Made by a program: the position numbers and the translations under genes | Shown: in pieces, positions 1 to 54,320 of the stretch | How positions within the stretch are numbered: the stretch's first letter is position 1 | Layout of the letters: the number at the start of each line of letters is the position of its first letter | NCBI RefSeq assembly: GCF_012184385.1 | Contig: NZ_VSRL01000038.1 | Span: 1-54,320, forward strand | Direction: 5' to 3' | DNA: 54,320 bases | DNA from: Lentzea indica | GTDB taxonomy: Bacteria; Actinomycetota; Actinomycetes; Mycobacteriales; Pseudonocardiaceae | The notes under the pieces: model-generated | Seen by the model: only the letters and a program-made list of their open reading frames with translations | What the model was told of the DNA's origin: nothing | Databases searched by the model: none

Positions 1-535
1 CCGTTGACGTTGGCGAGGACCGGGTACGATGCCGGGCTGCTGCGATCTCGAGCGAGGTGGGCGCGGTACCGCGCAGCGGCACCTCGAGGGAGAAGTCCTT
101 CTGCTGACCGGGCTCGAGCTCGTCGGCGATGTCGGTGAACTTGGGCTGCACGGCCTCGGCCGCCGCCGGCTCCCGCAGCGCCTTGCGCAGGTCGTCCTCG
201 GTGCCGAGCGAGTCGCCGCGCTCCAGGCGCAGCACGATGTCGGAGACCTTGCGGTCACCGACGTTGACGATCTTGCCGGTGATCTTGACCGCGGCCGGGG
301 AGTCGCTGGTCACGAACCGGGGCGTGAGCTGGGCGATGTCGAGCCGCAGGAACTGCGGCTGCTGCTGGCCCGGCTGGGCGGAGAGTGTTCTGGTCGCCCA
401 CACCTGGGTGGCGGGAGCGGGCATGAACGGCAGCGCGTCGACCTCGTTCGGCTGCGACTGCTCGACAGCGCCCGCGGGCGGCGTCGCGGTCACCATGAAC
501 GCGACGGCCGCGGCTGTGCAGACGAGCTTCCTCAT
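1..535 (-). CDS. DUF6049 family secreted/membrane protein, N-terminal part (cut by window edge)
   Basis: The ATG at 535 opens a protein with a short signal peptide (MRKLVCTAAAVAFMVTATPP), followed by a segment resembling the extracellular N-terminus of actinobacterial DUF6049 proteins. The neighbours fit: the Nudix gene ends only 2 bases upstream and divergent pcnA follows, the order seen around Rv3907c-Rv3909 in mycobacteria, where MurJ comes next. The function of DUF6049 is unknown; the context suggests cell-envelope biogenesis. Near the edge the frame appears to shift twice (about bases 25 and 40), because the expected YPVLANVNG-like motif is read only in other frames. Identity rests on context and general appearance. 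Confidence 0.6.
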   Translation of the reverse strand, partial: MRKLVCTAAAVAFMVTATPPAGAVEQSQPNEVDALPFMPAPATQVWATRTLSAQPGQQQPQFLRLDIAQLTPRFVTSDSPAAVKITGKIVNVGDRKVSDIVLRLERGDSLGTEDDLRKALREPAAAEAVQPKFTDIADELEPGQQKDFSLEVPLRGTAPTSLEIAAARHRTRSSPTST

Positions 536-537
536 GC

Positions 538-1053
538 TCACGCCGACTCAGCCCCGTTCCGGCAGCGGTCGGCGAGCAGTTCGGCGGCTCGGCGGACCAG
601 ACGGCGCTCATCGGCATACGCGAGTCGCTCGTCCAGCTCGCCGAGTGGCACCCACGCCACCTCGGTGACCTCCACGTCTTCGTCGGAAAGCTCTCCCCCC
701 AGCGCTTCGAGGAGGAAGTGGTGAACCGTCTTGTGCACCCGGCGGTCGTCAGCGACGAACCAGTAGTCGATCGACCCCAACGGGCGCAGCACCCTGCTAT
801 GAATACCGGTCTCCTCGGCGACCTCGCGCACCGCGGTCTGTTCCGCGGTCTCGCCTGCCTCGATGTGACCCTTCGGCAAAGACCACAGCAACCGGCCTCG
901 CCGGTCAAGTCTGCCGATCACCGCGGCCCGTTGCTCTGCGTCGAGCACCAGGCCACCCGCCGACGTCTCGTCGACTGTCTTCAGCCTCCTGCCCCGGCGC
1001 CTCTTGCGGCGCCCCGGCTTGGAACCTCCGGAACGTGCGGGCGACGGGGGCAT
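538..1053 (-). CDS. Nudix hydrolase (MutT4-like)
   Basis: A 171-residue protein whose basic N-terminus ([10 protein letters not shown]) precedes a Nudix fold. The Nudix box is complete: [23 protein letters not shown] is split here as GHIEAGE followed by REVAEETGI, giving the G-x5-E-x7-REUxEExGU pattern with its metal-binding glutamates. The family hydrolyses nucleoside diphosphates linked to another moiety. The substrate cannot be read from sequence. The ATG at 1053 follows a divergent promoter region shared with pcnA. Downstream, the DUF6049 gene starts 2 bases after the stop, so the two are probably co-transcribed. The same Nudix-DUF6049 order beside pcnA in mycobacteria supports a MutT4-type assignment. 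Confidence 0.85.
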
Positions 1054-1062
1054 ACGGCCGAT

Positions 1063-1085
1063 CGTACTTACGAACGTTAAGTACG
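1063..1085. promoter_or_regulatory. Palindrome in the Nudix/pcnA divergent promoter region
   Basis: CGTACTTA (1063-1070) and TAAGTACG (1078-1085) are perfect 8-base inverted arms around a 7-base centre, in the 42-base gap between the divergent starts at 1053 and 1096. The centre also holds AACGTT. The position suggests an operator acting on both promoters. The regulator is unknown. Confidence 0.5.
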
Positions 1086-1095
1086 CTGGTTTCTC

Positions 1096-2532
1096 GTGTC
1101 TCGATCGCTCCAGCAGAATGCGGTGGTGGAAGAGCCCGCCATCACACCAGTCGTCGCTGAGCTCGCCGCTCGGTTCGCAGCCGGGGGCAAGCGCCTCTAC
1201 CTCGTAGGCGGGAGCGTGCGAGACGCCGTGCTGGGGCGTCCGACGAACGACTTCGACTTCACCACGGACGCGCGACCTGGAGAGATCCAGAAGCTGCTGA
1301 GCGGCTGGGCCGACGCCCAGTGGGACACCGGCATCGCGTTCGGCACGGTCGGTGCCTCGAAGCAGGGCGAGATCATCGAGATCACGACCTTCCGCGCGGA
1401 CGCCTACGACGGCGTCACCCGCAACCCCGAGGTGACCTTCGGCGACACCATCGACGGCGACCTGGTCCGCCGTGACTTCACGGTCAACGCCATGGCGTTC
1501 GACGTCGCCGCCCGTGAGTTCGTGGACCCGACCGGTGGCCTTCAAGCGGCCCGCGACGGGGTGCTGGACACACCGGCGACCCCGCAGGAGTCGTTCGGCG
1601 ACGACCCGTTGCGGATGTTGCGCGCCGCCCGGTTCGTCTCCCAGCTCGGCTTCACCGCGGCGCCGCGGGTGGTCGAGGCGATGCGGTCGATGGCAGGCGA
1701 GCTCACCCGCATCACGCCGGAGCGCGTGCAGGTGGAGCTCTCGAAGCTCCTGTGCGGCGCGCACCCGCGCCGCGGCATCGAGCTCATGGTCGAGACCGGC
1801 CTGGCGGACGTCGTGTTGCCAGAGCTCACGGCCATGAAGCTGGAGATCGACGAACATCATCAGCACAAGGACGTCTTCGACCACTCGCTGGTTGTGCTCG
1901 AACAGGCAATTGATCTTGAAGATGTTGATCAATCACCCGATCTGGTGTTGAGGATCGCCGCGCTCCTGCACGACATCGGCAAACCGGCCACCCGCAGGTT
2001 CGAGCCTGGTGGCGGCGTCTCGTTCCACCACCACGAGGTGGTCGGCGCGAAGATGGTCCGCAAGCGCTTGCGAGCGTTGCGGTACTCGAAGGAGATCACC
2101 GAGGACGTCGCGAAGCTCGTCTACCTGCACCTTCGCTTCCACGGCTACGGCAGCGGCGAGTGGACCGACTCGGCAGTGCGCCGGTACGTGACGGACGCGG
2201 GCGACCTGCTGACGCGGCTGCACAAGCTCGTCCGTGCCGACTGCACGACACGGAACAAGCGCAAGGCGAACCTGCTGAAGCGGACCTACGACTCTCTCGA
2301 GGAACGCATCGCGCGCATCGCGGCCGAGGAAGACCTCGCGCGCGTGCGGCCGGACCTCGACGGCAACGAGATCATGAAGCTGCTCGGGCTGCCGCCGGGC
2401 CCGCAGGTCGGTGCCGCGTGGAAGTTCCTCAAGGAGCTCCGGCTCGACAAGGGACCGCTGGATCGCGACGAGGCCGAGGCGGCGTTGCTCGACTGGGCGC
2501 GCGAACAGGGGATCACGCCGCCCGCTCCGTAA
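1096..2532 (+). CDS. pcnA: CCA tRNA nucleotidyltransferase / poly(A) polymerase family protein
   Basis: A 478-residue class II nucleotidyltransferase that adds or repairs the 3' CCA end of tRNAs. The N-terminal head domain has the signature [14 protein letters not shown] followed by the DFDF metal-binding pair at about residues 52-56, then the family's [10 protein letters not shown] motif. A C-terminal HD domain is visible around residues 245-330 (the DHSLVVLEQ and [12 protein letters not shown] segments). This is the usual HD-fused architecture of actinobacterial PcnA/CCA enzymes. The GTG start at 1096 lies 11 bases after the palindrome, so the transcript may have almost no leader. The gene is divergent from the Nudix-DUF6049 pair, as in mycobacteria. 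Confidence 0.93.
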
Positions 2533-2551
2533 CGCATCGTGAGCGAATGAA

Positions 2552-2584
2552 ATCCCCGCGTTAGCGATCTGTCAGCGCGGGGAT
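2552..2584 (+). terminator. Hairpin terminator after pcnA
   Basis: ATCCCCGCG (2552-2560) pairs perfectly with CGCGGGGAT (2576-2584) 20 bases after the pcnA stop. There is no U tract, as is common in actinobacteria. Confidence 0.6.
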
Positions 2585-2612
2585 GCACCATGGAGGTGCG
2601 CTAGGGGAGCGC

Positions 2613-2882
2613 ATGGGGGTGGTGCAGATGTTCTCTTGGGGACTTTCCGCAGGTCCGCAGGTATATGACCTGGACGTGCTGACCAACGACCAACGAGCCG
2701 TGCTGAGGTGTCTGGCGCGCGGTCACGCCGACCACGAGATCGCGCGCGTGCTCGGCATCGAGCAGCAGAGGGTGGCCGACGAGGTCGCCGACATCCTGCG
2801 GCGCCTGGATCTACCCGATCGGGTGGCTGCTGTCGTTTTCGCGCACGAGGCCGGGATGCTGCACCTGCCGTTTCCGCGCTAG
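2613..2882 (+). CDS. Small LuxR/GerE-type HTH protein
   Basis: An 89-residue protein consisting almost entirely of a GerE-like helix-turn-helix: DQRAVLRCLARGHADHEIARVLG followed by VADEVADILRRLDLPDRVAAVVFA matches the spacing of LuxR C-terminal domains. No receiver or sensor domain is attached. The ATG at 2613 is preceded by AGGGGAGC, a better ribosome site than the one at the earlier ATG at 2583, which falls inside the pcnA terminator hairpin. The 3' end overlaps the convergent MFS gene by about 70 bases. Its target is unknown; it may be a stand-alone DNA-binding regulator. Confidence 0.65.
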   Translation: MGVVQMFSWGLSAGPQVYDLDVLTNDQRAVLRCLARGHADHEIARVLGIEQQRVADEVADILRRLDLPDRVAAVVFAHEAGMLHLPFPR

Positions 2883-4151
2883 CAGGAGCAGGTAGGCGCC
2901 CAGACCGATCAGGTAGAGGCTCGCGGCGGTGATGATGAGGCCGGGCGAACGCCCGTCCAGGGGGATCACCATCGCCGTGATGGACACCGCGGTGACCTGT
3001 GTGACGTTGAAGAGGGTGTCGTACAGGGCGAACACCCGGCCGCGCACTTCGTCGCCGACGTCGTGCTGCACCGCGGTGTCCACGCAGAGCTTGACGATCT
3101 GACCGGCGAAGATGATCACAAAGCTGGCCGCGAGAATCGTCGGCAGCGTCATCGGCAACCCGAGCCCGATCTGCGCGGCGGCCGTGAGCAGCAGTGCACC
3201 GATGATCGTGGTCTTGACGCCGAACCTGTCGACGATCCGGTCGGTGAGGATGCCGGCGAGCAGAATGCCGGCGCCGCCCGCGACGGCGACCTCACCCAGT
3301 CCGCCGATGCCCGCCTTGAGGATGCCGACGTCTTCCAGGCTGTAGCGCATCAGCAGCAGCGTGACCATCAGGCTCACGCCGAACGCGGCCCTGTGCGCGA
3401 GCAGCGCGGCGAGCGCGGCCGTGACGCTCGGGGTGTGCCAGGTGGCCTTTGCCCCGTCCACGAGACCGCGGGCCACCGCCGTGATGGCGTTGTGCGGCTC
3501 GTCGACCTCGTCCGGCCCGAGCACGCCGGCCTTGAACCTGCTGGCGATGAACGCGCTGGCCAGCATGCCGACGACGGCGATGCTCGTGGTCCACCCCGAC
3601 CCGCCGTCCCCGGCGCCGAGGATCGTGCGGAACCCGATCGCGCACGCCGCACCGAACACGGCCGTGATCGCGCCCGCCGTCGTGGCCAGGGCGTTCGCCT
3701 CGACGAGGTGGTCCTCGTCGACGACGTGCGGGAGGGAGGCGGAGAGTCCGGAGCCGACGAACCGGCCGATGCCCATGACGACGAGAGCGAAGATGTAGAG
3801 CGGAAGCCCGCTCAGCCCTGCCACGACGGCAAATGCGGTGAGCAGAACGAATGCGGCCCGCGTGACGTTCGCCACGACGATGACCTTCTTGCGGTCCCAT
3901 CGATCGAGCAGTGCGCCCGTGAACGGCCCGACGATCGAGTACGGCAACAGCAGCACCGCGAACCCGGCCGCGATGGCCGCCGGATCGGCCTGTCGTTCGG
4001 GGTTGAAGAGCACAGCGCCGGCGAGCCCGGCCTGGAAGAGTCCGTCACCCCACTGCGAGGCGAGCCGGGTGGCGAGGAGCCTGCGGTATTCGGGGATGCC
4101 GAGGAACCGGCGTGATCCCCAGTGGTGCTTCTCCACCGCAAGCGTTGTCAC
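2811..4151 (-). CDS. MFS transporter (multidrug/EntS-like exporter)
   Basis: A 446-residue inner-membrane protein with about twelve hydrophobic segments, typical of the MFS_3 (EntS/macrolide-efflux) type. The loop motif between the second and third segments is GALLDRWDRKKVIV, matching the family GxLxDRxxRrk signature. A cytoplasmic linker follows the sixth segment around residues 200-235. The likely role is proton-driven efflux, substrate unknown. The GTG start at 4151 is preceded by a leader with a terminator-like hairpin (see 4152-4388). The gene converges on the small HTH gene and overlaps its end. Confidence 0.8.
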   Translation of the reverse strand: MTTLAVEKHHWGSRRFLGIPEYRRLLATRLASQWGDGLFQAGLAGAVLFNPERQADPAAIAAGFAVLLLPYSIVGPFTGALLDRWDRKKVIVVANVTRAAFVLLTAFAVVAGLSGLPLYIFALVVMGIGRFVGSGLSASLPHVVDEDHLVEANALATTAGAITAVFGAACAIGFRTILGAGDGGSGWTTSIAVVGMLASAFIASRFKAGVLGPDEVDEPHNAITAVARGLVDGAKATWHTPSVTAALAALLAHRAAFGVSLMVTLLLMRYSLEDVGILKAGIGGLGEVAVAGGAGILLAGILTDRIVDRFGVKTTIIGALLLTAAAQIGLGLPMTLPTILAASFVIIFAGQIVKLCVDTAVQHDVGDEVRGRVFALYDTLFNVTQVTAVSITAMVIPLDGRSPGLIITAASLYLIGLGAYLLLLARKRQVQHPGLVRENDSSHPIG

Positions 4152-4388
4152 CGTTGCACTCTATGCGCGCTGCCGTGAAAACCACGAAAGCCGGACCTCT
4201 CGGTCCGGCTCCCCTGGATCGGATGCCAGGTCGCCTCACGGCGCGGTGCACTACGCGGCTCCAGCCGTACGGTATTCCGCGAAGGCGGTTGTCTGTTGAG
4301 CCCGGGGGACACAAAGACATCCGACACCTGAGTCTAACGGGGCGCGGCCCTGAGTTGTTCCAGCGATCACGGATGATTTCATGGTGAC
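4152..4388 (-). promoter_or_regulatory. MFS gene leader with terminator-like hairpin and possible ECF promoter
   Basis: No convincing gene lies in this 237-base gap between divergent genes. Read on the minus strand, AGCCGGACC-GAGA-GGTCCGGCT (4210-4189) is a perfect 9-bp hairpin followed by a T-rich TTCGTGGTTTT, 38 bases before the MFS start. Further upstream, GGAAC and GTT are separated by 18 bases, a spacing seen in SigR-type ECF promoters. Together they would give a long 5' leader with an internal terminator, a possible attenuator. This is inference only. Confidence 0.35.
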
Positions 4389-4961
4389 GTGCGTCCCGAT
4401 GCCGAGGTCGAGCCAGGCTCCCTGTTGGTTGCCGCTCCGAGCCTGAACGACCCGAACTTCACGCGCACCGTCGTCTACATCATCGATCAACGTCCAGAGG
4501 GGACCCTCGGCGTCGTCCTGAACCGCCCCTCCGAGGTGGCCGTGCACGACGTGCTGCCGCCGTGGGGACCGCACGTCACAAAGCCGCAGTGCATCTACAT
4601 CGGCGGCCCGGTCGAGCAGAAGACGGCGCTGTGCCTGGCCGCGCTGAAGGCGGGCACCGATCCGTCCGAGGCGGAGGGTCTGGTCGGCGTGCAGGGCCCG
4701 GTGGCGTTGATCGACCTGGACGCCGAACCGGACGACCTGATGCCGCTGGTGCGCGGCCTGCGGGTGTTCGCGGGCTATGCGGGATGGGGCGAGGGACAGC
4801 TCGCGGCCGAGATCGATCGCGGCGACTGGATCGTCGTGACCGGACTGGCCGATGACGTGCTGGTGGGCGCGAACGTCGACCTGTGGGGGCGGGTGCTGCG
4901 CCGGCAGGGCATGCCGCTGGCGCTGCTGTCGACCTACCCGACGGACGTCCGCAACAACTGA
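4389..4961 (+). CDS. YqgE/AlgH family protein (DUF179)
   Basis: A 190-residue single-domain protein. The family hallmarks are visible: an N-terminal GSLLVAAPSLNDPNFTRTVV segment, then EGTLGVVLNRPSE, IYIGGPVE, and a central GYAGWGEGQLAAEI motif. The family is cytoplasmic and of uncertain biochemical function; AlgH was described as an alginate regulator in Pseudomonas. Its place upstream of leuS, with a small SdpI-like gene between, matches mycobacterial Rv0038-Rv0041. The GTG start at 4389 gives the standard family length. Confidence 0.92.
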   Translation: MRPDAEVEPGSLLVAAPSLNDPNFTRTVVYIIDQRPEGTLGVVLNRPSEVAVHDVLPPWGPHVTKPQCIYIGGPVEQKTALCLAALKAGTDPSEAEGLVGVQGPVALIDLDAEPDDLMPLVRGLRVFAGYAGWGEGQLAAEIDRGDWIVVTGLADDVLVGANVDLWGRVLRRQGMPLALLSTYPTDVRNN

Positions 4962-4979
4962 TTCACGTGAAACTTCGGG

Positions 4980-5384
4980 TTACAGCCCGGCGAGCGGGGA
5001 GCAACCGCCACCGCCGCACGCGCAGCCACCGCAGCCCTTCGGCTTGACCGGCTCCAGCAGCGCCTCGGCCGCGCGGTGCGCCACGAGCCCACCGGCGGCG
5101 GCGATCGCGAGCGAGCCGACCAGTCCGATGATCCCAGCGGTGACGGCCAGGTCGGCCATGACGAACGACATCGCGCCCGACACGATCGCCACGACACCGG
5201 CCGCGACGTTCGGCACGCCGGCGACGCGGTTGGCCAGCGCGAACGTCTCTTCGTCACGCAGTGCCGCCGCCGTGCGCACGCCGACGAAGCGGTTGCGCCG
5301 CAGCTTGCCCTGCAGACCCAGCAGACCGACCGCGCCGAGAGCGACGCCGAGCACACCCAGGACGACCGACAGCACGATGTTCAC
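4980..5384 (-). CDS. SdpI-family membrane protein with Cys-rich tail
   Basis: A 134-residue protein with three hydrophobic segments. After the first segment comes KLRRNRFVGVRTAAALRDEE, the cytoplasmic signature of the SdpI/YhfL family (GIRTpwtl-type loop). Bacillus SdpI gives immunity to a killing peptide, but most family members have no known role. The C-terminus is unusual: after KPKGCGG it carries CACGGGGC, so four cysteines fall within about ten residues and could bind metal or form disulfides. It converges on yqgE and diverges from the esterase-like gene. It corresponds in position to Rv0039c. Confidence 0.72.
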   Translation of the reverse strand: MNIVLSVVLGVLGVALGAVGLLGLQGKLRRNRFVGVRTAAALRDEETFALANRVAGVPNVAAGVVAIVSGAMSFVMADLAVTAGIIGLVGSLAIAAAGGLVAHRAAEALLEPVKPKGCGGCACGGGGCSPLAGL

Positions 5385-5449
5385 TCCATGAGGGTAAGGC
5401 GGATCCGCAGTTCACCTTGCGGTCACCCCGGTCAGGTGTGCTGTGCGCC

Positions 5450-6421
5450 ATGCTCAGGCGACTCCTGCTCGTCCCAGTGCTGCTCGGTCTGTGCGTGACT
5501 CCCGCGCAGGCGCACAACCCCGAAGTCCGGTTCCTCTCCGAGCACGTCCTGCCGAAAGGCCTGGTAGTGGGCGGTACGACGGTCGGTGGCATCTCCGGCC
5601 TCGACCACGACCGCCGCACCGGCAAATGGATCCTGATCAGCGACGACCGCGTGGCGCCCCGGTTCTACGAGGGCAAGCTCTCGCGCAAGGGCGTCGAGTT
5701 CACGGACGTCCACTCTCTCGTCGGCCCCAACGGTCCGTACCAGCCCGGCACGGTCGACCCGGAGGACGTCCGCGTCGACAAGTGGACCGGTGACCTGCTG
5801 TGGAGCCAGGAGGGCGACCGCACTCCGACCACGCTCATCGATCCGTCGGTGCAGTTCAGCCGCAAGGACGGCTCGTTCAAGCGCGGTCTTCCCACGCCGG
5901 AAGACCTGAAGATGAAGCCGGAGTCCGGTCCGCGGCAGAACCAGGCGCTGGAAGGTCTCACGTTCGCGCTCGGTGGCACCCTCGTCGTCACCGCTGTCGA
6001 AGGCCCGCTGCTGCAGGACGGCCCGCCGGCCGACGAGAACACGGGCGCGGTCAGCAGGGTGATCGTCCAGACGAGGTCCGGCCAGGTCGTCGCCCAGTAC
6101 CGCTACCAGCAGGAACCGCTGTTCGCGGCGGGCGGGTCGACCGGCGTCACGGCGATTCTGGAGAAGTCTCCCGGCGTCTACCTGGTGCTCGAACGGTCCT
6201 TCCACTCGTCGTTCGGCAACAAGGTCCGGCTGTTCGAGGCCAGGCCGCACGGCACGACGTTGAAGAAGCGCCTGCTCGCCGACATCGGCACGTTCCCGGT
6301 GAGCAAGGTCGACAACCTGGAAGGCATGGCCTGGGGCCCGGACGGCACGTTGTGGCTGGTCTCGGACGACAACTTCAGCGCGAGCCAGGTCACCCAGTTC
6401 ATCGCGCTTGCGATGCGCTGA
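5450..6421 (+). CDS. Secreted esterase-like / phytase-like beta-propeller protein
   Basis: A 323-residue exported protein. Residues 1-20 (MLRRLLLVPVLLGLCVTPAQ) form a signal peptide ending near AQAHN. The remainder resembles the esterase-like/phytase-like domain family: GGISGLDHDRRTGKWILISDD near the start, PEDVRVDKWTGDLLWSQEG in the middle and NLEGMAWGPDGTLWLVSDDN at the end are the repeated propeller blades with acidic loops. It probably acts outside the membrane on a phosphate or lactone ester; no substrate can be named. The ATG at 5450 was chosen because it begins the signal peptide. It precedes leuS in the same direction but has no sequence link to it. Confidence 0.78.
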   Translation: MLRRLLLVPVLLGLCVTPAQAHNPEVRFLSEHVLPKGLVVGGTTVGGISGLDHDRRTGKWILISDDRVAPRFYEGKLSRKGVEFTDVHSLVGPNGPYQPGTVDPEDVRVDKWTGDLLWSQEGDRTPTTLIDPSVQFSRKDGSFKRGLPTPEDLKMKPESGPRQNQALEGLTFALGGTLVVTAVEGPLLQDGPPADENTGAVSRVIVQTRSGQVVAQYRYQQEPLFAAGGSTGVTAILEKSPGVYLVLERSFHSSFGNKVRLFEARPHGTTLKKRLLADIGTFPVSKVDNLEGMAWGPDGTLWLVSDDNFSASQVTQFIALAMR

Positions 6422-6434
6422 TACCGTTGACGAC

Positions 6435-6464
6435 ATGAGCACGGCCCGCCTGCTCCTTAGTTAG
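6435..6464 (+). CDS. leuS leader peptide MSTARLLLS (candidate attenuator peptide)
   Basis: A nine-codon reading frame, ATG AGC ACG GCC CGC CTG CTC CTT AGT TAG, carries three consecutive leucine codons, ends 108 bases before leuS, and is followed by nested inverted repeats. This is the arrangement of ribosome-mediated attenuation: stalling at Leu codons when charged Leu-tRNA is scarce would alter folding of the downstream RNA. The role is inferred from position and codon content; no strong ribosome-binding site is visible, so the leader may start near the transcript end. Confidence 0.6.
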   Translation: MSTARLLLS

Positions 6465-6530
6465 CCGCGACGACTGATCGGAAGACGGTCGGCGCGGCAG
6501 CCCTCCATGCCCATCTGGGCTGGGGGGTTT
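6465..6530 (+). promoter_or_regulatory. Candidate attenuator stems upstream of leuS
   Basis: Directly after the leader stop, CCGCG (6465-6469) pairs with CGCGG (6493-6497), with an inner CGAC/GTCG pairing. A second stem, CAGCCC (6498-6503) with GGGCTG (6517-6522), is followed by GGGGGTTT. The second stem looks like a weak terminator and the first like its competitor. The U run is only three bases long. Confidence 0.45.
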
Positions 6531-6572
6531 CGTCATGTCAGGGGCAGGATCGATGGAGAGGGACTCATCAAG

Positions 6573-9350
<2,778 letters not shown>

Positions 9351-9365
9351 TCACCGCTCGACGAG

Positions 9366-9393
9366 GGGGCGCTGCGCTTCGGTGCGGCGCCCC
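9366..9393. terminator. Terminator-like hairpin between leuS and tetR
   Basis: GGGGCGC (9366-9372) pairs with GCGCCCC (9387-9393) around a TGCGC-TTCG-GTGCG centre, 15 bases after the leuS stop and abutting the convergent tetR stop. It could serve both strands. Confidence 0.55.
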
Positions 9394-10103
9394 TAGTCGT
9401 CCGCGAACCCGATCTCCGAAAGCATGTGGTCGAGCATGCTGTCGAACATCGGCTCCGGGTTGCTCACCGCGAACGGGAACCGCCCGAACACCTCCAGCGC
9501 CACGTGCCCGTACAGCCGAACCCACGACTGCACCACGTGGTAGATCTTCCCGAGATTGAGGACGTCGTCCTCGATCGTGACGCCGTGCACCGACACCGCG
9601 TCGATCAGGACCTGTTGGAACCTGGCCAGGTCCTCGTGCAGCACCTCGGGCACCTCGTCGTCCGCGTGCTTGACGACCAGGTTCGAGGCGATCAGCCGTC
9701 CGGCCAGCTGCAGGAACACCGACCCGAACTGGTCGGTGTCCAGTGGGTCGCGCGGCGAGGCGAAGACCAGCGCGAACTCCTGCGGGTGGGCCAGCGCCCA
9801 GCGGCGGAAGCTGCGGCACACCGCCCTGACCTGGCATCCGACGTGCCCTGACGTGTCCGCGGCGAGGTCGGCGTAGAGCACAGCGGCCATGTCCGCGCAG
9901 ATGTCGTCGCAGAGCTGTCGCAATAGCGCGTCGTGCGAGTCGTAGTAGCGGTACAAGGCGGGTGCGGTGATGCCCAGCTCGCGTGCGATCGCACGCAGGG
10001 TCACTGCGTCGCGGCCGCGTTCCACCAAAAGGGCGCGGGCCGCCTGCCGAATCTCACGCTCGGTTTCTGCGCGGAGTCGTTCTCGGCGAGTGGCCTCGGT
10101 CAT
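9393..10103 (-). CDS. TetR family transcriptional regulator (MmpL-linked)
   Basis: A 236-residue regulator. Residues 15-65 form a TetR N-terminal HTH, with TLRAIARELGITAPALYRYYDSHDALL matching the recognition region (split: TLRAIARELGITAP, then ALYRYYDS). The C-terminal ligand domain contains a conserved RLYGHVALEVFG helix seen in a TetR subgroup. It is divergent from the MmpL transporter gene, with a palindrome between them, so it most likely represses that transporter and itself. The inducer is unknown. Confidence 0.88.
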   Translation of the reverse strand: MTEATRRERLRAETEREIRQAARALLVERGRDAVTLRAIARELGITAPALYRYYDSHDALLRQLCDDICADMAAVLYADLAADTSGHVGCQVRAVCRSFRRWALAHPQEFALVFASPRDPLDTDQFGSVFLQLAGRLIASNLVVKHADDEVPEVLHEDLARFQQVLIDAVSVHGVTIEDDVLNLGKIYHVVQSWVRLYGHVALEVFGRFPFAVSNPEPMFDSMLDHMLSEIGFADD

Positions 10104-10153
10104 ATGTCACTCCATCGGGTTGTAGACCCCGTCCACGGCCCCGTACGGTTTTA

Positions 10154-10178
10154 GTGAACGGTGTTTACAAGAGTTCAC
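10154..10178. promoter_or_regulatory. Candidate TetR operator between tetR and mmpL
   Basis: GTGAAC (10154-10159) and GTTCAC (10173-10178) are perfect inverted arms. A further near-copy, GTTTAC, lies between them (10162-10167). The element is central in the 112-base divergent gap, as expected for a shared TetR operator. Confidence 0.55.
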
Positions 10179-10215
10179 GGGATTAACAGCACGGTAACCC
10201 AGGAGGCCGTCGTCG

Positions 10216-12342
10216 ATGTTCGCGAAGTGGGGATCAATCGCATATCGCCGCCGGTGGGTGGTCTTGGTCGCGACCGTACTGCTCGCCGTTCTCGGCGGTG
10301 TGTGGGGCATGGGCGTGTTCGACAAGCTCAGCCAGGGTGGCTACGAGGCTCCTTCCAGCGAAGCGGCGCGGGCCGACAAAGTAGCCGAGGAGGCGTTCGG
10401 GCGGCAGAACGGTGACGTGATCGTCATTTACCGCGGCGATTTCGCGAACCCGCTCGAGCTCAAGAAGGTCGCCGACCACATCAGCGGCTTTCCCAAGGAC
10501 GACGTGCTGCGGGTCAACGGGCCGGTTCCGTCCGACGACAAGCAGCAGGCTCTGGTCGCGATCACGCTGACGAGCGGTGACTCGAACGAGCAGATCAAGT
10601 TGTTCGAGGACATCGAGAAGCAGCTCCCCGTCGAGGGCTTCACCCAACAGGTCGGTGGGCTCGTGCCCACCCAGAAGGCCATCAACGACATGTCGCAGGC
10701 GGACCTGACGCGCGCCGAGATGTTCTCGTTGCCGCTGGTCCTGTTGCTGCTTGTGATCATCTTCGGCGGACTGGTCGCAGCGTCGCTCCCGGTCGTCGTC
10801 GGTGGTCTCTCGATCATGGGTGCGCTCGGCGTGCTGCATGGCGTCGCGATCTTCACCGAGGTCAACTCGTTCGCCGTCAACGTCGCGTCGCTGCTCGGCC
10901 TGGGCATGGCGATCGACTACGGACTGTTCATGGTCGGCCGGTTCCGCGAGGAGCTCGCCACGGGTCGCACGACCGAGCAGGCTGTCGGCCGCACGGTCGC
11001 GAGCGCCGGCCGCACCGTCATGTTCAGCGCGACGCTGCTGGTCATCGCGCTGGCCGGTCTGCTGCTCTTCCCCCACGGCTTCCTGAAGTCCCTCGCGTAC
11101 GGCGGCATGGCGTCGGTCGCGATTGCGGCGCTGGTGTCGTTGACGCTGCTGCCCGCGTTGCTCGGCGCGCTCGGCCACCGGGTCGACAAGCTCGCCATGC
11201 CGTGGCGCAAGAAGGAGCCGAGCGAGCGCGGCTGGCGCCGGCTCAGCGGCAAGGTCATGAAGCGGCCGCTGCTGTTCGCCCTCCCGCTGATCGCCGTGCT
11301 GGTCGCCCTCGGCACGCCCTTCCTGAACGTCCAGTTCGGGCAGGTCACCGAGAAGGTGCTGCCGGAGGGCAACGCCGTGCGCGTGGCCACCGAGAACATC
11401 AACCAGAACTTCTCCGCGCTCTCCAACACCGGTTTCAAGATCGTCGTCAAGGGTGGTGACCAGGCCGCTGTCCAGGACTACCTGGGCAAGGTCAAGGACG
11501 TCACCGGCGTCGGCGAGGTCCAGCCGATGGGCTCGGACAAGGGTGTCACGGCCGCGGCCGCCGGTCTGGAGCACGACGCGCTCAGCGACGAGTCGAAGCA
11601 GGCGCTCAAGGACGTCCGCGCGCTCACGCCTCCGCCGAACTCCGAAGTCCTCGTCGGCGGCAACACCGCCATCGTCAGCGACTCGCTGGACGCCATCGCG
11701 GACGGTCTGCCGTTGATGATCGCTCTGCTGGTCGGTGCCACGCTGATCCTGATGTTCCTGGCCTTCGGCTCGGTCGTGCTGCCGATCAAGGCCGTGCTGA
11801 TGAGCGCGCTGTCGCTGTCGGCGACGTTCGGTGTGCTGGTGTGGGTGTTCCAGGAGGGCCACTTCGCCGACCTGCTCGGCGTCACGCCGGGGCCGCTCGA
11901 GTCCGGCATCGTCGTGCTGATGGCGGCCATCGTGTTCGGTCTGTCGACGGACTACGAGGTGTTCCTGCTCTCGCGGATGGTCGAGGCTCGCAGTCATGGC
12001 GCGACCACCGAGGAGGCGGTGACCACCGGCCTGGCCAAGACCGGCAGGGTGATCACCTCGGCCGCGCTGCTGCTGATCGTGGTGACGGGTGCCTTCGCGT
12101 TCTCGCAGGTCGCGATGATGCGGTTCGTCGGCGTCGGCATGATCCTCGCGCTGGCGCTCGACGCCACGGTCGTCCGCATGCTGCTCGTCCCGGCCGTGCT
12201 CAAGTTGCTCGGCAACGCCGCGTGGTGGTCACCTGGCCCGCTCAAGCGGATCCAGGAGCGCCTCGCGCTTCACGACGAGCCGGTGGACGACTGGGACGAC
12301 GACCTCGACGACGAGCTCCGCAAGCCCGTCGCGGTCGGCTGA
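10216..12342 (+). CDS. MMPL/RND family transporter
   Basis: A 708-residue inner-membrane RND transporter of the MmpL type. The layout is an N-terminal membrane segment (residues 10-30), a large periplasmic loop, a block of five membrane segments starting near residue 175, then a repeat of the same plan in the second half. Characteristic motifs are GLGMAIDYGLFMVGRFREEL in the first half and FGLSTDYEVFLLSRMVEA in the second, which hold the paired Asp-Tyr residues of the proton relay. MmpL proteins export lipids or siderophores; the cargo here is unknown and no MmpS is adjacent. AGGAGG upstream of the ATG at 10216 fixes the start. The acidic tail overlaps the convergent propeller gene. Confidence 0.9.
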   Translation: MFAKWGSIAYRRRWVVLVATVLLAVLGGVWGMGVFDKLSQGGYEAPSSEAARADKVAEEAFGRQNGDVIVIYRGDFANPLELKKVADHISGFPKDDVLRVNGPVPSDDKQQALVAITLTSGDSNEQIKLFEDIEKQLPVEGFTQQVGGLVPTQKAINDMSQADLTRAEMFSLPLVLLLLVIIFGGLVAASLPVVVGGLSIMGALGVLHGVAIFTEVNSFAVNVASLLGLGMAIDYGLFMVGRFREELATGRTTEQAVGRTVASAGRTVMFSATLLVIALAGLLLFPHGFLKSLAYGGMASVAIAALVSLTLLPALLGALGHRVDKLAMPWRKKEPSERGWRRLSGKVMKRPLLFALPLIAVLVALGTPFLNVQFGQVTEKVLPEGNAVRVATENINQNFSALSNTGFKIVVKGGDQAAVQDYLGKVKDVTGVGEVQPMGSDKGVTAAAAGLEHDALSDESKQALKDVRALTPPPNSEVLVGGNTAIVSDSLDAIADGLPLMIALLVGATLILMFLAFGSVVLPIKAVLMSALSLSATFGVLVWVFQEGHFADLLGVTPGPLESGIVVLMAAIVFGLSTDYEVFLLSRMVEARSHGATTEEAVTTGLAKTGRVITSAALLLIVVTGAFAFSQVAMMRFVGVGMILALALDATVVRMLLVPAVLKLLGNAAWWSPGPLKRIQERLALHDEPVDDWDDDLDDELRKPVAVG

Positions 12343-13355
12343 CCGGGAGGGAAGGCGATCATGGCCGCGTCGAACTGGCGCGGCCTCGCCTCCTCCAGCT
12401 CGCCCGACCTCATCAGGTAGGTGGCGAGCACCGCGTTCGAACTGTCCAGCACCGTCGTCGTCGTGCCGGTCGCGAGGAAGACCCTCGGGTCACCCGGCGC
12501 GATGGCGACGCTCGGTGCGTTGATGGGCAAGCGTTCGCGCAACGTCATTGTCGCCGCGTCGACGACTGCGACCGAACTCTCCTTCGGCAGCGTCACGTAG
12601 ACGGTGGCGCCGTCCGGCGTGACGGCGATGCTGCCCGCTCCCCTGCCGACGCTCATCGTGCCGACGACCTGGTTCGTGGTCGTGTCGATCACCGACAGCG
12701 TGCCGGGAGTCTTCTCGCCGAGGCGCATGCTGCTCACGTAGAGGCGCTGGCCGTCCGGTGAGATCGCCAGGTGCTGCGGCAGACCGCCGACCTGCACCGT
12801 CGAGGTCTGGAACGCCGTCGCCGTGTCGATCAGACCGACCGTGCCGTCCTGGGCGTTGGCCACGTAGAGGATCTTGTTGTCCGGGTGGACGGCGAGGCCC
12901 TGCGGCTGGCCGGGCACCCTGACCGCGGCGACCAGGCGGAAGTTCTCCGGGTCCACCACCGCCACGCTGCCGCTGGCCGAGACGTAGAGGCGCTGGCCGT
13001 CCGGGCGCATCGCCGCGTGCGAGAGCTGGACCTGGGTGAAGAGCCTGTCGATGACCGCGCCGGTGTTCGGGTCGACCTCGGTGATCACGCCGGTCCAGCC
13101 GTTGACCACGTAGACACGCCGCCCGTCCGGCGACACGGCGACACCCGTCGCGCGACCCGCCGTGTCTGCGTGCGCGAGCACCGTGCCGTTCGTGGTGTCG
13201 ACAACCTGGACGAGACCTGTCTGTCCCACCACGTACGCGCGCGGGGCCACCGATGCGGAAGAGGTGGTCGTGTAGTCGTGCCGTTGCTCGACACCCATCG
13301 CCGCGATGACCGCTGAGAGCGTTAGAACCGCGGCCACGAGGCGTGGCTTTGCCAT
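12270..13355 (-). CDS. Secreted YVTN-type beta-propeller protein
   Basis: A 361-residue exported protein with an N-terminal hydrophobic segment (MAKPRLVAAVLTLSAVIAAM) and about seven YVTN-type blades. Recurrent units such as VAVSPDGRRVYVVN, LAVHPDNKILYVAN, LAISPDGQRLYVSS and IAVTPDGATVYVT show the blade consensus. Such propellers usually mediate binding outside the membrane. The ATG at 13355 begins the signal peptide. The Ser-rich C-terminal tail is read antisense to the last 73 bases of the mmpL gene, so that tail may be constrained by the other gene. Confidence 0.8.
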   Translation of the reverse strand: MAKPRLVAAVLTLSAVIAAMGVEQRHDYTTTSSASVAPRAYVVGQTGLVQVVDTTNGTVLAHADTAGRATGVAVSPDGRRVYVVNGWTGVITEVDPNTGAVIDRLFTQVQLSHAAMRPDGQRLYVSASGSVAVVDPENFRLVAAVRVPGQPQGLAVHPDNKILYVANAQDGTVGLIDTATAFQTSTVQVGGLPQHLAISPDGQRLYVSSMRLGEKTPGTLSVIDTTTNQVVGTMSVGRGAGSIAVTPDGATVYVTLPKESSVAVVDAATMTLRERLPINAPSVAIAPGDPRVFLATGTTTTVLDSSNAVLATYLMRSGELEEARPRQFDAAMIAFPPGQPTATGLRSSSSRSSSQSSTGSS

Positions 13356-13437
13356 ACGCCCGATGGGACCACTTCTGGGTGCTTTCGATCTACTTCCGTC
13401 ACCCTTCAGAGGGAAATCTTTGCCCGGTCGTAGTACA

Positions 13438-15323
13438 TCAGTGGGATGGAGGTGCGGCTGGTTTGGATTCATATGAATCCGGGGTCTTGGCACTTGCCAC
13501 CAATTTGGCGTAACGGGTGCCAGCGGTCAGCAAGACCAGACCGGCGCCGAGGAACGCCAGCACACGGGCGACGCCGTCGAGCGCGGCCAGGTCGAACGTC
13601 ACCAGCTTCACGACCGCGGCACCGACCAGGATCAGCCCGGAGATCCGCAGCGCCTTGTTGTTGATTCCCTTGACCAGCAAGAACAACGCGGCGATCGTCC
13701 ACGACACGGTGACCACCGAGTGTCCGAAGAGGAATCCGCTCTCGTCCGGCGACACGAGCAACGCCGCGCACAGCACCGCACCCGCCGCGCCGTAGAGCAG
13801 CACGAGTCCGGCGAGAATCCACGGGAACGGGTGCTTCGCCGGCTCGCGCAGCACCTGCATCTTCAGCGCGGCCCACGGCGCGGTGGCCGCGAAGACACCC
13901 AACACGAGAGCCGTGACCAGGCCCGCCGCGTAATCGCCAGAGCCGACGACGATGTACCGCGGCTCCTCCAGCAGCCACGTGAGCGGCACGGCCTGACCGA
14001 TCGTCATCAGGAACCCGACGGCGCCGAACACGATCGACCCGACCAGAGCGCTCTTCTTGTTGAGCCGTGCCGCGAGGAACGCCAGCAGCACCGCCTCTGC
14101 CAGCACGATCGCGGTGCGCACGTTGCCGTCGAGCGCGATCACCGTGGTCTGGAACAACGCGAGCATGCCCGTCGCACCGGCTGCCGTCGTGAACGCCTTC
14201 GGCAGGTCGGGGACCATCCAGATCGCCAGCAGCACCGCGGCCACCGCACCGGCGAGCGCGGACGCGGCAGGCTTCTCCAGCAGCGTGGTCGCGAACATCG
14301 CCGCCAGCGGTGAGCCCGCGACCAGTGCGATCGCGACGATGTCGTCCGGCCGCTTCCTGATCGTCAGCAGTGCGACCGCGATGCCGACGACGGTCGTGGC
14401 CGCGGCGACCCCGACCACGGTCCACTCGTAGTCGCGCGGGATCGCGTTGGCGGTCGTGAGCAGTGAGGCGAAGATCGGCGGGAAGCCGCCGGCGATCGCG
14501 AGACCCGGCCAGTTGCGCTGGATCTGGACCGGCGTGCTGGCCATCTTCAGCACCAGCAGGAACCCGACCAGCAGGACGGTGAAGCCCTCGGTCAACACTG
14601 GCGAGCAGATGGCGCACGCTGCGACAACGCCGACCGCGAGCGTTTGCGAGTCCCACCGCAGCGCGAGCACGACACCGGTCGCCGCGACCCCGAGACCGAC
14701 GACAAGCCCGACGCCAGGAGGCAGGTACTCGTAGAGGCTGGTCGCGGCGATGACGTCGAGGTAGAGACCCGCGAAACCGGTGGCGGCCAGTGCGAACGCC
14801 CCCGTGCGCCGGCCGGGTTGCGGTGCAGCCAGATGCCGATGCCGACCAGCGCGCCGCTGAAGACCGCGCCGCCGATGACGCGCGGCATCGGGCCGAGCCA
14901 GCCGCGCTGGATGGCGAGGATCAGCAGCAGCACGAAGCCGAGCACGGTGATCGCGCCACCGACCCAGGCCAGCAGCTTCGAACCGGCGCCGTCCTTGCCG
15001 AGCTTCTCGAACAGGGTCTCGCGCGGTTGCGGCGCCGGCGCCGGCCACGGCTGCGGTGCCTGCGGCCACTGCTGCTGGTGCTGCTGCGGTGGCGGTTGGG
15101 GGAACGGCTGCTGAGGGGCCTGCTGCGACCAGGGGTTGGGTGCCGGGACCGGCACCGAGACCGGCGCGTGAGGAGCCGGCGGCGGCACGACGACCTCGGC
15201 CGTCGCCACGGAGGCCGACTGCTGCTCCCGCATCTCCGAGCTGATCGTGACCAGCCGTTGCCCGATGGCCGCGAGCTCCAGCGCGAGGCGCTGGTCGTAC
15301 CCGAGGCGGTCCTGTCCGTTCAT
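13438..15323 (-). CDS. DUF2339 multi-pass membrane protein (frame broken near 14812)
   Basis: The protein begins at the ATG at 15323 with a hydrophilic head, a Pro/Gln-rich linker (residues ~50-100) and then about twenty hydrophobic segments running to the stop at 13438. This is the plan of DUF2339 proteins, whose role is unknown. The frame used up to the IWLHRNPAG segment changes to one reading GAFALAATGFAGLYLD at about 14808-14816, consistent with one missing base in a GGCCGG run. Both halves are otherwise intact and clearly continuous, so a sequencing error or recent indel is likely. It is divergent from lacI. Confidence 0.72.
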
Positions 15324-15379
15324 GACATCAGGGTGAGGCAGGACACGCCCGGTGACATCCGTACACCTACTCAGTCGGC

Positions 15380-15408
15380 TTGACTACATAGGCGTGTAAT
15401 CGATTAAC
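15380..15408 (+). promoter_or_regulatory. LacI-type operator and promoter of the ribose operon
   Basis: TAATCGATTA (15397-15406) is a perfect palindrome with the CG centre typical of LacI-family operators. A TTGACT at 15380-15385 could be the -35 box, with the operator covering the -10 region. The lacI GTG at 15418 is so close that the mRNA may be leaderless. This suggests autoregulation. Confidence 0.65.
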
Positions 15409-15417
15409 TTCTGCCCC

Positions 15418-16393
15418 GTGACGACCATGAAGGACGTCGCGCAGCACGCCGGCGTCTCCACGGCCACCGTGTCGCGCGTGCTCAACGGCCATGCCGCGCC
15501 GACTCCCGAGACCCGCGAGCGGGTGCTCGCCGCGATCGACGAGCTCGGCTACCGGCCCAACGCCCTGGCGCGATCCCTCAGGACCACCAGCACTCAGACC
15601 CTCGGTCTGGTCATCAGCGATCTGCTGAACCCGTTCTTCGCCGAGATCGCCAGAGCGGTCGAGGACGAAGCCCGGTCACACGGCTACTGCGTCGTGATCG
15701 GGAACGCCGACGAGAGCGCCGAGCAGGAGGCGACGTACGTGCGCACCCTGCTCGACCGCCGGGTGGACGGCCTCCTGCTGTGCCCCGCGACCGACGACCC
15801 GAGCCTGGTTCGCGAAGTGAGCGCAGGCGGCGTTCCGCTCGTCCTGCTCGACCGGACGGTCAGGGGCGCCACATGCCCCGTCGTCCGCGCCGACGGCAGC
15901 GAGGCATTGACCGACGCTCGCCCGGCGGCTCGTCGGCGCCGGCCACACCCGCATCGGCGTGATCGCGGGCCCGCCGGACACCTCCACCGGGAGAGAACGC
16001 AGCGACGTGTTCACCGCGGCCCTCGGCGACCGCGCGCAGGTCGTGCACGGCGACTTCCGGCAGGAGAGCGGCAGTCAGGCCGCCGCCAAGCTGATCGACG
16101 ACGGCGCCACCGCGCTGGTCGCGATGGACAACCTGATGGGCCTCGGGGCGCTGGGCGAGATCAAGGCACGTGGCCTGCAGATTCCGCACGACATCGCGCT
16201 CGCGGTGTTCGACGACCAGCCGTGGTTCCCGCTGCTCGACCCGCCGATCACCGTCATCGCGCAGCCGACCGTGGAGATGGGGCGTGCGGCCGCGCGCAGC
16301 CTGCTGGCCCTCATCAACGGTCAGCAGCCCGAGGACGTGCAGCTGGCCGCGAAGCTCGTTCTTCGTGGCTCGTGCGGGGAGGCCGAGCTGTGA
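15418..16393 (+). CDS. rbsR: LacI family regulator of the ribose operon (frame broken near 15916)
   Basis: The N-terminus MKDVAQHAGVSTATVSRVLN is a textbook LacI HTH with hinge helix (NALARSLRTT). The periplasmic-binding-like effector domain follows (GLVISDLLNPFFAEIARAVE). At about 15916 an extra G shifts the frame: expected residues LARRLVGAGHTRIGVIAGPP and the remaining C-terminal lobe (ALVAMDNLMGLGALGEI, then LAVFDDQPWFPLLDPPIT) continue in the next frame to the TGA at 16393. The stop overlaps the GTG of rbsA. As the first gene of a ribose-type operon it probably represses its own cluster. The symbol is assigned by context. Confidence 0.78.
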
Positions 16394-17799
16394 GTGCCCT
16401 CATCACCGCTCGTGGGATCACCAAGCACTTCGGCGCCACCAAGGCGTTGGACGGTGTCGACCTCGACATCAACGCGGGCGAGGTCCACGTCCTGCTCGGC
16501 GAGAACGGCGCGGGCAAGTCCACATTGGTCAAGGTCCTCGCGGGCATCCACAGCCACGACGCGGGCACGATCGAGGGCAAGGCGAGCCTCGCCGTCATCC
16601 ACCAGGAACTTGCGCTCGTCCCCGAGCTGAGCGTCGCGGAGAACCTGTTCCTGAACCGGTTGCCGCGCAGGTACGGCTTCGTCGACCGCGCCGCGATGCG
16701 CCGCCGTGCCCCGAAGCTGCTCGAACGGGTCGGTCTCCACGTCGACCCGAACGCCAAGGTCAAGGACCTCGGCATCGCCCAGCAGCAGATGATCGAGATC
16801 GCTCGCGCGCTCGACAAGAACGCGGGCGTGCTGATCCTCGACGAGCCGACCGCTGTCCTCACCGACACCGAGACAAACCGGCTGCTGCAGATCATGGCTC
16901 AGCTGCGCAAGAACGGCGTCGGCCTGGTCTTCATCACCCACCACCTGGACGAGATCCAGCGCATCGCCGACCGCATCACGGTCCTGCGCGACGGGCGGAG
17001 CGTCGGCGTCCTCGGGCCTGGCGTCACGACCCAGCACATGATCGAGCTGATGGTCGGCCGCTCGATCGAGGAGCAGTACCCGCGTGACCGGAAACGCCGC
17101 GGCAAGCCGTTGCTCCAGATCCGCAACCTCACTCGGCGCGGTGTGTTCCGCGACATCAGCATCGACGTGCGCGCAGGCGAGGTGGTCGGCATCGCCGGTC
17201 TGGTCGGCGCTGGCCGCACCGAGCTCGCACGGGCGGCGTTCGGTGTGGACGGCTACGACCACGGCACGGTCGAGGTCGACGGGAAACCGTTGCCTCGCAA
17301 CAACGTCCAGGCCGCCATCAGGGCAGGGCTCGGCCTGGTCCCCGAAGACCGCAAGGGCCAGGGCCTGGTGCTGACCGCGACCGTCGGGGAGAACCTCGAA
17401 CTGGTGACGCTGCAGAACCGCGACCGGAAGCGCCTGCACGACATCGCGGGCAAGCTCCGGATCAAGGGCCGCGTCGAGCAGCCGGTGAAGGAGCTGTCCG
17501 GCGGCAACCAGCAGAAGGTCGTCATCGGCAAGTGGCTGCTGGCCGACCCGAAGGTGCTGATCCTCGACGAGCCCACGCGCGGCGTCGACGTCGGCGCCAA
17601 GGTCGAGATCTACGAGCTCATCAACCGCATGACCGCGCAGGGCAGGGCCGTGCTGCTCGTGTCCAGCGACCTGCCCGAGGTGATCGGGATGAGCGACCGC
17701 GTCGTCGTGATGGCGCACGGCCGTGTGGCCGGTGAGCTGCCCAAGGGCGCGACCCAAGACCAGGTGATGGCACTCGCCGTGCAGGAGATCTCCGCATGA
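16390..17799 (+). CDS. rbsA: Ribose/simple-sugar ABC transporter ATPase (two ABC domains)
   Basis: A 469-residue cytoplasmic ATPase with two fused ABC cassettes, as in RbsA/MglA/XylG. The first cassette has Walker A GENGAGKST and Walker B LILDEPTAVL with a slightly unusual signature region (DLGIAQQQMIEIARAL). The second has the degenerate P-loop GLVGAGRTEL typical of the family, signature LSGGNQQKVVIGKWL and LILDEPTRGVDVG. The GTG at 16390 overlaps the lacI stop and the TGA overlaps the rbsC ATG, so the operon is translationally coupled. Sugar specificity is inferred from the ribokinase at the end of the operon. Confidence 0.92.
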   Translation: MSALITARGITKHFGATKALDGVDLDINAGEVHVLLGENGAGKSTLVKVLAGIHSHDAGTIEGKASLAVIHQELALVPELSVAENLFLNRLPRRYGFVDRAAMRRRAPKLLERVGLHVDPNAKVKDLGIAQQQMIEIARALDKNAGVLILDEPTAVLTDTETNRLLQIMAQLRKNGVGLVFITHHLDEIQRIADRITVLRDGRSVGVLGPGVTTQHMIELMVGRSIEEQYPRDRKRRGKPLLQIRNLTRRGVFRDISIDVRAGEVVGIAGLVGAGRTELARAAFGVDGYDHGTVEVDGKPLPRNNVQAAIRAGLGLVPEDRKGQGLVLTATVGENLELVTLQNRDRKRLHDIAGKLRIKGRVEQPVKELSGGNQQKVVIGKWLLADPKVLILDEPTRGVDVGAKVEIYELINRMTAQGRAVLLVSSDLPEVIGMSDRVVVMAHGRVAGELPKGATQDQVMALAVQEISA

Positions 17800-18700
17800 C
17801 CACGATCAGCATCCGCAAGTACGCGAGTGAGAACGGAGCGCTGGCAGGGCTTCTCGTTCTCGCCCTGGTGCTCGCGCTCGCGAACCCGGCGTTCCTCACC
17901 GCGCAGAACCTGCTCAACGTCGGCGTGCAGGCCGCGGTCATCGCGATCATGGCGTCGGCATGACGTTCGTGATCATCACCGGTGGCATCGACCTGTCGGT
18001 GGGCAGCATCGCCGCGCTGGCCGCCATGGTCGGTGCGCTGACCGCCGGGCCGGTCGGCCTCGTCGTCGGTGCCGTTTGCGGTCTCGTCAACGGCGCGTTG
18101 GTCAGCTACGGCAAGCTGCCTGCGTTCATCGCGACGCTCGCCATGCTGAGCGTCGCCCGCGGTCTCACGCTGGTGATCTCGGAAGGTCAGCCGCACGAGA
18201 CCGACGCCGCCGTCACGTTCCTCGGCTCGAACCTCGCGCCGATGGTTCCGTTGCCGCTGCTGCTGATGCTGGCGTTCTTCGGCATCACCGGCCTGATCCT
18301 CACCCGCACCAACCTCGGCCGCCGCATGTACGCGATCGGCGGCAACGAGGAGGCGGCGAAGCTCAGCGGCATCGACGTCCGGAAGCAGAAGCTCTGGATT
18401 TATGCGCTAAGTGGCCTGTTCGCCGCCGCCGCGGGCCTCGTGCTCGCGGGACGGCTCGGGTCAGCCGGTCCGCAGGCAGCGGCCGGCTACGAGCTCGACG
18501 CCATCGCCGCGGTCGTCATCGGCGGTGCGTCGTTGTCCGGTGGCGTTGGCCGCGCCACCGGGACGTTGGTCGGCGCACTTGTGCTCGCCGTCCTGCGCAA
18601 CGGCCTCAACCTGCTGCAAGTGCCGCCGTTCTGGCAGCAGGTCGTCATCGGCGCGGTGATCGCTCTTGCCGCGTTGCTCGACTCACTTCGCCGTCGCTGA
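17796..18700 (+). CDS. rbsC: Ribose-type ABC transporter permease (frame broken near 17954)
   Basis: The ATG at 17796 overlaps the rbsA stop. The first ~55 residues (ending NVGVQAAVIAIMA) match the N-terminus of RbsC-type permeases, but the frame stops at the TGA at 17959. The expected continuation, GMTFVIITGGIDLSVGSIAA, is intact one frame over, and the protein then runs through about eight membrane segments to 18700, including IGGASLSGGVGRATGTLVGA typical of the family. A single missing base at about 17953-17956 restores one 300-residue permease. It forms the membrane channel with RbsA and RbsB. Confidence 0.8.
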
Positions 18701-18731
18701 GAAAACCCGCAACAGGTAAAGGAAGACACCA

Positions 18732-19649
18732 ATGAAGGTGACCCGACGGATCGCGCTGACGCTCGGTGCTGCAGCTTTGCTGGCGACCGGGTGCAGCGGA
18801 ACTGGGGCGTCCGGAGGAAGCGGCCTCACCATCGGCCTCGCGGTGTCCACTTTGAACAACCCGTTCTTCGTGGAGCTGCAGCAGGGCGCGCAGGCGATGG
18901 CGGACCAGCTCGGCGCCAAGCTGACCGTGGTCGACGCGCAGAACGACGCGACGAACCAGGTCAACCAGGTGCAGGCGCTGGTGACCCAGGGCGTCAAGGC
19001 GATCATCCTGAACCCGGTCGACTCCAAGCAGTCCGCGCCCGCGGCGAAGGCCGCCGAGATGGCGAACATCCCGCTGATCTCGGTCGACCGCTCGGTCGAG
19101 GGCAAGGTCGCCGCCGAGGTCGCCTCGAACAACGTGTCGGGCGGCAGCCTCGCGGCCATCGAGCTGGGCCGTGCCACGTCCGGTGACGTCGCGCACCTCA
19201 AGGGCATCTCCGGCGCGTCGGCGTCCCGTGACCGCGGCCAGGGCTTCGAGCAGGGCCTGAACAGCGGCAACATCAAGGTCGTCGCCACCGCCGTCGCGGA
19301 CTTCGACCGCGCCAAGGCCCTCAACGAGACCACGAACCTGCTGCAGGGCCGCCCGAACATCAAGGGCATCTTCGCCGAGAACGACGAGATGGCGCTCGGT
19401 GCGATCAAGGCCCTCGGCGCGCGTGCGGGCAAGGACGTCATGGTCGTCGGCTTCGACGGCACGCCGGACGGCCTGAAGGCGATCCAGGACGGCACGCTCG
19501 TCGCCACCATCGCGCAGCAGCCGAAGCTGCTCGGCTCGAAGGCCGTCGAGCAGGCGGTCAAGGCGTCGAAGGGCGAGGCCGTTCAGCAGGTCGTGGACGT
19601 CGAGGTCAAGGTCATCACGAAGCAGAACGTGGCAGAGTTCATCAAGTGA
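18732..19649 (+). CDS. rbsB: Ribose-type substrate-binding lipoprotein
   Basis: A 305-residue periplasmic-binding-family protein. The signal peptide ends in a lipobox (LLATGC, Cys at about residue 23), so the mature protein is lipid-anchored outside the membrane. The binding fold follows (TIGLAVSTLNNPFFVELQQG, then ILNPVDSKQ and the second-lobe FAENDEMALGAIKAL and VVGFDGTPDGL segments), matching the RbsB/pentose subgroup. AAAGGAAG precedes the ATG. It delivers sugar to RbsC. Confidence 0.92.
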   Translation: MKVTRRIALTLGAAALLATGCSGTGASGGSGLTIGLAVSTLNNPFFVELQQGAQAMADQLGAKLTVVDAQNDATNQVNQVQALVTQGVKAIILNPVDSKQSAPAAKAAEMANIPLISVDRSVEGKVAAEVASNNVSGGSLAAIELGRATSGDVAHLKGISGASASRDRGQGFEQGLNSGNIKVVATAVADFDRAKALNETTNLLQGRPNIKGIFAENDEMALGAIKALGARAGKDVMVVGFDGTPDGLKAIQDGTLVATIAQQPKLLGSKAVEQAVKASKGEAVQQVVDVEVKVITKQNVAEFIK

Positions 19650-20527
19650 CGAAGACTCTGCTTGTCCTCGGGTCCGCCAACGCCGACCTCGTGGTCGAGG
19701 TCGGCAGGCGGCCCGCCGGCGGTGAGACGGTGCTCGGCGGTGACACCGTCGTGCTGCCCGGTGGCAAGGGCGCGAACACCGCCGTTGCCGCCGCTCGCGT
19801 CGGTGCTTCCGTTGCACTCGTTGGTGCTGTTGGAAGTGACGGGTACGGCTCGCTGCTGCGGGAGTCGCTGGAGTCGTCCGGTGTCGACACGTCGCTGGTG
19901 AAGACTTCCGCGCGGCCGACCGGGATCGCGTACATCACCGTGACGCCGGACGGCGAGAACTCCATCGTCGTTTCCCCTGGCGCCAACGCGGACGTGTCAC
20001 CGTCCGATGTGGACGCCATCTCGTTCGACGGCGCCGACGTGCTGACGTGCTCGCTGGAAGTGCCGCTGGAGACGGTGATCCACGCGATCGACGTCGCTTC
20101 GAAGGCGGGTGTCCGGCCGGTGCTGAACCTGTCACCGGTCGCCGACCTGCCCGCGGCGACTTTGAAGCAGCTCAACGTGCTCATCGTGAACGAGCACGAA
20201 GCCGCGCAGCTCGTCGGTTCTGACTGGCGTGATCTGCTCAAGCTCGGCCCGGCCTCGGCGATCGTCACCTTGGGTTCGCGTGGCGCGGCTGTCGTGGCAC
20301 AGGCCGGTGTCGTCGAGGTGCCGTCGATCGAGGTCGACGAGGTCGTCGACACGACAGGTGCCGGTGACGCGTTCGCCGGTGCGTTGGCTGCGCGGCTGAC
20401 CGAGGGCGACAACATCGTCAAGGCAGCCAGGTACGCCGTGAAGGTCGCCGCCCTGTCCGTCACGAAGGCGGGCGCGCAGCCGTCCTACCCGACCGCAGCC
20501 GAGGTCAGCTCGCCAGCGGTGGGGTGA
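19646..20527 (+). CDS. rbsK: Ribokinase (PfkB family)
   Basis: A 293-residue PfkB-family sugar kinase that phosphorylates ribose at O5 in the cytoplasm. Family signature 1 is present as GGKGANTAVAAARVGA near residue 35, and signature 2 as DTTGAGDAFAGALAARL near residue 235, whose GAGD holds the catalytic Asp. The GTG at 19646 overlaps the rbsB stop, completing the operon lacI-rbsA-rbsC-rbsB-rbsK. No rbsD is visible. The last 23 bases overlap the end of the convergent lipoprotein gene. Confidence 0.93.
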   Translation: MTKTLLVLGSANADLVVEVGRRPAGGETVLGGDTVVLPGGKGANTAVAAARVGASVALVGAVGSDGYGSLLRESLESSGVDTSLVKTSARPTGIAYITVTPDGENSIVVSPGANADVSPSDVDAISFDGADVLTCSLEVPLETVIHAIDVASKAGVRPVLNLSPVADLPAATLKQLNVLIVNEHEAAQLVGSDWRDLLKLGPASAIVTLGSRGAAVVAQAGVVEVPSIEVDEVVDTTGAGDAFAGALAARLTEGDNIVKAARYAVKVAALSVTKAGAQPSYPTAAEVSSPAVG

Positions 20528-21182
20528 CCTGCACCGGTTCGGTCGAGCCGGTGAAGTCGAAGACGGCGAGCTCCTCCTGGTTGCCCAGCTTGGCTTCCAG
20601 CCTGCGGAGCTTGCCGTCCTGGTCGAGCCAATAGCGCAGGCGGGCGTCCGCAGCGTCCTTCTGCTTCGGGCCTTCGACCACGTCGACAGTCGTGTCGCCG
20701 ATCTTGTCCTAACGCAGCCAGCGCGCCGAACTCTGCAGCAGCAGCTGGGAGTTCTCCGGCCGGTCCGAGCCGAGGTTCACCAGCAGCCGGAGCGCGCCGT
20801 CCAGCTCGGAGCCCCGTTCCTGCAGGTCGCGGACCTGCCAGTCGGCCGGCGGCACCGGATCGACTGGCGTGGTGGACGGCGTCGTCGCGAACGCGATCCT
20901 GCCGAGGTTCCACTGCACCATGCCCTGGGAGAACTGGTCGTCGCGGCCGTCGGTGCGCATGCCCGCGTAGCCGAGGTGGTTCACGAAGTCGACGCGGCCG
21001 TTGAGCTGGAGCTTCCCGCCGGGTGACGGCACGGACGCGGTGAACGCGCTGACTCCGGTCGTGTAGTTCGAGAACCGGACCAGCGCAAGGCGTTCCGCCT
21101 CGGGGATCGACAGCGGCCGCGGGTCTGGCGTCGAGCTGCAGGCGGTCAGCAGCAACAACAGTGCGATCGCGGGCTTCTTCAC
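20505..21182 (-). CDS. Putative lipoprotein with in-frame amber stop
   Basis: The GTG at 21182 starts a lipoprotein signal (KKPAIALLLLLTACSS, Cys near residue 15), followed by a mature part that resembles LppX/LprG-like lipoproteins in general layout (strand-rich, NGRVDFVNHLGYAGMRT). Translation as written stops at the TAG at 20709-20711 after SARWLR. The same frame then stays open for 67 sensible codons (DKIGDTTVDVVEGPKQ to QVTPPLAS) until the TGA at 20505. The codon use and sense of the tail suggest that the TAG is a substitution error or recent nonsense change. The GTG overlaps the stop of the upstream beta-helix gene, so the two form an operon. The function is unknown. Confidence 0.6.
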
Positions 21183-22390
21183 GACCGCACCGCCGCGCGG
21201 TCCAGGAACAGGTCCTCGGTCGGCACCGCGTACTTGTCGACGTTCGGGGCCTTGTCCGGCAGCGGGTCGTCCGGCATCTCCGGCTGGGCCGGCGGTGCGG
21301 CGACCTGGCTGAACGGAATTCCGCGCGGTGCGGCGGGTTTCGGCAGCGGCTCGCCGATGCCGTCGTAGCAACGGCCGTCGAAGCAGTTGTTCCTGCCCGG
21401 CGCGCGTTTGGTGGCCACGTACAGCACGTCCTGGCCGTTGCGGGTGATCACGTTGCCTTCGAAGCGGTTGTCCAGCGGTGGCAGGTCTTCGCTCGACCCG
21501 AGTGCGACACCGCTGCCGGGGTTGCCGGTGATCAGGTTGCGGGACAGCAGGTTCTTCGTGCCGCCTGCGATGCCCACGCCGAGCCCGAACGCGCCGTCGG
21601 CCTGCGCGGGCGAGAGGGCCTCGGAGTTGTCGGAGACGAGGTTGCCGACGAACGTGGCGTCCTCCTGCGGCAGGAACGCCTCCTGGTGGTCGGAGTTCGA
21701 GGTCATGCCGACGCGGTTGCCGCTGAACCTGTTGCCCAGCACGTACATCTGGCCGGACGCGTTCGTGCCCTCGTAGCCGACGGCGTTGCGCTCGGCGACG
21801 TTGCCGCGCACGACGATGTCGCACGGCTTGCACTGGCCGACGTAGAACCCGGAGTCCGCGCTGCCGCTCGCGTAGCTCTGCTCGATCACGCCGTGCTGGG
21901 CGTCGAACGCGTAGATGCCGTACAGCGCGTTGTTGCTGGCCGTCACGTACGAGATGCGGAACCCCTGCAGTGGAGGGAACTTCTGCGTGTCGAGCTTGGT
22001 GTAGCCGTTGCTGCCGCGGCCCATTCCGCCGTTCTCGGACAGCCCGGTGACGAGCACGCCGTTCAGCGTGTGGTTGCGGACCGTCAGGTTCTGGACCGAC
22101 ACGTCCGGTGCGGTGACCACGATCCCGTTGGCACGCTTGACCTCGCCATCAATGATCACGCTGCCGCGCTGGGCGCCCCTGATCGTGAGGCCCTTGGTCC
22201 TGACCTGCACCGTCTCCTTGTAGACGCCGGGCGAGACGACGATCGTCGCGCCTTCTGCCGCCTCGTCCACGGCAGCCTGAATGGTGCTCAGCTGCGCCGG
22301 GACGTTGATCTCGGGACCGAGCTTCGGTTGCGCCGCCGACGAGCATCCGGCGACCAGGACCACTGCTGCGAAGGCGTACGGAGCGTGCAC
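21179..22390 (-). CDS. Right-handed parallel beta-helix lipoprotein (NosD-like)
   Basis: A 403-residue lipoprotein. The signal peptide ends in VAGCSS with the acceptor Cys near residue 16. The mature part opens with STIQAAVDEAAEGATIVVSPGVY, the classic start of right-handed beta-helix proteins. Repeated coils such as NGIVVTAPDVSVQNLTVRNH and RFEGNVITRNGQD follow. Such folds bind or cleave polysaccharides, but no catalytic residues can be assigned. A Pro-rich C-terminal tail follows the helix. The stop overlaps the GTG of the next lipoprotein gene. It is divergent from the DyP peroxidase gene. Confidence 0.8.
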   Translation of the reverse strand: MHAPYAFAAVVLVAGCSSAAQPKLGPEINVPAQLSTIQAAVDEAAEGATIVVSPGVYKETVQVRTKGLTIRGAQRGSVIIDGEVKRANGIVVTAPDVSVQNLTVRNHTLNGVLVTGLSENGGMGRGSNGYTKLDTQKFPPLQGFRISYVTASNNALYGIYAFDAQHGVIEQSYASGSADSGFYVGQCKPCDIVVRGNVAERNAVGYEGTNASGQMYVLGNRFSGNRVGMTSNSDHQEAFLPQEDATFVGNLVSDNSEALSPAQADGAFGLGVGIAGGTKNLLSRNLITGNPGSGVALGSSEDLPPLDNRFEGNVITRNGQDVLYVATKRAPGRNNCFDGRCYDGIGEPLPKPAAPRGIPFSQVAAPPAQPEMPDDPLPDKAPNVDKYAVPTEDLFLDRAAVRS

Positions 22391-22437
22391 AGCCGGTCAC
22401 CGTACTGCTCCGTTCGGACTACTGTCACACTGCCCCT

Positions 22438-23283
22438 GTGGTCCTCATCTCACGACGCCGTCTGCTGTACGGCGCTGCTGCCATTGGGCTACTCGGCGGC
22501 TGTGGTGATCCGGAACGACAGTCCGGCGTCACCACGCCACAGCAGCTGCACGCGGACATCTCCGTGTGGGACGCGTCCTCGGTGCCCTCTGTGCAGGTCA
22601 GCTCCTCGGTGACGGTCACGTACGGGCACGGGATCGACGGTCTGCCGGAGTTCCCCGGTGACGCGGTCCAGCCGCAGGACCTGGGCGGGAAGCTGTTCCT
22701 GCAGATCTGCGGCGATGATGCCGACGCGGTCCGCGACGCGGCTGCCCGGCTGCGGCCCGATGGCCGGTTGCGGTGGCGTGAGCAGGGGTTCTGCAACTCT
22801 GATCGCACGAACGTGCTGGGCTTCAAGGACGGCATCGTCGTGCCGAAGACGCCGGACGAGTTCGAGCAGGAGGTCTGGCTGCCGGACGGGTCGACCATCG
22901 CGGTCGTGCGCCGGATGAAGCTCGACGTGGCCGGGTTCGCCTCGCTGCCCCTCTCCGATCAGGAGCGGGTGTTCGGGCGGCGCAAGCACGGCGCGGTGCC
23001 GTTGTCCGGCGGTGACGAGGTCGATTTGTCGGCAAAGACCCCCGATGGCGAGTACGTGATCCCGGCCGATGCGCACGTCCGGCGGGCGCATCCGATGACG
23101 GCGGGCGCGGGCCTGATGCTGCGCCGCTCGTACAACTACGCCGAGGGCCTGCTCTTCATCTCGTATCAGTGCGAACTGAAGACGTTTGTGAACACGATGT
23201 ATCGGATGGCCGATGGAGATGCCCTGTTGCGTTACGCCACGACGACCAGCTCCGCAGCTTTCCGCGTTCCGCCTCTCGATTAG
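22438..23283 (+). CDS. Short Dyp-type peroxidase with Tat-like signal
   Basis: A 281-residue heme peroxidase-like protein. The N-terminus SRRRLLYGAAAIGLLGGCG combines a Tat-like twin-arginine start with a lipobox-like end. Dyp hallmarks follow: the distal GFKDG motif at residues 128-132 (Asp131), VVRRMKLDV, DEVDLSAKTPDGEYVIPADAH, where His213 is a likely proximal ligand, and RRSYNYAEG. The protein is shorter than the roughly 400-residue exported EfeB/TyrA forms and lacks much of the first subdomain, so activity cannot be assumed. No efeU/efeO genes are adjacent. The GTG at 22438 opens the signal peptide. Confidence 0.8.
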   Translation: MVLISRRRLLYGAAAIGLLGGCGDPERQSGVTTPQQLHADISVWDASSVPSVQVSSSVTVTYGHGIDGLPEFPGDAVQPQDLGGKLFLQICGDDADAVRDAAARLRPDGRLRWREQGFCNSDRTNVLGFKDGIVVPKTPDEFEQEVWLPDGSTIAVVRRMKLDVAGFASLPLSDQERVFGRRKHGAVPLSGGDEVDLSAKTPDGEYVIPADAHVRRAHPMTAGAGLMLRRSYNYAEGLLFISYQCELKTFVNTMYRMADGDALLRYATTTSSAAFRVPPLD

Positions 23284-23319
23284 TCACACTGAGCTGTCGT
23301 CGGTTCCCGGTGGAAGGGT

Positions 23320-23331
23320 ATGGTCTAGACC

Positions 23332-23333
<2 letters not shown>
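23320..23333 (+). promoter_or_regulatory. DasR-responsive element (dre) at the ptsI start
   Basis: ATGGTCTAGACCAT is a perfect 14-base palindrome containing TGGTCTAGACCA, the core of the operator bound by the GntR regulator DasR in Streptomyces, where it controls pts and chitin/GlcNAc genes. Its last bases overlap the ptsI ATG at 23332. Binding here would block initiation, and the transcript may be leaderless. Confidence 0.85.
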
Positions 23334-24963
<1,630 letters not shown>

Positions 24964-24973
24964 CCTCGACCAG

Positions 24974-25918
24974 GTGCAGAGTCACACCAAGCGCCGCCTG
25001 TCTCCGGAGGAACTCGACGCCTTGGTCGGATGTCGGCTGGAAGCGGAGTTGACCGACGGCTGGTTCAACACGGCCTACCGCGTCGTGCTCGACGACGGCC
25101 GGGCCGCCGTCGTCAAACTCGCGCCACCGGCCGACGTCCAGGTCCTGCGTTACGAGCGCGGCATCATGGCGACGGAGGCCATGGTCTACCGGCGGATCGC
25201 GGCGCTACCGGACGTTCCGGCGCCCGAGCTCCTCCGCGCAGGCCCGGAGTTCCTCGCGATCTCCCTGCTGGAGGGCACTCCGTGGGACAAGGCCATTGAC
25301 CTGCCCGAGGACACCCAACGGGCGTTGCGCCGCGAACTCGGCGCGGTCACCGCACGTCTGCACACCCTGACCTCGGAGGAGTTCGGCTATCCGGCTGCGG
25401 AGTCGGCGCTGTCCGCACCGGACTGGAAGACGGCCTTCATCGCCATGGTCGACGCGCTCCTCGACGACGCCGAACGGTGGCATTCCGACCTGAGTGCGAC
25501 GCCCGCCGAGATCCGCGGCCTGGTCCTCAAGGGCGGTGACGCTCTCGACGAGGTCACCACACCTGCCCTGATCCACTTCGATCTGTGGCCGGGCAACATC
25601 TTCATCGACGGCTCGCGCATCGTCGGACTCATCGACCACGAGCGGGCGTTCTGGGGTGACCCGGCCGCCGAACTGGTCTCACTGGCGTTCGGCGGCGACA
25701 CCGGCCCCGACAGTGATCTCGTCCGCGGGTACGTCGAGGCGGGCGGTGTCCTCGACTTCACGCCCGCGTTCCGGCACCGCCTGGCCCTGTACCAGCTCTA
25801 CCTGAGCCTGTTGCTCATCATCGAGTGCGGCCCGCGCGGCTACGACGACGCGAACCACCTCGCGTTCTGCCGTGACTTCCACGCCGACGCCCTCGCCCGG
25901 CTACGGGAACTCGGGTAG
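24974..25918 (+). CDS. Phosphotransferase of the APH/fructosamine-kinase type
   Basis: A 314-residue small-molecule kinase with the protein-kinase-like APH fold. An N-terminal nucleotide-binding part (TDGWFNTAYRVVLDDGRAAV, Lys in VVKLAPP) is followed by the catalytic loop ALIHFDLWPGNIFIDG with Asp as base, and the metal-binding LIDHERAFWGDP near residue 217. The substrate could be an aminoglycoside, fructosamine or other hydroxyl compound; sequence alone cannot decide. The GTG at 24974 is 10 bases after ptsI. The 3' end overlaps the DUF397 gene by 18 bases. Confidence 0.8.
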   Translation: MQSHTKRRLSPEELDALVGCRLEAELTDGWFNTAYRVVLDDGRAAVVKLAPPADVQVLRYERGIMATEAMVYRRIAALPDVPAPELLRAGPEFLAISLLEGTPWDKAIDLPEDTQRALRRELGAVTARLHTLTSEEFGYPAAESALSAPDWKTAFIAMVDALLDDAERWHSDLSATPAEIRGLVLKGGDALDEVTTPALIHFDLWPGNIFIDGSRIVGLIDHERAFWGDPAAELVSLAFGGDTGPDSDLVRGYVEAGGVLDFTPAFRHRLALYQLYLSLLLIIECGPRGYDDANHLAFCRDFHADALARLRELG

Positions 25919-26071
25919 ATCCTTCACCGCACCGAGGAACGCCGACCACGCCTTGGCCGACACCGGCAGGTGCGTGGCCGGCGCCTTGCTGTCCCGGACG
26001 CCGACGCCACGACCGATCTCGACGCAGTCGCTCGAGTCTTCGCTGTAGGAGCTCTTGCGCCAGGCCGACAT
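25901..26071 (-). CDS. DUF397 domain protein
   Basis: A 56-residue protein that is a single DUF397 domain. It opens MSAWRKSSYSEDSSDCVEIG, then has VRDSKAPATHLPVS and the closing WSAFLGAVKDL, which are the family's conserved blocks. DUF397 genes in actinomycetes commonly sit just downstream of an XRE/DUF5753 regulator, as here, where that gene ends 13 bases upstream. Such pairs relate to the bldB/whiJ-type systems of Streptomyces. A role as small partner or target of the regulator is inferred. Confidence 0.88.
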   Translation of the reverse strand: MSAWRKSSYSEDSSDCVEIGRGVGVRDSKAPATHLPVSAKAWSAFLGAVKDLPEFP

Positions 26072-26084
26072 GCGGAACGCCTCC

Positions 26085-26912
26085 TCAGATCAGGATGCTG
26101 GTGATCAGCGCATTCGATTCTTCCGGATCCAAGGCTTGATCGTCGAGCAGCTTCAGCACGGAGGAGTAGACCGCGAGCGATCTCGTGTCTTCGAGAAAGA
26201 GACCGGAGGTCTTGCCCTCCAGGAAGATGACCGGGTCGAACTTCTCGTAGCCGAGCTGAAGGAACGATCCGGATGTACCCGCGTGCGCGCCGATGGCGGT
26301 GGGCACGACTCGCAGGGTGATGTAGGAACGCTGTGCCATCGTCAAAAGGTGGATGTACTGATCCTTCATCACCTCCGGCCCACCTACCGGTAGGCGCAGA
26401 GCCTGTTCGTGGATGTAGAACACGAACGTGCGGCTCCAGTGGAAAAGCTTGCGGCGTTCGAGCTTCGCAGCGATGACTTTCTCGTAGTCGATCGACTTGC
26501 GGGCCGCTCCGTCAATGACGGCACGCATGTAGTCAGTGGTCTGGAGATGGCCCGGGATGAGATTCGCGGACCAAACAGTGATCTCGTTGGCGAGACGCTC
26601 CTGGTTGAGGAGAAGGGGAACCTGGTCCGGCGGCCCGTCCTCGGGAATCTTCAGATAGCCGCTTTCGCGCGTCTCGCGGTACAGGGCGAGCAGGTGCTGG
26701 ACCTCTGGTGGCTTGACGCGGCAGAAGCCGAGCAGCAGCGTCAGTTCGGCATCGGTGACGCCGCCCTTGCCTCGCACCAGGTCGGAGAGCTTGGCTTCGT
26801 CCCAGCCGAGTTCCTCGGCAAGCTTGCGGTGGGTCAGCTTGGTCTGCTCGATGGCTTTGCGGAGGCCTTCGCCGAACTCGCGTCCCACCACACTGGACTT
26901 TCGTCGTGGCAT
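26085..26912 (-). CDS. XRE-family regulator with DUF5753 (Scr1/WhiJ-like)
   Basis: A 275-residue DNA-binding protein. Residues 15-70 form an XRE HTH (LTHRKLAEELGWDEAKLSDLVRG). The rest matches DUF5753: LNQERLANEITVWSANLIPGHLQTTDYMRAVI, quoted here in parts as VWSANLIPGHLQTTDYMRA, plus ALRLPVGGPEVMKDQ and FVFYIHEQA. This family regulates development or acts as an antitoxin-like partner in streptomycetes. It is paired with DUF397 directly downstream. The ATG at 26912 gives the usual length. Confidence 0.9.
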   Translation of the reverse strand: MPRRKSSVVGREFGEGLRKAIEQTKLTHRKLAEELGWDEAKLSDLVRGKGGVTDAELTLLLGFCRVKPPEVQHLLALYRETRESGYLKIPEDGPPDQVPLLLNQERLANEITVWSANLIPGHLQTTDYMRAVIDGAARKSIDYEKVIAAKLERRKLFHWSRTFVFYIHEQALRLPVGGPEVMKDQYIHLLTMAQRSYITLRVVPTAIGAHAGTSGSFLQLGYEKFDPVIFLEGKTSGLFLEDTRSLAVYSSVLKLLDDQALDPEESNALITSILI

Positions 26913-27003
26913 GGCAAAGAAGCTAGAAGTCCGATTCCCCTTCGCTCCATCGTTTCCGCCCGAATCTCCCTGAAGGAAGTAGTTTTTGGAGCCGGTACAA
27001 GTC

Positions 27004-27858
27004 CTACCTTTGTGCCACTAAGTGCAGCTCATCAAGCACGATGCGAATCAACGGATGGTCTTCTGAGCCTCGGCGCACAGCCGCCACCACTCGTCGCAAC
27101 GGCGCCACACCGGTCACCGGAATGCCAGGCACCGCGTTCCGGGGCGCCAACGCCACCCCTGCACCCGCTGCGACCAAGGCCTCGATCGCGCGGAAGTCGT
27201 CAGACGTGTGCCGGATCCGTGGCGTGAACCCGGCCTGAGCGCACGCCATCTCCACGACGTCCCGCAGCGGGTTGCCGGGCAGCGTCACCACCCAGTCCTC
27301 GTCCGCCAGCGCGGCCAGCTCGACCGGCCCGCCGCTCAGCGCGTGTCCTGGCGGCAGCACGACGTCAAAAGGCTCGGTGTAGAGCGGGAATCGCGTGAAG
27401 CGGTCCGTGGTCCGGTGTTCCTCGGTGATCGCCACGTCGATCTCGCCGTCCAGCAACAACCGCACGCTCTCGTGCCCCTCGGCGTCGCGCACGGACAGCT
27501 CGATCGACCGCTCCTTCAACGCCGCCAGTGCGGGAGCCACGACCTGTGTGATCGCCGACGCGAACGCCGCCACCGCCACCCGGCCCGCCGAACCGGAGGC
27601 GAGAGCGTCCAAAGTGGCCTGTGCGCGCTCCAGTTCCGCCGCAACGACATGGGCGTGTGCGACGAGCAGTTCACCGGCAGGGGTCAGCGAGACCCGGCGG
27701 CCCTTGCGCAGCAGCAACGGATGTCCTGCCTCGGACTCCAGAGCAACTAGCTGCTGCGACACCGCTGACGGCGTGAGGTGCAGCGCGGCGGCCGCGGCCG
27801 TCACCGTGCCGTGGTCGGCGAGCGCGCGTAGCACCCGGAGTCGTCGTGGGTCGATCAC
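27004..27858 (-). CDS. LysR family transcriptional regulator
   Basis: A 284-residue LTTR. The N-terminal winged HTH (RRLRVLRALADHGTVTAAAA, then LTPSAVSQQLVALE) is followed by a type 2 periplasmic-binding-like effector domain with VVLPPGHALSGGPVELAALA and GAGVALAPRNAVPG. The GTG at 27858 overlaps the TGA of the upstream CU044_5270-type gene, so it is the third gene of the ECF sigma transcript. No divergent catabolic target lies beside it, so its regulon is unknown. Confidence 0.9.
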   Translation of the reverse strand: MIDPRRLRVLRALADHGTVTAAAAALHLTPSAVSQQLVALESEAGHPLLLRKGRRVSLTPAGELLVAHAHVVAAELERAQATLDALASGSAGRVAVAAFASAITQVVAPALAALKERSIELSVRDAEGHESVRLLLDGEIDVAITEEHRTTDRFTRFPLYTEPFDVVLPPGHALSGGPVELAALADEDWVVTLPGNPLRDVVEMACAQAGFTPRIRHTSDDFRAIEALVAAGAGVALAPRNAVPGIPVTGVAPLRRVVAAVRRGSEDHPLIRIVLDELHLVAQR

Positions 27859-28868
27859 CGCTCAATGATGGGGGATTCCACTTCGCCGTTCACGGCGACA
27901 TCGGGCGGCAGGATCGGATCGATGGTCGTCTTCTCCAGAAGGAGGTACTCCTCCTCCGAGATGGACATGTTCGCGGACAGGCCGTGCTGCGGTGTCGTGA
28001 GGACGTCCCGTTTGACGATCGGCATGCCGGTCTCCGGGTTGATCACCAGCTGGGTCTCGACGCCCGAGAACTGGAACGTCGACGGCGCGGAGATCGCCAC
28101 GCCGATGCCAGAGCGGCCGTTGCGCAGGTTCACCTGGCCGAGGAACCGCACCCCGTCGAGTTGCTCGAGCAGGTCGAACAGCGCCTGCCGTCGTTCCCAG
28201 CTCCCGTTCGAGAGCATCATCCCCATCGCGAGCATCGCGGTCTGGTAGGTGTCCTTCCCGGCGATGGTCTCCAGCACTTTCTTCAGTTCCACCGGGTCTG
28301 CGGGCAGTGTGTCGATCGAGTCGAAACGCACCTTGCTGTGGGCGGACATCTGGAACCCGGCGATGTTGGTCTTCTGCACCGCAGGCTTCATCGGGCCAAT
28401 GCGCACCGAGTAGTTTCCACCGACTTGAGGCGCCGTCGTCGGCTTGCCCGCTGCGGTCCACTTGTTGTCGTCGTCCAGCGAAAAGGGCGCCACGTCGCCG
28501 TCCTTCTGCACGACGCTGATCTGGCTGTCGGCGGCCACCCACTGGTCGGTCGTGGAGTTGAACCGCACGACGTAAGGGTTCGCCGGTTCGCCGACGACCA
28601 TCAGCGACCAGTGCTGTGTCAGCACGCGCCACCACTGCGGAGGCGCGGCGGGGCGCACGGGCTGGCTGGGCGAGGGCAGCGCGATGACCGCGACCACGAT
28701 CACCGCAGCCACGACCAGCAAGGGCGCGAATCGCCTGAGGAACTGCGACCTGGCGGGCCGTAGCCGTGGCGTCGAGAGGATGCGCGCCAGGTCGCGTTCC
28801 ATCCGGTCGTGGTCGACCTCGGGCGTGGGTGGCTTGGCCTGAGCCAGGTCCTTCAAGAGGTCTTCCAT
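27855..28868 (-). CDS. CU044_5270 family membrane protein (probable partner of the ECF sigma factor)
   Basis: A 337-residue protein with a cytoplasmic N-terminus (about 45 residues, TPEVDHDRMERDLARIL), one membrane segment near residues 48-66 and a large extracellular domain. The layout and the genetic link identify the CU044_5270 family, which sits next to ECF sigma genes in actinomycetes. The external part has YQTAMLAMGMMLSNGSWER and ETQLVINPETGMPIVKRDVL. It may act as an anti-sigma or signal-sensing partner, by analogy only. Its start overlaps the end of the sigma gene by 16 bases. Confidence 0.82.
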   Translation of the reverse strand: MEDLLKDLAQAKPPTPEVDHDRMERDLARILSTPRLRPARSQFLRRFAPLLVVAAVIVVAVIALPSPSQPVRPAAPPQWWRVLTQHWSLMVVGEPANPYVVRFNSTTDQWVAADSQISVVQKDGDVAPFSLDDDNKWTAAGKPTTAPQVGGNYSVRIGPMKPAVQKTNIAGFQMSAHSKVRFDSIDTLPADPVELKKVLETIAGKDTYQTAMLAMGMMLSNGSWERRQALFDLLEQLDGVRFLGQVNLRNGRSGIGVAISAPSTFQFSGVETQLVINPETGMPIVKRDVLTTPQHGLSANMSISEEEYLLLEKTTIDPILPPDVAVNGEVESPIIER

Positions 28869-29329
28869 GACTCCCTCGCACGGTCGAAGTTCGGTGTCGA
28901 GAGAGCGGCGCGCAACCGTCGTCGAGCGCGGTGCAGTCGCACGAAGAACGTCGCCGTGGTGCAGCCGAGCACCTGTGCGGCCTCGACCGGCGTCAGCCCG
29001 TGCCACGCGACCAGCGTGAGCACTTCCTGATCGGCTTCCGACAGACTCGCCAGCGCCGCTCGCAACTCCACCACCTGCGCGAAGTCGTCTGTGGCCGGCA
29101 CGTCGGCGAGCTCGTCGTGCCACACCTGCCGACGGGCCGTGCGCACGAGATTGCGCGTGATGCCGAGCAGCCAGGGCAGGGCGTTCGACGGCATCTGGTC
29201 GAGCTTGCGCCAGGCGATCGTGAAGGTCTCGCTGGTGATGTCCTCCGCTCGTTGCGCACCGGCGTGGCTCGCGGCATAGGCGAGCACGCGCGGGTAGCAC
29301 TCCCGGTAGACAGCCGAGAAGTCCTCCAC
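28853..29329 (-). CDS. ECF RNA polymerase sigma factor
   Basis: A 158-residue sigma factor with region 2 (YPRVLAYAASHAGAQRAEDITSETF, shown in part as AEDITSETFTIAWRKLDQM) and region 4 (LSEADQEVLTLVAWHGLTPV, then EAAQVLGCTTATFFVRLHRARRRL). No extra domains are present. GTG at 29329 is preferred over GTG at 29350 because AGGGAGGGGG lies 5 bases before it. It is translationally coupled to the CU044_5270 gene, a typical sigma/membrane-partner pair, probably responding to an envelope signal. Confidence 0.9.
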   Translation of the reverse strand: MEDFSAVYRECYPRVLAYAASHAGAQRAEDITSETFTIAWRKLDQMPSNALPWLLGITRNLVRTARRQVWHDELADVPATDDFAQVVELRAALASLSEADQEVLTLVAWHGLTPVEAAQVLGCTTATFFVRLHRARRRLRAALSTPNFDRARESWKTS

Positions 29330-29397
29330 GATCGCCCCCTCCCTCTTCACGAGGTAGTGCGCCGACCGTGCCGATTCTTACTGTGGCGTGATGCGGG

Positions 29398-30576
29398 TCA
29401 CATCTTGGCGCGAGCGGCGACGAACGCGTCGACCGCCCGGTTCACGTCCTCCGTGGTGTGCGCGGCCGACATCTGTGTGCGGATCCGCGCCTTGCCGTGC
29501 GGCACCACCGGGTACGAGAAGCCGATCACGTAGATGCCCTGCTCCAGCAGCAGATCGGCCAGCCTGGCCGCCTCGGCCGCGTCGCCGATCATCACCGGGA
29601 TGATCGGGTGCTCGCCGGGCAGCAGGTCGAAGCCCTCCTCCGTCATGCGCCGGCGGAACAGCTCGGTGTTCTCCCTGAGCTGGGTCAGCAGCTCGGAGGA
29701 GCTCGACAGCATGTCCAGCGTGGCGATCGCGGCGGCGGTGATCGACGGCGCGAGGGAGTTCGAGAACAGGTACGGCCGGGACCGCTGACGTAGCAGCTCG
29801 ACGATCTCCGCGCGACCGGACGTGTAACCGCCGGACGCACCGCCCAGCGCCTTACCGAGCGTGCCGGTCACGATGTCGACGCGGTCCTGCACGCCGAAGA
29901 GCTCGGGCGTGCCGCGTCCGGTCGAGCCGGTGAAGCCGACCGCGTGCGAGTCGTCGACCATGACCAGCGCGTTGTAGCGCTCGGCCAGGTTGCAGATCTC
30001 GTCCAGCGGCGCGAGGTAGCCGTCCATCGAGAACACGCCGTCGGTCGCGATGAGCCGGTAGCGCGCGTCTGCGGAGTCCTTGAGCTGGCGCTCGAGGTCG
30101 TCCATGTCGCGGTTCTTGTAGCGGTAGCGCCGGGCCTTCGACAGGCGCACGCCGTCGATGATCGACGCGTGGTTCAGCTCGTCGGAGATGATCGCGTCCT
30201 CTGCGCCGAGCAGCGTCTCGAACAGGCCGCCGTTCGCGTCGAAGCACGAGCTGTAGAGGATCGTGTCCTCGGTGCCGAGGAACTCGCTCAGCTTGCGTTC
30301 GAGTTCCTTGTGCGGCTCCTGGGTGCCGCAGATGAACCGCACGGAGGCCATGCCGAAGCCCCACTGGTCGAGGGCGTTCTTGGCGGCCTCGATCAGGCGC
30401 GGGTGGTCGGCGAGCCCCAGGTAGTTGTTGGCGCAGAAGTTCAGCACCTCGTCGCCCTGGCCGACCCGGACGGCGGCGTTCTGCGGGGTGCCGATCACGC
30501 GTTCGGCCTTGTAGAGCCCGGCCTCCCTGATCTCCTCGATCGTCTTGCGGAGATCGTTCTTGAGCTCGCCGTACAT
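29398..30576 (-). CDS. kbl: Glycine C-acetyltransferase (2-amino-3-ketobutyrate CoA ligase)
   Basis: A 392-residue PLP enzyme of the alpha-oxoamine synthase family. It cleaves 2-amino-3-ketobutyrate with CoA to glycine and acetyl-CoA. The PLP lysine lies in [14 protein letters not shown] (Lys242). [22 protein letters not shown] and [11 protein letters not shown] are diagnostic for Kbl. The ATG at 30576 overlaps the TGA of tdh, so the two steps of threonine catabolism are co-transcribed and coupled. Confidence 0.95.
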
Positions 30577-31607
30577 CAGGCTCCCGTCCAGTCGAGGATG
30601 ACCTTGCCGCACTTGCCTTCGCGCGCGGTGGCGAACGCCTCCGCGTGCTGCGTGTGGTCGTACCGGTGCGTGATCACCGGTGCGAGGTCGAGGCCGCGCT
30701 GCAGCAGCACGGTCATCGAGTACCAGGTCTCGAACATCTCGCGGCCGTAGATCCCCTTGATGTGCAGCATCTTCAGCACGACGCTGCTCCAGTCGACGGG
30801 GAACTCCTCCGCGGGCAGTCCCAGCATCGCGATGCGACCGCCGTGCGCCATGTTCGTGATCATGTCCCGCAGCGCGACCGGCTTGCCGGACATCTCCATG
30901 CCGACGTCGAAGCCCTCGGCCATGCCGAGCTCTTCCTGCGCCTGGGCGATCGTCTTCTCGGCGACGTTGACGGCGAGGTCGACGCCGACCTTGCGCGCCA
31001 GGTCCAGCCGGTGCTCAGAGATGTCGGTGATCACGACGTTGCGCGCGCCCGCGTGCTTCGCGACGGCGGCGGCCATGATCCCGATCGGCCCGGCACCCGT
31101 GATGATCACGTCCTCGCCGATGACCGGGAAGCTCAGCGCGGTGTGCACGGCGTTGCCGAACGGGTCGAAGATCGCGGCCACGTCGAGGTCGACGGGTGCG
31201 CGGTGCACCCACGCGTTCTGCTCGGGCAGCACGACGTACTGCGCGAACGCGCCGTTGGAGTGCACGCCGAGACCACGCGTGTTGGCGCACAGGTGGCGGC
31301 GCCCCGCCTTGCAGTTGCGGCACGTCCCGCACACGAGGTGGCCCTCGCCGCTGACCAGGTCGCCGGTTTTGACGCCGGTCACCGAGCCGCCGACCTCGAC
31401 GACCTCGCCGACGAACTCGTGGCCCAGTACCAGCGGCGCCTTGATGTTCTGCGCGGCCCAGTCGTCCCACGAGTCGATGTGCAGATCGGTGCCGCAGATG
31501 CCGGTGCGCAGCACTTTCACCACGACGTCGGTCGGACCCGGCGTGGGGTCGGGGACGTCGGTCAGTTCGAGGCCAGGCCCAGCGGCGACCTTGACGAGAG
31601 CCTTCAT
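30576..31607 (-). CDS. tdh: L-threonine 3-dehydrogenase
   Basis: A 343-residue zinc-dependent medium-chain dehydrogenase that oxidises threonine to 2-amino-3-ketobutyrate, the Kbl substrate. The catalytic zinc ligands lie in GICGTDLHI and GHEFVGEV. The structural zinc lobe is [15 protein letters not shown]. The NAD fold shows [38 protein letters not shown] is characteristic of Tdh. The ATG at 31607 gives the usual length. It leads the tdh-kbl operon, with repeats and a palindrome in the 90-base gap upstream. Confidence 0.95.
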
Positions 31608-31629
31608 GCGGGAAGTGTCACCCCACCCG

Positions 31630-31670
31630 CTTGTGCAGTCCATCGGGACTTTCTGAAGTCCTTGTGCAGT
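31630..31670 (-). promoter_or_regulatory. Direct repeats and palindrome upstream of tdh
   Basis: CTTGTGCAGT occurs at 31630-31639 and again at 31661-31670. Between them lies GGACTT-TCTG-AAGTCC (31646-31661), a perfect inverted repeat. The block starts 23 bases before the tdh start, suggesting a regulator-binding site. No known consensus was recognised. Confidence 0.4.
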
Positions 31671-31697
31671 TCAGCTGTATTGGTGAACGTACCGCGA

Positions 31698-32231
31698 TCA
31701 GCGCTTCCGCTTGATCACCACAGATCCGCCGCGCACCGCGCCCTTGAGCTGGAAGTGCGGGCGGCCGACCGCGTTGTGGACCTTGTCCTTCAGCTCGCCT
31801 GCGGTGATCTCCACGGCGTCGATGTTGACCGACGAACCAGGGGGCAGCAGGAGTTTCACCGAACCCAGCGACACGTCGAGATCGATGTCGACGACCGGCG
31901 GCACGTCGGCGGCGGTGAAGTCGAGGTTGGTCGAGCCGAGCGTGTTGCGGATGACCAGCTCGCGCGGCACGACCCAGTTGCCCTTGCGGACGGTGGTGCC
32001 CATCGTGTTCTTCAGCTCGGTGCGCGCGTGGGCCAGCTCGTTGTTGATCATGCCCGGCAGGTCGACCAGCACGCCGTTCAGATCAGACCTGGTCACGGCG
32101 GCCAACGCGGTGTCAGTGCGGGCGGTGAACTCGTCGAGCGTGATCATGCCGCGGCCGACCGCCTTGTTCAGCAGGCTGACGACGTGCTCACGTTCCGCGT
32201 CGGACACGCGTAACTCTCTGGGGTCTGTCAT
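31698..32231 (-). CDS. DUF1707 / LiaF-like protein
   Basis: A 177-residue protein. Residues 1-55 form a DUF1707 domain (LRVSDAEREHVVSLLNKAVG, then GMITLDEFTARTDTALAA). The C-terminal half, with NTLGSTNLDFTAADVPPVVD and VSLGSVKLLLPPG, resembles the strand-rich LiaF C-terminal domain that senses cell-wall stress. No membrane segment is evident. The ATG overlaps the stop of the upstream response-regulator gene, so it is the third gene of a kinase-regulator-DUF1707 operon. A modulating role is inferred from the LiaFSR analogy. Confidence 0.85.
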   Translation of the reverse strand: MTDPRELRVSDAEREHVVSLLNKAVGRGMITLDEFTARTDTALAAVTRSDLNGVLVDLPGMINNELAHARTELKNTMGTTVRKGNWVVPRELVIRNTLGSTNLDFTAADVPPVVDIDLDVSLGSVKLLLPPGSSVNIDAVEITAGELKDKVHNAVGRPHFQLKGAVRGGSVVIKRKR

Positions 32232-32890
32232 TTCCCTGCCTCCGGTTCGCTGTCGAGACCGTGCTCGATGGCATAACGCGCTAGCTCCACCCGGTTGTGC
32301 AGTTGCAGTTTGCGCAATGTCGATTGGACGTGGTTCTCGACCGTGCGGTGGGAGATCACCAGGCGGTTCGCGATCTGGCGTGCGGTCAGGCCCTTCGCCA
32401 CCAGCCGCAGCACCTCGGTCTCCCGATCGGTGAGCTGAGGCTTCTCGTCCGAGTCGTCGGGCGCGGCGGCCATCCGCCGGTACTCGCCCAGGACCAGACC
32501 CGCGAGGCCCGCGGTGAACACGGCGTCACCGGCCGCGGTCCTGGACACGGCCTCGACCAGCTCGTCCGCGGACGCCGACTTCACCAGGTAGCCCGACGCG
32601 CCCGCCTTCACGGCCTGCAGCACGTCGTCGTGCTCGCCGGACGCGGACAGCACCAGCACGCGCGTCTCGGGCAGCTCGCCGGTGATCATCAGGGTGGCGT
32701 CGACACCGGAGAGCTCGCCCAGGTTGAGGTCCATCAGCACCACGTTGGGGCGCACGGCCTTCGCGATGCGCACGGCAGAGGCGGCATCACCGGCCGTCGC
32801 CACGATCTCGAAGCCGCGCTCCGCCAAGTCACGTGCGACGCCCTCGCGCCACATCGGATGGTCGTCCACGACCATCACCGAGACCGTCAT
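32228..32890 (-). CDS. NarL/LuxR-type response regulator
   Basis: A 220-residue regulator. The receiver domain has VVDDHPMWREGV and the phospho-acceptor Asp54 in VVLMDLNLGELSG, plus Lys in GYLVKSASADEL. The C-terminal GerE HTH reads LTDRETEVLRLVAKGLTARQ then VENHVQSTLRKLQLHNR. The start overlaps the end of the kinase gene and its stop overlaps the DUF1707 gene, giving a coupled three-gene operon. The probable target is envelope-stress genes, as inferred from neighbours. Confidence 0.94.
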   Translation of the reverse strand: MTVSVMVVDDHPMWREGVARDLAERGFEIVATAGDAASAVRIAKAVRPNVVLMDLNLGELSGVDATLMITGELPETRVLVLSASGEHDDVLQAVKAGASGYLVKSASADELVEAVSRTAAGDAVFTAGLAGLVLGEYRRMAAAPDDSDEKPQLTDRETEVLRLVAKGLTARQIANRLVISHRTVENHVQSTLRKLQLHNRVELARYAIEHGLDSEPEAGK

Positions 32891-34047
32891 CTTGCCGCCC
32901 CCTTCCTGAACACCCGAACCTCCCATTCCGTGCCCTCCCCCGGCCCGGTCTGGAGCTCCAGCGTGCCGCCCAGCGATTCCACCCGGCCTTTGATCGACTT
33001 CTCGATGCCCATCCTGCCTTCCGCGGCAGCGGACTCCATCCGTCCTTCCGGGATGCCGGGACCATCGTCCCGGACACTCAACACGATTTCTTCCCCGAGG
33101 TCTTCGAGCAGCACCCAGGCCCGCGCGTCCTCGCCGGCGTGCTTGTCCACGTTGGACAGTGCTTCGCGGACGAGCGACGTGAGCTCGCCCGCGGCCGGTG
33201 CGGCGAGCATGACCTGGGTGGCCGGTGTGGACACCTGGATCCTCGGCGTGGCGAGGAGCTGCAGGCCGGGTCGCAGGTCGATCTCTCCATCCACAGTGGA
33301 GTCGGTGGGTGCGGCGGCCACGAGGTTCCGCAGCGCGACCTCCTGCTCGCCTGCGAGCTTCGCCAGTTCCGCTGCCTCGCCGCCGACCTCCATGCCGCGC
33401 TTGCGCACGCGGGCGAGGACCTGCAGCACGCTGTCGTGGATCGAGCGCGCGAGCCGTTCGCGTTCCGCCGTCGCCGCTTCCGTGCGCAACGCCTGGGCGA
33501 GCCGCACCGCCGAACGCCGTGCGGTGGCCGAGGCCATGCCGACGACCATGCCGGCGCCGGCGAGCAGCACCACGTCGCGCAGCAGGTCGAGGCTCGGCAC
33601 GCCCTTCGACAGGTAGGTGAAGAGGCCGACGGCCATCCCGCCCGCGAAGCCCGCGAACGACCCGCCGAGCGCGCCGAGCGCGACCGCGGGCACGCAGGCC
33701 CAGATCGTGGTGATCAGCGGAACGTTCAGGGTCAGCAGCTGGTGGTCCGACATGATCAGGGGCGACAACGACATGAGCCCGCAGGTCAGGGCCAGGTCGA
33801 CCAGCACGATCGGCCAGCGCCTGCCCCACGTCGTGCTGTAGGCGCGGCTGGTGAAGACGGACCACAGCGCCATCACCCCGAGCGTGGTCCACGCGAGCCA
33901 CGGCCGGATGTAACCGGATTGGTTCGCGATCACGTTCGCCGCCGCGAACAGGAATGTGACTATGCGTAGCGCAATCGTCCCGCGCCACAGCGGCGTGGCG
34001 GGGTCGTCGATCACCTTCGTCACACGTTCGGCAGGCAATTTGCGCAC
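32887..34047 (-). CDS. Sensor histidine kinase (MacS-like, NarL-type)
   Basis: A 386-residue membrane kinase. Five or six hydrophobic segments occupy residues 24-172 with no large external domain. The HisKA_3 motif RERLARSIHDSVLQVLARV places the phospho-His at 204. The C-terminal HATPase has REALSNVDKHAG and VRDDGPGIPEGRM. The form matches the MacS-type kinases of actinobacteria. It most likely phosphorylates the regulator encoded directly downstream. The GTG at 34047 is divergent from the diguanylate cyclase gene. Confidence 0.92.
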   Translation of the reverse strand: MRKLPAERVTKVIDDPATPLWRGTIALRIVTFLFAAANVIANQSGYIRPWLAWTTLGVMALWSVFTSRAYSTTWGRRWPIVLVDLALTCGLMSLSPLIMSDHQLLTLNVPLITTIWACVPAVALGALGGSFAGFAGGMAVGLFTYLSKGVPSLDLLRDVVLLAGAGMVVGMASATARRSAVRLAQALRTEAATAERERLARSIHDSVLQVLARVRKRGMEVGGEAAELAKLAGEQEVALRNLVAAAPTDSTVDGEIDLRPGLQLLATPRIQVSTPATQVMLAAPAAGELTSLVREALSNVDKHAGEDARAWVLLEDLGEEIVLSVRDDGPGIPEGRMESAAAEGRMGIEKSIKGRVESLGGTLELQTGPGEGTEWEVRVFRKGAAR

Positions 34048-34188
34048 GCTGTGCTCCTTTCGGACACCATCCTGCCGCGTGAACGTGTGCTGGCTAACCC
34101 CCAGGTGGCCGTCTTCTGCCGAACGGAGGAATGTGCGACGCTCTCCGGGTTCGGGGCAGCGCTCCCGGTTGGGGGGAGGGCAATACAG

Positions 34189-35385
34189 GTGCGGGACTGG
34201 CCGGTGTGGAGTTTGCGGAGGCCCGCGCTCTGTTACTGGTTGATCATCGACCTCGCCGCACTGGCCACCGTCACCTACGTGATCGTCTCCACGGCCACCC
34301 CGTCACCGTCCGAAATCGGCAGGTTCGCCGCCATCGCGGGCACCGCGGGCGCCGTGATCATCGGCAGCTCCATCTACAGCCACCGCCTCGGCGAGACCGA
34401 GCGCAACCCGTGGGCAGCCCACCTGTCCTATCTGACGGCCGGCATCCTCGCCCTGCCCCCGAACCTGATGGTCCTGCTGCTCTTCGGCCCGGCGCTGCAC
34501 TGCCTGCTGGCGCAACGCCCCGAGACGTACCGCTGGATCTACACGCTCAGCGCCACGACGCTCGCCGTCTTCGCCACCCGTTACCTGCTCGGCTGGTCGA
34601 ACCCGCACGCCAGTTTGCTGATCATGGTGCTCGGCGCGGCCGTCCTGCTGATTCTCCGGGCAGCCCTGATCGCGTTCGGCTTGAAGCTGCGCAACCCGTC
34701 CGCGACCTTCGAGGAGAACGTCGGCGAACCCATCGACGTCGTCCTGGGCATCGTCGCGGTGTCGATCGGCGGCCTCATGGGCTGCGTGGCGGAGTCCAAC
34801 GCCATCCATGCCCTGATCGCCGGCCCGCCCCTGGCCCTGCTGGAACGAGCCGCCCAGCTCCCGCAGTGGCGCCGCTCGGCCCAGCGTGACGCCAAGACCG
34901 GTCTCGCCAACGCCGTGCATTGGGACAGCCGCGCCCGCTACGAACTGACCAAGGGCTCCGGCCGCACTCGTCCCATGGCCGTGATGCTCCTCGACCTCGA
35001 CCACTTCAAGAAGGTCAACGACGAGGTCGGCCACCTCGCGGGCGACGCCGCTCTGGCCGCCATTTCCCTGCTGCTGCGCGGAACCGTTCGTCGTGGCGAT
35101 CTCGTCGGCCGGTTCGGTGGCGAGGAGTTCGTCGTGCTGCTCCCCGAGGCCACGCCTGACGAAGCCGAGTCGGTCGCGGAACGCGTGCGCAAGGCCGTGG
35201 CCGCACTTCGGGTGCCGACGATGGCGACCGATGGGAAGCCGCACGAGCTGCGCGGGCTGACCGTGTCGATCGGCGTGGCCACCACGACCCGGTTCGGCTA
35301 CGAGCTGCCGGATCTGTTGGTGGCGGCGGATGCGGCGTTGCTGGCGGCCAAGGCGTACGGCCGCAACCTCGTGTCGATGGCCTAG
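34189..35385 (+). CDS. Membrane diguanylate cyclase (GGDEF)
   Basis: A 398-residue protein with about six hydrophobic segments (residues ~15-220) and a C-terminal GGDEF domain. The active site reads RFGGEEFVVLLPEA, an intact GGEEF, so synthesis of c-di-GMP from GTP is expected. MLLDLDHFKKVNDEVGHLAGD is the usual metal/substrate part. No EAL domain and no clear RxxD inhibitory site are visible. GTG at 34189 was chosen because GGGAGGG lies 8 bases before it; the frame is open further upstream to 34051. It ends 4 bases inside the convergent permease gene. Confidence 0.9.
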   Translation: MRDWPVWSLRRPALCYWLIIDLAALATVTYVIVSTATPSPSEIGRFAAIAGTAGAVIIGSSIYSHRLGETERNPWAAHLSYLTAGILALPPNLMVLLLFGPALHCLLAQRPETYRWIYTLSATTLAVFATRYLLGWSNPHASLLIMVLGAAVLLILRAALIAFGLKLRNPSATFEENVGEPIDVVLGIVAVSIGGLMGCVAESNAIHALIAGPPLALLERAAQLPQWRRSAQRDAKTGLANAVHWDSRARYELTKGSGRTRPMAVMLLDLDHFKKVNDEVGHLAGDAALAAISLLLRGTVRRGDLVGRFGGEEFVVLLPEATPDEAESVAERVRKAVAALRVPTMATDGKPHELRGLTVSIGVATTTRFGYELPDLLVAADAALLAAKAYGRNLVSMA

Positions 35386-36542
35386 AGGTCCTTGACCCGC
35401 TCGCTCGTGTCGTCCTTCGGCGCAGTGTCCTGTGGATTCAGCACGTCCACCTTCTCCGGGTTCTGCTCCGCGTCCGCGTCCGACAGCAGCGACCGGATCC
35501 CGGAGTTCAGCACCGCCAGCAACGGCACCGCGAGCAACGCCCCGGCGATCCCGCCCGTGACCAACCCGCCCGCGATCGCCAGAACCACCGCCAGCGGGTG
35601 CAGCTTGACTGCCCGTCCCAGCAGCAGCGGCTGCAGCACGTGCGACTCCAGCTGCATCACGCCGATGAGCACAGCGAGCACGACCAGTGCCGCGATCGGC
35701 CCGTTGGTCACCAACGCGATCAACACCGCCACGGCACCCGTGAACACCGCACCGATGATCGGGATGAACGCACCGAGGAACACCAACGCCGACAACGGCA
35801 CCACCAGCGGCACGCCGATGATCGCGAGTCCGATGCCGACACCCACGGCGTCCACGATCGCGACAACGGCCGTTGCGCGCACATAAGAAACGAGAGAGCC
35901 GAACCCGCGACGACCGGCCACGTCGACACGCTGGCGCACGTCGCGAGGCACCGCACGGATCACGAACCGCCAGATGCCGTCGCCGTCGTGCAAGAAGAAG
36001 ATGAGCGTGAACAGAGCCAGCAGCAGCCCGGTCAGCGCCTCGCCGACAGTCGCGGCGGTGGTCAGCGCACCGGAGGTGATCTCGGCCTGGTTCTCCTTGA
36101 TCGTCTTCACGATCTCGTTGAGGTAGTTCTGCAGCTGCGCGTCGGACAGGTGCGCGGGCCCGTCCTTCAGCCACTGCTGGATCGTGTCGAGCGATGCCCC
36201 CACCTGTGTCTGCAGTTCGGGAAGACCCCGGGAGAACTCGCTGATCACGAACGTCAGCACGCCGCCGAGCACACCGATGCCGATGATCATCATCACAGTC
36301 GTCGCCACGCCGCGCGGGACCCGCCACTCGACGAGCTTCGTGACGCCGGGCGACAGCAACGCGGCGAGCAGCAGCGCGATTGCGACGGGGATCACGATCG
36401 AGGCGAGAAAGCCGAACACGTACGCGACCACGTACAACGCGGCCACCACAACGACGAACCGCCAGCTCAGCGCGGCACTTACCCGTAGCAGCAGCGGAAC
36501 GCGACTGCTGATCTCCGATTCCGGTGCGCTCACGTGCCTCAC
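35382..36542 (-). CDS. AI-2E family transporter (PerM/YhhQ-type permease)
   Basis: A 386-residue protein with about seven to eight hydrophobic segments. The family signs are the paired N-terminal segments, a central soluble region (about residues 100-155) and the late ALVFLGAFIPIIGAVFTGAV and GVMQLESHVLQPLLLGRAV motifs, which are highly diagnostic. The family was named for autoinducer-2 export, but many members do other things, including ion antiport. A charged tail (DTAPKDDTSERVKDL) closes the protein. An alternative GTG start lies at 36533. Confidence 0.9.
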   Translation of the reverse strand: MRHVSAPESEISSRVPLLLRVSAALSWRFVVVVAALYVVAYVFGFLASIVIPVAIALLLAALLSPGVTKLVEWRVPRGVATTVMMIIGIGVLGGVLTFVISEFSRGLPELQTQVGASLDTIQQWLKDGPAHLSDAQLQNYLNEIVKTIKENQAEITSGALTTAATVGEALTGLLLALFTLIFFLHDGDGIWRFVIRAVPRDVRQRVDVAGRRGFGSLVSYVRATAVVAIVDAVGVGIGLAIIGVPLVVPLSALVFLGAFIPIIGAVFTGAVAVLIALVTNGPIAALVVLAVLIGVMQLESHVLQPLLLGRAVKLHPLAVVLAIAGGLVTGGIAGALLAVPLLAVLNSGIRSLLSDADAEQNPEKVDVLNPQDTAPKDDTSERVKDL

Positions 36543-36612
36543 GTTAACTGTTCAGCCCCTGGTAAAGCCGGAAGCTGATAGGGATGATCCGATTCGTCAG
36601 GGGAGGGCGATA

Positions 36613-38790
36613 GTGATCAAGCCGGAAGACTTGACCGATCTCGAACGCCAGGTCGCCGGGGCCTATGCGGGCGGCACCGAGATCGATCTGACCGGACAGA
36701 GCGTCCGCGGTGAAGTGCTCACCGGATTGCTCACCGGCATGTACCGCGTTCCGCGCAAGGGTTTGCCCGCGCTGCGGCTGCGAAACGCCAGAGTCACCGG
36801 CAAGTTCGAGCTGGAGGGCACCCGCGTCACGCGGGTCATCGACCTCACCCACTGCAGGTTCGAGGAGTCGCTCGACCTCCGCATGGCCCGCCTCATCGGA
36901 CTGAGACTCCGCGGCACCCGCGTCCCGGGACTCCAGGGCCGCAACCTCCGTGTGTTCAGCGACCTGGTCCTCGAAGCCGGCTTCACCTGCACCGGCACCG
37001 TCGACCTCACCGACGCCGCCGTCGACGGCACGCTCCGGCTGGCAGGCGCGGTCTTGAGGAGCGACACGAACCACGCGCTCCTCGGCGCCCGCCTGCGGGT
37101 GAGCGGATCCATCCAGGCCATCGCGATGCGGGCCCAGGGAGAGGTGCGCCTGCGAGGCGCGGCGATCGGCGGCAGCGTCCACCTCGGCGGTGCGCGGCTG
37201 ATCAACACCGGGCAGGACGCGCTGGAGGCGTCCGGCATCGTCGTCGCGGGCAACGTCTTCTGCAACGCCGATGGCGGCCGCTTCACGGCGGAGGGCCGGG
37301 TGCTGTTCGACGGTGCGCGCGTCGGCGGGAACCTCGAGTTCACCGGCGCCCGCCTGCACTCCACCCACCACGTCGACAGTCAGGTGCTGGTCCTGCCGCA
37401 CGGGTCGGCGGACGAGGCGGCGACGCTGGTGGCCGACCGCATCCGGGTCGAGGGCAACGTCGAGCTGGACGACGGCTTCACCAGCACCGGCACGGTCCGG
37501 CTGCCGAACGCGAGCATCGGCGGATACCTGCGGTTGTCCGGCGCGGTGATCGGGCCGCGCGACGTCGCGGAGGAGCTCGCCGGCGACATCACCAACCGCA
37601 TCCCCGTCGCCCTGCACGCGGACGGCATGCAGGTCCGCGGCGACGTCGAGGCCCGTAGCGCGGTCAACGGCGCGGGCACCCGGTCGTTGCCGCTGCAGAC
37701 CTACGGCCAGGTACGGCTGTCGAACGCGAACATCATGGGCAGCGCCAGCATGTCCGGGGTGTCGCTGCACGGGCCGGGCATCGACGTGCTGTTCGCCGAC
37801 CGCCTGGAGATCGGCGGGACCCTCTTCCTCCGCGACCTGAAGGCCAAGGGCTCGATCCGGCTGCAGAACGCGAACATCGGCTCCACCCTCGACATGTCCG
37901 GCGCCGAACTCACCCTTCCGCGACTCCGGGCGAACGGCACGCAGAAGCCGTCACTCGACGCGCGCGCCATCACGATCGGCAAGGACCTCCTGTGCAGCCG
38001 CGGGTTCACCGCGGTCGGCGGTGTGCGGATCCGGCTGGGCGAGGTCGGCAAGATGGCGACGTTCAGCGACTCGCACCTCGGCTCGACCTCCGCGGACATC
38101 GCGCTCAACGCGTACGGCCTCACCGTGCACCAGTTCCGCCTGCACATCCCCGAGGGCCAGCAGCCCAAGGGCAAGGTCGTGCTGAGCAGGCTGAAGGCGG
38201 TGTCGGTCACCGACGGCCCCGGCCTGTGGGACGCGGAAGGCGGCGTCGCCGTCGACGACTTCGAGTTCGCCGGCATCACCGCTGATCCCGATGTTCCGGT
38301 CGAAACCCGGCTGCGGTGGCTGCTCAAGGTGCAGCCGGACTTCGCGCCCGGACCGTACGAGCAGCTCGCCGCCGTCTACCAACAGGGCGGTGAGGAGGAG
38401 CTCGCGCAGAAGGTCCAGCTGGAGAAGCAACGCCGCCGCTACTCCGAGCTCGGCAGGGCCGGCCGGGTCTGGGGCGCCGTGCAGCGGTGGACGGTCGGCT
38501 ACGGCTACCGGCCGTGGCTCGCGATCTGCTGGCTCGGCGTGTTCTGGCTGGGCGGCGCGTTGTGGTTCAACTGGCACCCGATGATCAAGCTCAACAAGGA
38601 CGAGGACCCGGTGTGGAACGCCTGGCTCCTCTCCCTCGACCTGCTGCTGCCCATCGTCGACTTCGGTCACGACGGGAAATGGCAGTTCACCGGCGCATCG
38701 CAGTGGATCTCCGGTCTGCTCGTCGCCGTGGGGTGGGTGCTCGCGTCGACCGCCGCGGCCGGTGCGGCTCGGGTGCTCAAGCGCGTTTGA
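36613..38790 (+). CDS. Beta-solenoid repeat protein with C-terminal membrane anchor
   Basis: A 725-residue protein. From about residue 30 to 560 it is made of imperfect repeats of roughly 20-40 residues, with units such as LPALRLRNARVTGKFELEG, VRLPNASIGGYLRLSGAV, VRLSNANIMGSASMSGVS and IRLQNANIGSTLDMSGAEL. The regular L/V spacing indicates a beta-solenoid like pentapeptide-repeat or bactofilin-like proteins. After a helical linker (YEQLAAVYQQGGEEELAQKV), two hydrophobic segments close the protein. Similar actinobacterial proteins are sometimes labelled membrane-associated oxidoreductase, for which no motif is visible. GTG at 36613 follows GGGGAGGG. There is no signal peptide, so the solenoid is probably cytoplasmic. 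Confidence 0.75.
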   Translation: MIKPEDLTDLERQVAGAYAGGTEIDLTGQSVRGEVLTGLLTGMYRVPRKGLPALRLRNARVTGKFELEGTRVTRVIDLTHCRFEESLDLRMARLIGLRLRGTRVPGLQGRNLRVFSDLVLEAGFTCTGTVDLTDAAVDGTLRLAGAVLRSDTNHALLGARLRVSGSIQAIAMRAQGEVRLRGAAIGGSVHLGGARLINTGQDALEASGIVVAGNVFCNADGGRFTAEGRVLFDGARVGGNLEFTGARLHSTHHVDSQVLVLPHGSADEAATLVADRIRVEGNVELDDGFTSTGTVRLPNASIGGYLRLSGAVIGPRDVAEELAGDITNRIPVALHADGMQVRGDVEARSAVNGAGTRSLPLQTYGQVRLSNANIMGSASMSGVSLHGPGIDVLFADRLEIGGTLFLRDLKAKGSIRLQNANIGSTLDMSGAELTLPRLRANGTQKPSLDARAITIGKDLLCSRGFTAVGGVRIRLGEVGKMATFSDSHLGSTSADIALNAYGLTVHQFRLHIPEGQQPKGKVVLSRLKAVSVTDGPGLWDAEGGVAVDDFEFAGITADPDVPVETRLRWLLKVQPDFAPGPYEQLAAVYQQGGEEELAQKVQLEKQRRRYSELGRAGRVWGAVQRWTVGYGYRPWLAICWLGVFWLGGALWFNWHPMIKLNKDEDPVWNAWLLSLDLLLPIVDFGHDGKWQFTGASQWISGLLVAVGWVLASTAAAGAARVLKRV

Positions 38791-38926
38791 TCTTGAGCAT
38801 GGCGACGTGCGGTGATCACAGCGTGTGAGATTGACTTGCACGCTGTGTCCGTCACACGATGTAGTTAACCGGGCGCTGTGAGCGTGCGTTCTGGGTGGTG
38901 CGACTGGCACTGTTCACCACGTCGAC
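38791..38926. promoter_or_regulatory. Promoter region of the surface-protein genes
   Basis: This gap holds CGTGTGA (38822-38828) and TCACACG (38852-38858) as inverted arms, with TTGACT at 38831-38836 and TTGCAC at 38836-38841 as possible -35 boxes. TGTAGT at 38860-38865 could be a -10 box. The evidence is weak. Confidence 0.3.
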
Positions 38927-39745
38927 TTGATCACGTTGATCGTCGGCGAATCCCTTGAGCGCCACCGAGTAGCGAGGTTACCTGCGTTGTTCTCCGCTGA
39001 TCTGCGAGCGAAGACGGGAGCGAACGGCATCCGCCGGTTCGCCACCCGAGCGCTGCTCGCTGTTGGCGGAGCGATCGCGGGTACGGCCGTTGCCTGGGTG
39101 CTGACCACGTCATCGGCGGACGCCGCTGAAGACGTGCAGCAGTTCGACGTCGTCACCAAGATCGTCTCTGTTGACGAGAAGCTGCCGGCCGTCGTCCCCG
39201 CTGCCACGGCAGTGCACAAGATCGACGACACGTTGCGCGCCGAGCAGCAGAAGGCTCGCGCCGCTCTGCCGGACGTGCAGGTCTCCAAGGCGGTCGAGCA
39301 GATCGCCGAGCGGATCCTGCCGCAGATCACCAGGACCGGTCAGTCCTCAGCCCCCGCCACGGCGCGGTCGATGGACGTGACGTTCCCGGAGATCCCGGCT
39401 CCCCCCGCCGATGCCGGACAGTCGCCGGCCCCGGTGGTCTCGCAGTTCACCGGCCCGTCCGGTGCTTCGTGGACGGACCTGTTGCAGCACAACGACTTCG
39501 TCGTGCCGTCCGAACAGCGTCCGTCCCTGCCCAGCAACCCGTTCCCGAAGCTGCCCGTCCCGGCCCCCGCGCCGGTGCAGTGCACTTCGTGCTCCGACGG
39601 TTCTGGTTCTGCGAACGGCAGCAAGACCGCTGCCTTCGCTGCGTCCGGCAACGCCAACGGCACCTCGGTGACGCGCGCTCTCGCGCCGTCCACCGACGAG
39701 GTGACCGTGACGCCGGGCAAGCAGCCCGGTATCAACCCCGACTGA
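38927..39745 (+). CDS. Secreted protein of unknown function upstream of the repeat protein
   Basis: A 272-residue protein. Residues ~38-65 form a signal peptide (FATRALLAVGGAIAGTAVAW, then SSADA before the mature end), preceded by a long N-terminus if the TTG at 38927 is used; TTG at 38987 would remove the extension. The mature part is Ala/Pro-rich and low in complexity, with one CTSC pair and a late ASGNANGTSVTRALAPS segment that echoes the GN-rich repeats of the next gene. No enzyme motif is seen. The next gene lies 188 bases downstream in the same direction, so the two may work together at the surface. Confidence 0.6.
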   Translation: MITLIVGESLERHRVARLPALFSADLRAKTGANGIRRFATRALLAVGGAIAGTAVAWVLTTSSADAAEDVQQFDVVTKIVSVDEKLPAVVPAATAVHKIDDTLRAEQQKARAALPDVQVSKAVEQIAERILPQITRTGQSSAPATARSMDVTFPEIPAPPADAGQSPAPVVSQFTGPSGASWTDLLQHNDFVVPSEQRPSLPSNPFPKLPVPAPAPVQCTSCSDGSGSANGSKTAAFAASGNANGTSVTRALAPSTDEVTVTPGKQPGINPD

Positions 39746-39897
39746 TTTCAGCGCGCGGTCCGCGGCAGCCACCTCCCCGGCTGTCCGGAAGTCGACCGTC
39801 GCGCTTTTTCTTGCGCTCCTTCCGGTCGATCACCGCGTGCGACTCCCCCGGTGATGACGCGCCCTCCCCTGCGCGTCCCGGCCCCACCCCTAGAGCC

Positions 39898-39914
39898 CCC
39901 GTCGCTGAGACGGG
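39898..39914 (+). promoter_or_regulatory. Small hairpin before the repeat-protein ribosome site
   Basis: CCCGTC-GCTGA-GACGGG folds as a 6-bp hairpin seven bases before GGAAGGAGA, the ribosome site for the ATG at 39934. It could influence translation; no known riboswitch was recognised in the 188-base gap. Confidence 0.35.
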
Positions 39915-39933
39915 ACATTTGGAAGGAGACCCA

Positions 39934-42900
39934 ATGCAGACCTGGGCGAAGCGCGGAATTCAGTCCGCGTTTGTCACTGGTGGTTTGCTGATGCTCGGTA
40001 CGGGCATCGCTTCTGCCCAGGAGAACGTCAACCCCGACGCAGCACCGTCGCCCGTTGACGCGGGTGTTTCGGTTCCGGTGAAGGTGGACCAGAACAATCT
40101 GGGTACCCCCGCCAAGAACCTGAACGTCCCCAAGATCGACCGCACGATCAGCACGGACCGCGTCACCAGCGCGGTGCCCGTCCGCACGGCCGCACCGGTC
40201 GCGCACCCGCTGATCAGGCAGGCCGCCGACCGCGTGCAGGGCACCGCCGCGCAGGGCCTGTTCCGCGGCAACACGGTTCAGGCGCACGTCGATGTGCCGG
40301 TCCACGTCTGCGGTAACGCGATCGCGGTCCTCGGCAACGCCGAGGCGGCCGGCGACTGCTCGCAGGCAACCCACCGCGACGGCACCATCGTCACCGACGG
40401 CGAAGGCCAGGCGCTCGCCGGCAACGTCGTTGCCGTCAACCACGTGCTCCCGGTCCAGCTGACCGGCAACGCGATCGCGGCGGGTGGCAACGCCGCCACG
40501 AACACGACGGCCGAGCAGGTCTCGACGACCGGCGGCCCCATCACCACCAACGGTGACAAGGGCGCTGTCTCCGGCAACGTCGTGGCCGAGCAGGGCGCGA
40601 CGCCGGTTCAGATCACCGGCAACGGTGTGGGTGCGGTCGGCATCGCCGAGGCGACGTCCACCGCCGACACGTTCGCCTCCTCCGAGGGCGACGTCAACAC
40701 CAGCGGCCGCAACAGCTCGATCTCCGGCAACGCCGTGCCGATCCCGCTGTCTCCGCTGTTCGAGGTGAACGGCAACGCGGTCGCCGGTGCGGCCAACGCC
40801 ACCACCGACTCGGTCCAGACCGGTGCGGCTTACGCCGGTGGCGACACCAACACCGACGGCGACCCGGCCACGCTGGCCGGCAACGTCGTCGAGCCCGCCC
40901 TCGCCGGCCCGATCACGGTCGACGACAACTCGGCCGCCGCGGGTGGCAACTCGTCCGCGACGAGCGACACGACCAACGACTCGAACGCCGGTGGCACGAA
41001 GCACACCAACGGCACGGGTTCCACGGGGTCCGGCAACGTCGCGGGCGCGCCCATCTCGGCTCCCCGTCGCCGCTGGCGGCAACGGTGCGGCGGTCGTCGG
41101 CAACGCGCTCACCGACCACGCGAACGACGCGACGTCGAACGCCGGTGGCGAGACCTACACGCTGGGCGACAAGTCCGTCCTGTCCGGCAACATCGCCGAC
41201 GTTCCCCCGGCCACGGCCGTGGACCTGTGCGGCAACGGTGCCTCCGCCGGCGGCCAGGCTGCCGGCACCTGCGAGAACGACGTCAAGTCGACGACCGCGG
41301 GTTACCAGGGCACGGTCGGCAACGACTCGGTCGGCTCCGGCAACGTGGCGCAGACCCCGGTCGCCGTTCCGGTCGAGGCCTACGGTGTGGCCGCCACGCT
41401 CGTCGGTAGCGCCACCGGCTCGGCGGACGAGACCAAGGACATCCGTTCCAGCGGTCAGCCGAACTCGATCGACGACCGCGGCACGGTCTCGAGCAACGTC
41501 GTGACCACGCCCACCGCCGCTGCGGCACAGGTCTTCGGGACCACCGCGGGCCTCGTGGGCAACACCGCGTCCGACTCGTCGAACGACACCTCCGTCGTCG
41601 CGGGCAGCGACCCGAAGGCGTACGGCAAGAAGAGCTCGGTTTCCGGCAACATCGTCCAGGTTCCGACCTCGATGCCGGCTCAGGTCTTCGGCAACGGCGT
41701 CACCGCGGTCGGCAACAACACGTCCACGGGCGACAACGCCACCGACATGAAGGCGGGCGGCGACGCTCTCACCACCGGTGAGGACGGCTCGATCGCCGGC
41801 AACGTCGTCTCGACCCCGGTCTCGTCCGGCACGCAGGTCGCCGGCTGGCCGTCGGCGGCGGCAGCAACGTCGACGCCGCTGCCACCAACGACCTCGACTC
41901 GGTCGCCGGTGGCGATGGCACCAGCAACGGTGACGGTGGCTCGGTCTCCGGCCAACCTGATCGGTGCGCAGGCCGCTCCGTTCGTGCCGGTGCCCGGCAA
42001 CTCGGTCTCGGCAGCAGGCATCACCAACTCCGACACGCTGACCGACACCAACGTCGTGGCGGGTGGCAACGACACCTCCTCGGCTGAGGACGCGTCGGTC
42101 TCCGGCAACCTGATCAACGTCCCCGCCACCGCCGTTGCCGGCGTGTACGCGGACGCGATCGCGGCTGCGGGCCAGGCGAACACCGTCACCGAGAAGGTGT
42201 CGCACACCCAGGCCGGCGGCGACGGGCAGACGGACGGCAGCGGCCCGCTGACCGCCCGCGACATGTCCGTCCCGGTCGAGGCTGCCGCCAAGGTCGCGCG
42301 CATCCCCGTGGAGGTCGTCGGCCAGGCGACCACGCAGGGCACGAGCGACGACACCCAGCTCACCGGCGAAGACAGTGGCACCCTGCGTGCCACGCAGCTC
42401 AAGGGCATCCAGCTCCCCAAGGGCGTGGACAGCCTGATGAAGGCCGACGAGGTTCCGGCGTTCCACGGCATCGACAGCATCAACGGCATCGACAAGCTGC
42501 CGCTGAACACGCTGCCCAACCCGGCCGACCTGGCCGCGATGACCGGCCAGCTGCCCGCCCCGGCGCTGCCCGGTGTGGCGCAGGAGCGCTCCAACGTGCC
42601 GCTGAACGGTGGCACGGCCGGCATCACGCCGAACGTCCAGGGCCTGCCCCTGGGCCAGGTGCTGGAGGCCGCGAAGGGCCTGATCCCGGCGGGCGCCACC
42701 GAGCGTTCGCTGCCGGCCGTTCCGTCCCTCCCGATCACCGCCCCGGCCCTGCCGGTGCAGCTGCCCGCCCTGCCGACCGAGCGCTCGCTGCCCGCGCTGC
42801 CGCTCGACGGCCCGGCCTCCGTCTCGGGTCTGAACCTGAACCCGACCCAGGGCCTGGCTCCGCAGGCCGAGGAGCGCGCGCTCCCGATGAACGCTCCGGC

Positions 42901-42955
42901 GCTCGCCCTGATCGACCCGGTCAACGTGTTCGAGCGCGTGACCGGCTCGCTGTAA
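39934..42955 (+). CDS. Large secreted protein with 13 chaplin-like repeats (three frame shifts as written)
   Basis: The ATG at 39934 opens a signal peptide (SAFVTGGLLMLGTGIASAQ). A linker follows, then about 13 repeats of about 50 residues, each opening with a SGNxV-x-xPVxxPVxVxGN-type block and ending in a polar N/T/D-rich stretch. The opening block resembles the chaplin (DUF320) core (GNVVQVPVxxPVNVCGN). Repeats 1 and 7 have a Cys pair, as long and short chaplins do. A Pro/Leu-rich tail with LPALPTERSLPAL repeats closes the protein; there is no LPxTG anchor. The frame shifts at 41062-41065 (extra C), near 41843 and at 41952; repeat periodicity continues across each, so one protein is meant. 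The likely role is a surface fibre or coat protein; this is inference. Confidence 0.75.
40258..42243 (+). repeat. Tandem array of about 13 chaplin-like repeats, ~150 bases each
   Basis: Protein repeats of about 50 residues begin at RGNTVQAHVDVPVHVCGNAI and recur as LAGNVVAVNHVLPVQLTGNA, VSGNVVAEQGATPVQITGNG, ISGNAVPIPLSPLFEVNGNA, LSGNIADVPPATAVDLCGNG, VSGNIVQVPTSMPAQVFGNG and VSGNLINVPATAVAGVYADA, among others. DNA identity between units is low, so the array is old. Confidence 0.75.
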
Positions 42956-42992
42956 CACCCCGCAAGTTGTAACACCCTCCTCCGGTAAGAAG

Positions 42993-43030
42993 CTGAGCCC
43001 CGGCGACACGACGGTGTCGCCGGGGCTCAG
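42993..43030. terminator. Strong bidirectional terminator
   Basis: CTGAGCCCCGGCGACAC (42993-43009) and GTGTCGCCGGGGCTCAG (43014-43030) form a perfect 17-bp stem with a 4-base loop between two convergent genes. Confidence 0.85.
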
Positions 43031-43042
43031 TGCTGTCTTGCG

Positions 43043-43399
43043 TCAGCGGCTTTCTGCCGTCGAGATCACGTCTTCCGGAGCCGTGTCGCCGTCGCTCGTC
43101 ACCCAGTGGATCTGCGGGCTCTCCCCGACCAGCTGCCTGATCAGCGACGAGATCGGCGAGCCGTCGCCGAAGTCGTGCTCGGCCAGCACAGCCAGAACCG
43201 TGTCGCGGTACCGGGCGACGGTGAAGTCCGGACGCAGACCCGCGCGCAGCACCTTGGCCGCGTTCAGCACAGAGTCCGGGTCTCTGATCAGGACCAGCGT
43301 CACGAGCGTGCCGCGCGTGCGCGCACGGATCAGCGACTGCTCCAGGCGGTCGAGCAGCAGCGCGTGTCCGGGCAGGCCCGTGAGCGGGTCGTGCAGCAC
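43043..43399 (-). CDS. Truncated, degenerate GGDEF-like protein
   Basis: A 118-residue reading frame whose GTG at 43399 begins right at LHDPLTGLPGHALLLDRLEQ, the opening of a GGDEF domain. The second half (VARYRDTVLAVLAEHDFGDG) stands where RxGGDEF should be but has lost the motif. The usual N-terminal sensor part is missing. It may be a remnant of a diguanylate cyclase or a small non-catalytic GGDEF protein. It starts 20 bases after the DUF998 stop, so it is probably the last gene of that operon. Confidence 0.55.
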   Translation of the reverse strand: MLHDPLTGLPGHALLLDRLEQSLIRARTRGTLVTLVLIRDPDSVLNAAKVLRAGLRPDFTVARYRDTVLAVLAEHDFGDGSPISSLIRQLVGESPQIHWVTSDGDTAPEDVISTAESR

Positions 43400-43418
43400 G
43401 AATCGTGTCTAGCCGAGG

Positions 43419-44033
43419 TCAGGCCGGTTGACCAGCATTGCCGCGCCGAAGAGCCCCCGCAGGGGTGAGGTGCAGGGCCAAGAGGGTGAGCCAGGTGAAG
43501 CCGATGATGATGGTCAGGCGTTGGAAGAGGCCGCCGAACTCCACCAGGCCCGGCGTTTGTGCGAACGCAGCGTTGGTCAGGACGAACATGACCGTGAACG
43601 CCACGCCCGACGCGATCGAGTACCACGGGCGGAAGCGGCGGGCCAGAACGAAGCAGGCGATGGGCCAGCCCACGAACGTCGGTATGGCGAACAGGTCGTG
43701 CACCAGACCGTGCCAGGTGTACTCGGACACGGTCGGGCTTCCTGGCGGATAGCCGCTGACCGGGTCGGTCGTGAAGATGCCGGAACCCACCAGGCCCAGG
43801 CCCACCATGCCGATGAACAGCGAACCCCAGAAACCCAAGCGAGTGCCGACGGCGAACGCCACCACGAGCGCGCCCGCCACGATGAAGTTCGCGGACTGGA
43901 CCCAGCTCGCCAGCTGCAGCGAGCTGACCGGGTGGCGCAGGGGCGAGTAGCCGGCGACGACAGTGCCGTTGATCAGGAACGTCAGGACGAAGAGCGGCCC
44001 CGCGATCACGCCGCAGAGCGCCAGCCGGTTCAT
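43419..44033 (-). CDS. DUF998 membrane protein
   Basis: A 204-residue protein with about six hydrophobic segments. The opening MNRLALCGVIAGPLFVLTFL, the loop YSPLRHPVSSLQLASWV and the later GIFTTDPVSGYPPGSP and HGLVHDLFAIPTFV are typical of DUF998, a family of unknown function. The ATG overlaps the stop of the ClpN-like gene, giving a coupled operon. Confidence 0.87.
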   Translation of the reverse strand: MNRLALCGVIAGPLFVLTFLINGTVVAGYSPLRHPVSSLQLASWVQSANFIVAGALVVAFAVGTRLGFWGSLFIGMVGLGLVGSGIFTTDPVSGYPPGSPTVSEYTWHGLVHDLFAIPTFVGWPIACFVLARRFRPWYSIASGVAFTVMFVLTNAAFAQTPGLVEFGGLFQRLTIIIGFTWLTLLALHLTPAGALRRGNAGQPA

Positions 44034-44482
44034 GACAGACGTCCGCGCACGGCATCGGTGTCGACGCCGAGGTGGGCCAGCAGGTCGGCGGCCGGGTCCG
44101 GGCGGTTGTTGGCGAGCAGGGCAAGGACGAACTGTTCGGCGGTCGGGTGGACCGCCTTGGCGCGCGGGGCCGGCTTGACCGCTCGGAGCAGGGTGGCGCG
44201 AGCCGCAGTGGTCAGGGGCGGGCGCTTCGTCGCGGCAGGCACGACGGTCGCCGCGAACTCGCCGGTGTTGATGCCGATCGCAGCGAGAGCGGCGCGGCGA
44301 GGGCGTCGAGGCCTGCGTCTGGCGCGGGCAGGTCGGACGCCCAGCACTGTGACGGCGGCCGGTTCGTGCAGCAGGCCGAGGAGCAGGTGTTCGGTGGAGA
44401 GGCGGCGGTCGCCTCGGCGTTGGGCCTCCGCCTGCGCGGCCATGATCACGCGGGCGCGGACCTGCCTGGCGAGGTGCTTCAT
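44030..44482 (-). CDS. Clp N-terminal (ClpR) domain protein with probable compensated frameshift
   Basis: A 150-residue protein of two Clp_N-type repeats without an AAA ATPase. Repeat one has ARVIMAAQAEAQRRGDRRLS then TEHLLLGLLHEPAAVTVLGV; repeat two has HPTAEQFVLALLANNRPDPA then DLLAHLGVD. Between them an Arg-rich stretch ([17 protein letters not shown]) is atypical; read one frame over from about 44335 to 44290 it gives DLPAPDAGLDALAA, which fits the family much better. Two compensating single-base errors are likely. Such proteins may bind substrates or adaptors of Clp proteases. The start overlaps the HTH gene stop, and the stop overlaps the DUF998 start. Confidence 0.72.
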   Translation of the reverse strand: MKHLARQVRARVIMAAQAEAQRRGDRRLSTEHLLLGLLHEPAAVTVLGVRPARARRRPRRPRRAALAAIGINTGEFAATVVPAATKRPPLTTAARATLLRAVKPAPRAKAVHPTAEQFVLALLANNRPDPAADLLAHLGVDTDAVRGRLS

Positions 44483-44682
44483 GGTGTCCCCCTGTACTTG
44501 GCGTGCACCGACTGGCGGGACATTCCCAGCGCGTCGCCGATCTGCTCCCACGACCAGCCCTGCTCTCTGGCGCGGGCCACGGAAGTCGCCTCGACCTGTT
44601 CGGCGAGGCGTCGCAGCGCCCCGACGGCACGCAGGCCGACGGCGGGGTCGACCGAGTTGATCTGACGTGTGAGTTCGTCCAC
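44479..44682 (-). CDS. Small helix-turn-helix regulator
   Basis: A 67-residue protein (GTG at 44682) with a C-terminal HTH: EATSVARAREQGWSWEQIGD then ALGMSRQSVHAKYRG. The family is common next to Clp N-domain genes in actinobacteria. A TTG 36 bases upstream could extend it, but TTGACG and TAGCCT sit there as a good promoter, with the GTG 7 bases after the -10 box, suggesting a leaderless mRNA. A palindrome covers the -10 region, so autoregulation is likely. It heads the HTH-ClpN-DUF998-GGDEF operon. Confidence 0.8.
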   Translation of the reverse strand: MDELTRQINSVDPAVGLRAVGALRRLAEQVEATSVARAREQGWSWEQIGDALGMSRQSVHAKYRGTP

Positions 44683-44706
44683 GCTTGTCAGGCTAGGCTG
44701 ACAAGC
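44683..44706 (-). promoter_or_regulatory. Palindromic operator over the promoter of the HTH/ClpN operon
   Basis: GCTTGTCAG (44683-44691) and CTGACAAGC (44698-44706) are perfect 9-base inverted arms. On the minus strand, TTGACG (44718-44713), a 17-base spacer and TAGCCT form a promoter whose -10 box lies inside the palindrome. Confidence 0.65.
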
Positions 44707-44730
44707 GCTCGTCGTCAACGTGGACTGACG

Positions 44731-45447
44731 TCAGTCAAGTGCGTAAACATCACCTTCAGAGGCAGTGAAGATCTCGCCGGAGAACGACTCGCCAGCTGCG
44801 GTCACGGCGGCGAGGCGGTCGTTGCCCGGCCAGAAGTGGGTGAGCATCAGGCGACGAGCGCCCGCCTGTTCGGCCCACGAACCGGCGGCGGCAGACGTCA
44901 TCAACAGATCAGAGGTGTCGCCGGGCCGGTCGGTGGCCTCGACGATGAACAGGTCGGCGTCACGCCCCAGCGAAGCCAGGGCAGGCGAAGGTCCGGTGTC
45001 GCCGGTGTAGGCGAGCACGCGTGAAGCCTCCAGACGAACGCCCGCGTTCGGTACGAAATGCGGCAGGTCGACGCCGGTCAGTTTGAAGGGCCCGGCTTCC
45101 CACGCGCCCGGCAGCTCGAAGACGTCGAAGACCTCGAGCAGGGACACCTCGGGTTCGAGGCCCTGCAACCGGTCCAGCACGCCCGGCGGGCAGTACAACG
45201 GCAGGCGTCCACGTCGGCCGTAGTGGTACATGCGGAACAAGCCGTGCAGGTCAGCGCAGTGATCGGGGTGCTCGTGGGTGATCGCGACGGCGTCCGGGCC
45301 CGACGGCCACAGCTCCAGAAGCCGCGGCAACGTGCCGTAACCCAGGTCGAGGACGAGCCGGTAGCCGGACTCCTCCACCGCGAAGCCGCTGCACGCGCGG
45401 CCCGGTTCCGGATAGGCGCCGCAGCTGCCGAGAACCGTCAGCTCCAT
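44731..45447 (-). CDS. MBL-fold metallo-hydrolase (RNase Z-like fold)
   Basis: A 238-residue enzyme. The metal motif THEHPDHCADLHGL near residue 57 is the HxHxDH signature. Further ligands are likely His in VDLPHFVPNAG, Asp in AYTGDTGPSP and His in LMLTHFWPGND. The family includes RNase Z and cyclic-phosphodiesterase-like hydrolases. The substrate is not evident. The start overlaps the GNAT gene end by 10 bases, so the two are co-transcribed. Confidence 0.88.
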   Translation of the reverse strand: MELTVLGSCGAYPEPGRACSGFAVEESGYRLVLDLGYGTLPRLLELWPSGPDAVAITHEHPDHCADLHGLFRMYHYGRRGRLPLYCPPGVLDRLQGLEPEVSLLEVFDVFELPGAWEAGPFKLTGVDLPHFVPNAGVRLEASRVLAYTGDTGPSPALASLGRDADLFIVEATDRPGDTSDLLMTSAAAGSWAEQAGARRLMLTHFWPGNDRLAAVTAAGESFSGEIFTASEGDVYALD

Positions 45448-45947
45448 GGCTTGCTCAGCAGAATTCCCCGCGGTCCGAAGCCAGCCGCGGAGTAGAAGGC
45501 AACAGCGTCCTCGTTCGCCGCGAAGATGTTGGCGTAGATGATCGAGACGCCACGGCTGGCGGCCACTCGTTGGGCCGCCGCGACCAAAGCCGCGCCGACA
45601 CCCCGGCCGCGATGTTCGTCCAGGACCACCGTGTGGACGTCGGCCGCCCGGCGGGGCACCAGGATCTGGTGGTCGGGAGGCTCCGGCAGGAGGACCACCT
45701 CCGCCATGCCCACGACCTCGCCGTCCAGCTCGGCGACCGAGATCAGCGCGTGCCCCACGACATCCTCGAAGTGCCGCCGCACGACCGACACGTCGGGAAC
45801 GCGGAACAGGTCCGGCGCGAGCTGGACGTGCCGTTCGGCGTTGGCCAGGCGCAGACGGACGAGGGCGGGAACATCCCCGCGCTCGGCCGGCCTGATCAGC
45901 GCATCGCCTTCAACATGTCGATCTTGCATGACCAGTGGATTCTCCAT
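45438..45947 (-). CDS. GNAT family N-acetyltransferase
   Basis: A 169-residue acetyl-CoA-dependent transferase. IRPAERGDVPALVRLRLANA opens the fold. The acetyl-CoA loop is DEHRGRGVGAALVAAAQRVA (Q/RxxGxG/A) and NIFAANEDAVAFYSAAGFGP closes it. The acceptor is unknown. An ATG at 45929 is an alternative start. It lies 48 bases after the SDR gene and overlaps the MBL gene. Confidence 0.88.
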   Translation of the reverse strand: MENPLVMQDRHVEGDALIRPAERGDVPALVRLRLANAERHVQLAPDLFRVPDVSVVRRHFEDVVGHALISVAELDGEVVGMAEVVLLPEPPDHQILVPRRAADVHTVVLDEHRGRGVGAALVAAAQRVAASRGVSIIYANIFAANEDAVAFYSAAGFGPRGILLSKPWS

Positions 45948-45995
45948 CGTCTCGCGGAGGTGCCCGCCGATTCTGCGGCAAGGCGATCAGATCGG

Positions 45996-46848
45996 TCAGG
46001 CGTTCGGAGCCGGGACGGCCTTCTCCGCGGCGCGGCTGGTCTGTTCCCAGCCGGCCCAGGTGTCCATGCGTCGCCGGGAGATGTCGAAGGCGAGGTCGTA
46101 GACCATGCTTCCGAGCAGGAGCCGCAGTGGAGGATCGTCGCTAGCGACCAAGGTCATCACCGCTTCGGCGGCCAGACGAGGTTCGCTGTCGATCGACCCT
46201 TCCGCCCACTGCTTTTCCAGCTCCGCGCGAAGCGGGTCGTAGGCAGGATTCGGGCTGGTAGCCCTGCTGCTGGTGTAGAGGTCGGTCCAGTAACCACCCG
46301 GCTGAACGATGGTGACCTTGACACCGAACTGCGCGGCCTCGGCGGCGAGCGCCTCGCTCATGCCCTCCAGCGCGAACTTGCTGGCGCTGTAGAGCCCGGT
46401 GCTGGTGAACCCGCTGAGTGCGCCGATGCTGGAGATCTGCAGGATGTGCCCGCTGCCGTTGGCCCGCAGCCGCGGCATGACAGCCTGACTGACCCACAGC
46501 GCGCCGAAGAAGTTGACCTCCATCTGGGCGCGTGCCTCGGCTTCGCTGAACTCCTCCACCATGCCGGCGAACAGCGCCCCGGCGTTGTTGACAACGACGT
46601 CGAGCCGGCCGAAGTGCCCCACCGCCTGGTCGACGACGTCGAACACCGCCGAACGATCGGTGACGTCCAGACGCAGTGCCAGCAGACGCCCCGGATGCTG
46701 GGCGGCGAGGTCGTCGGAGCGGCGAGACGTCGCGGGCCGCGCCGACGACCTGGTCACCGGCGGCGAGCGCCGCCTCGGTGAAAGCGCGGCCGAGGCCACG
46801 GCTGGCTCCGGTGATGAACCAGACGCGGGATGCAGCTGAGGTTTCCAT
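45996..46848 (-). CDS. Short-chain dehydrogenase/reductase (frame broken near 46716)
   Basis: The ATG at 46848 opens METSAASRVWFITGASRGLG, the TGxxxGxG cofactor motif of classical SDRs. After AARDVSPL the frame changes at about 46716, consistent with one extra base. The next frame gives DDLAAQHPGRLLALRLDVTD, VVVNNAGALFAGM (the NNAG motif), the catalytic Ser in LQISSIGALSG and YSASKFALEG (YxxxK). The whole protein would be about 284 residues. It is divergent from a TetR gene, with three operator-like repeats between, so TetR most likely controls it. Confidence 0.78.
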
Positions 46849-46865
46849 GCGTTCCTTCCGGTGGC

Positions 46866-46998
46866 GAGACGAACCGTACCGTCTCGTTGTGGCGATAGCT
46901 TGCCTTGAACGAGCCCGTCCTGTCAAGACGGACCGTCTCGTCTCGTTGTGGCAGTAGCTTGGCTCGAAGGTGCCCCGCCTGTCAAGACGGACCGTCTC
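46866..46998. promoter_or_regulatory. Three TetR operators within a 59-bp tandem duplication
   Basis: AGACGG-A-CCGTCT occurs at 46926-46938 and again at 46985-46997, with perfect 6-base arms. A related GAGACG/CGTCTC pair with an 8-base centre lies at 46866-46885. The two perfect sites lie in a 59-base tandem duplication (46881-46939 and 46940-46998). TAGATT at 47012 may be the -10 of a near-leaderless tetR mRNA. Confidence 0.7.
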
Positions 46999-47023
46999 GT
47001 CTCATCTTTGCTAGATTGCTCCC

Positions 47024-47623
47024 GTGTCCACCAAGGTCGCCCCGGATCCCAGCCGCCGCAGCGAGACCGCGCGCCGAGCCATCCTCGCCGCCGCGATCGA
47101 CCTGGTCGGGGAGGTTGGGTACACGAAGCTCAGCATCGAAGGGATTGCCCACGCCGCCGGAGTTGGCAAGCAGACGATCTACCGATGGTGGTCGTCGAAG
47201 GGCTCGCTGCTCTTCGACGCGTTCCTCACGCTCGCAGGCGAGGGCGAGGCCGCGGCACTACCCGACACCGGTGACCTGGCGGCCGACCTGAAGCTGGTCC
47301 TTCGGGCCACGGTCGACGAACTCGACGACCCGCGCTACGACCAGGCCATGCGTGCCATGCACGTCGAGATCGTCAACGACCCGATTCTGGCCGCCGACTA
47401 CGTGTTGCGCCTGGACAGGCCGATGCGGGAGCTGAAGAAGGAACGCCTACGCGCCGCTCAGCGCGCAGGGCAACTGGCTGAGGACGTCGAACTCGAGGTG
47501 GCCATCGACATGCTGTTCGGGCCGATCCTCAATCGGTGGCTCCAACGCACCGGCCCGCTCACTCACGAATACGTGGACCAGGTCGTGGACACGGCACTGC
47601 GCGGCCTCCAGCCACGCCCGTAG
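47024..47623 (+). CDS. TetR family transcriptional regulator (SDR-linked)
   Basis: A 199-residue regulator. The N-terminal HTH shows RRAILAAAIDLVGEVGYTKL then IEGIAHAAGVGKQTIYRWWS. The C-terminal domain belongs to the TetR_C_16-like type (GPILNRWLQRTGPLTHEYV). The GTG at 47024 is 7 bases after a TAGATT box. The divergent SDR gene and the repeated AGACGG-A-CCGTCT sites between them argue for local repression of both genes. Confidence 0.92.
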   Translation: MSTKVAPDPSRRSETARRAILAAAIDLVGEVGYTKLSIEGIAHAAGVGKQTIYRWWSSKGSLLFDAFLTLAGEGEAAALPDTGDLAADLKLVLRATVDELDDPRYDQAMRAMHVEIVNDPILAADYVLRLDRPMRELKKERLRAAQRAGQLAEDVELEVAIDMLFGPILNRWLQRTGPLTHEYVDQVVDTALRGLQPRP

Positions 47624-47922
47624 GAACTCGCCACGCGTGACAGGTTGATGTCCGTCATCAGGCGAGTCGGGCCATCCGTCCGCGTGATTGGCCGCCGTCG
47701 CGTGCGTCGAGGTTGTCGAGTTGCAGCTAGACCCGTGATCGGCGAGTTCCGCCGCCTCATGGGTGTTCCTCCTGCCGCGTTCCGCCTGGGTGAGCGGCCC
47801 ACTCCCACCTCGTGCCATGTGCCGGCGGACACGGTCGCCCTCACCTGACACCGGTGTCCGATGAGACCGTTCGGCGACAACCCAGCATCGCGACTCCGCG
47901 AAACCCGGGCAGGCTCGCCGTC
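47624..47922. other. 299-base gap with no supported gene
   Basis: The region lies between the tetR stop and the end of the XRE-lectin gene. On the minus strand an ATG at about 47760 has a good AGGAGG upstream and opens a short basic frame, but it runs into tetR antisense and has no recognisable family. No clear terminator was found. Confidence 0.4.
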
Positions 47923-48885
47923 TCATCCGGCTGGTACGAGTGATGCGCGTCCGACCTGTTCCAGGAGGAACACCTGGTCGGCCTGACCGGAACAGGTGGC
48001 CTGTGACAGCTCGGCTCCGGCATCGACGTCGGCCGGACCGCCGAGCAGGCCCACGCACTTGCCGCTGTGCACCGGCCGCAGAACGAAACCGTTCGGCACG
48101 GGGGCGGACACCGGCTGGAACAAGAACCGTTGATCGGCCGCCGAGGTGCAGTCCCTGGGGGCCAGCAGCATGCCGTCGTCGAGCAACGCCTCGTCCACTG
48201 ACAGGCAGCCCCAGCCCTGCTCCGGATGGCGCCATTTGATCAGGTACACGCCGTGGCCGACGGCTTCGATATACGTGTCCGGCACCAGTTCCTTGCACGG
48301 TCGCTGAACGGCCAGCGGACGGTCGGTGCGCTTGTTGCGCTCGCGTCCCTCCCCCACGCAGAGGTCGCGGTCGGCGGTATGGCCTGGGCGGAGCAGATAC
48401 CAGCCGTCGGAGGGTAACGCCGGCGGACCGGAGGAGCTGTCGAGCAGGACCGTGACGATCACAGCGATCGCCACCACGGTCACCGCCGTCGCAGCGGCGA
48501 GCCACCGCTTCGATCGTCCCGACGGTCGTGGTGCGGACGCTTCGGCACCCTGTGCCGTCACTGCCGGTCGCACGGCCGGATCCGCCGGCTCCATGTCGAG
48601 GTACGGGCCCACGGCCAGACGTTCCCGGGTGCTCAGCCACTCCGCCAGATGCTGCCCGTCGCCGCACGCGCGCACGAACACCGCCAGCAGCTCCGGCCTG
48701 GGAAGCGCGTCACGGCGCAACATGTCGGCGACGGTGCTACGGGGCAGGACGGCGCCGCATTTGGCGGCCTCTTCCTCCAATTGACGCAGTGTCCGCCCCG
48801 AATTCTTTTTGAGCAATCGGAGGAGGGCGGAGAACTCCGCGACATCCCGGGCTGATTCCGGCTGGACACGGTTACGAGTCACCAT
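47923..48885 (-). CDS. Membrane-anchored XRE-type protein with C-terminal lectin-like domain
   Basis: A 320-residue protein. Residues ~10-75 look like an XRE-type HTH (LLRLLKKNSGRTLRQLEEEA, then LPRSTVADMLRRDALPRPEL). A single membrane segment lies near residues 145-165. The outer domain has three similar units with DGWYLLRPGHTADRDLCVGE, GWGCLSVDEALL and LRPVHSGKCVGLLGG, which resembles a ricin-type beta-trefoil (lectin/RICIN) fold. A DNA-binding head joined to an external carbohydrate-like sensor would allow one-component transmembrane signalling. ATG at 48885 was chosen because it opens the HTH region. It is divergent from a secreted-protein gene with a large inverted repeat between. Confidence 0.72.
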   Translation of the reverse strand: MVTRNRVQPESARDVAEFSALLRLLKKNSGRTLRQLEEEAAKCGAVLPRSTVADMLRRDALPRPELLAVFVRACGDGQHLAEWLSTRERLAVGPYLDMEPADPAVRPAVTAQGAEASAPRPSGRSKRWLAAATAVTVVAIAVIVTVLLDSSSGPPALPSDGWYLLRPGHTADRDLCVGEGRERNKRTDRPLAVQRPCKELVPDTYIEAVGHGVYLIKWRHPEQGWGCLSVDEALLDDGMLLAPRDCTSAADQRFLFQPVSAPVPNGFVLRPVHSGKCVGLLGGPADVDAGAELSQATCSGQADQVFLLEQVGRASLVPAG

Positions 48886-48921
48886 CCCATCGTGGCGGAT
48901 CACCCGCCCCCAGGACGTCGG

Positions 48922-48970
48922 CTGGTCAGGTGACATTGTCCGACTGCCCGGACAGATGCCACCTGACCAG
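48922..48970. promoter_or_regulatory. Nested inverted repeat between the XRE-lectin gene and the secreted-protein gene
   Basis: CTGGTCAGGTG (48922-48932) and CACCTGACCAG (48960-48970) are perfect 11-base arms. Inside lie TGTCCG (48937-48942) and CGGACA (48949-48954), a second perfect pair. A separate palindrome, GAATTG-CTG-CAATTC, lies at 49054-49068. These could be operators for the XRE-type protein. Confidence 0.55.
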
Positions 48971-49181
48971 GCAAGAGATGGCGCAGCCGTCCGGGACGCG
49001 TCGAATCGCTTGGCGCACGTCCACCGTCTTGCCAAGCTGGCATCGCGTCACCGGAATTGCTGCAATTCGGAATTCTTCCCGCCGTGCATCAACCGGCGAA
49101 ATGTTCGACCGGTCCGATCGTGTGTGTGTTCCGTTCGCCGAAGTCGAGGTGGACGGCGTAACCAAAAGGAAGGACTATCAC

Positions 49182-49583
49182 ATGGCATCGAGGAAACTCG
49201 TGGCATTGCGTAGATCTGCGGCCGTGGCTGGCGTCATCGCCGCCGGGCTCGTCGCCCTGACACCGTCCGCCGCGATGGCCGGCCCGGCCACGGAGGGCCA
49301 ACCGGGCACGTCGGCTGCCTGCCGTTCGCACGGCCACTCGGCGAAGGACCCGTTCAACGACGGCTACCCGTCCAAGTCCAGCGTTCCGGTCCGTGCGGAA
49401 GGCCCCTATGCGGGCTGCACGATCGACGGCTACATCGACAGCAGCACGCGGCTGCACTACCACTGCTACGTCCGCAACGACTCCGGCAACACCTGGACCT
49501 GGGTGCGTGTCGTGGGCCAGGACATCGCCGGCTGGGTCTGGGACAGCAACCTCAAGTACAACGGCTCCGCCGTGCGTTGCTGA
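49182..49583 (+). CDS. Small secreted Cys-containing protein (SH3-like in appearance)
   Basis: A 133-residue exported protein. The signal peptide (SAAVAGVIAAGLVALTPSAAM) is cut near AMA/GP. The mature part has four cysteines (AACRSHG, YAGCTID, YHCYVRN, AVRC at the end) and aromatic-rich strands (NTWTWVRV, IAGWVWDSN), resembling small actinobacterial SH3-like secreted proteins. AAGGAAGGA precedes the ATG. Its role is unknown; it is probably under the control of the divergent XRE-lectin protein. Confidence 0.72.
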   Translation: MASRKLVALRRSAAVAGVIAAGLVALTPSAAMAGPATEGQPGTSAACRSHGHSAKDPFNDGYPSKSSVPVRAEGPYAGCTIDGYIDSSTRLHYHCYVRNDSGNTWTWVRVVGQDIAGWVWDSNLKYNGSAVRC

Positions 49584-49586
49584 CAG

Positions 49587-49626
49587 CCGGCGTGGTGTCT
49601 CCGCCATCGCGGAGACACCACGCCGG
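49587..49626. terminator. Strong bidirectional terminator
   Basis: CCGGCGTGGTGTCTCCGC (49587-49604) and GCGGAGACACCACGCCGG (49609-49626) form a perfect 18-bp stem with a CATC loop right after the secreted-protein stop. It faces the end of dnaB. Confidence 0.85.
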
Positions 49627-49742
49627 ACACGAACGGCCCAGGGGTTGAACGAATGATCAATCCTGATTTCGAAGGCACCAGTGCCATTTCAGTGCCAGAT
49701 CTTTGGGAAGTGTCATCGAGTTTGGGACCCTGCAAGCCGCTA

Positions 49743-51794
49743 CTAAGCCTGGGCCAGGTCCGTGAAGCGGCTGTAGTGCAGCTGGTGCGCCACGGTGATG
49801 GTGGCGGTCGGGCCGGCACGGTGCTTGGCGACGATCAGGTCGGCCTCGCCGGCGCGCGGGTCGTCGCGTTCCCAGGCGTCCGGGCGGTTGATCAGGATGA
49901 CCATGTCGGCGTCCTGCTCCAGCGAGCCGGACTCACGGAGGTCCGACAGCATCGGGCGCTTGTCGGTTCGCTGTTCCGGACCACGGTTCAGCTGGGAGAT
50001 CGCGATGACCGGGACCTCGAGCTCCTTGGCGATCAGCTTCAGCGATCGTGAGAACTCCGAGACTTCCTGCTGACGTGACTCGGACTTCTTGCCCGACGAC
50101 ATCAGCTGGAGGTAGTCGACGACCATCAGCTTCAGGTCGTGGCGCTGTTTGAGGCGGCGGGCCTTGGCGCGGATCTCCATCATCGTGAGGTTCGGGCTGT
50201 CGTCGACGAACAGCGGCGCCTCGCTGATCTCGCTCATCCTGCGGGCCAGGCGGGTCCAGTCGTCGTCGCTCATCTTGCCGCCGCGCATGTCGCCGAGGCG
50301 GATGCGCGCCTCGGCGGAGAGCATGCGCATCACGATCTCGGTGCGACTCATTTCCAGGCTGAAGATGGCGCTGGTCAGGCCGTGCTTCACCGAGCACGAG
50401 CGGGCGAAGTCGAGGCCCAGCGTCGAGTTGTGGGTCGGGATCATCGTCCCGCCCGCGAGGTACAGGTGGTCGTGGTTGTCGACCTCCACGCACCGCACCG
50501 GCACGGACGCGACCGGGCGCACCGCCACGATCTCCACCTGGTCGTGCCGGCCCAGGCCGGCGATCAGCTCGTCGACGTCACGACGCAGGCGCGCGAACCG
50601 GCCGTCGATCTGCAACGCCGCCAGCAGCTCCTCGCGCTGCTTGCGCGAGGCACGCAGGTACGCGGCGGGGATGTGCGGGTCGTCGGCCACGTCCAGGTCC
50701 TTGGCCACGCGCAGCTCGTCGTCGGTCAGCTCCAGATCGCCCAGTCCGGACAGGAACAGACCCAGCGCACGTGGCGCCAGCGGCAACGAGACGGTGGGCA
50801 GCTCCCACCCGGCGGACATGCGCACGAACATGCGGCACACGCCGACGCGCTCGAACAGCTGCGCCGTCGTGCGGATCGCCCAGAAGCCGCCGGTCTCGCT
50901 GCACGACTCCGTCAGCCACTGGTGCTCGGCGTCGGCCACGATCACCGTGCCGTCGGAGAACTCCACCTCGAAGCACGGGCGGCCGGTCATCACCTCGGTC
51001 GCGGCGACCACGCGCGTCGGGCGGCCGTCGGCGCCGATCAGGAAGTCGCCCACCGCGACGGAACCCATCGTGGTCCAGCCGGACGGCGTGGGCAGCGGAG
51101 TGTCGAGCGCCAGCGCCTTGCCGACGCCGGGACGTGCGGCGACGATGATCATCTGGCCGCCGTGCAGGCCGTTCGTCAGCTCGTCGAGGTCCGCGAAGCC
51201 CGTCGGGATGCCCTGCGAGATGCCGCCGCGGGACGCGATCGCGTCGATCTCGTCCATCGTCGGCTGGAGCAGGTCCTCCAGCGCCACGTAGTCCTCTGTC
51301 GTGCGGCGGTCGGTGACCTCGTAGATCGCGGCCTGCGCGCGGTCGACCACCTCGTCGACGTCCGCGCCCTCGGCACCGTTGTAGCCGAGCTGGACGATGC
51401 GCGTGCCCGCCTCGACGAGGCGGCGCAGCACCGCCTTCTCGGCCACGATCTCGGCGTAGTAGCCGGCGTTCGCTGCCGTCGGCACCGTCGCGATCAACGT
51501 GTGCAGGTACGGGGCGCCACCCACGCGCAGCAGCTCGCCACGCCGCTCGAGCTCGGCCGAGATGGTGATCGGGTCTGCGGGCTCGCCGCGGCCGTACAGG
51601 TCGAGGATGCAGTCGTAGATCGCCTGGTGCGCGGGGCGGTAGAAGTCGTTCGGCGCGAGCGCCTCGATGACGTCGGCGATGGCGTCCTTGGACAGCAGCA
51701 TTCCGCCGAGAACGGACTGCTCGGCGGCGAGGTCCTGGGGCGGCTGACGCTCGAATGAGGGCTCCGCCATGCCCCGGTCGTCCACCAGCGCCAC
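49743..51794 (-). CDS. dnaB: Replicative DNA helicase DnaB with an in-frame intein
   Basis: A hexameric 5'-3' replication-fork helicase. The N-terminal domain opens with PQDLAAEQSVLGGMLLS, and the RecA-like C-terminal domain has Walker A ARPGVGK-ST, Walker B LMVVDYLQLMS and the late DLRESGSLEQDADMVILINR. A 230-residue intein separates GVGK from STLGLDFARS. GTG at 51794 is preferred because AGGGGTGAT lies before it; a TTG at 51800 would add two residues. Without the intein the helicase has the normal ~453 residues. A long gap with DnaA boxes precedes it, after rplI. Confidence 0.95.
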   Translation of the reverse strand: MALVDDRGMAEPSFERQPPQDLAAEQSVLGGMLLSKDAIADVIEALAPNDFYRPAHQAIYDCILDLYGRGEPADPITISAELERRGELLRVGGAPYLHTLIATVPTAANAGYYAEIVAEKAVLRRLVEAGTRIVQLGYNGAEGADVDEVVDRAQAAIYEVTDRRTTEDYVALEDLLQPTMDEIDAIASRGGISQGIPTGFADLDELTNGLHGGQMIIVAARPGVGKALALDTPLPTPSGWTTMGSVAVGDFLIGADGRPTRVVAATEVMTGRPCFEVEFSDGTVIVADAEHQWLTESCSETGGFWAIRTTAQLFERVGVCRMFVRMSAGWELPTVSLPLAPRALGLFLSGLGDLELTDDELRVAKDLDVADDPHIPAAYLRASRKQREELLAALQIDGRFARLRRDVDELIAGLGRHDQVEIVAVRPVASVPVRCVEVDNHDHLYLAGGTMIPTHNSTLGLDFARSCSVKHGLTSAIFSLEMSRTEIVMRMLSAEARIRLGDMRGGKMSDDDWTRLARRMSEISEAPLFVDDSPNLTMMEIRAKARRLKQRHDLKLMVVDYLQLMSSGKKSESRQQEVSEFSRSLKLIAKELEVPVIAISQLNRGPEQRTDKRPMLSDLRESGSLEQDADMVILINRPDAWERDDPRAGEADLIVAKHRAGPTATITVAHQLHYSRFTDLAQA
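50427..51116 (-). other. Class 3 intein (mini-intein, decayed homing endonuclease) in DnaB
   Basis: The 230-residue insert starts ALALDTPLPTPSGWTTMGSV right after GVGK of Walker A and ends MIPTHN before Ser. The first residue is Ala, not Cys/Ser. Class 3 splicing uses a W-C-T set: Trp in DAEHQW, Cys in VRCVEVDNHDHLYL and Thr in the terminal THN, and all three are present. A remnant of a LAGLIDADG endonuclease lies between (LGLFLSGLGD, IPAAYLRASRKQREELLAAL), with the second acidic motif lost (LQIDG). The intein should be able to splice but not to home. Confidence 0.92.
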
Positions 51795-51957
51795 TGCCAA
51801 ATCACCCCTGTGAAGAGTCGAGAGCCGGTGCCATGTCCCCTAGTTGTACAGCGCGACACCGACAATTCCGGGCGGCCACGCTGTGCGATGACGATCGCCC
51901 GAGTCGCGACGCTAGAGGGACCCGTCCGGAGCAAGCAAACCAGCGTGTGGATTGTCC

Positions 51958-52170
51958 TGTGGACAACTGGGGGACAACCTGTGGATGGTTGCTCACAGGG
52001 GCGGAGGCGCTGGGGACAACCTGTTGACAACCGGTGGAGTGACAGAAGTAACTGCAGCTCAGGGGCTGTGCACAAGTTGTGGAAAAAGTTGTGCGCCACA
52101 CCGTCGGCGTGTCGCGAAAAACGCCCGCTTCGGCGTGTCGTGAGCCCGCTGTACGCACGGTTTATCCACA
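51958..52170. promoter_or_regulatory. Cluster of DnaA boxes upstream of dnaB
   Basis: A perfect TGTGGACAA (51958-51966, the complement of TTGTCCACA) and a perfect TTATCCACA (52162-52170) flank one-mismatch boxes TGGGGACAA (52011-52019), TGTTGACAA (52022-52030), TGTGCACAA (52067-52075) and TGTGGAAAA (52078-52086). Weaker sites lie at 51969 and 51980. At least six boxes fall within 213 bases, mostly on one strand. No dnaA or dnaN gene is here, so this is not the standard oriC. It may titrate DnaA or regulate dnaB. Confidence 0.75.
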
Positions 52171-52206
52171 GGACGTGGACGGGGCGGCACTGGTCCGAAC
52201 GAGCGA

Positions 52207-52246
52207 AAGCGCCACCCACCCGGAGCATCCCGGGTAGGCGGCGCTT
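52207..52246 (-). terminator. Imperfect hairpin in the rplI-dnaB gap
   Basis: AAGCGCC (52207-52213) pairs with GGCGCTT (52240-52246), and a further ACCCGG/CCGGGT stem lies inside. It may act as a second terminator or a leader structure for dnaB. Confidence 0.45.
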
Positions 52247-52298
52247 CAGCAAACTGAACGAGCCGAACTCACTCGGCAGCGGTCAGATCTGCGGGGTC

Positions 52299-52316
52299 TG
52301 CGGGGTCGCCCCCGCA
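52299..52316 (-). terminator. Short GC hairpin in the rplI-dnaB gap
   Basis: TGCGGGG (52299-52305) pairs with CCCCGCA (52310-52316) around TCGC, with GTC/GAC extending the stem. It lies between the two larger hairpins. Confidence 0.4.
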
Positions 52317-52328
52317 ACAGACACCGGA

Positions 52329-52376
52329 GTAGGGCCAAGGCGAAGCCGCGTAAGCGGCGAGCAGCCTTGGCCCTAC
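52329..52376 (-). terminator. Strong terminator after rplI
   Basis: GTAGGGCCAAGGC (52329-52341) and GCCTTGGCCCTAC (52364-52376) form a perfect 13-bp stem that encloses a smaller CCGC/GCGG hairpin. It lies 18 bases after the rplI stop and should end the ribosomal-protein transcript. Confidence 0.8.
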
Positions 52377-52394
52377 CCTACGGAGCAGGGCTGG

Positions 52395-52850
52395 TTACTC
52401 GGCGGAGCTGGTAACAACCACCGGCAGGGTCAGGGTGACCTCGGGGTGGAGGCGAACCGTGACCGAGTGCTTGCCGGTCGTCTTGATGTGACCCGGCAGT
52501 TCGATGGCGCGCTTGTCCAGCACGGGACCACCGGCGGACTTGACGGCAGCCGCCACGTCCGAAGCGGTGACCGAGCCGAACAGCTTGGTGCTGCCCGCCG
52601 CGGCCTTCGCCTTCAGCGTCACGGAGAGACCCTCGAGAGCGGTCTTGATCTCCTTGGCGTGGTCCAGGTCGCGCACGCGCCGGGTGTCCTGCGCGCGGGT
52701 GATGACCTGGATCTGCTTCTGCGCACCGCGGGTCGCGACGATCGCGAGACCGCGCGGGAGCAGGTAGTTGCGGCCGTAGCCGTCCTTGACCTCGACGATG
52801 TCGCCGGGCGCGCCAAGGCCGGAAACGTCAGCGGTGAGGATGAGCTTCAT
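52395..52850 (-). CDS. rplI: 50S ribosomal protein L9
   Basis: A 151-residue ribosomal protein. The N-terminal domain [20 protein letters not shown] then [17 protein letters not shown] is the L9 signature. A charged helix ([16 protein letters not shown]) links it to the C-terminal domain ending VTLTLPVVV. It binds 23S rRNA near the base of the L1 stalk. It lies 17 bases after rpsR in the rpsF-ssb-rpsR-rplI operon and is followed by a strong terminator. Confidence 0.97.
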
Positions 52851-52867
52851 CGCGAATGTCCCCTTTC

Positions 52868-53107
52868 TCAGCGAGCGGTCGAGGTGTAGGGCAGCAGGGC
52901 CATCTCACGGGCGTTCTTCACGGCAACAGCGACGTCGCGCTGGTGCTGCGAGCAGTTGCCGGTGACACGGCGGGCACGGATCTTGCCGCGGTCGGAGATG
53001 AACTTCCGAAGCAGCGTCGTGTCCTTGTAGTCGATCAGGCTCGCGCTCTTGTCCTTGCAGAAGGCGCAAACCTTCTTCTTGGGCTTGCGCACAGGCGGCT
53101 TGGCCAT
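52868..53107 (-). CDS. rpsR: 30S ribosomal protein S18 (zinc-ligand form)
   Basis: A 79-residue protein. [20 protein letters not shown] is the S18 core and [20 protein letters not shown] its end. CAFC at residues 14-17 and the later NCSQH give the Cys/His set of the zinc-binding form; actinobacteria often carry a second, zinc-free copy elsewhere. It pairs with S6 on the 30S platform, and S6 is encoded two genes upstream. Confidence 0.97.
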
Positions 53108-53164
53108 GTGTCTCTAACTCCTGGAATACGCAGTGATCAGGTTCTGGATGACCGGTGCAGCGGT

Positions 53165-53668
53165 CTAGAAGGGGGGCTCGTCGGCGAAACCACCCGAGCC
53201 GGCCGGCGGGGCGGAACCCCACGGGTCGTCTGCGGGCGCAGCGCCGCCACCGCCGCGAGACTGCTGGCCGCCGCCGCCGAAGCCGCCGCCACCGCCGTCT
53301 CCACGGCTGACCTTGTTGACCTTCGCGGTCGCGTAGCGCAGCGAGGGGCCGATCTCGTCGACCTCCAGCTCCACGACAGTGCGCTTCTCGCCTTCCTTCG
53401 TCTCGAAGGAACGCTGGCGCAGCCGTCCGGAGACGAGCACTCGCGAACCGCGGGTGAGCGACTCGGCCACGTTCTCGGCGACCTGCCGCCACACGTTGCA
53501 CCGCAGGAACAGAGCTTCGCCGTCCTTCCACTCGCCGGACTGGCGGTCGAAGGTGCGGGGCGTGGAGGCGACCGTGAAGGACGCCACCGCGGCACCGCTC
53601 TGGGTGAAGCGGAGTTCTGGGTCGGCAGTCAGGTTCCCGACCACCGTGATCGTCGTCTCACCAGCCAT
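53165..53668 (-). CDS. ssb: Single-stranded DNA-binding protein
   Basis: A 167-residue SSB. The OB fold opens [20 protein letters not shown] and includes [20 protein letters not shown] and [17 protein letters not shown] Gly-rich linker follows from about residue 120. The acidic tip (GGFADEPPF) is the partner-binding tail. It coats single-stranded DNA at the fork. The position between rpsF and rpsR is standard. Confidence 0.97.
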
Positions 53669-53697
53669 GTCTTGGGAGCTCCCCTAATCGAGGTTCG

Positions 53698-54006
53698 TCA
53701 GGCCTTGGCGGCCGACTTGGCGGGCTCGCGGCGCAGGACCTTCGTCCTGAGCACCGTCTCCTGCAGACCGAGCTGGCGGTCCAGTTCCTTCACCGCGTCG
53801 GGCGTCGAGGTCAGGTCGAGCACCGCGTAGATACCCTCGGTGTTCTTGTTGATCTCGAAGCTCAGCCGGCGCTTGCCCCAAACTTCAACCTTCTCGACGT
53901 TGCCGCCCGACGTCTTGATGACGTTGAGGAACGTGTCGAGAGACGGCGCGATCGTGCGCTCGTCGAGACTGGGGTCGAGGATGACCATCACTTCGTAATG
54001 ACGCAT
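53698..54006 (-). CDS. rpsF: 30S ribosomal protein S6
   Basis: A 102-residue protein. [40 protein letters not shown] and [13 protein letters not shown] are diagnostic for S6, which binds S18. The tail [12 protein letters not shown] is basic. ATG at 54006 gives the conserved MRHYE start; AGGAGGTGA lies 12 bases before it, and a GTG 9 bases upstream is a less likely alternative. It leads the operon. Confidence 0.96.
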
Positions 54007-54107
54007 GAGGACCACTCACCTCCTGTGGACTCGCGGCCACGGGCTTTCCGTGGCAGGAGGGTCGTCGCGTCAGCAACTGAAGAAGGTTAACAGAGCGCGT
54101 CCGGCGA

Positions 54108-54320
54108 CTACGCAGGGGTGCGGCGCAGGACCCAGGTCCGCACCAGCGCGCCCGTCACCAGGGCCAGCATCAGCACCGCGACCAGCACCGGAGCACCGAC
54201 ACCACCGGGGCCGGACATCCTCGGCAGCGCGTGCGCGCGGCCGGCGGCCTGCACCGAGTCGCCGTCGTAGCCGTTGCCGTTGGACGCGCGCGGCACTGCG
54301 AGCCGTACCGGACGGCCGGG
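54108..54320 (-). CDS. C-terminal end of an unidentified membrane-anchored protein
   Basis: The frame is open to the window edge and ends at the stop at 54108. The visible ~70 residues contain a polar Gly/Asn-rich part (ASNGNGYDGDSVQAAGRA), then one membrane segment (PVLVAVLMLALVTGALV) and a short basic tail (RTWVLRRTPA). This looks like the C-terminal anchor of a secreted or membrane protein. The family cannot be named from this part. It lies upstream of rpsF in the same direction. Confidence 0.5.
   Translation of the reverse strand, partial: PGRPVRLAVPRASNGNGYDGDSVQAAGRAHALPRMSGPGGVGAPVLVAVLMLALVTGALVRTWVLRRTPA

Follow-up and report, generated by a model that had tools for sequence, protein, structure and literature searches.

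A conserved array of predicted DnaA boxes upstream of dnaB in Lentzea, helically phased across much of its class

DnaA binding upstream of dnaB is already known in mycobacteria. IDAP-seq and ChIP-seq placed DnaA there in Mycobacterium tuberculosis in vitro and in M. smegmatis in vivo, and the DnaA variant I282T binds less at dnaB in the same mutant that under-expresses the gene, a correlation seen in one mutant (passages of PMC7738170). The same paper cites control of dnaB by DnaA in Caulobacter crescentus, where DnaA binds ahead of the helicase gene, and calls the mycobacterial data consistent with it. Escherichia coli carries non-coding sites that act on DnaA away from oriC, namely datA and DARS (according to PMC5742627). 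In Kutzneria albida, which belongs to the same family as the organism studied here, oriC has been assigned to dnaA-dnaN, an assignment that cumulative GC skew supports, and was remarked to be without classic boxes (PMC4210621). The high-affinity DnaA box given for M. tuberculosis and Streptomyces coelicolor (Table 1 of PMC4285127) is the motif that we used throughout.

We analyzed a 54.3-kb stretch of DNA from Lentzea indica (the window) in which predicted DnaA boxes lie between rplI and dnaB; because both genes are on the minus strand, the boxes form an array upstream of dnaB. Like the dnaB regions of M. tuberculosis (Rv0057) and M. smegmatis, the locus has boxes directly upstream of dnaB and near the origin, with binding in Lentzea being predicted; in contrast to the mycobacterial region, it has rplI as its immediate neighbor and two copies of a second sequence, GACACGCCG. 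Caulobacter crescentus offers the same likeness, DnaA at the upstream region of the helicase gene, although it belongs to another phylum. Streptomyces coelicolor reportedly has box clusters outside yet near oriC that are thought to titrate DnaA (work of Smulczyk-Krawczyszyn from 2006), and the Lentzea array resembles these in its position outside but near oriC. Of a DnaA titration site in general, it is expected that its deletion leads to over-initiation and that additional copies delay initiation. The E. coli sites differ from the array in that they change the nucleotide state of DnaA and have no tie to dnaB. An earlier note on this DNA had taken Streptomyces as its frame of reference, which is not apt, the genus being Lentzea (Pseudonocardiaceae). 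New here are the class-wide phased conservation of the boxes, the companion GACACGCCG repeat and a parallel cluster downstream of crgA; judging by titles and passages in a literature that covered few subscription journals, we found nothing on class-wide conservation or phasing of dnaB boxes.

The array between rplI and dnaB

In the rplI-dnaB gap, we found six predicted DnaA boxes within 213 bp (51958-52170), two of them perfect and four with one mismatch (Table 1). The earlier note had counted two perfect and at least four one-mismatch boxes; its positions were right, and exactly four one-mismatch boxes lie between the perfect pair. The whole window holds 11 matches with at most one mismatch, six of which are in the dnaB array, and a total of 11 was reached in 17 of 100 shuffles (mean 7.1), so that the unusual feature is the clustering and not the total. 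In the named loci L094-L099, the counterpart of the box at 52067 reads TTGTGCACA, TTGTTCACA or TTGTACACA; the box at 52078 is found in L094-L097, and L098 and L099 have no match with at most one mismatch at that place. Position and alignment also point to putative weak box-like sites at the dnaB end of the array, which DnaA may use; the one at 51946-51952 ends 7 bp ahead of a -35-like hexamer.

Table 1. Coordinates of the features discussed (window positions unless a locus is named)
Feature	Position	Strand	Remarks
DnaA box, perfect, TTGTCCACA (TGTGGACAA in window letters)	51958..51966	-	perfect also in L094-L099
DnaA box, one mismatch, TTGTCCCCA	52011..52019	-	identical in L094-L099
DnaA box, one mismatch, TTGTCAACA	52022..52030	-	11 bp from 52011 box; identical in L094-L099
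DnaA box, one mismatch, TTGTGCACA	52067..52075	-	45 bp from 52022 box
DnaA box, one mismatch, TTTTCCACA	52078..52086	-	11 bp from 52067 box
DnaA box, perfect, TTATCCACA	52162..52170	+	opposite orientation, outer end of array; perfect also in L094-L099
Putative weak box-like sites: ATCCACA (51946-51952, 51980-51986), TTGTCC (51972-51977)	51946..51986	-	position and alignment
Direct repeat GACACGCCG-N17-GACACGCCG, 26 bp start to start	52105..52139	-	inside array; pattern search
Promoter-like motif TTGCTT-N18-TAGCGT, putative dnaB promoter	51909..51938	-	conserved block in 23-genome alignment
dnaB, replicative helicase, intein-interrupted	49743..51794	-	TIGR00665 above cut-off, PF00772, PF03796
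rplI, ribosomal protein L9, upstream neighbor of dnaB	52395..52850	-	TIGR00158 above cut-off
Three-perfect-box cluster, C301	L033:4857-4898		
Three-perfect-box cluster, C555	L034:6701-6736		
Three-perfect-box cluster, C623	L035:6164-6218		

The promoter-like block directly follows the array on the dnaB side and is conserved in the genus. The boxes end before its -35-like hexamer, and no box overlaps the promoter-like hexamers. When we scanned 79 of the best 80 named loci, a CTAGCGT-like motif was present in the 700 bp upstream of dnaB in 66, and in 49 of them the gap from the end of the last box to this motif measures 30-32 or 42-44 bp, with the motif having been picked post hoc and the distances having no control. 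A scan with the sigma-70 consensus found no promoter upstream of dnaB. Because of this result and of the post hoc choice of motif, we infer a dnaB promoter from conservation only.

Within dnaB, an in-frame insert (about 50430-51116) resembles an intein and sits at the Walker A motif of DnaB; its predicted ends and the putative GTG start of the gene were read from the translation. DnaB open frames range from 694 to 805 aa among full-length genus matches, which suggests that the insert varies in size. An Rfam search of the window gave no match, and we dropped a structured RNA as a reading.

To judge what box numbers mean in this genome, a 9.97-Mb draft assembly of 634 contigs, we compared the motif with its reversed form. 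Matches with at most one mismatch number 1689 as compared to 1465 for the reversed motif, so a lone box is near chance and means little; perfect boxes number 106 as compared to 44. A Poisson estimate from the genome box density predicts 1.4e-7 tiles of 213 bp with at least six boxes per genome. We sampled 0.8 Mb of this genome as forty 20-kb pieces of hand-picked contigs; none of the 3720 tiles of 213 bp had more than two boxes, and one sliding 213-bp place had three. These genome counts and the 0.8-Mb sample rule out a chance origin of the dnaB array, and the similar box density in many intergenic regions that the earlier note had named as speaking against a special cluster did not appear in the 0.8 Mb sampled. 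The control with the reversed motif in the class set of dnaB upstream regions and the contrast between the downstream and upstream sides of crgA (both below) rule out intergenic composition as the cause.

Among the own-genome clusters that we examined, the dnaB array has the most boxes. By perfect boxes alone it is not the top site, as C301, C555 and C623, three tight clusters found among 100 of the 106 perfect-box places, each pack three perfect boxes into 55 bp or less. Further clusters of three boxes lie downstream of crgA and near C631:5755. Perfect pairs spaced 18 bp apart were considered as extra clusters and rejected: the three that we inspected by eye (L004, L006 and L026, on own contigs C11 and C131) apparently lie in coding sequence for polyketide-synthase linkers, and such pairs are a source of false positives when boxes are counted. 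Near position 5393 of L036 (own contig C344), perfect boxes form an inverted pair within a longer palindrome, with the same spacing in C532; this is perhaps a repeat element.

Conservation and helical phasing from genus to class

Six named Lentzea loci (L094-L098, L123) share 98-100% identity with the N-terminal part of DnaB, same-genus genomes are equally close, and L099, which was deposited as Nocardia sp., shares 97%. In an alignment of 23 same-genus genomes, from which the partial match of G004 was omitted, 47 of the 54 columns in boxes are invariant as compared to 61 of the 159 in spacers, and the DNA that separates rplI from the array shows little conservation. For the family, we used the best 80 named loci, almost all labelled as Pseudonocardiaceae genera and overlapping in part with the same-genus genome sets. 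Box density in these loci is 6.5 per kb over the 700 bp preceding the DnaB match, as compared to 0.147 per kb elsewhere in them. Of the best 80 named loci, 78 have one or more boxes upstream of dnaB (L129 has none and L123 has 2 bp of upstream sequence), and at least four boxes lie within 250 bp upstream of dnaB in 60 of the 80, as compared to 2 of the 80 elsewhere in the loci.

We then assembled a class set that covers 37 other families with 109 dnaB upstream regions, drawn from 141 other genomes with a match: 29 best-match loci and 80 loci hand-picked for family coverage before sequence inspection, with 32 omitted. Two of the 39 other families are absent, f7 (no match) and f24 (no upstream sequence), and two regions are short (L254, 255 bp; L191, 311 bp). 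At least one box is present in 105 of the 109 regions as compared to 33 for the reversed motif, and at least two within 250 bp in 90 of 109 as compared to 1 of 109. Within the same span, at least three boxes occur in 68 regions and at least four in 38 (37 when overlapping palindromes are counted once), as compared to 0 and 0 for the reversed motif. By family, 27 of 37 have a region with at least two boxes within 250 bp and 10 have no such region. The matches point in the direction of dnaB in 266 cases and in the opposite direction in 81, a total of 347 that counts overlapping palindromic matches twice (342 counted once). In f2, a group of the same order that is probably the mycobacteria and their relatives, each of nine regions has 2-8 boxes. 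Outside the class, in 25 regions of the same phylum that are a subset of all matches, we found 20 boxes as compared to 3 in the control; 13 of the 25 regions have at least one box and only 5 have at least two within 250 bp, so the signal fades beyond the class.

Spacings between boxes on the same strand concentrate in the class set at 11-13, 20-24, 31-34, 42-45, 53-57 and 64-68 bp, and none of 14-19, 25-30, 35-41 or 46-52 bp was found there. The period is 10.8 bp with an amplitude of 0.68. When one genome per family was drawn 200 times, the amplitude had a mean of 0.71 and a minimum of 0.60, as compared to 500 position shuffles that never exceeded 0.41. Part of the shared spacings owes to common descent, and the key point is that the phase is retained across such distance.

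On the same strand, rplI lies within the 900 or 1500 bp examined in 39 of the 109 class regions. Twenty class regions were read over 6 kb; these are mainly regions without nearby rplI and thus give no measure of how frequent an arrangement is. In 18 of the 20, rplI is present with its end 1.5-5.3 kb before the DnaB match, and it was not found within 6 kb of dnaB in L362 and L369. Among these 20 regions of other families (L351-L370), at least seven, L360 and L365 included, have an open reading frame divergent from dnaB with a MATE-transporter-like start, and the two such proteins tested by family search were both MatE. The divergent MatE gene and dnaB share the box-bearing gap. The boxes stay beside dnaB whether the neighbor is rplI or the divergent MatE gene. 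That the array is a property of rplI is disfavored, as the boxes persist with MatE in between and with rplI absent within 6 kb in the two regions named.

Inside the array lies the direct repeat of GACACGCCG. The pattern GACACGCCGN{12,22}CGACACGCCG has one match in the own 9.97-Mb genome, and single GACACGCCG copies number 32 in the 0.8-Mb own-genome sample. Across the best 80 named loci, the DNA upstream of dnaB has exactly two copies in 59, one in 12, three in 1 and none in 8; the remaining 1.5 Mb of sequence in the loci contains 43 copies. Each of the nine f2 regions, from the same order, has at least one copy, preceded in several by a variant copy, and GACACGCCG is missing or sporadic in the remaining class families. 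The conservation of this repeat suggests that a second factor may act at the dnaB array. To our knowledge, no reader of the repeat has been described, and among the papers listed in a literature search on GACACGCCG, none was relevant by title. We considered WhiA, for which a GACAC consensus is given (PMC3781837), and a term search of the main text of that paper did not find GACACGC, dnaB or dnaA.

Origin-proximal clusters and the site downstream of crgA

The earlier note had described the array as lying away from dnaA/dnaN. This holds for the draft, in which the two are on different contigs; in the complete same-genus genome G011, however, the array is origin-proximal, 68 kb from dnaA. The distance between dnaA and dnaB is 22-215 kb in the 34 of 42 few-contig genomes for which it could be calculated (circularity assumed for 7). 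The own oriC, a dnaA-dnaN gap of 679 bp (L032:9074-9752), has four one-mismatch boxes, no perfect box and several TTGTCCCC-like sites, and it resembles the oriC of Kutzneria albida in having no classic boxes.

Within the 400 kb around dnaA and dnaB in G011, we found nine clusters of at least three boxes, as compared to none in 400 kb sampled elsewhere. The nine are oriC, the 5' end of dnaA, the site downstream of crgA, a dnaN-side cluster (own C631:5755), dnaB, the counterpart of the own C555 cluster (89 kb from dnaA) and three others; the dnaB cluster is the largest, with 6 boxes. The C301 and C623 clusters have no match in these 400 kb.

The own cluster downstream of crgA lies in L310 (C94:12547-13031). 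We collected 30 crgA loci of the class (L310 and L412-L440) and dropped 5 clipped ones; L424 and L427 are apparently near-duplicates. Of the 25 remaining loci, 24 have a box within 700 bp downstream of crgA, L415 being the miss. Downstream boxes number 69 as compared to 4 for the reversed motif, in contrast to upstream, where there are 3 as compared to 3. CrgA is Rv0011c. Our data suggest that the cluster downstream of crgA may be the counterpart of a mycobacterial DnaA site at Rv0010c-Rv0011c, for which the publication that treats it notes no obvious correspondence to binding in other species.

Probable function of the array

Taken together, these data suggest that the boxes serve as a regulatory array at which DnaA binds and stimulates transcription of dnaB, a reading to which we give a probability of roughly 0.6. 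DnaA would control dnaB from the array, probably by activation, and titration is a likely second role. For Lentzea, DnaA binding and its order, the sign of the regulation and the promoter itself are inferred. The perfect boxes would be bound first, and DnaA would then spread cooperatively as an oligomer across the helically phased weaker boxes. DnaA positioned upstream of the promoter-like motif would raise dnaB transcription, so that the supply of helicase would track initiation-competent DnaA, and as a likely by-product several DnaA molecules would be kept near the origin. Activation is favored because the boxes stand before and not over the promoter-like motif, because of their phase and because of the DnaA I282T data. 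That dnaB is subject to DnaA had been one of three options in the earlier note, and it gains support from the promoter-adjacent placement of the boxes, from their constancy at dnaB despite the change of neighbor and from the mycobacterial data.

Titration of DnaA, another of these options, is possible given how the clusters gather around the G011 origin, and we consider it rather unlikely as the main function. The array would then be a titration or timing site whose origin-proximal boxes, doubled early after initiation, absorb DnaA, and its nearness to dnaB would be incidental or secondary. With two perfect and four near-perfect boxes near the origin, the array has the several consensus boxes expected of such a site; the nine clusters near the G011 origin as compared to none in 400 kb elsewhere and the 22-215 kb between dnaA and dnaB in 34 few-contig genomes speak for it, as do the boxes that follow crgA in 24 of the 25 loci, other origin-proximal clusters such as this one not being known to serve a replication gene. 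However, pure titration needs neither the constancy of the array at dnaB when the neighbor changes nor a regular distance from the promoter-like motif, and in the mycobacterial mutant weaker binding goes with lower dnaB expression (passages of PMC7738170).

The third option, a relocated or secondary replication origin, is scarcely credible. The array does surpass the own oriC in consensus boxes (6 vs 4; perfect, 2 vs 0) and is adjoined by the helicase gene, but the dnaA-dnaN gap combines boxes with an AT-rich stretch, where the lowest 30-bp GC is 33%, as compared to 47% in the rplI-dnaB gap, in which the same scan found no AT-rich unwinding element. The oriC of Kutzneria albida was likewise placed at dnaA-dnaN (passages of PMC4210621). 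Over 400 kb of G011, the GC skew turns clearly at neither dnaA nor dnaB, a profile that speaks neither for nor against a second origin. We also regard as improbable both a reader of the boxes other than DnaA and repression of dnaB by DnaA from the array. The conserved GACACGCCG repeat does hint at a second factor; against another reader of the boxes, the motif is the listed high-affinity DnaA box (Table 1 of PMC4285127), and against repression, the promoter-like hexamers are free of boxes and the mycobacterial mutant indicates activation.

Returning to activation of dnaB by DnaA from the array, we tentatively propose a wider picture, with the odds somewhat against it. The class may have inherited a fixed set of extra-origin DnaA sites, comprising at least the phased dnaB array and the crgA cluster, that would couple DnaA to helicase supply and to the cell-division program; a second, GACACGCCG-binding factor would act with DnaA at dnaB; and in Pseudonocardiaceae, whose oriC may be without classic boxes, the strongest boxes would be at these sites and not at oriC.

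An array at dnaB with constant helical spacing over much of the class suggests that the link between DnaA and dnaB is old and under selection. The boxes, their spacing and the GACACGCCG repeat are small DNA targets in harmless soil bacteria at which regulation could be tested against titration, and the array probably links helicase supply to the initiation of chromosome replication.
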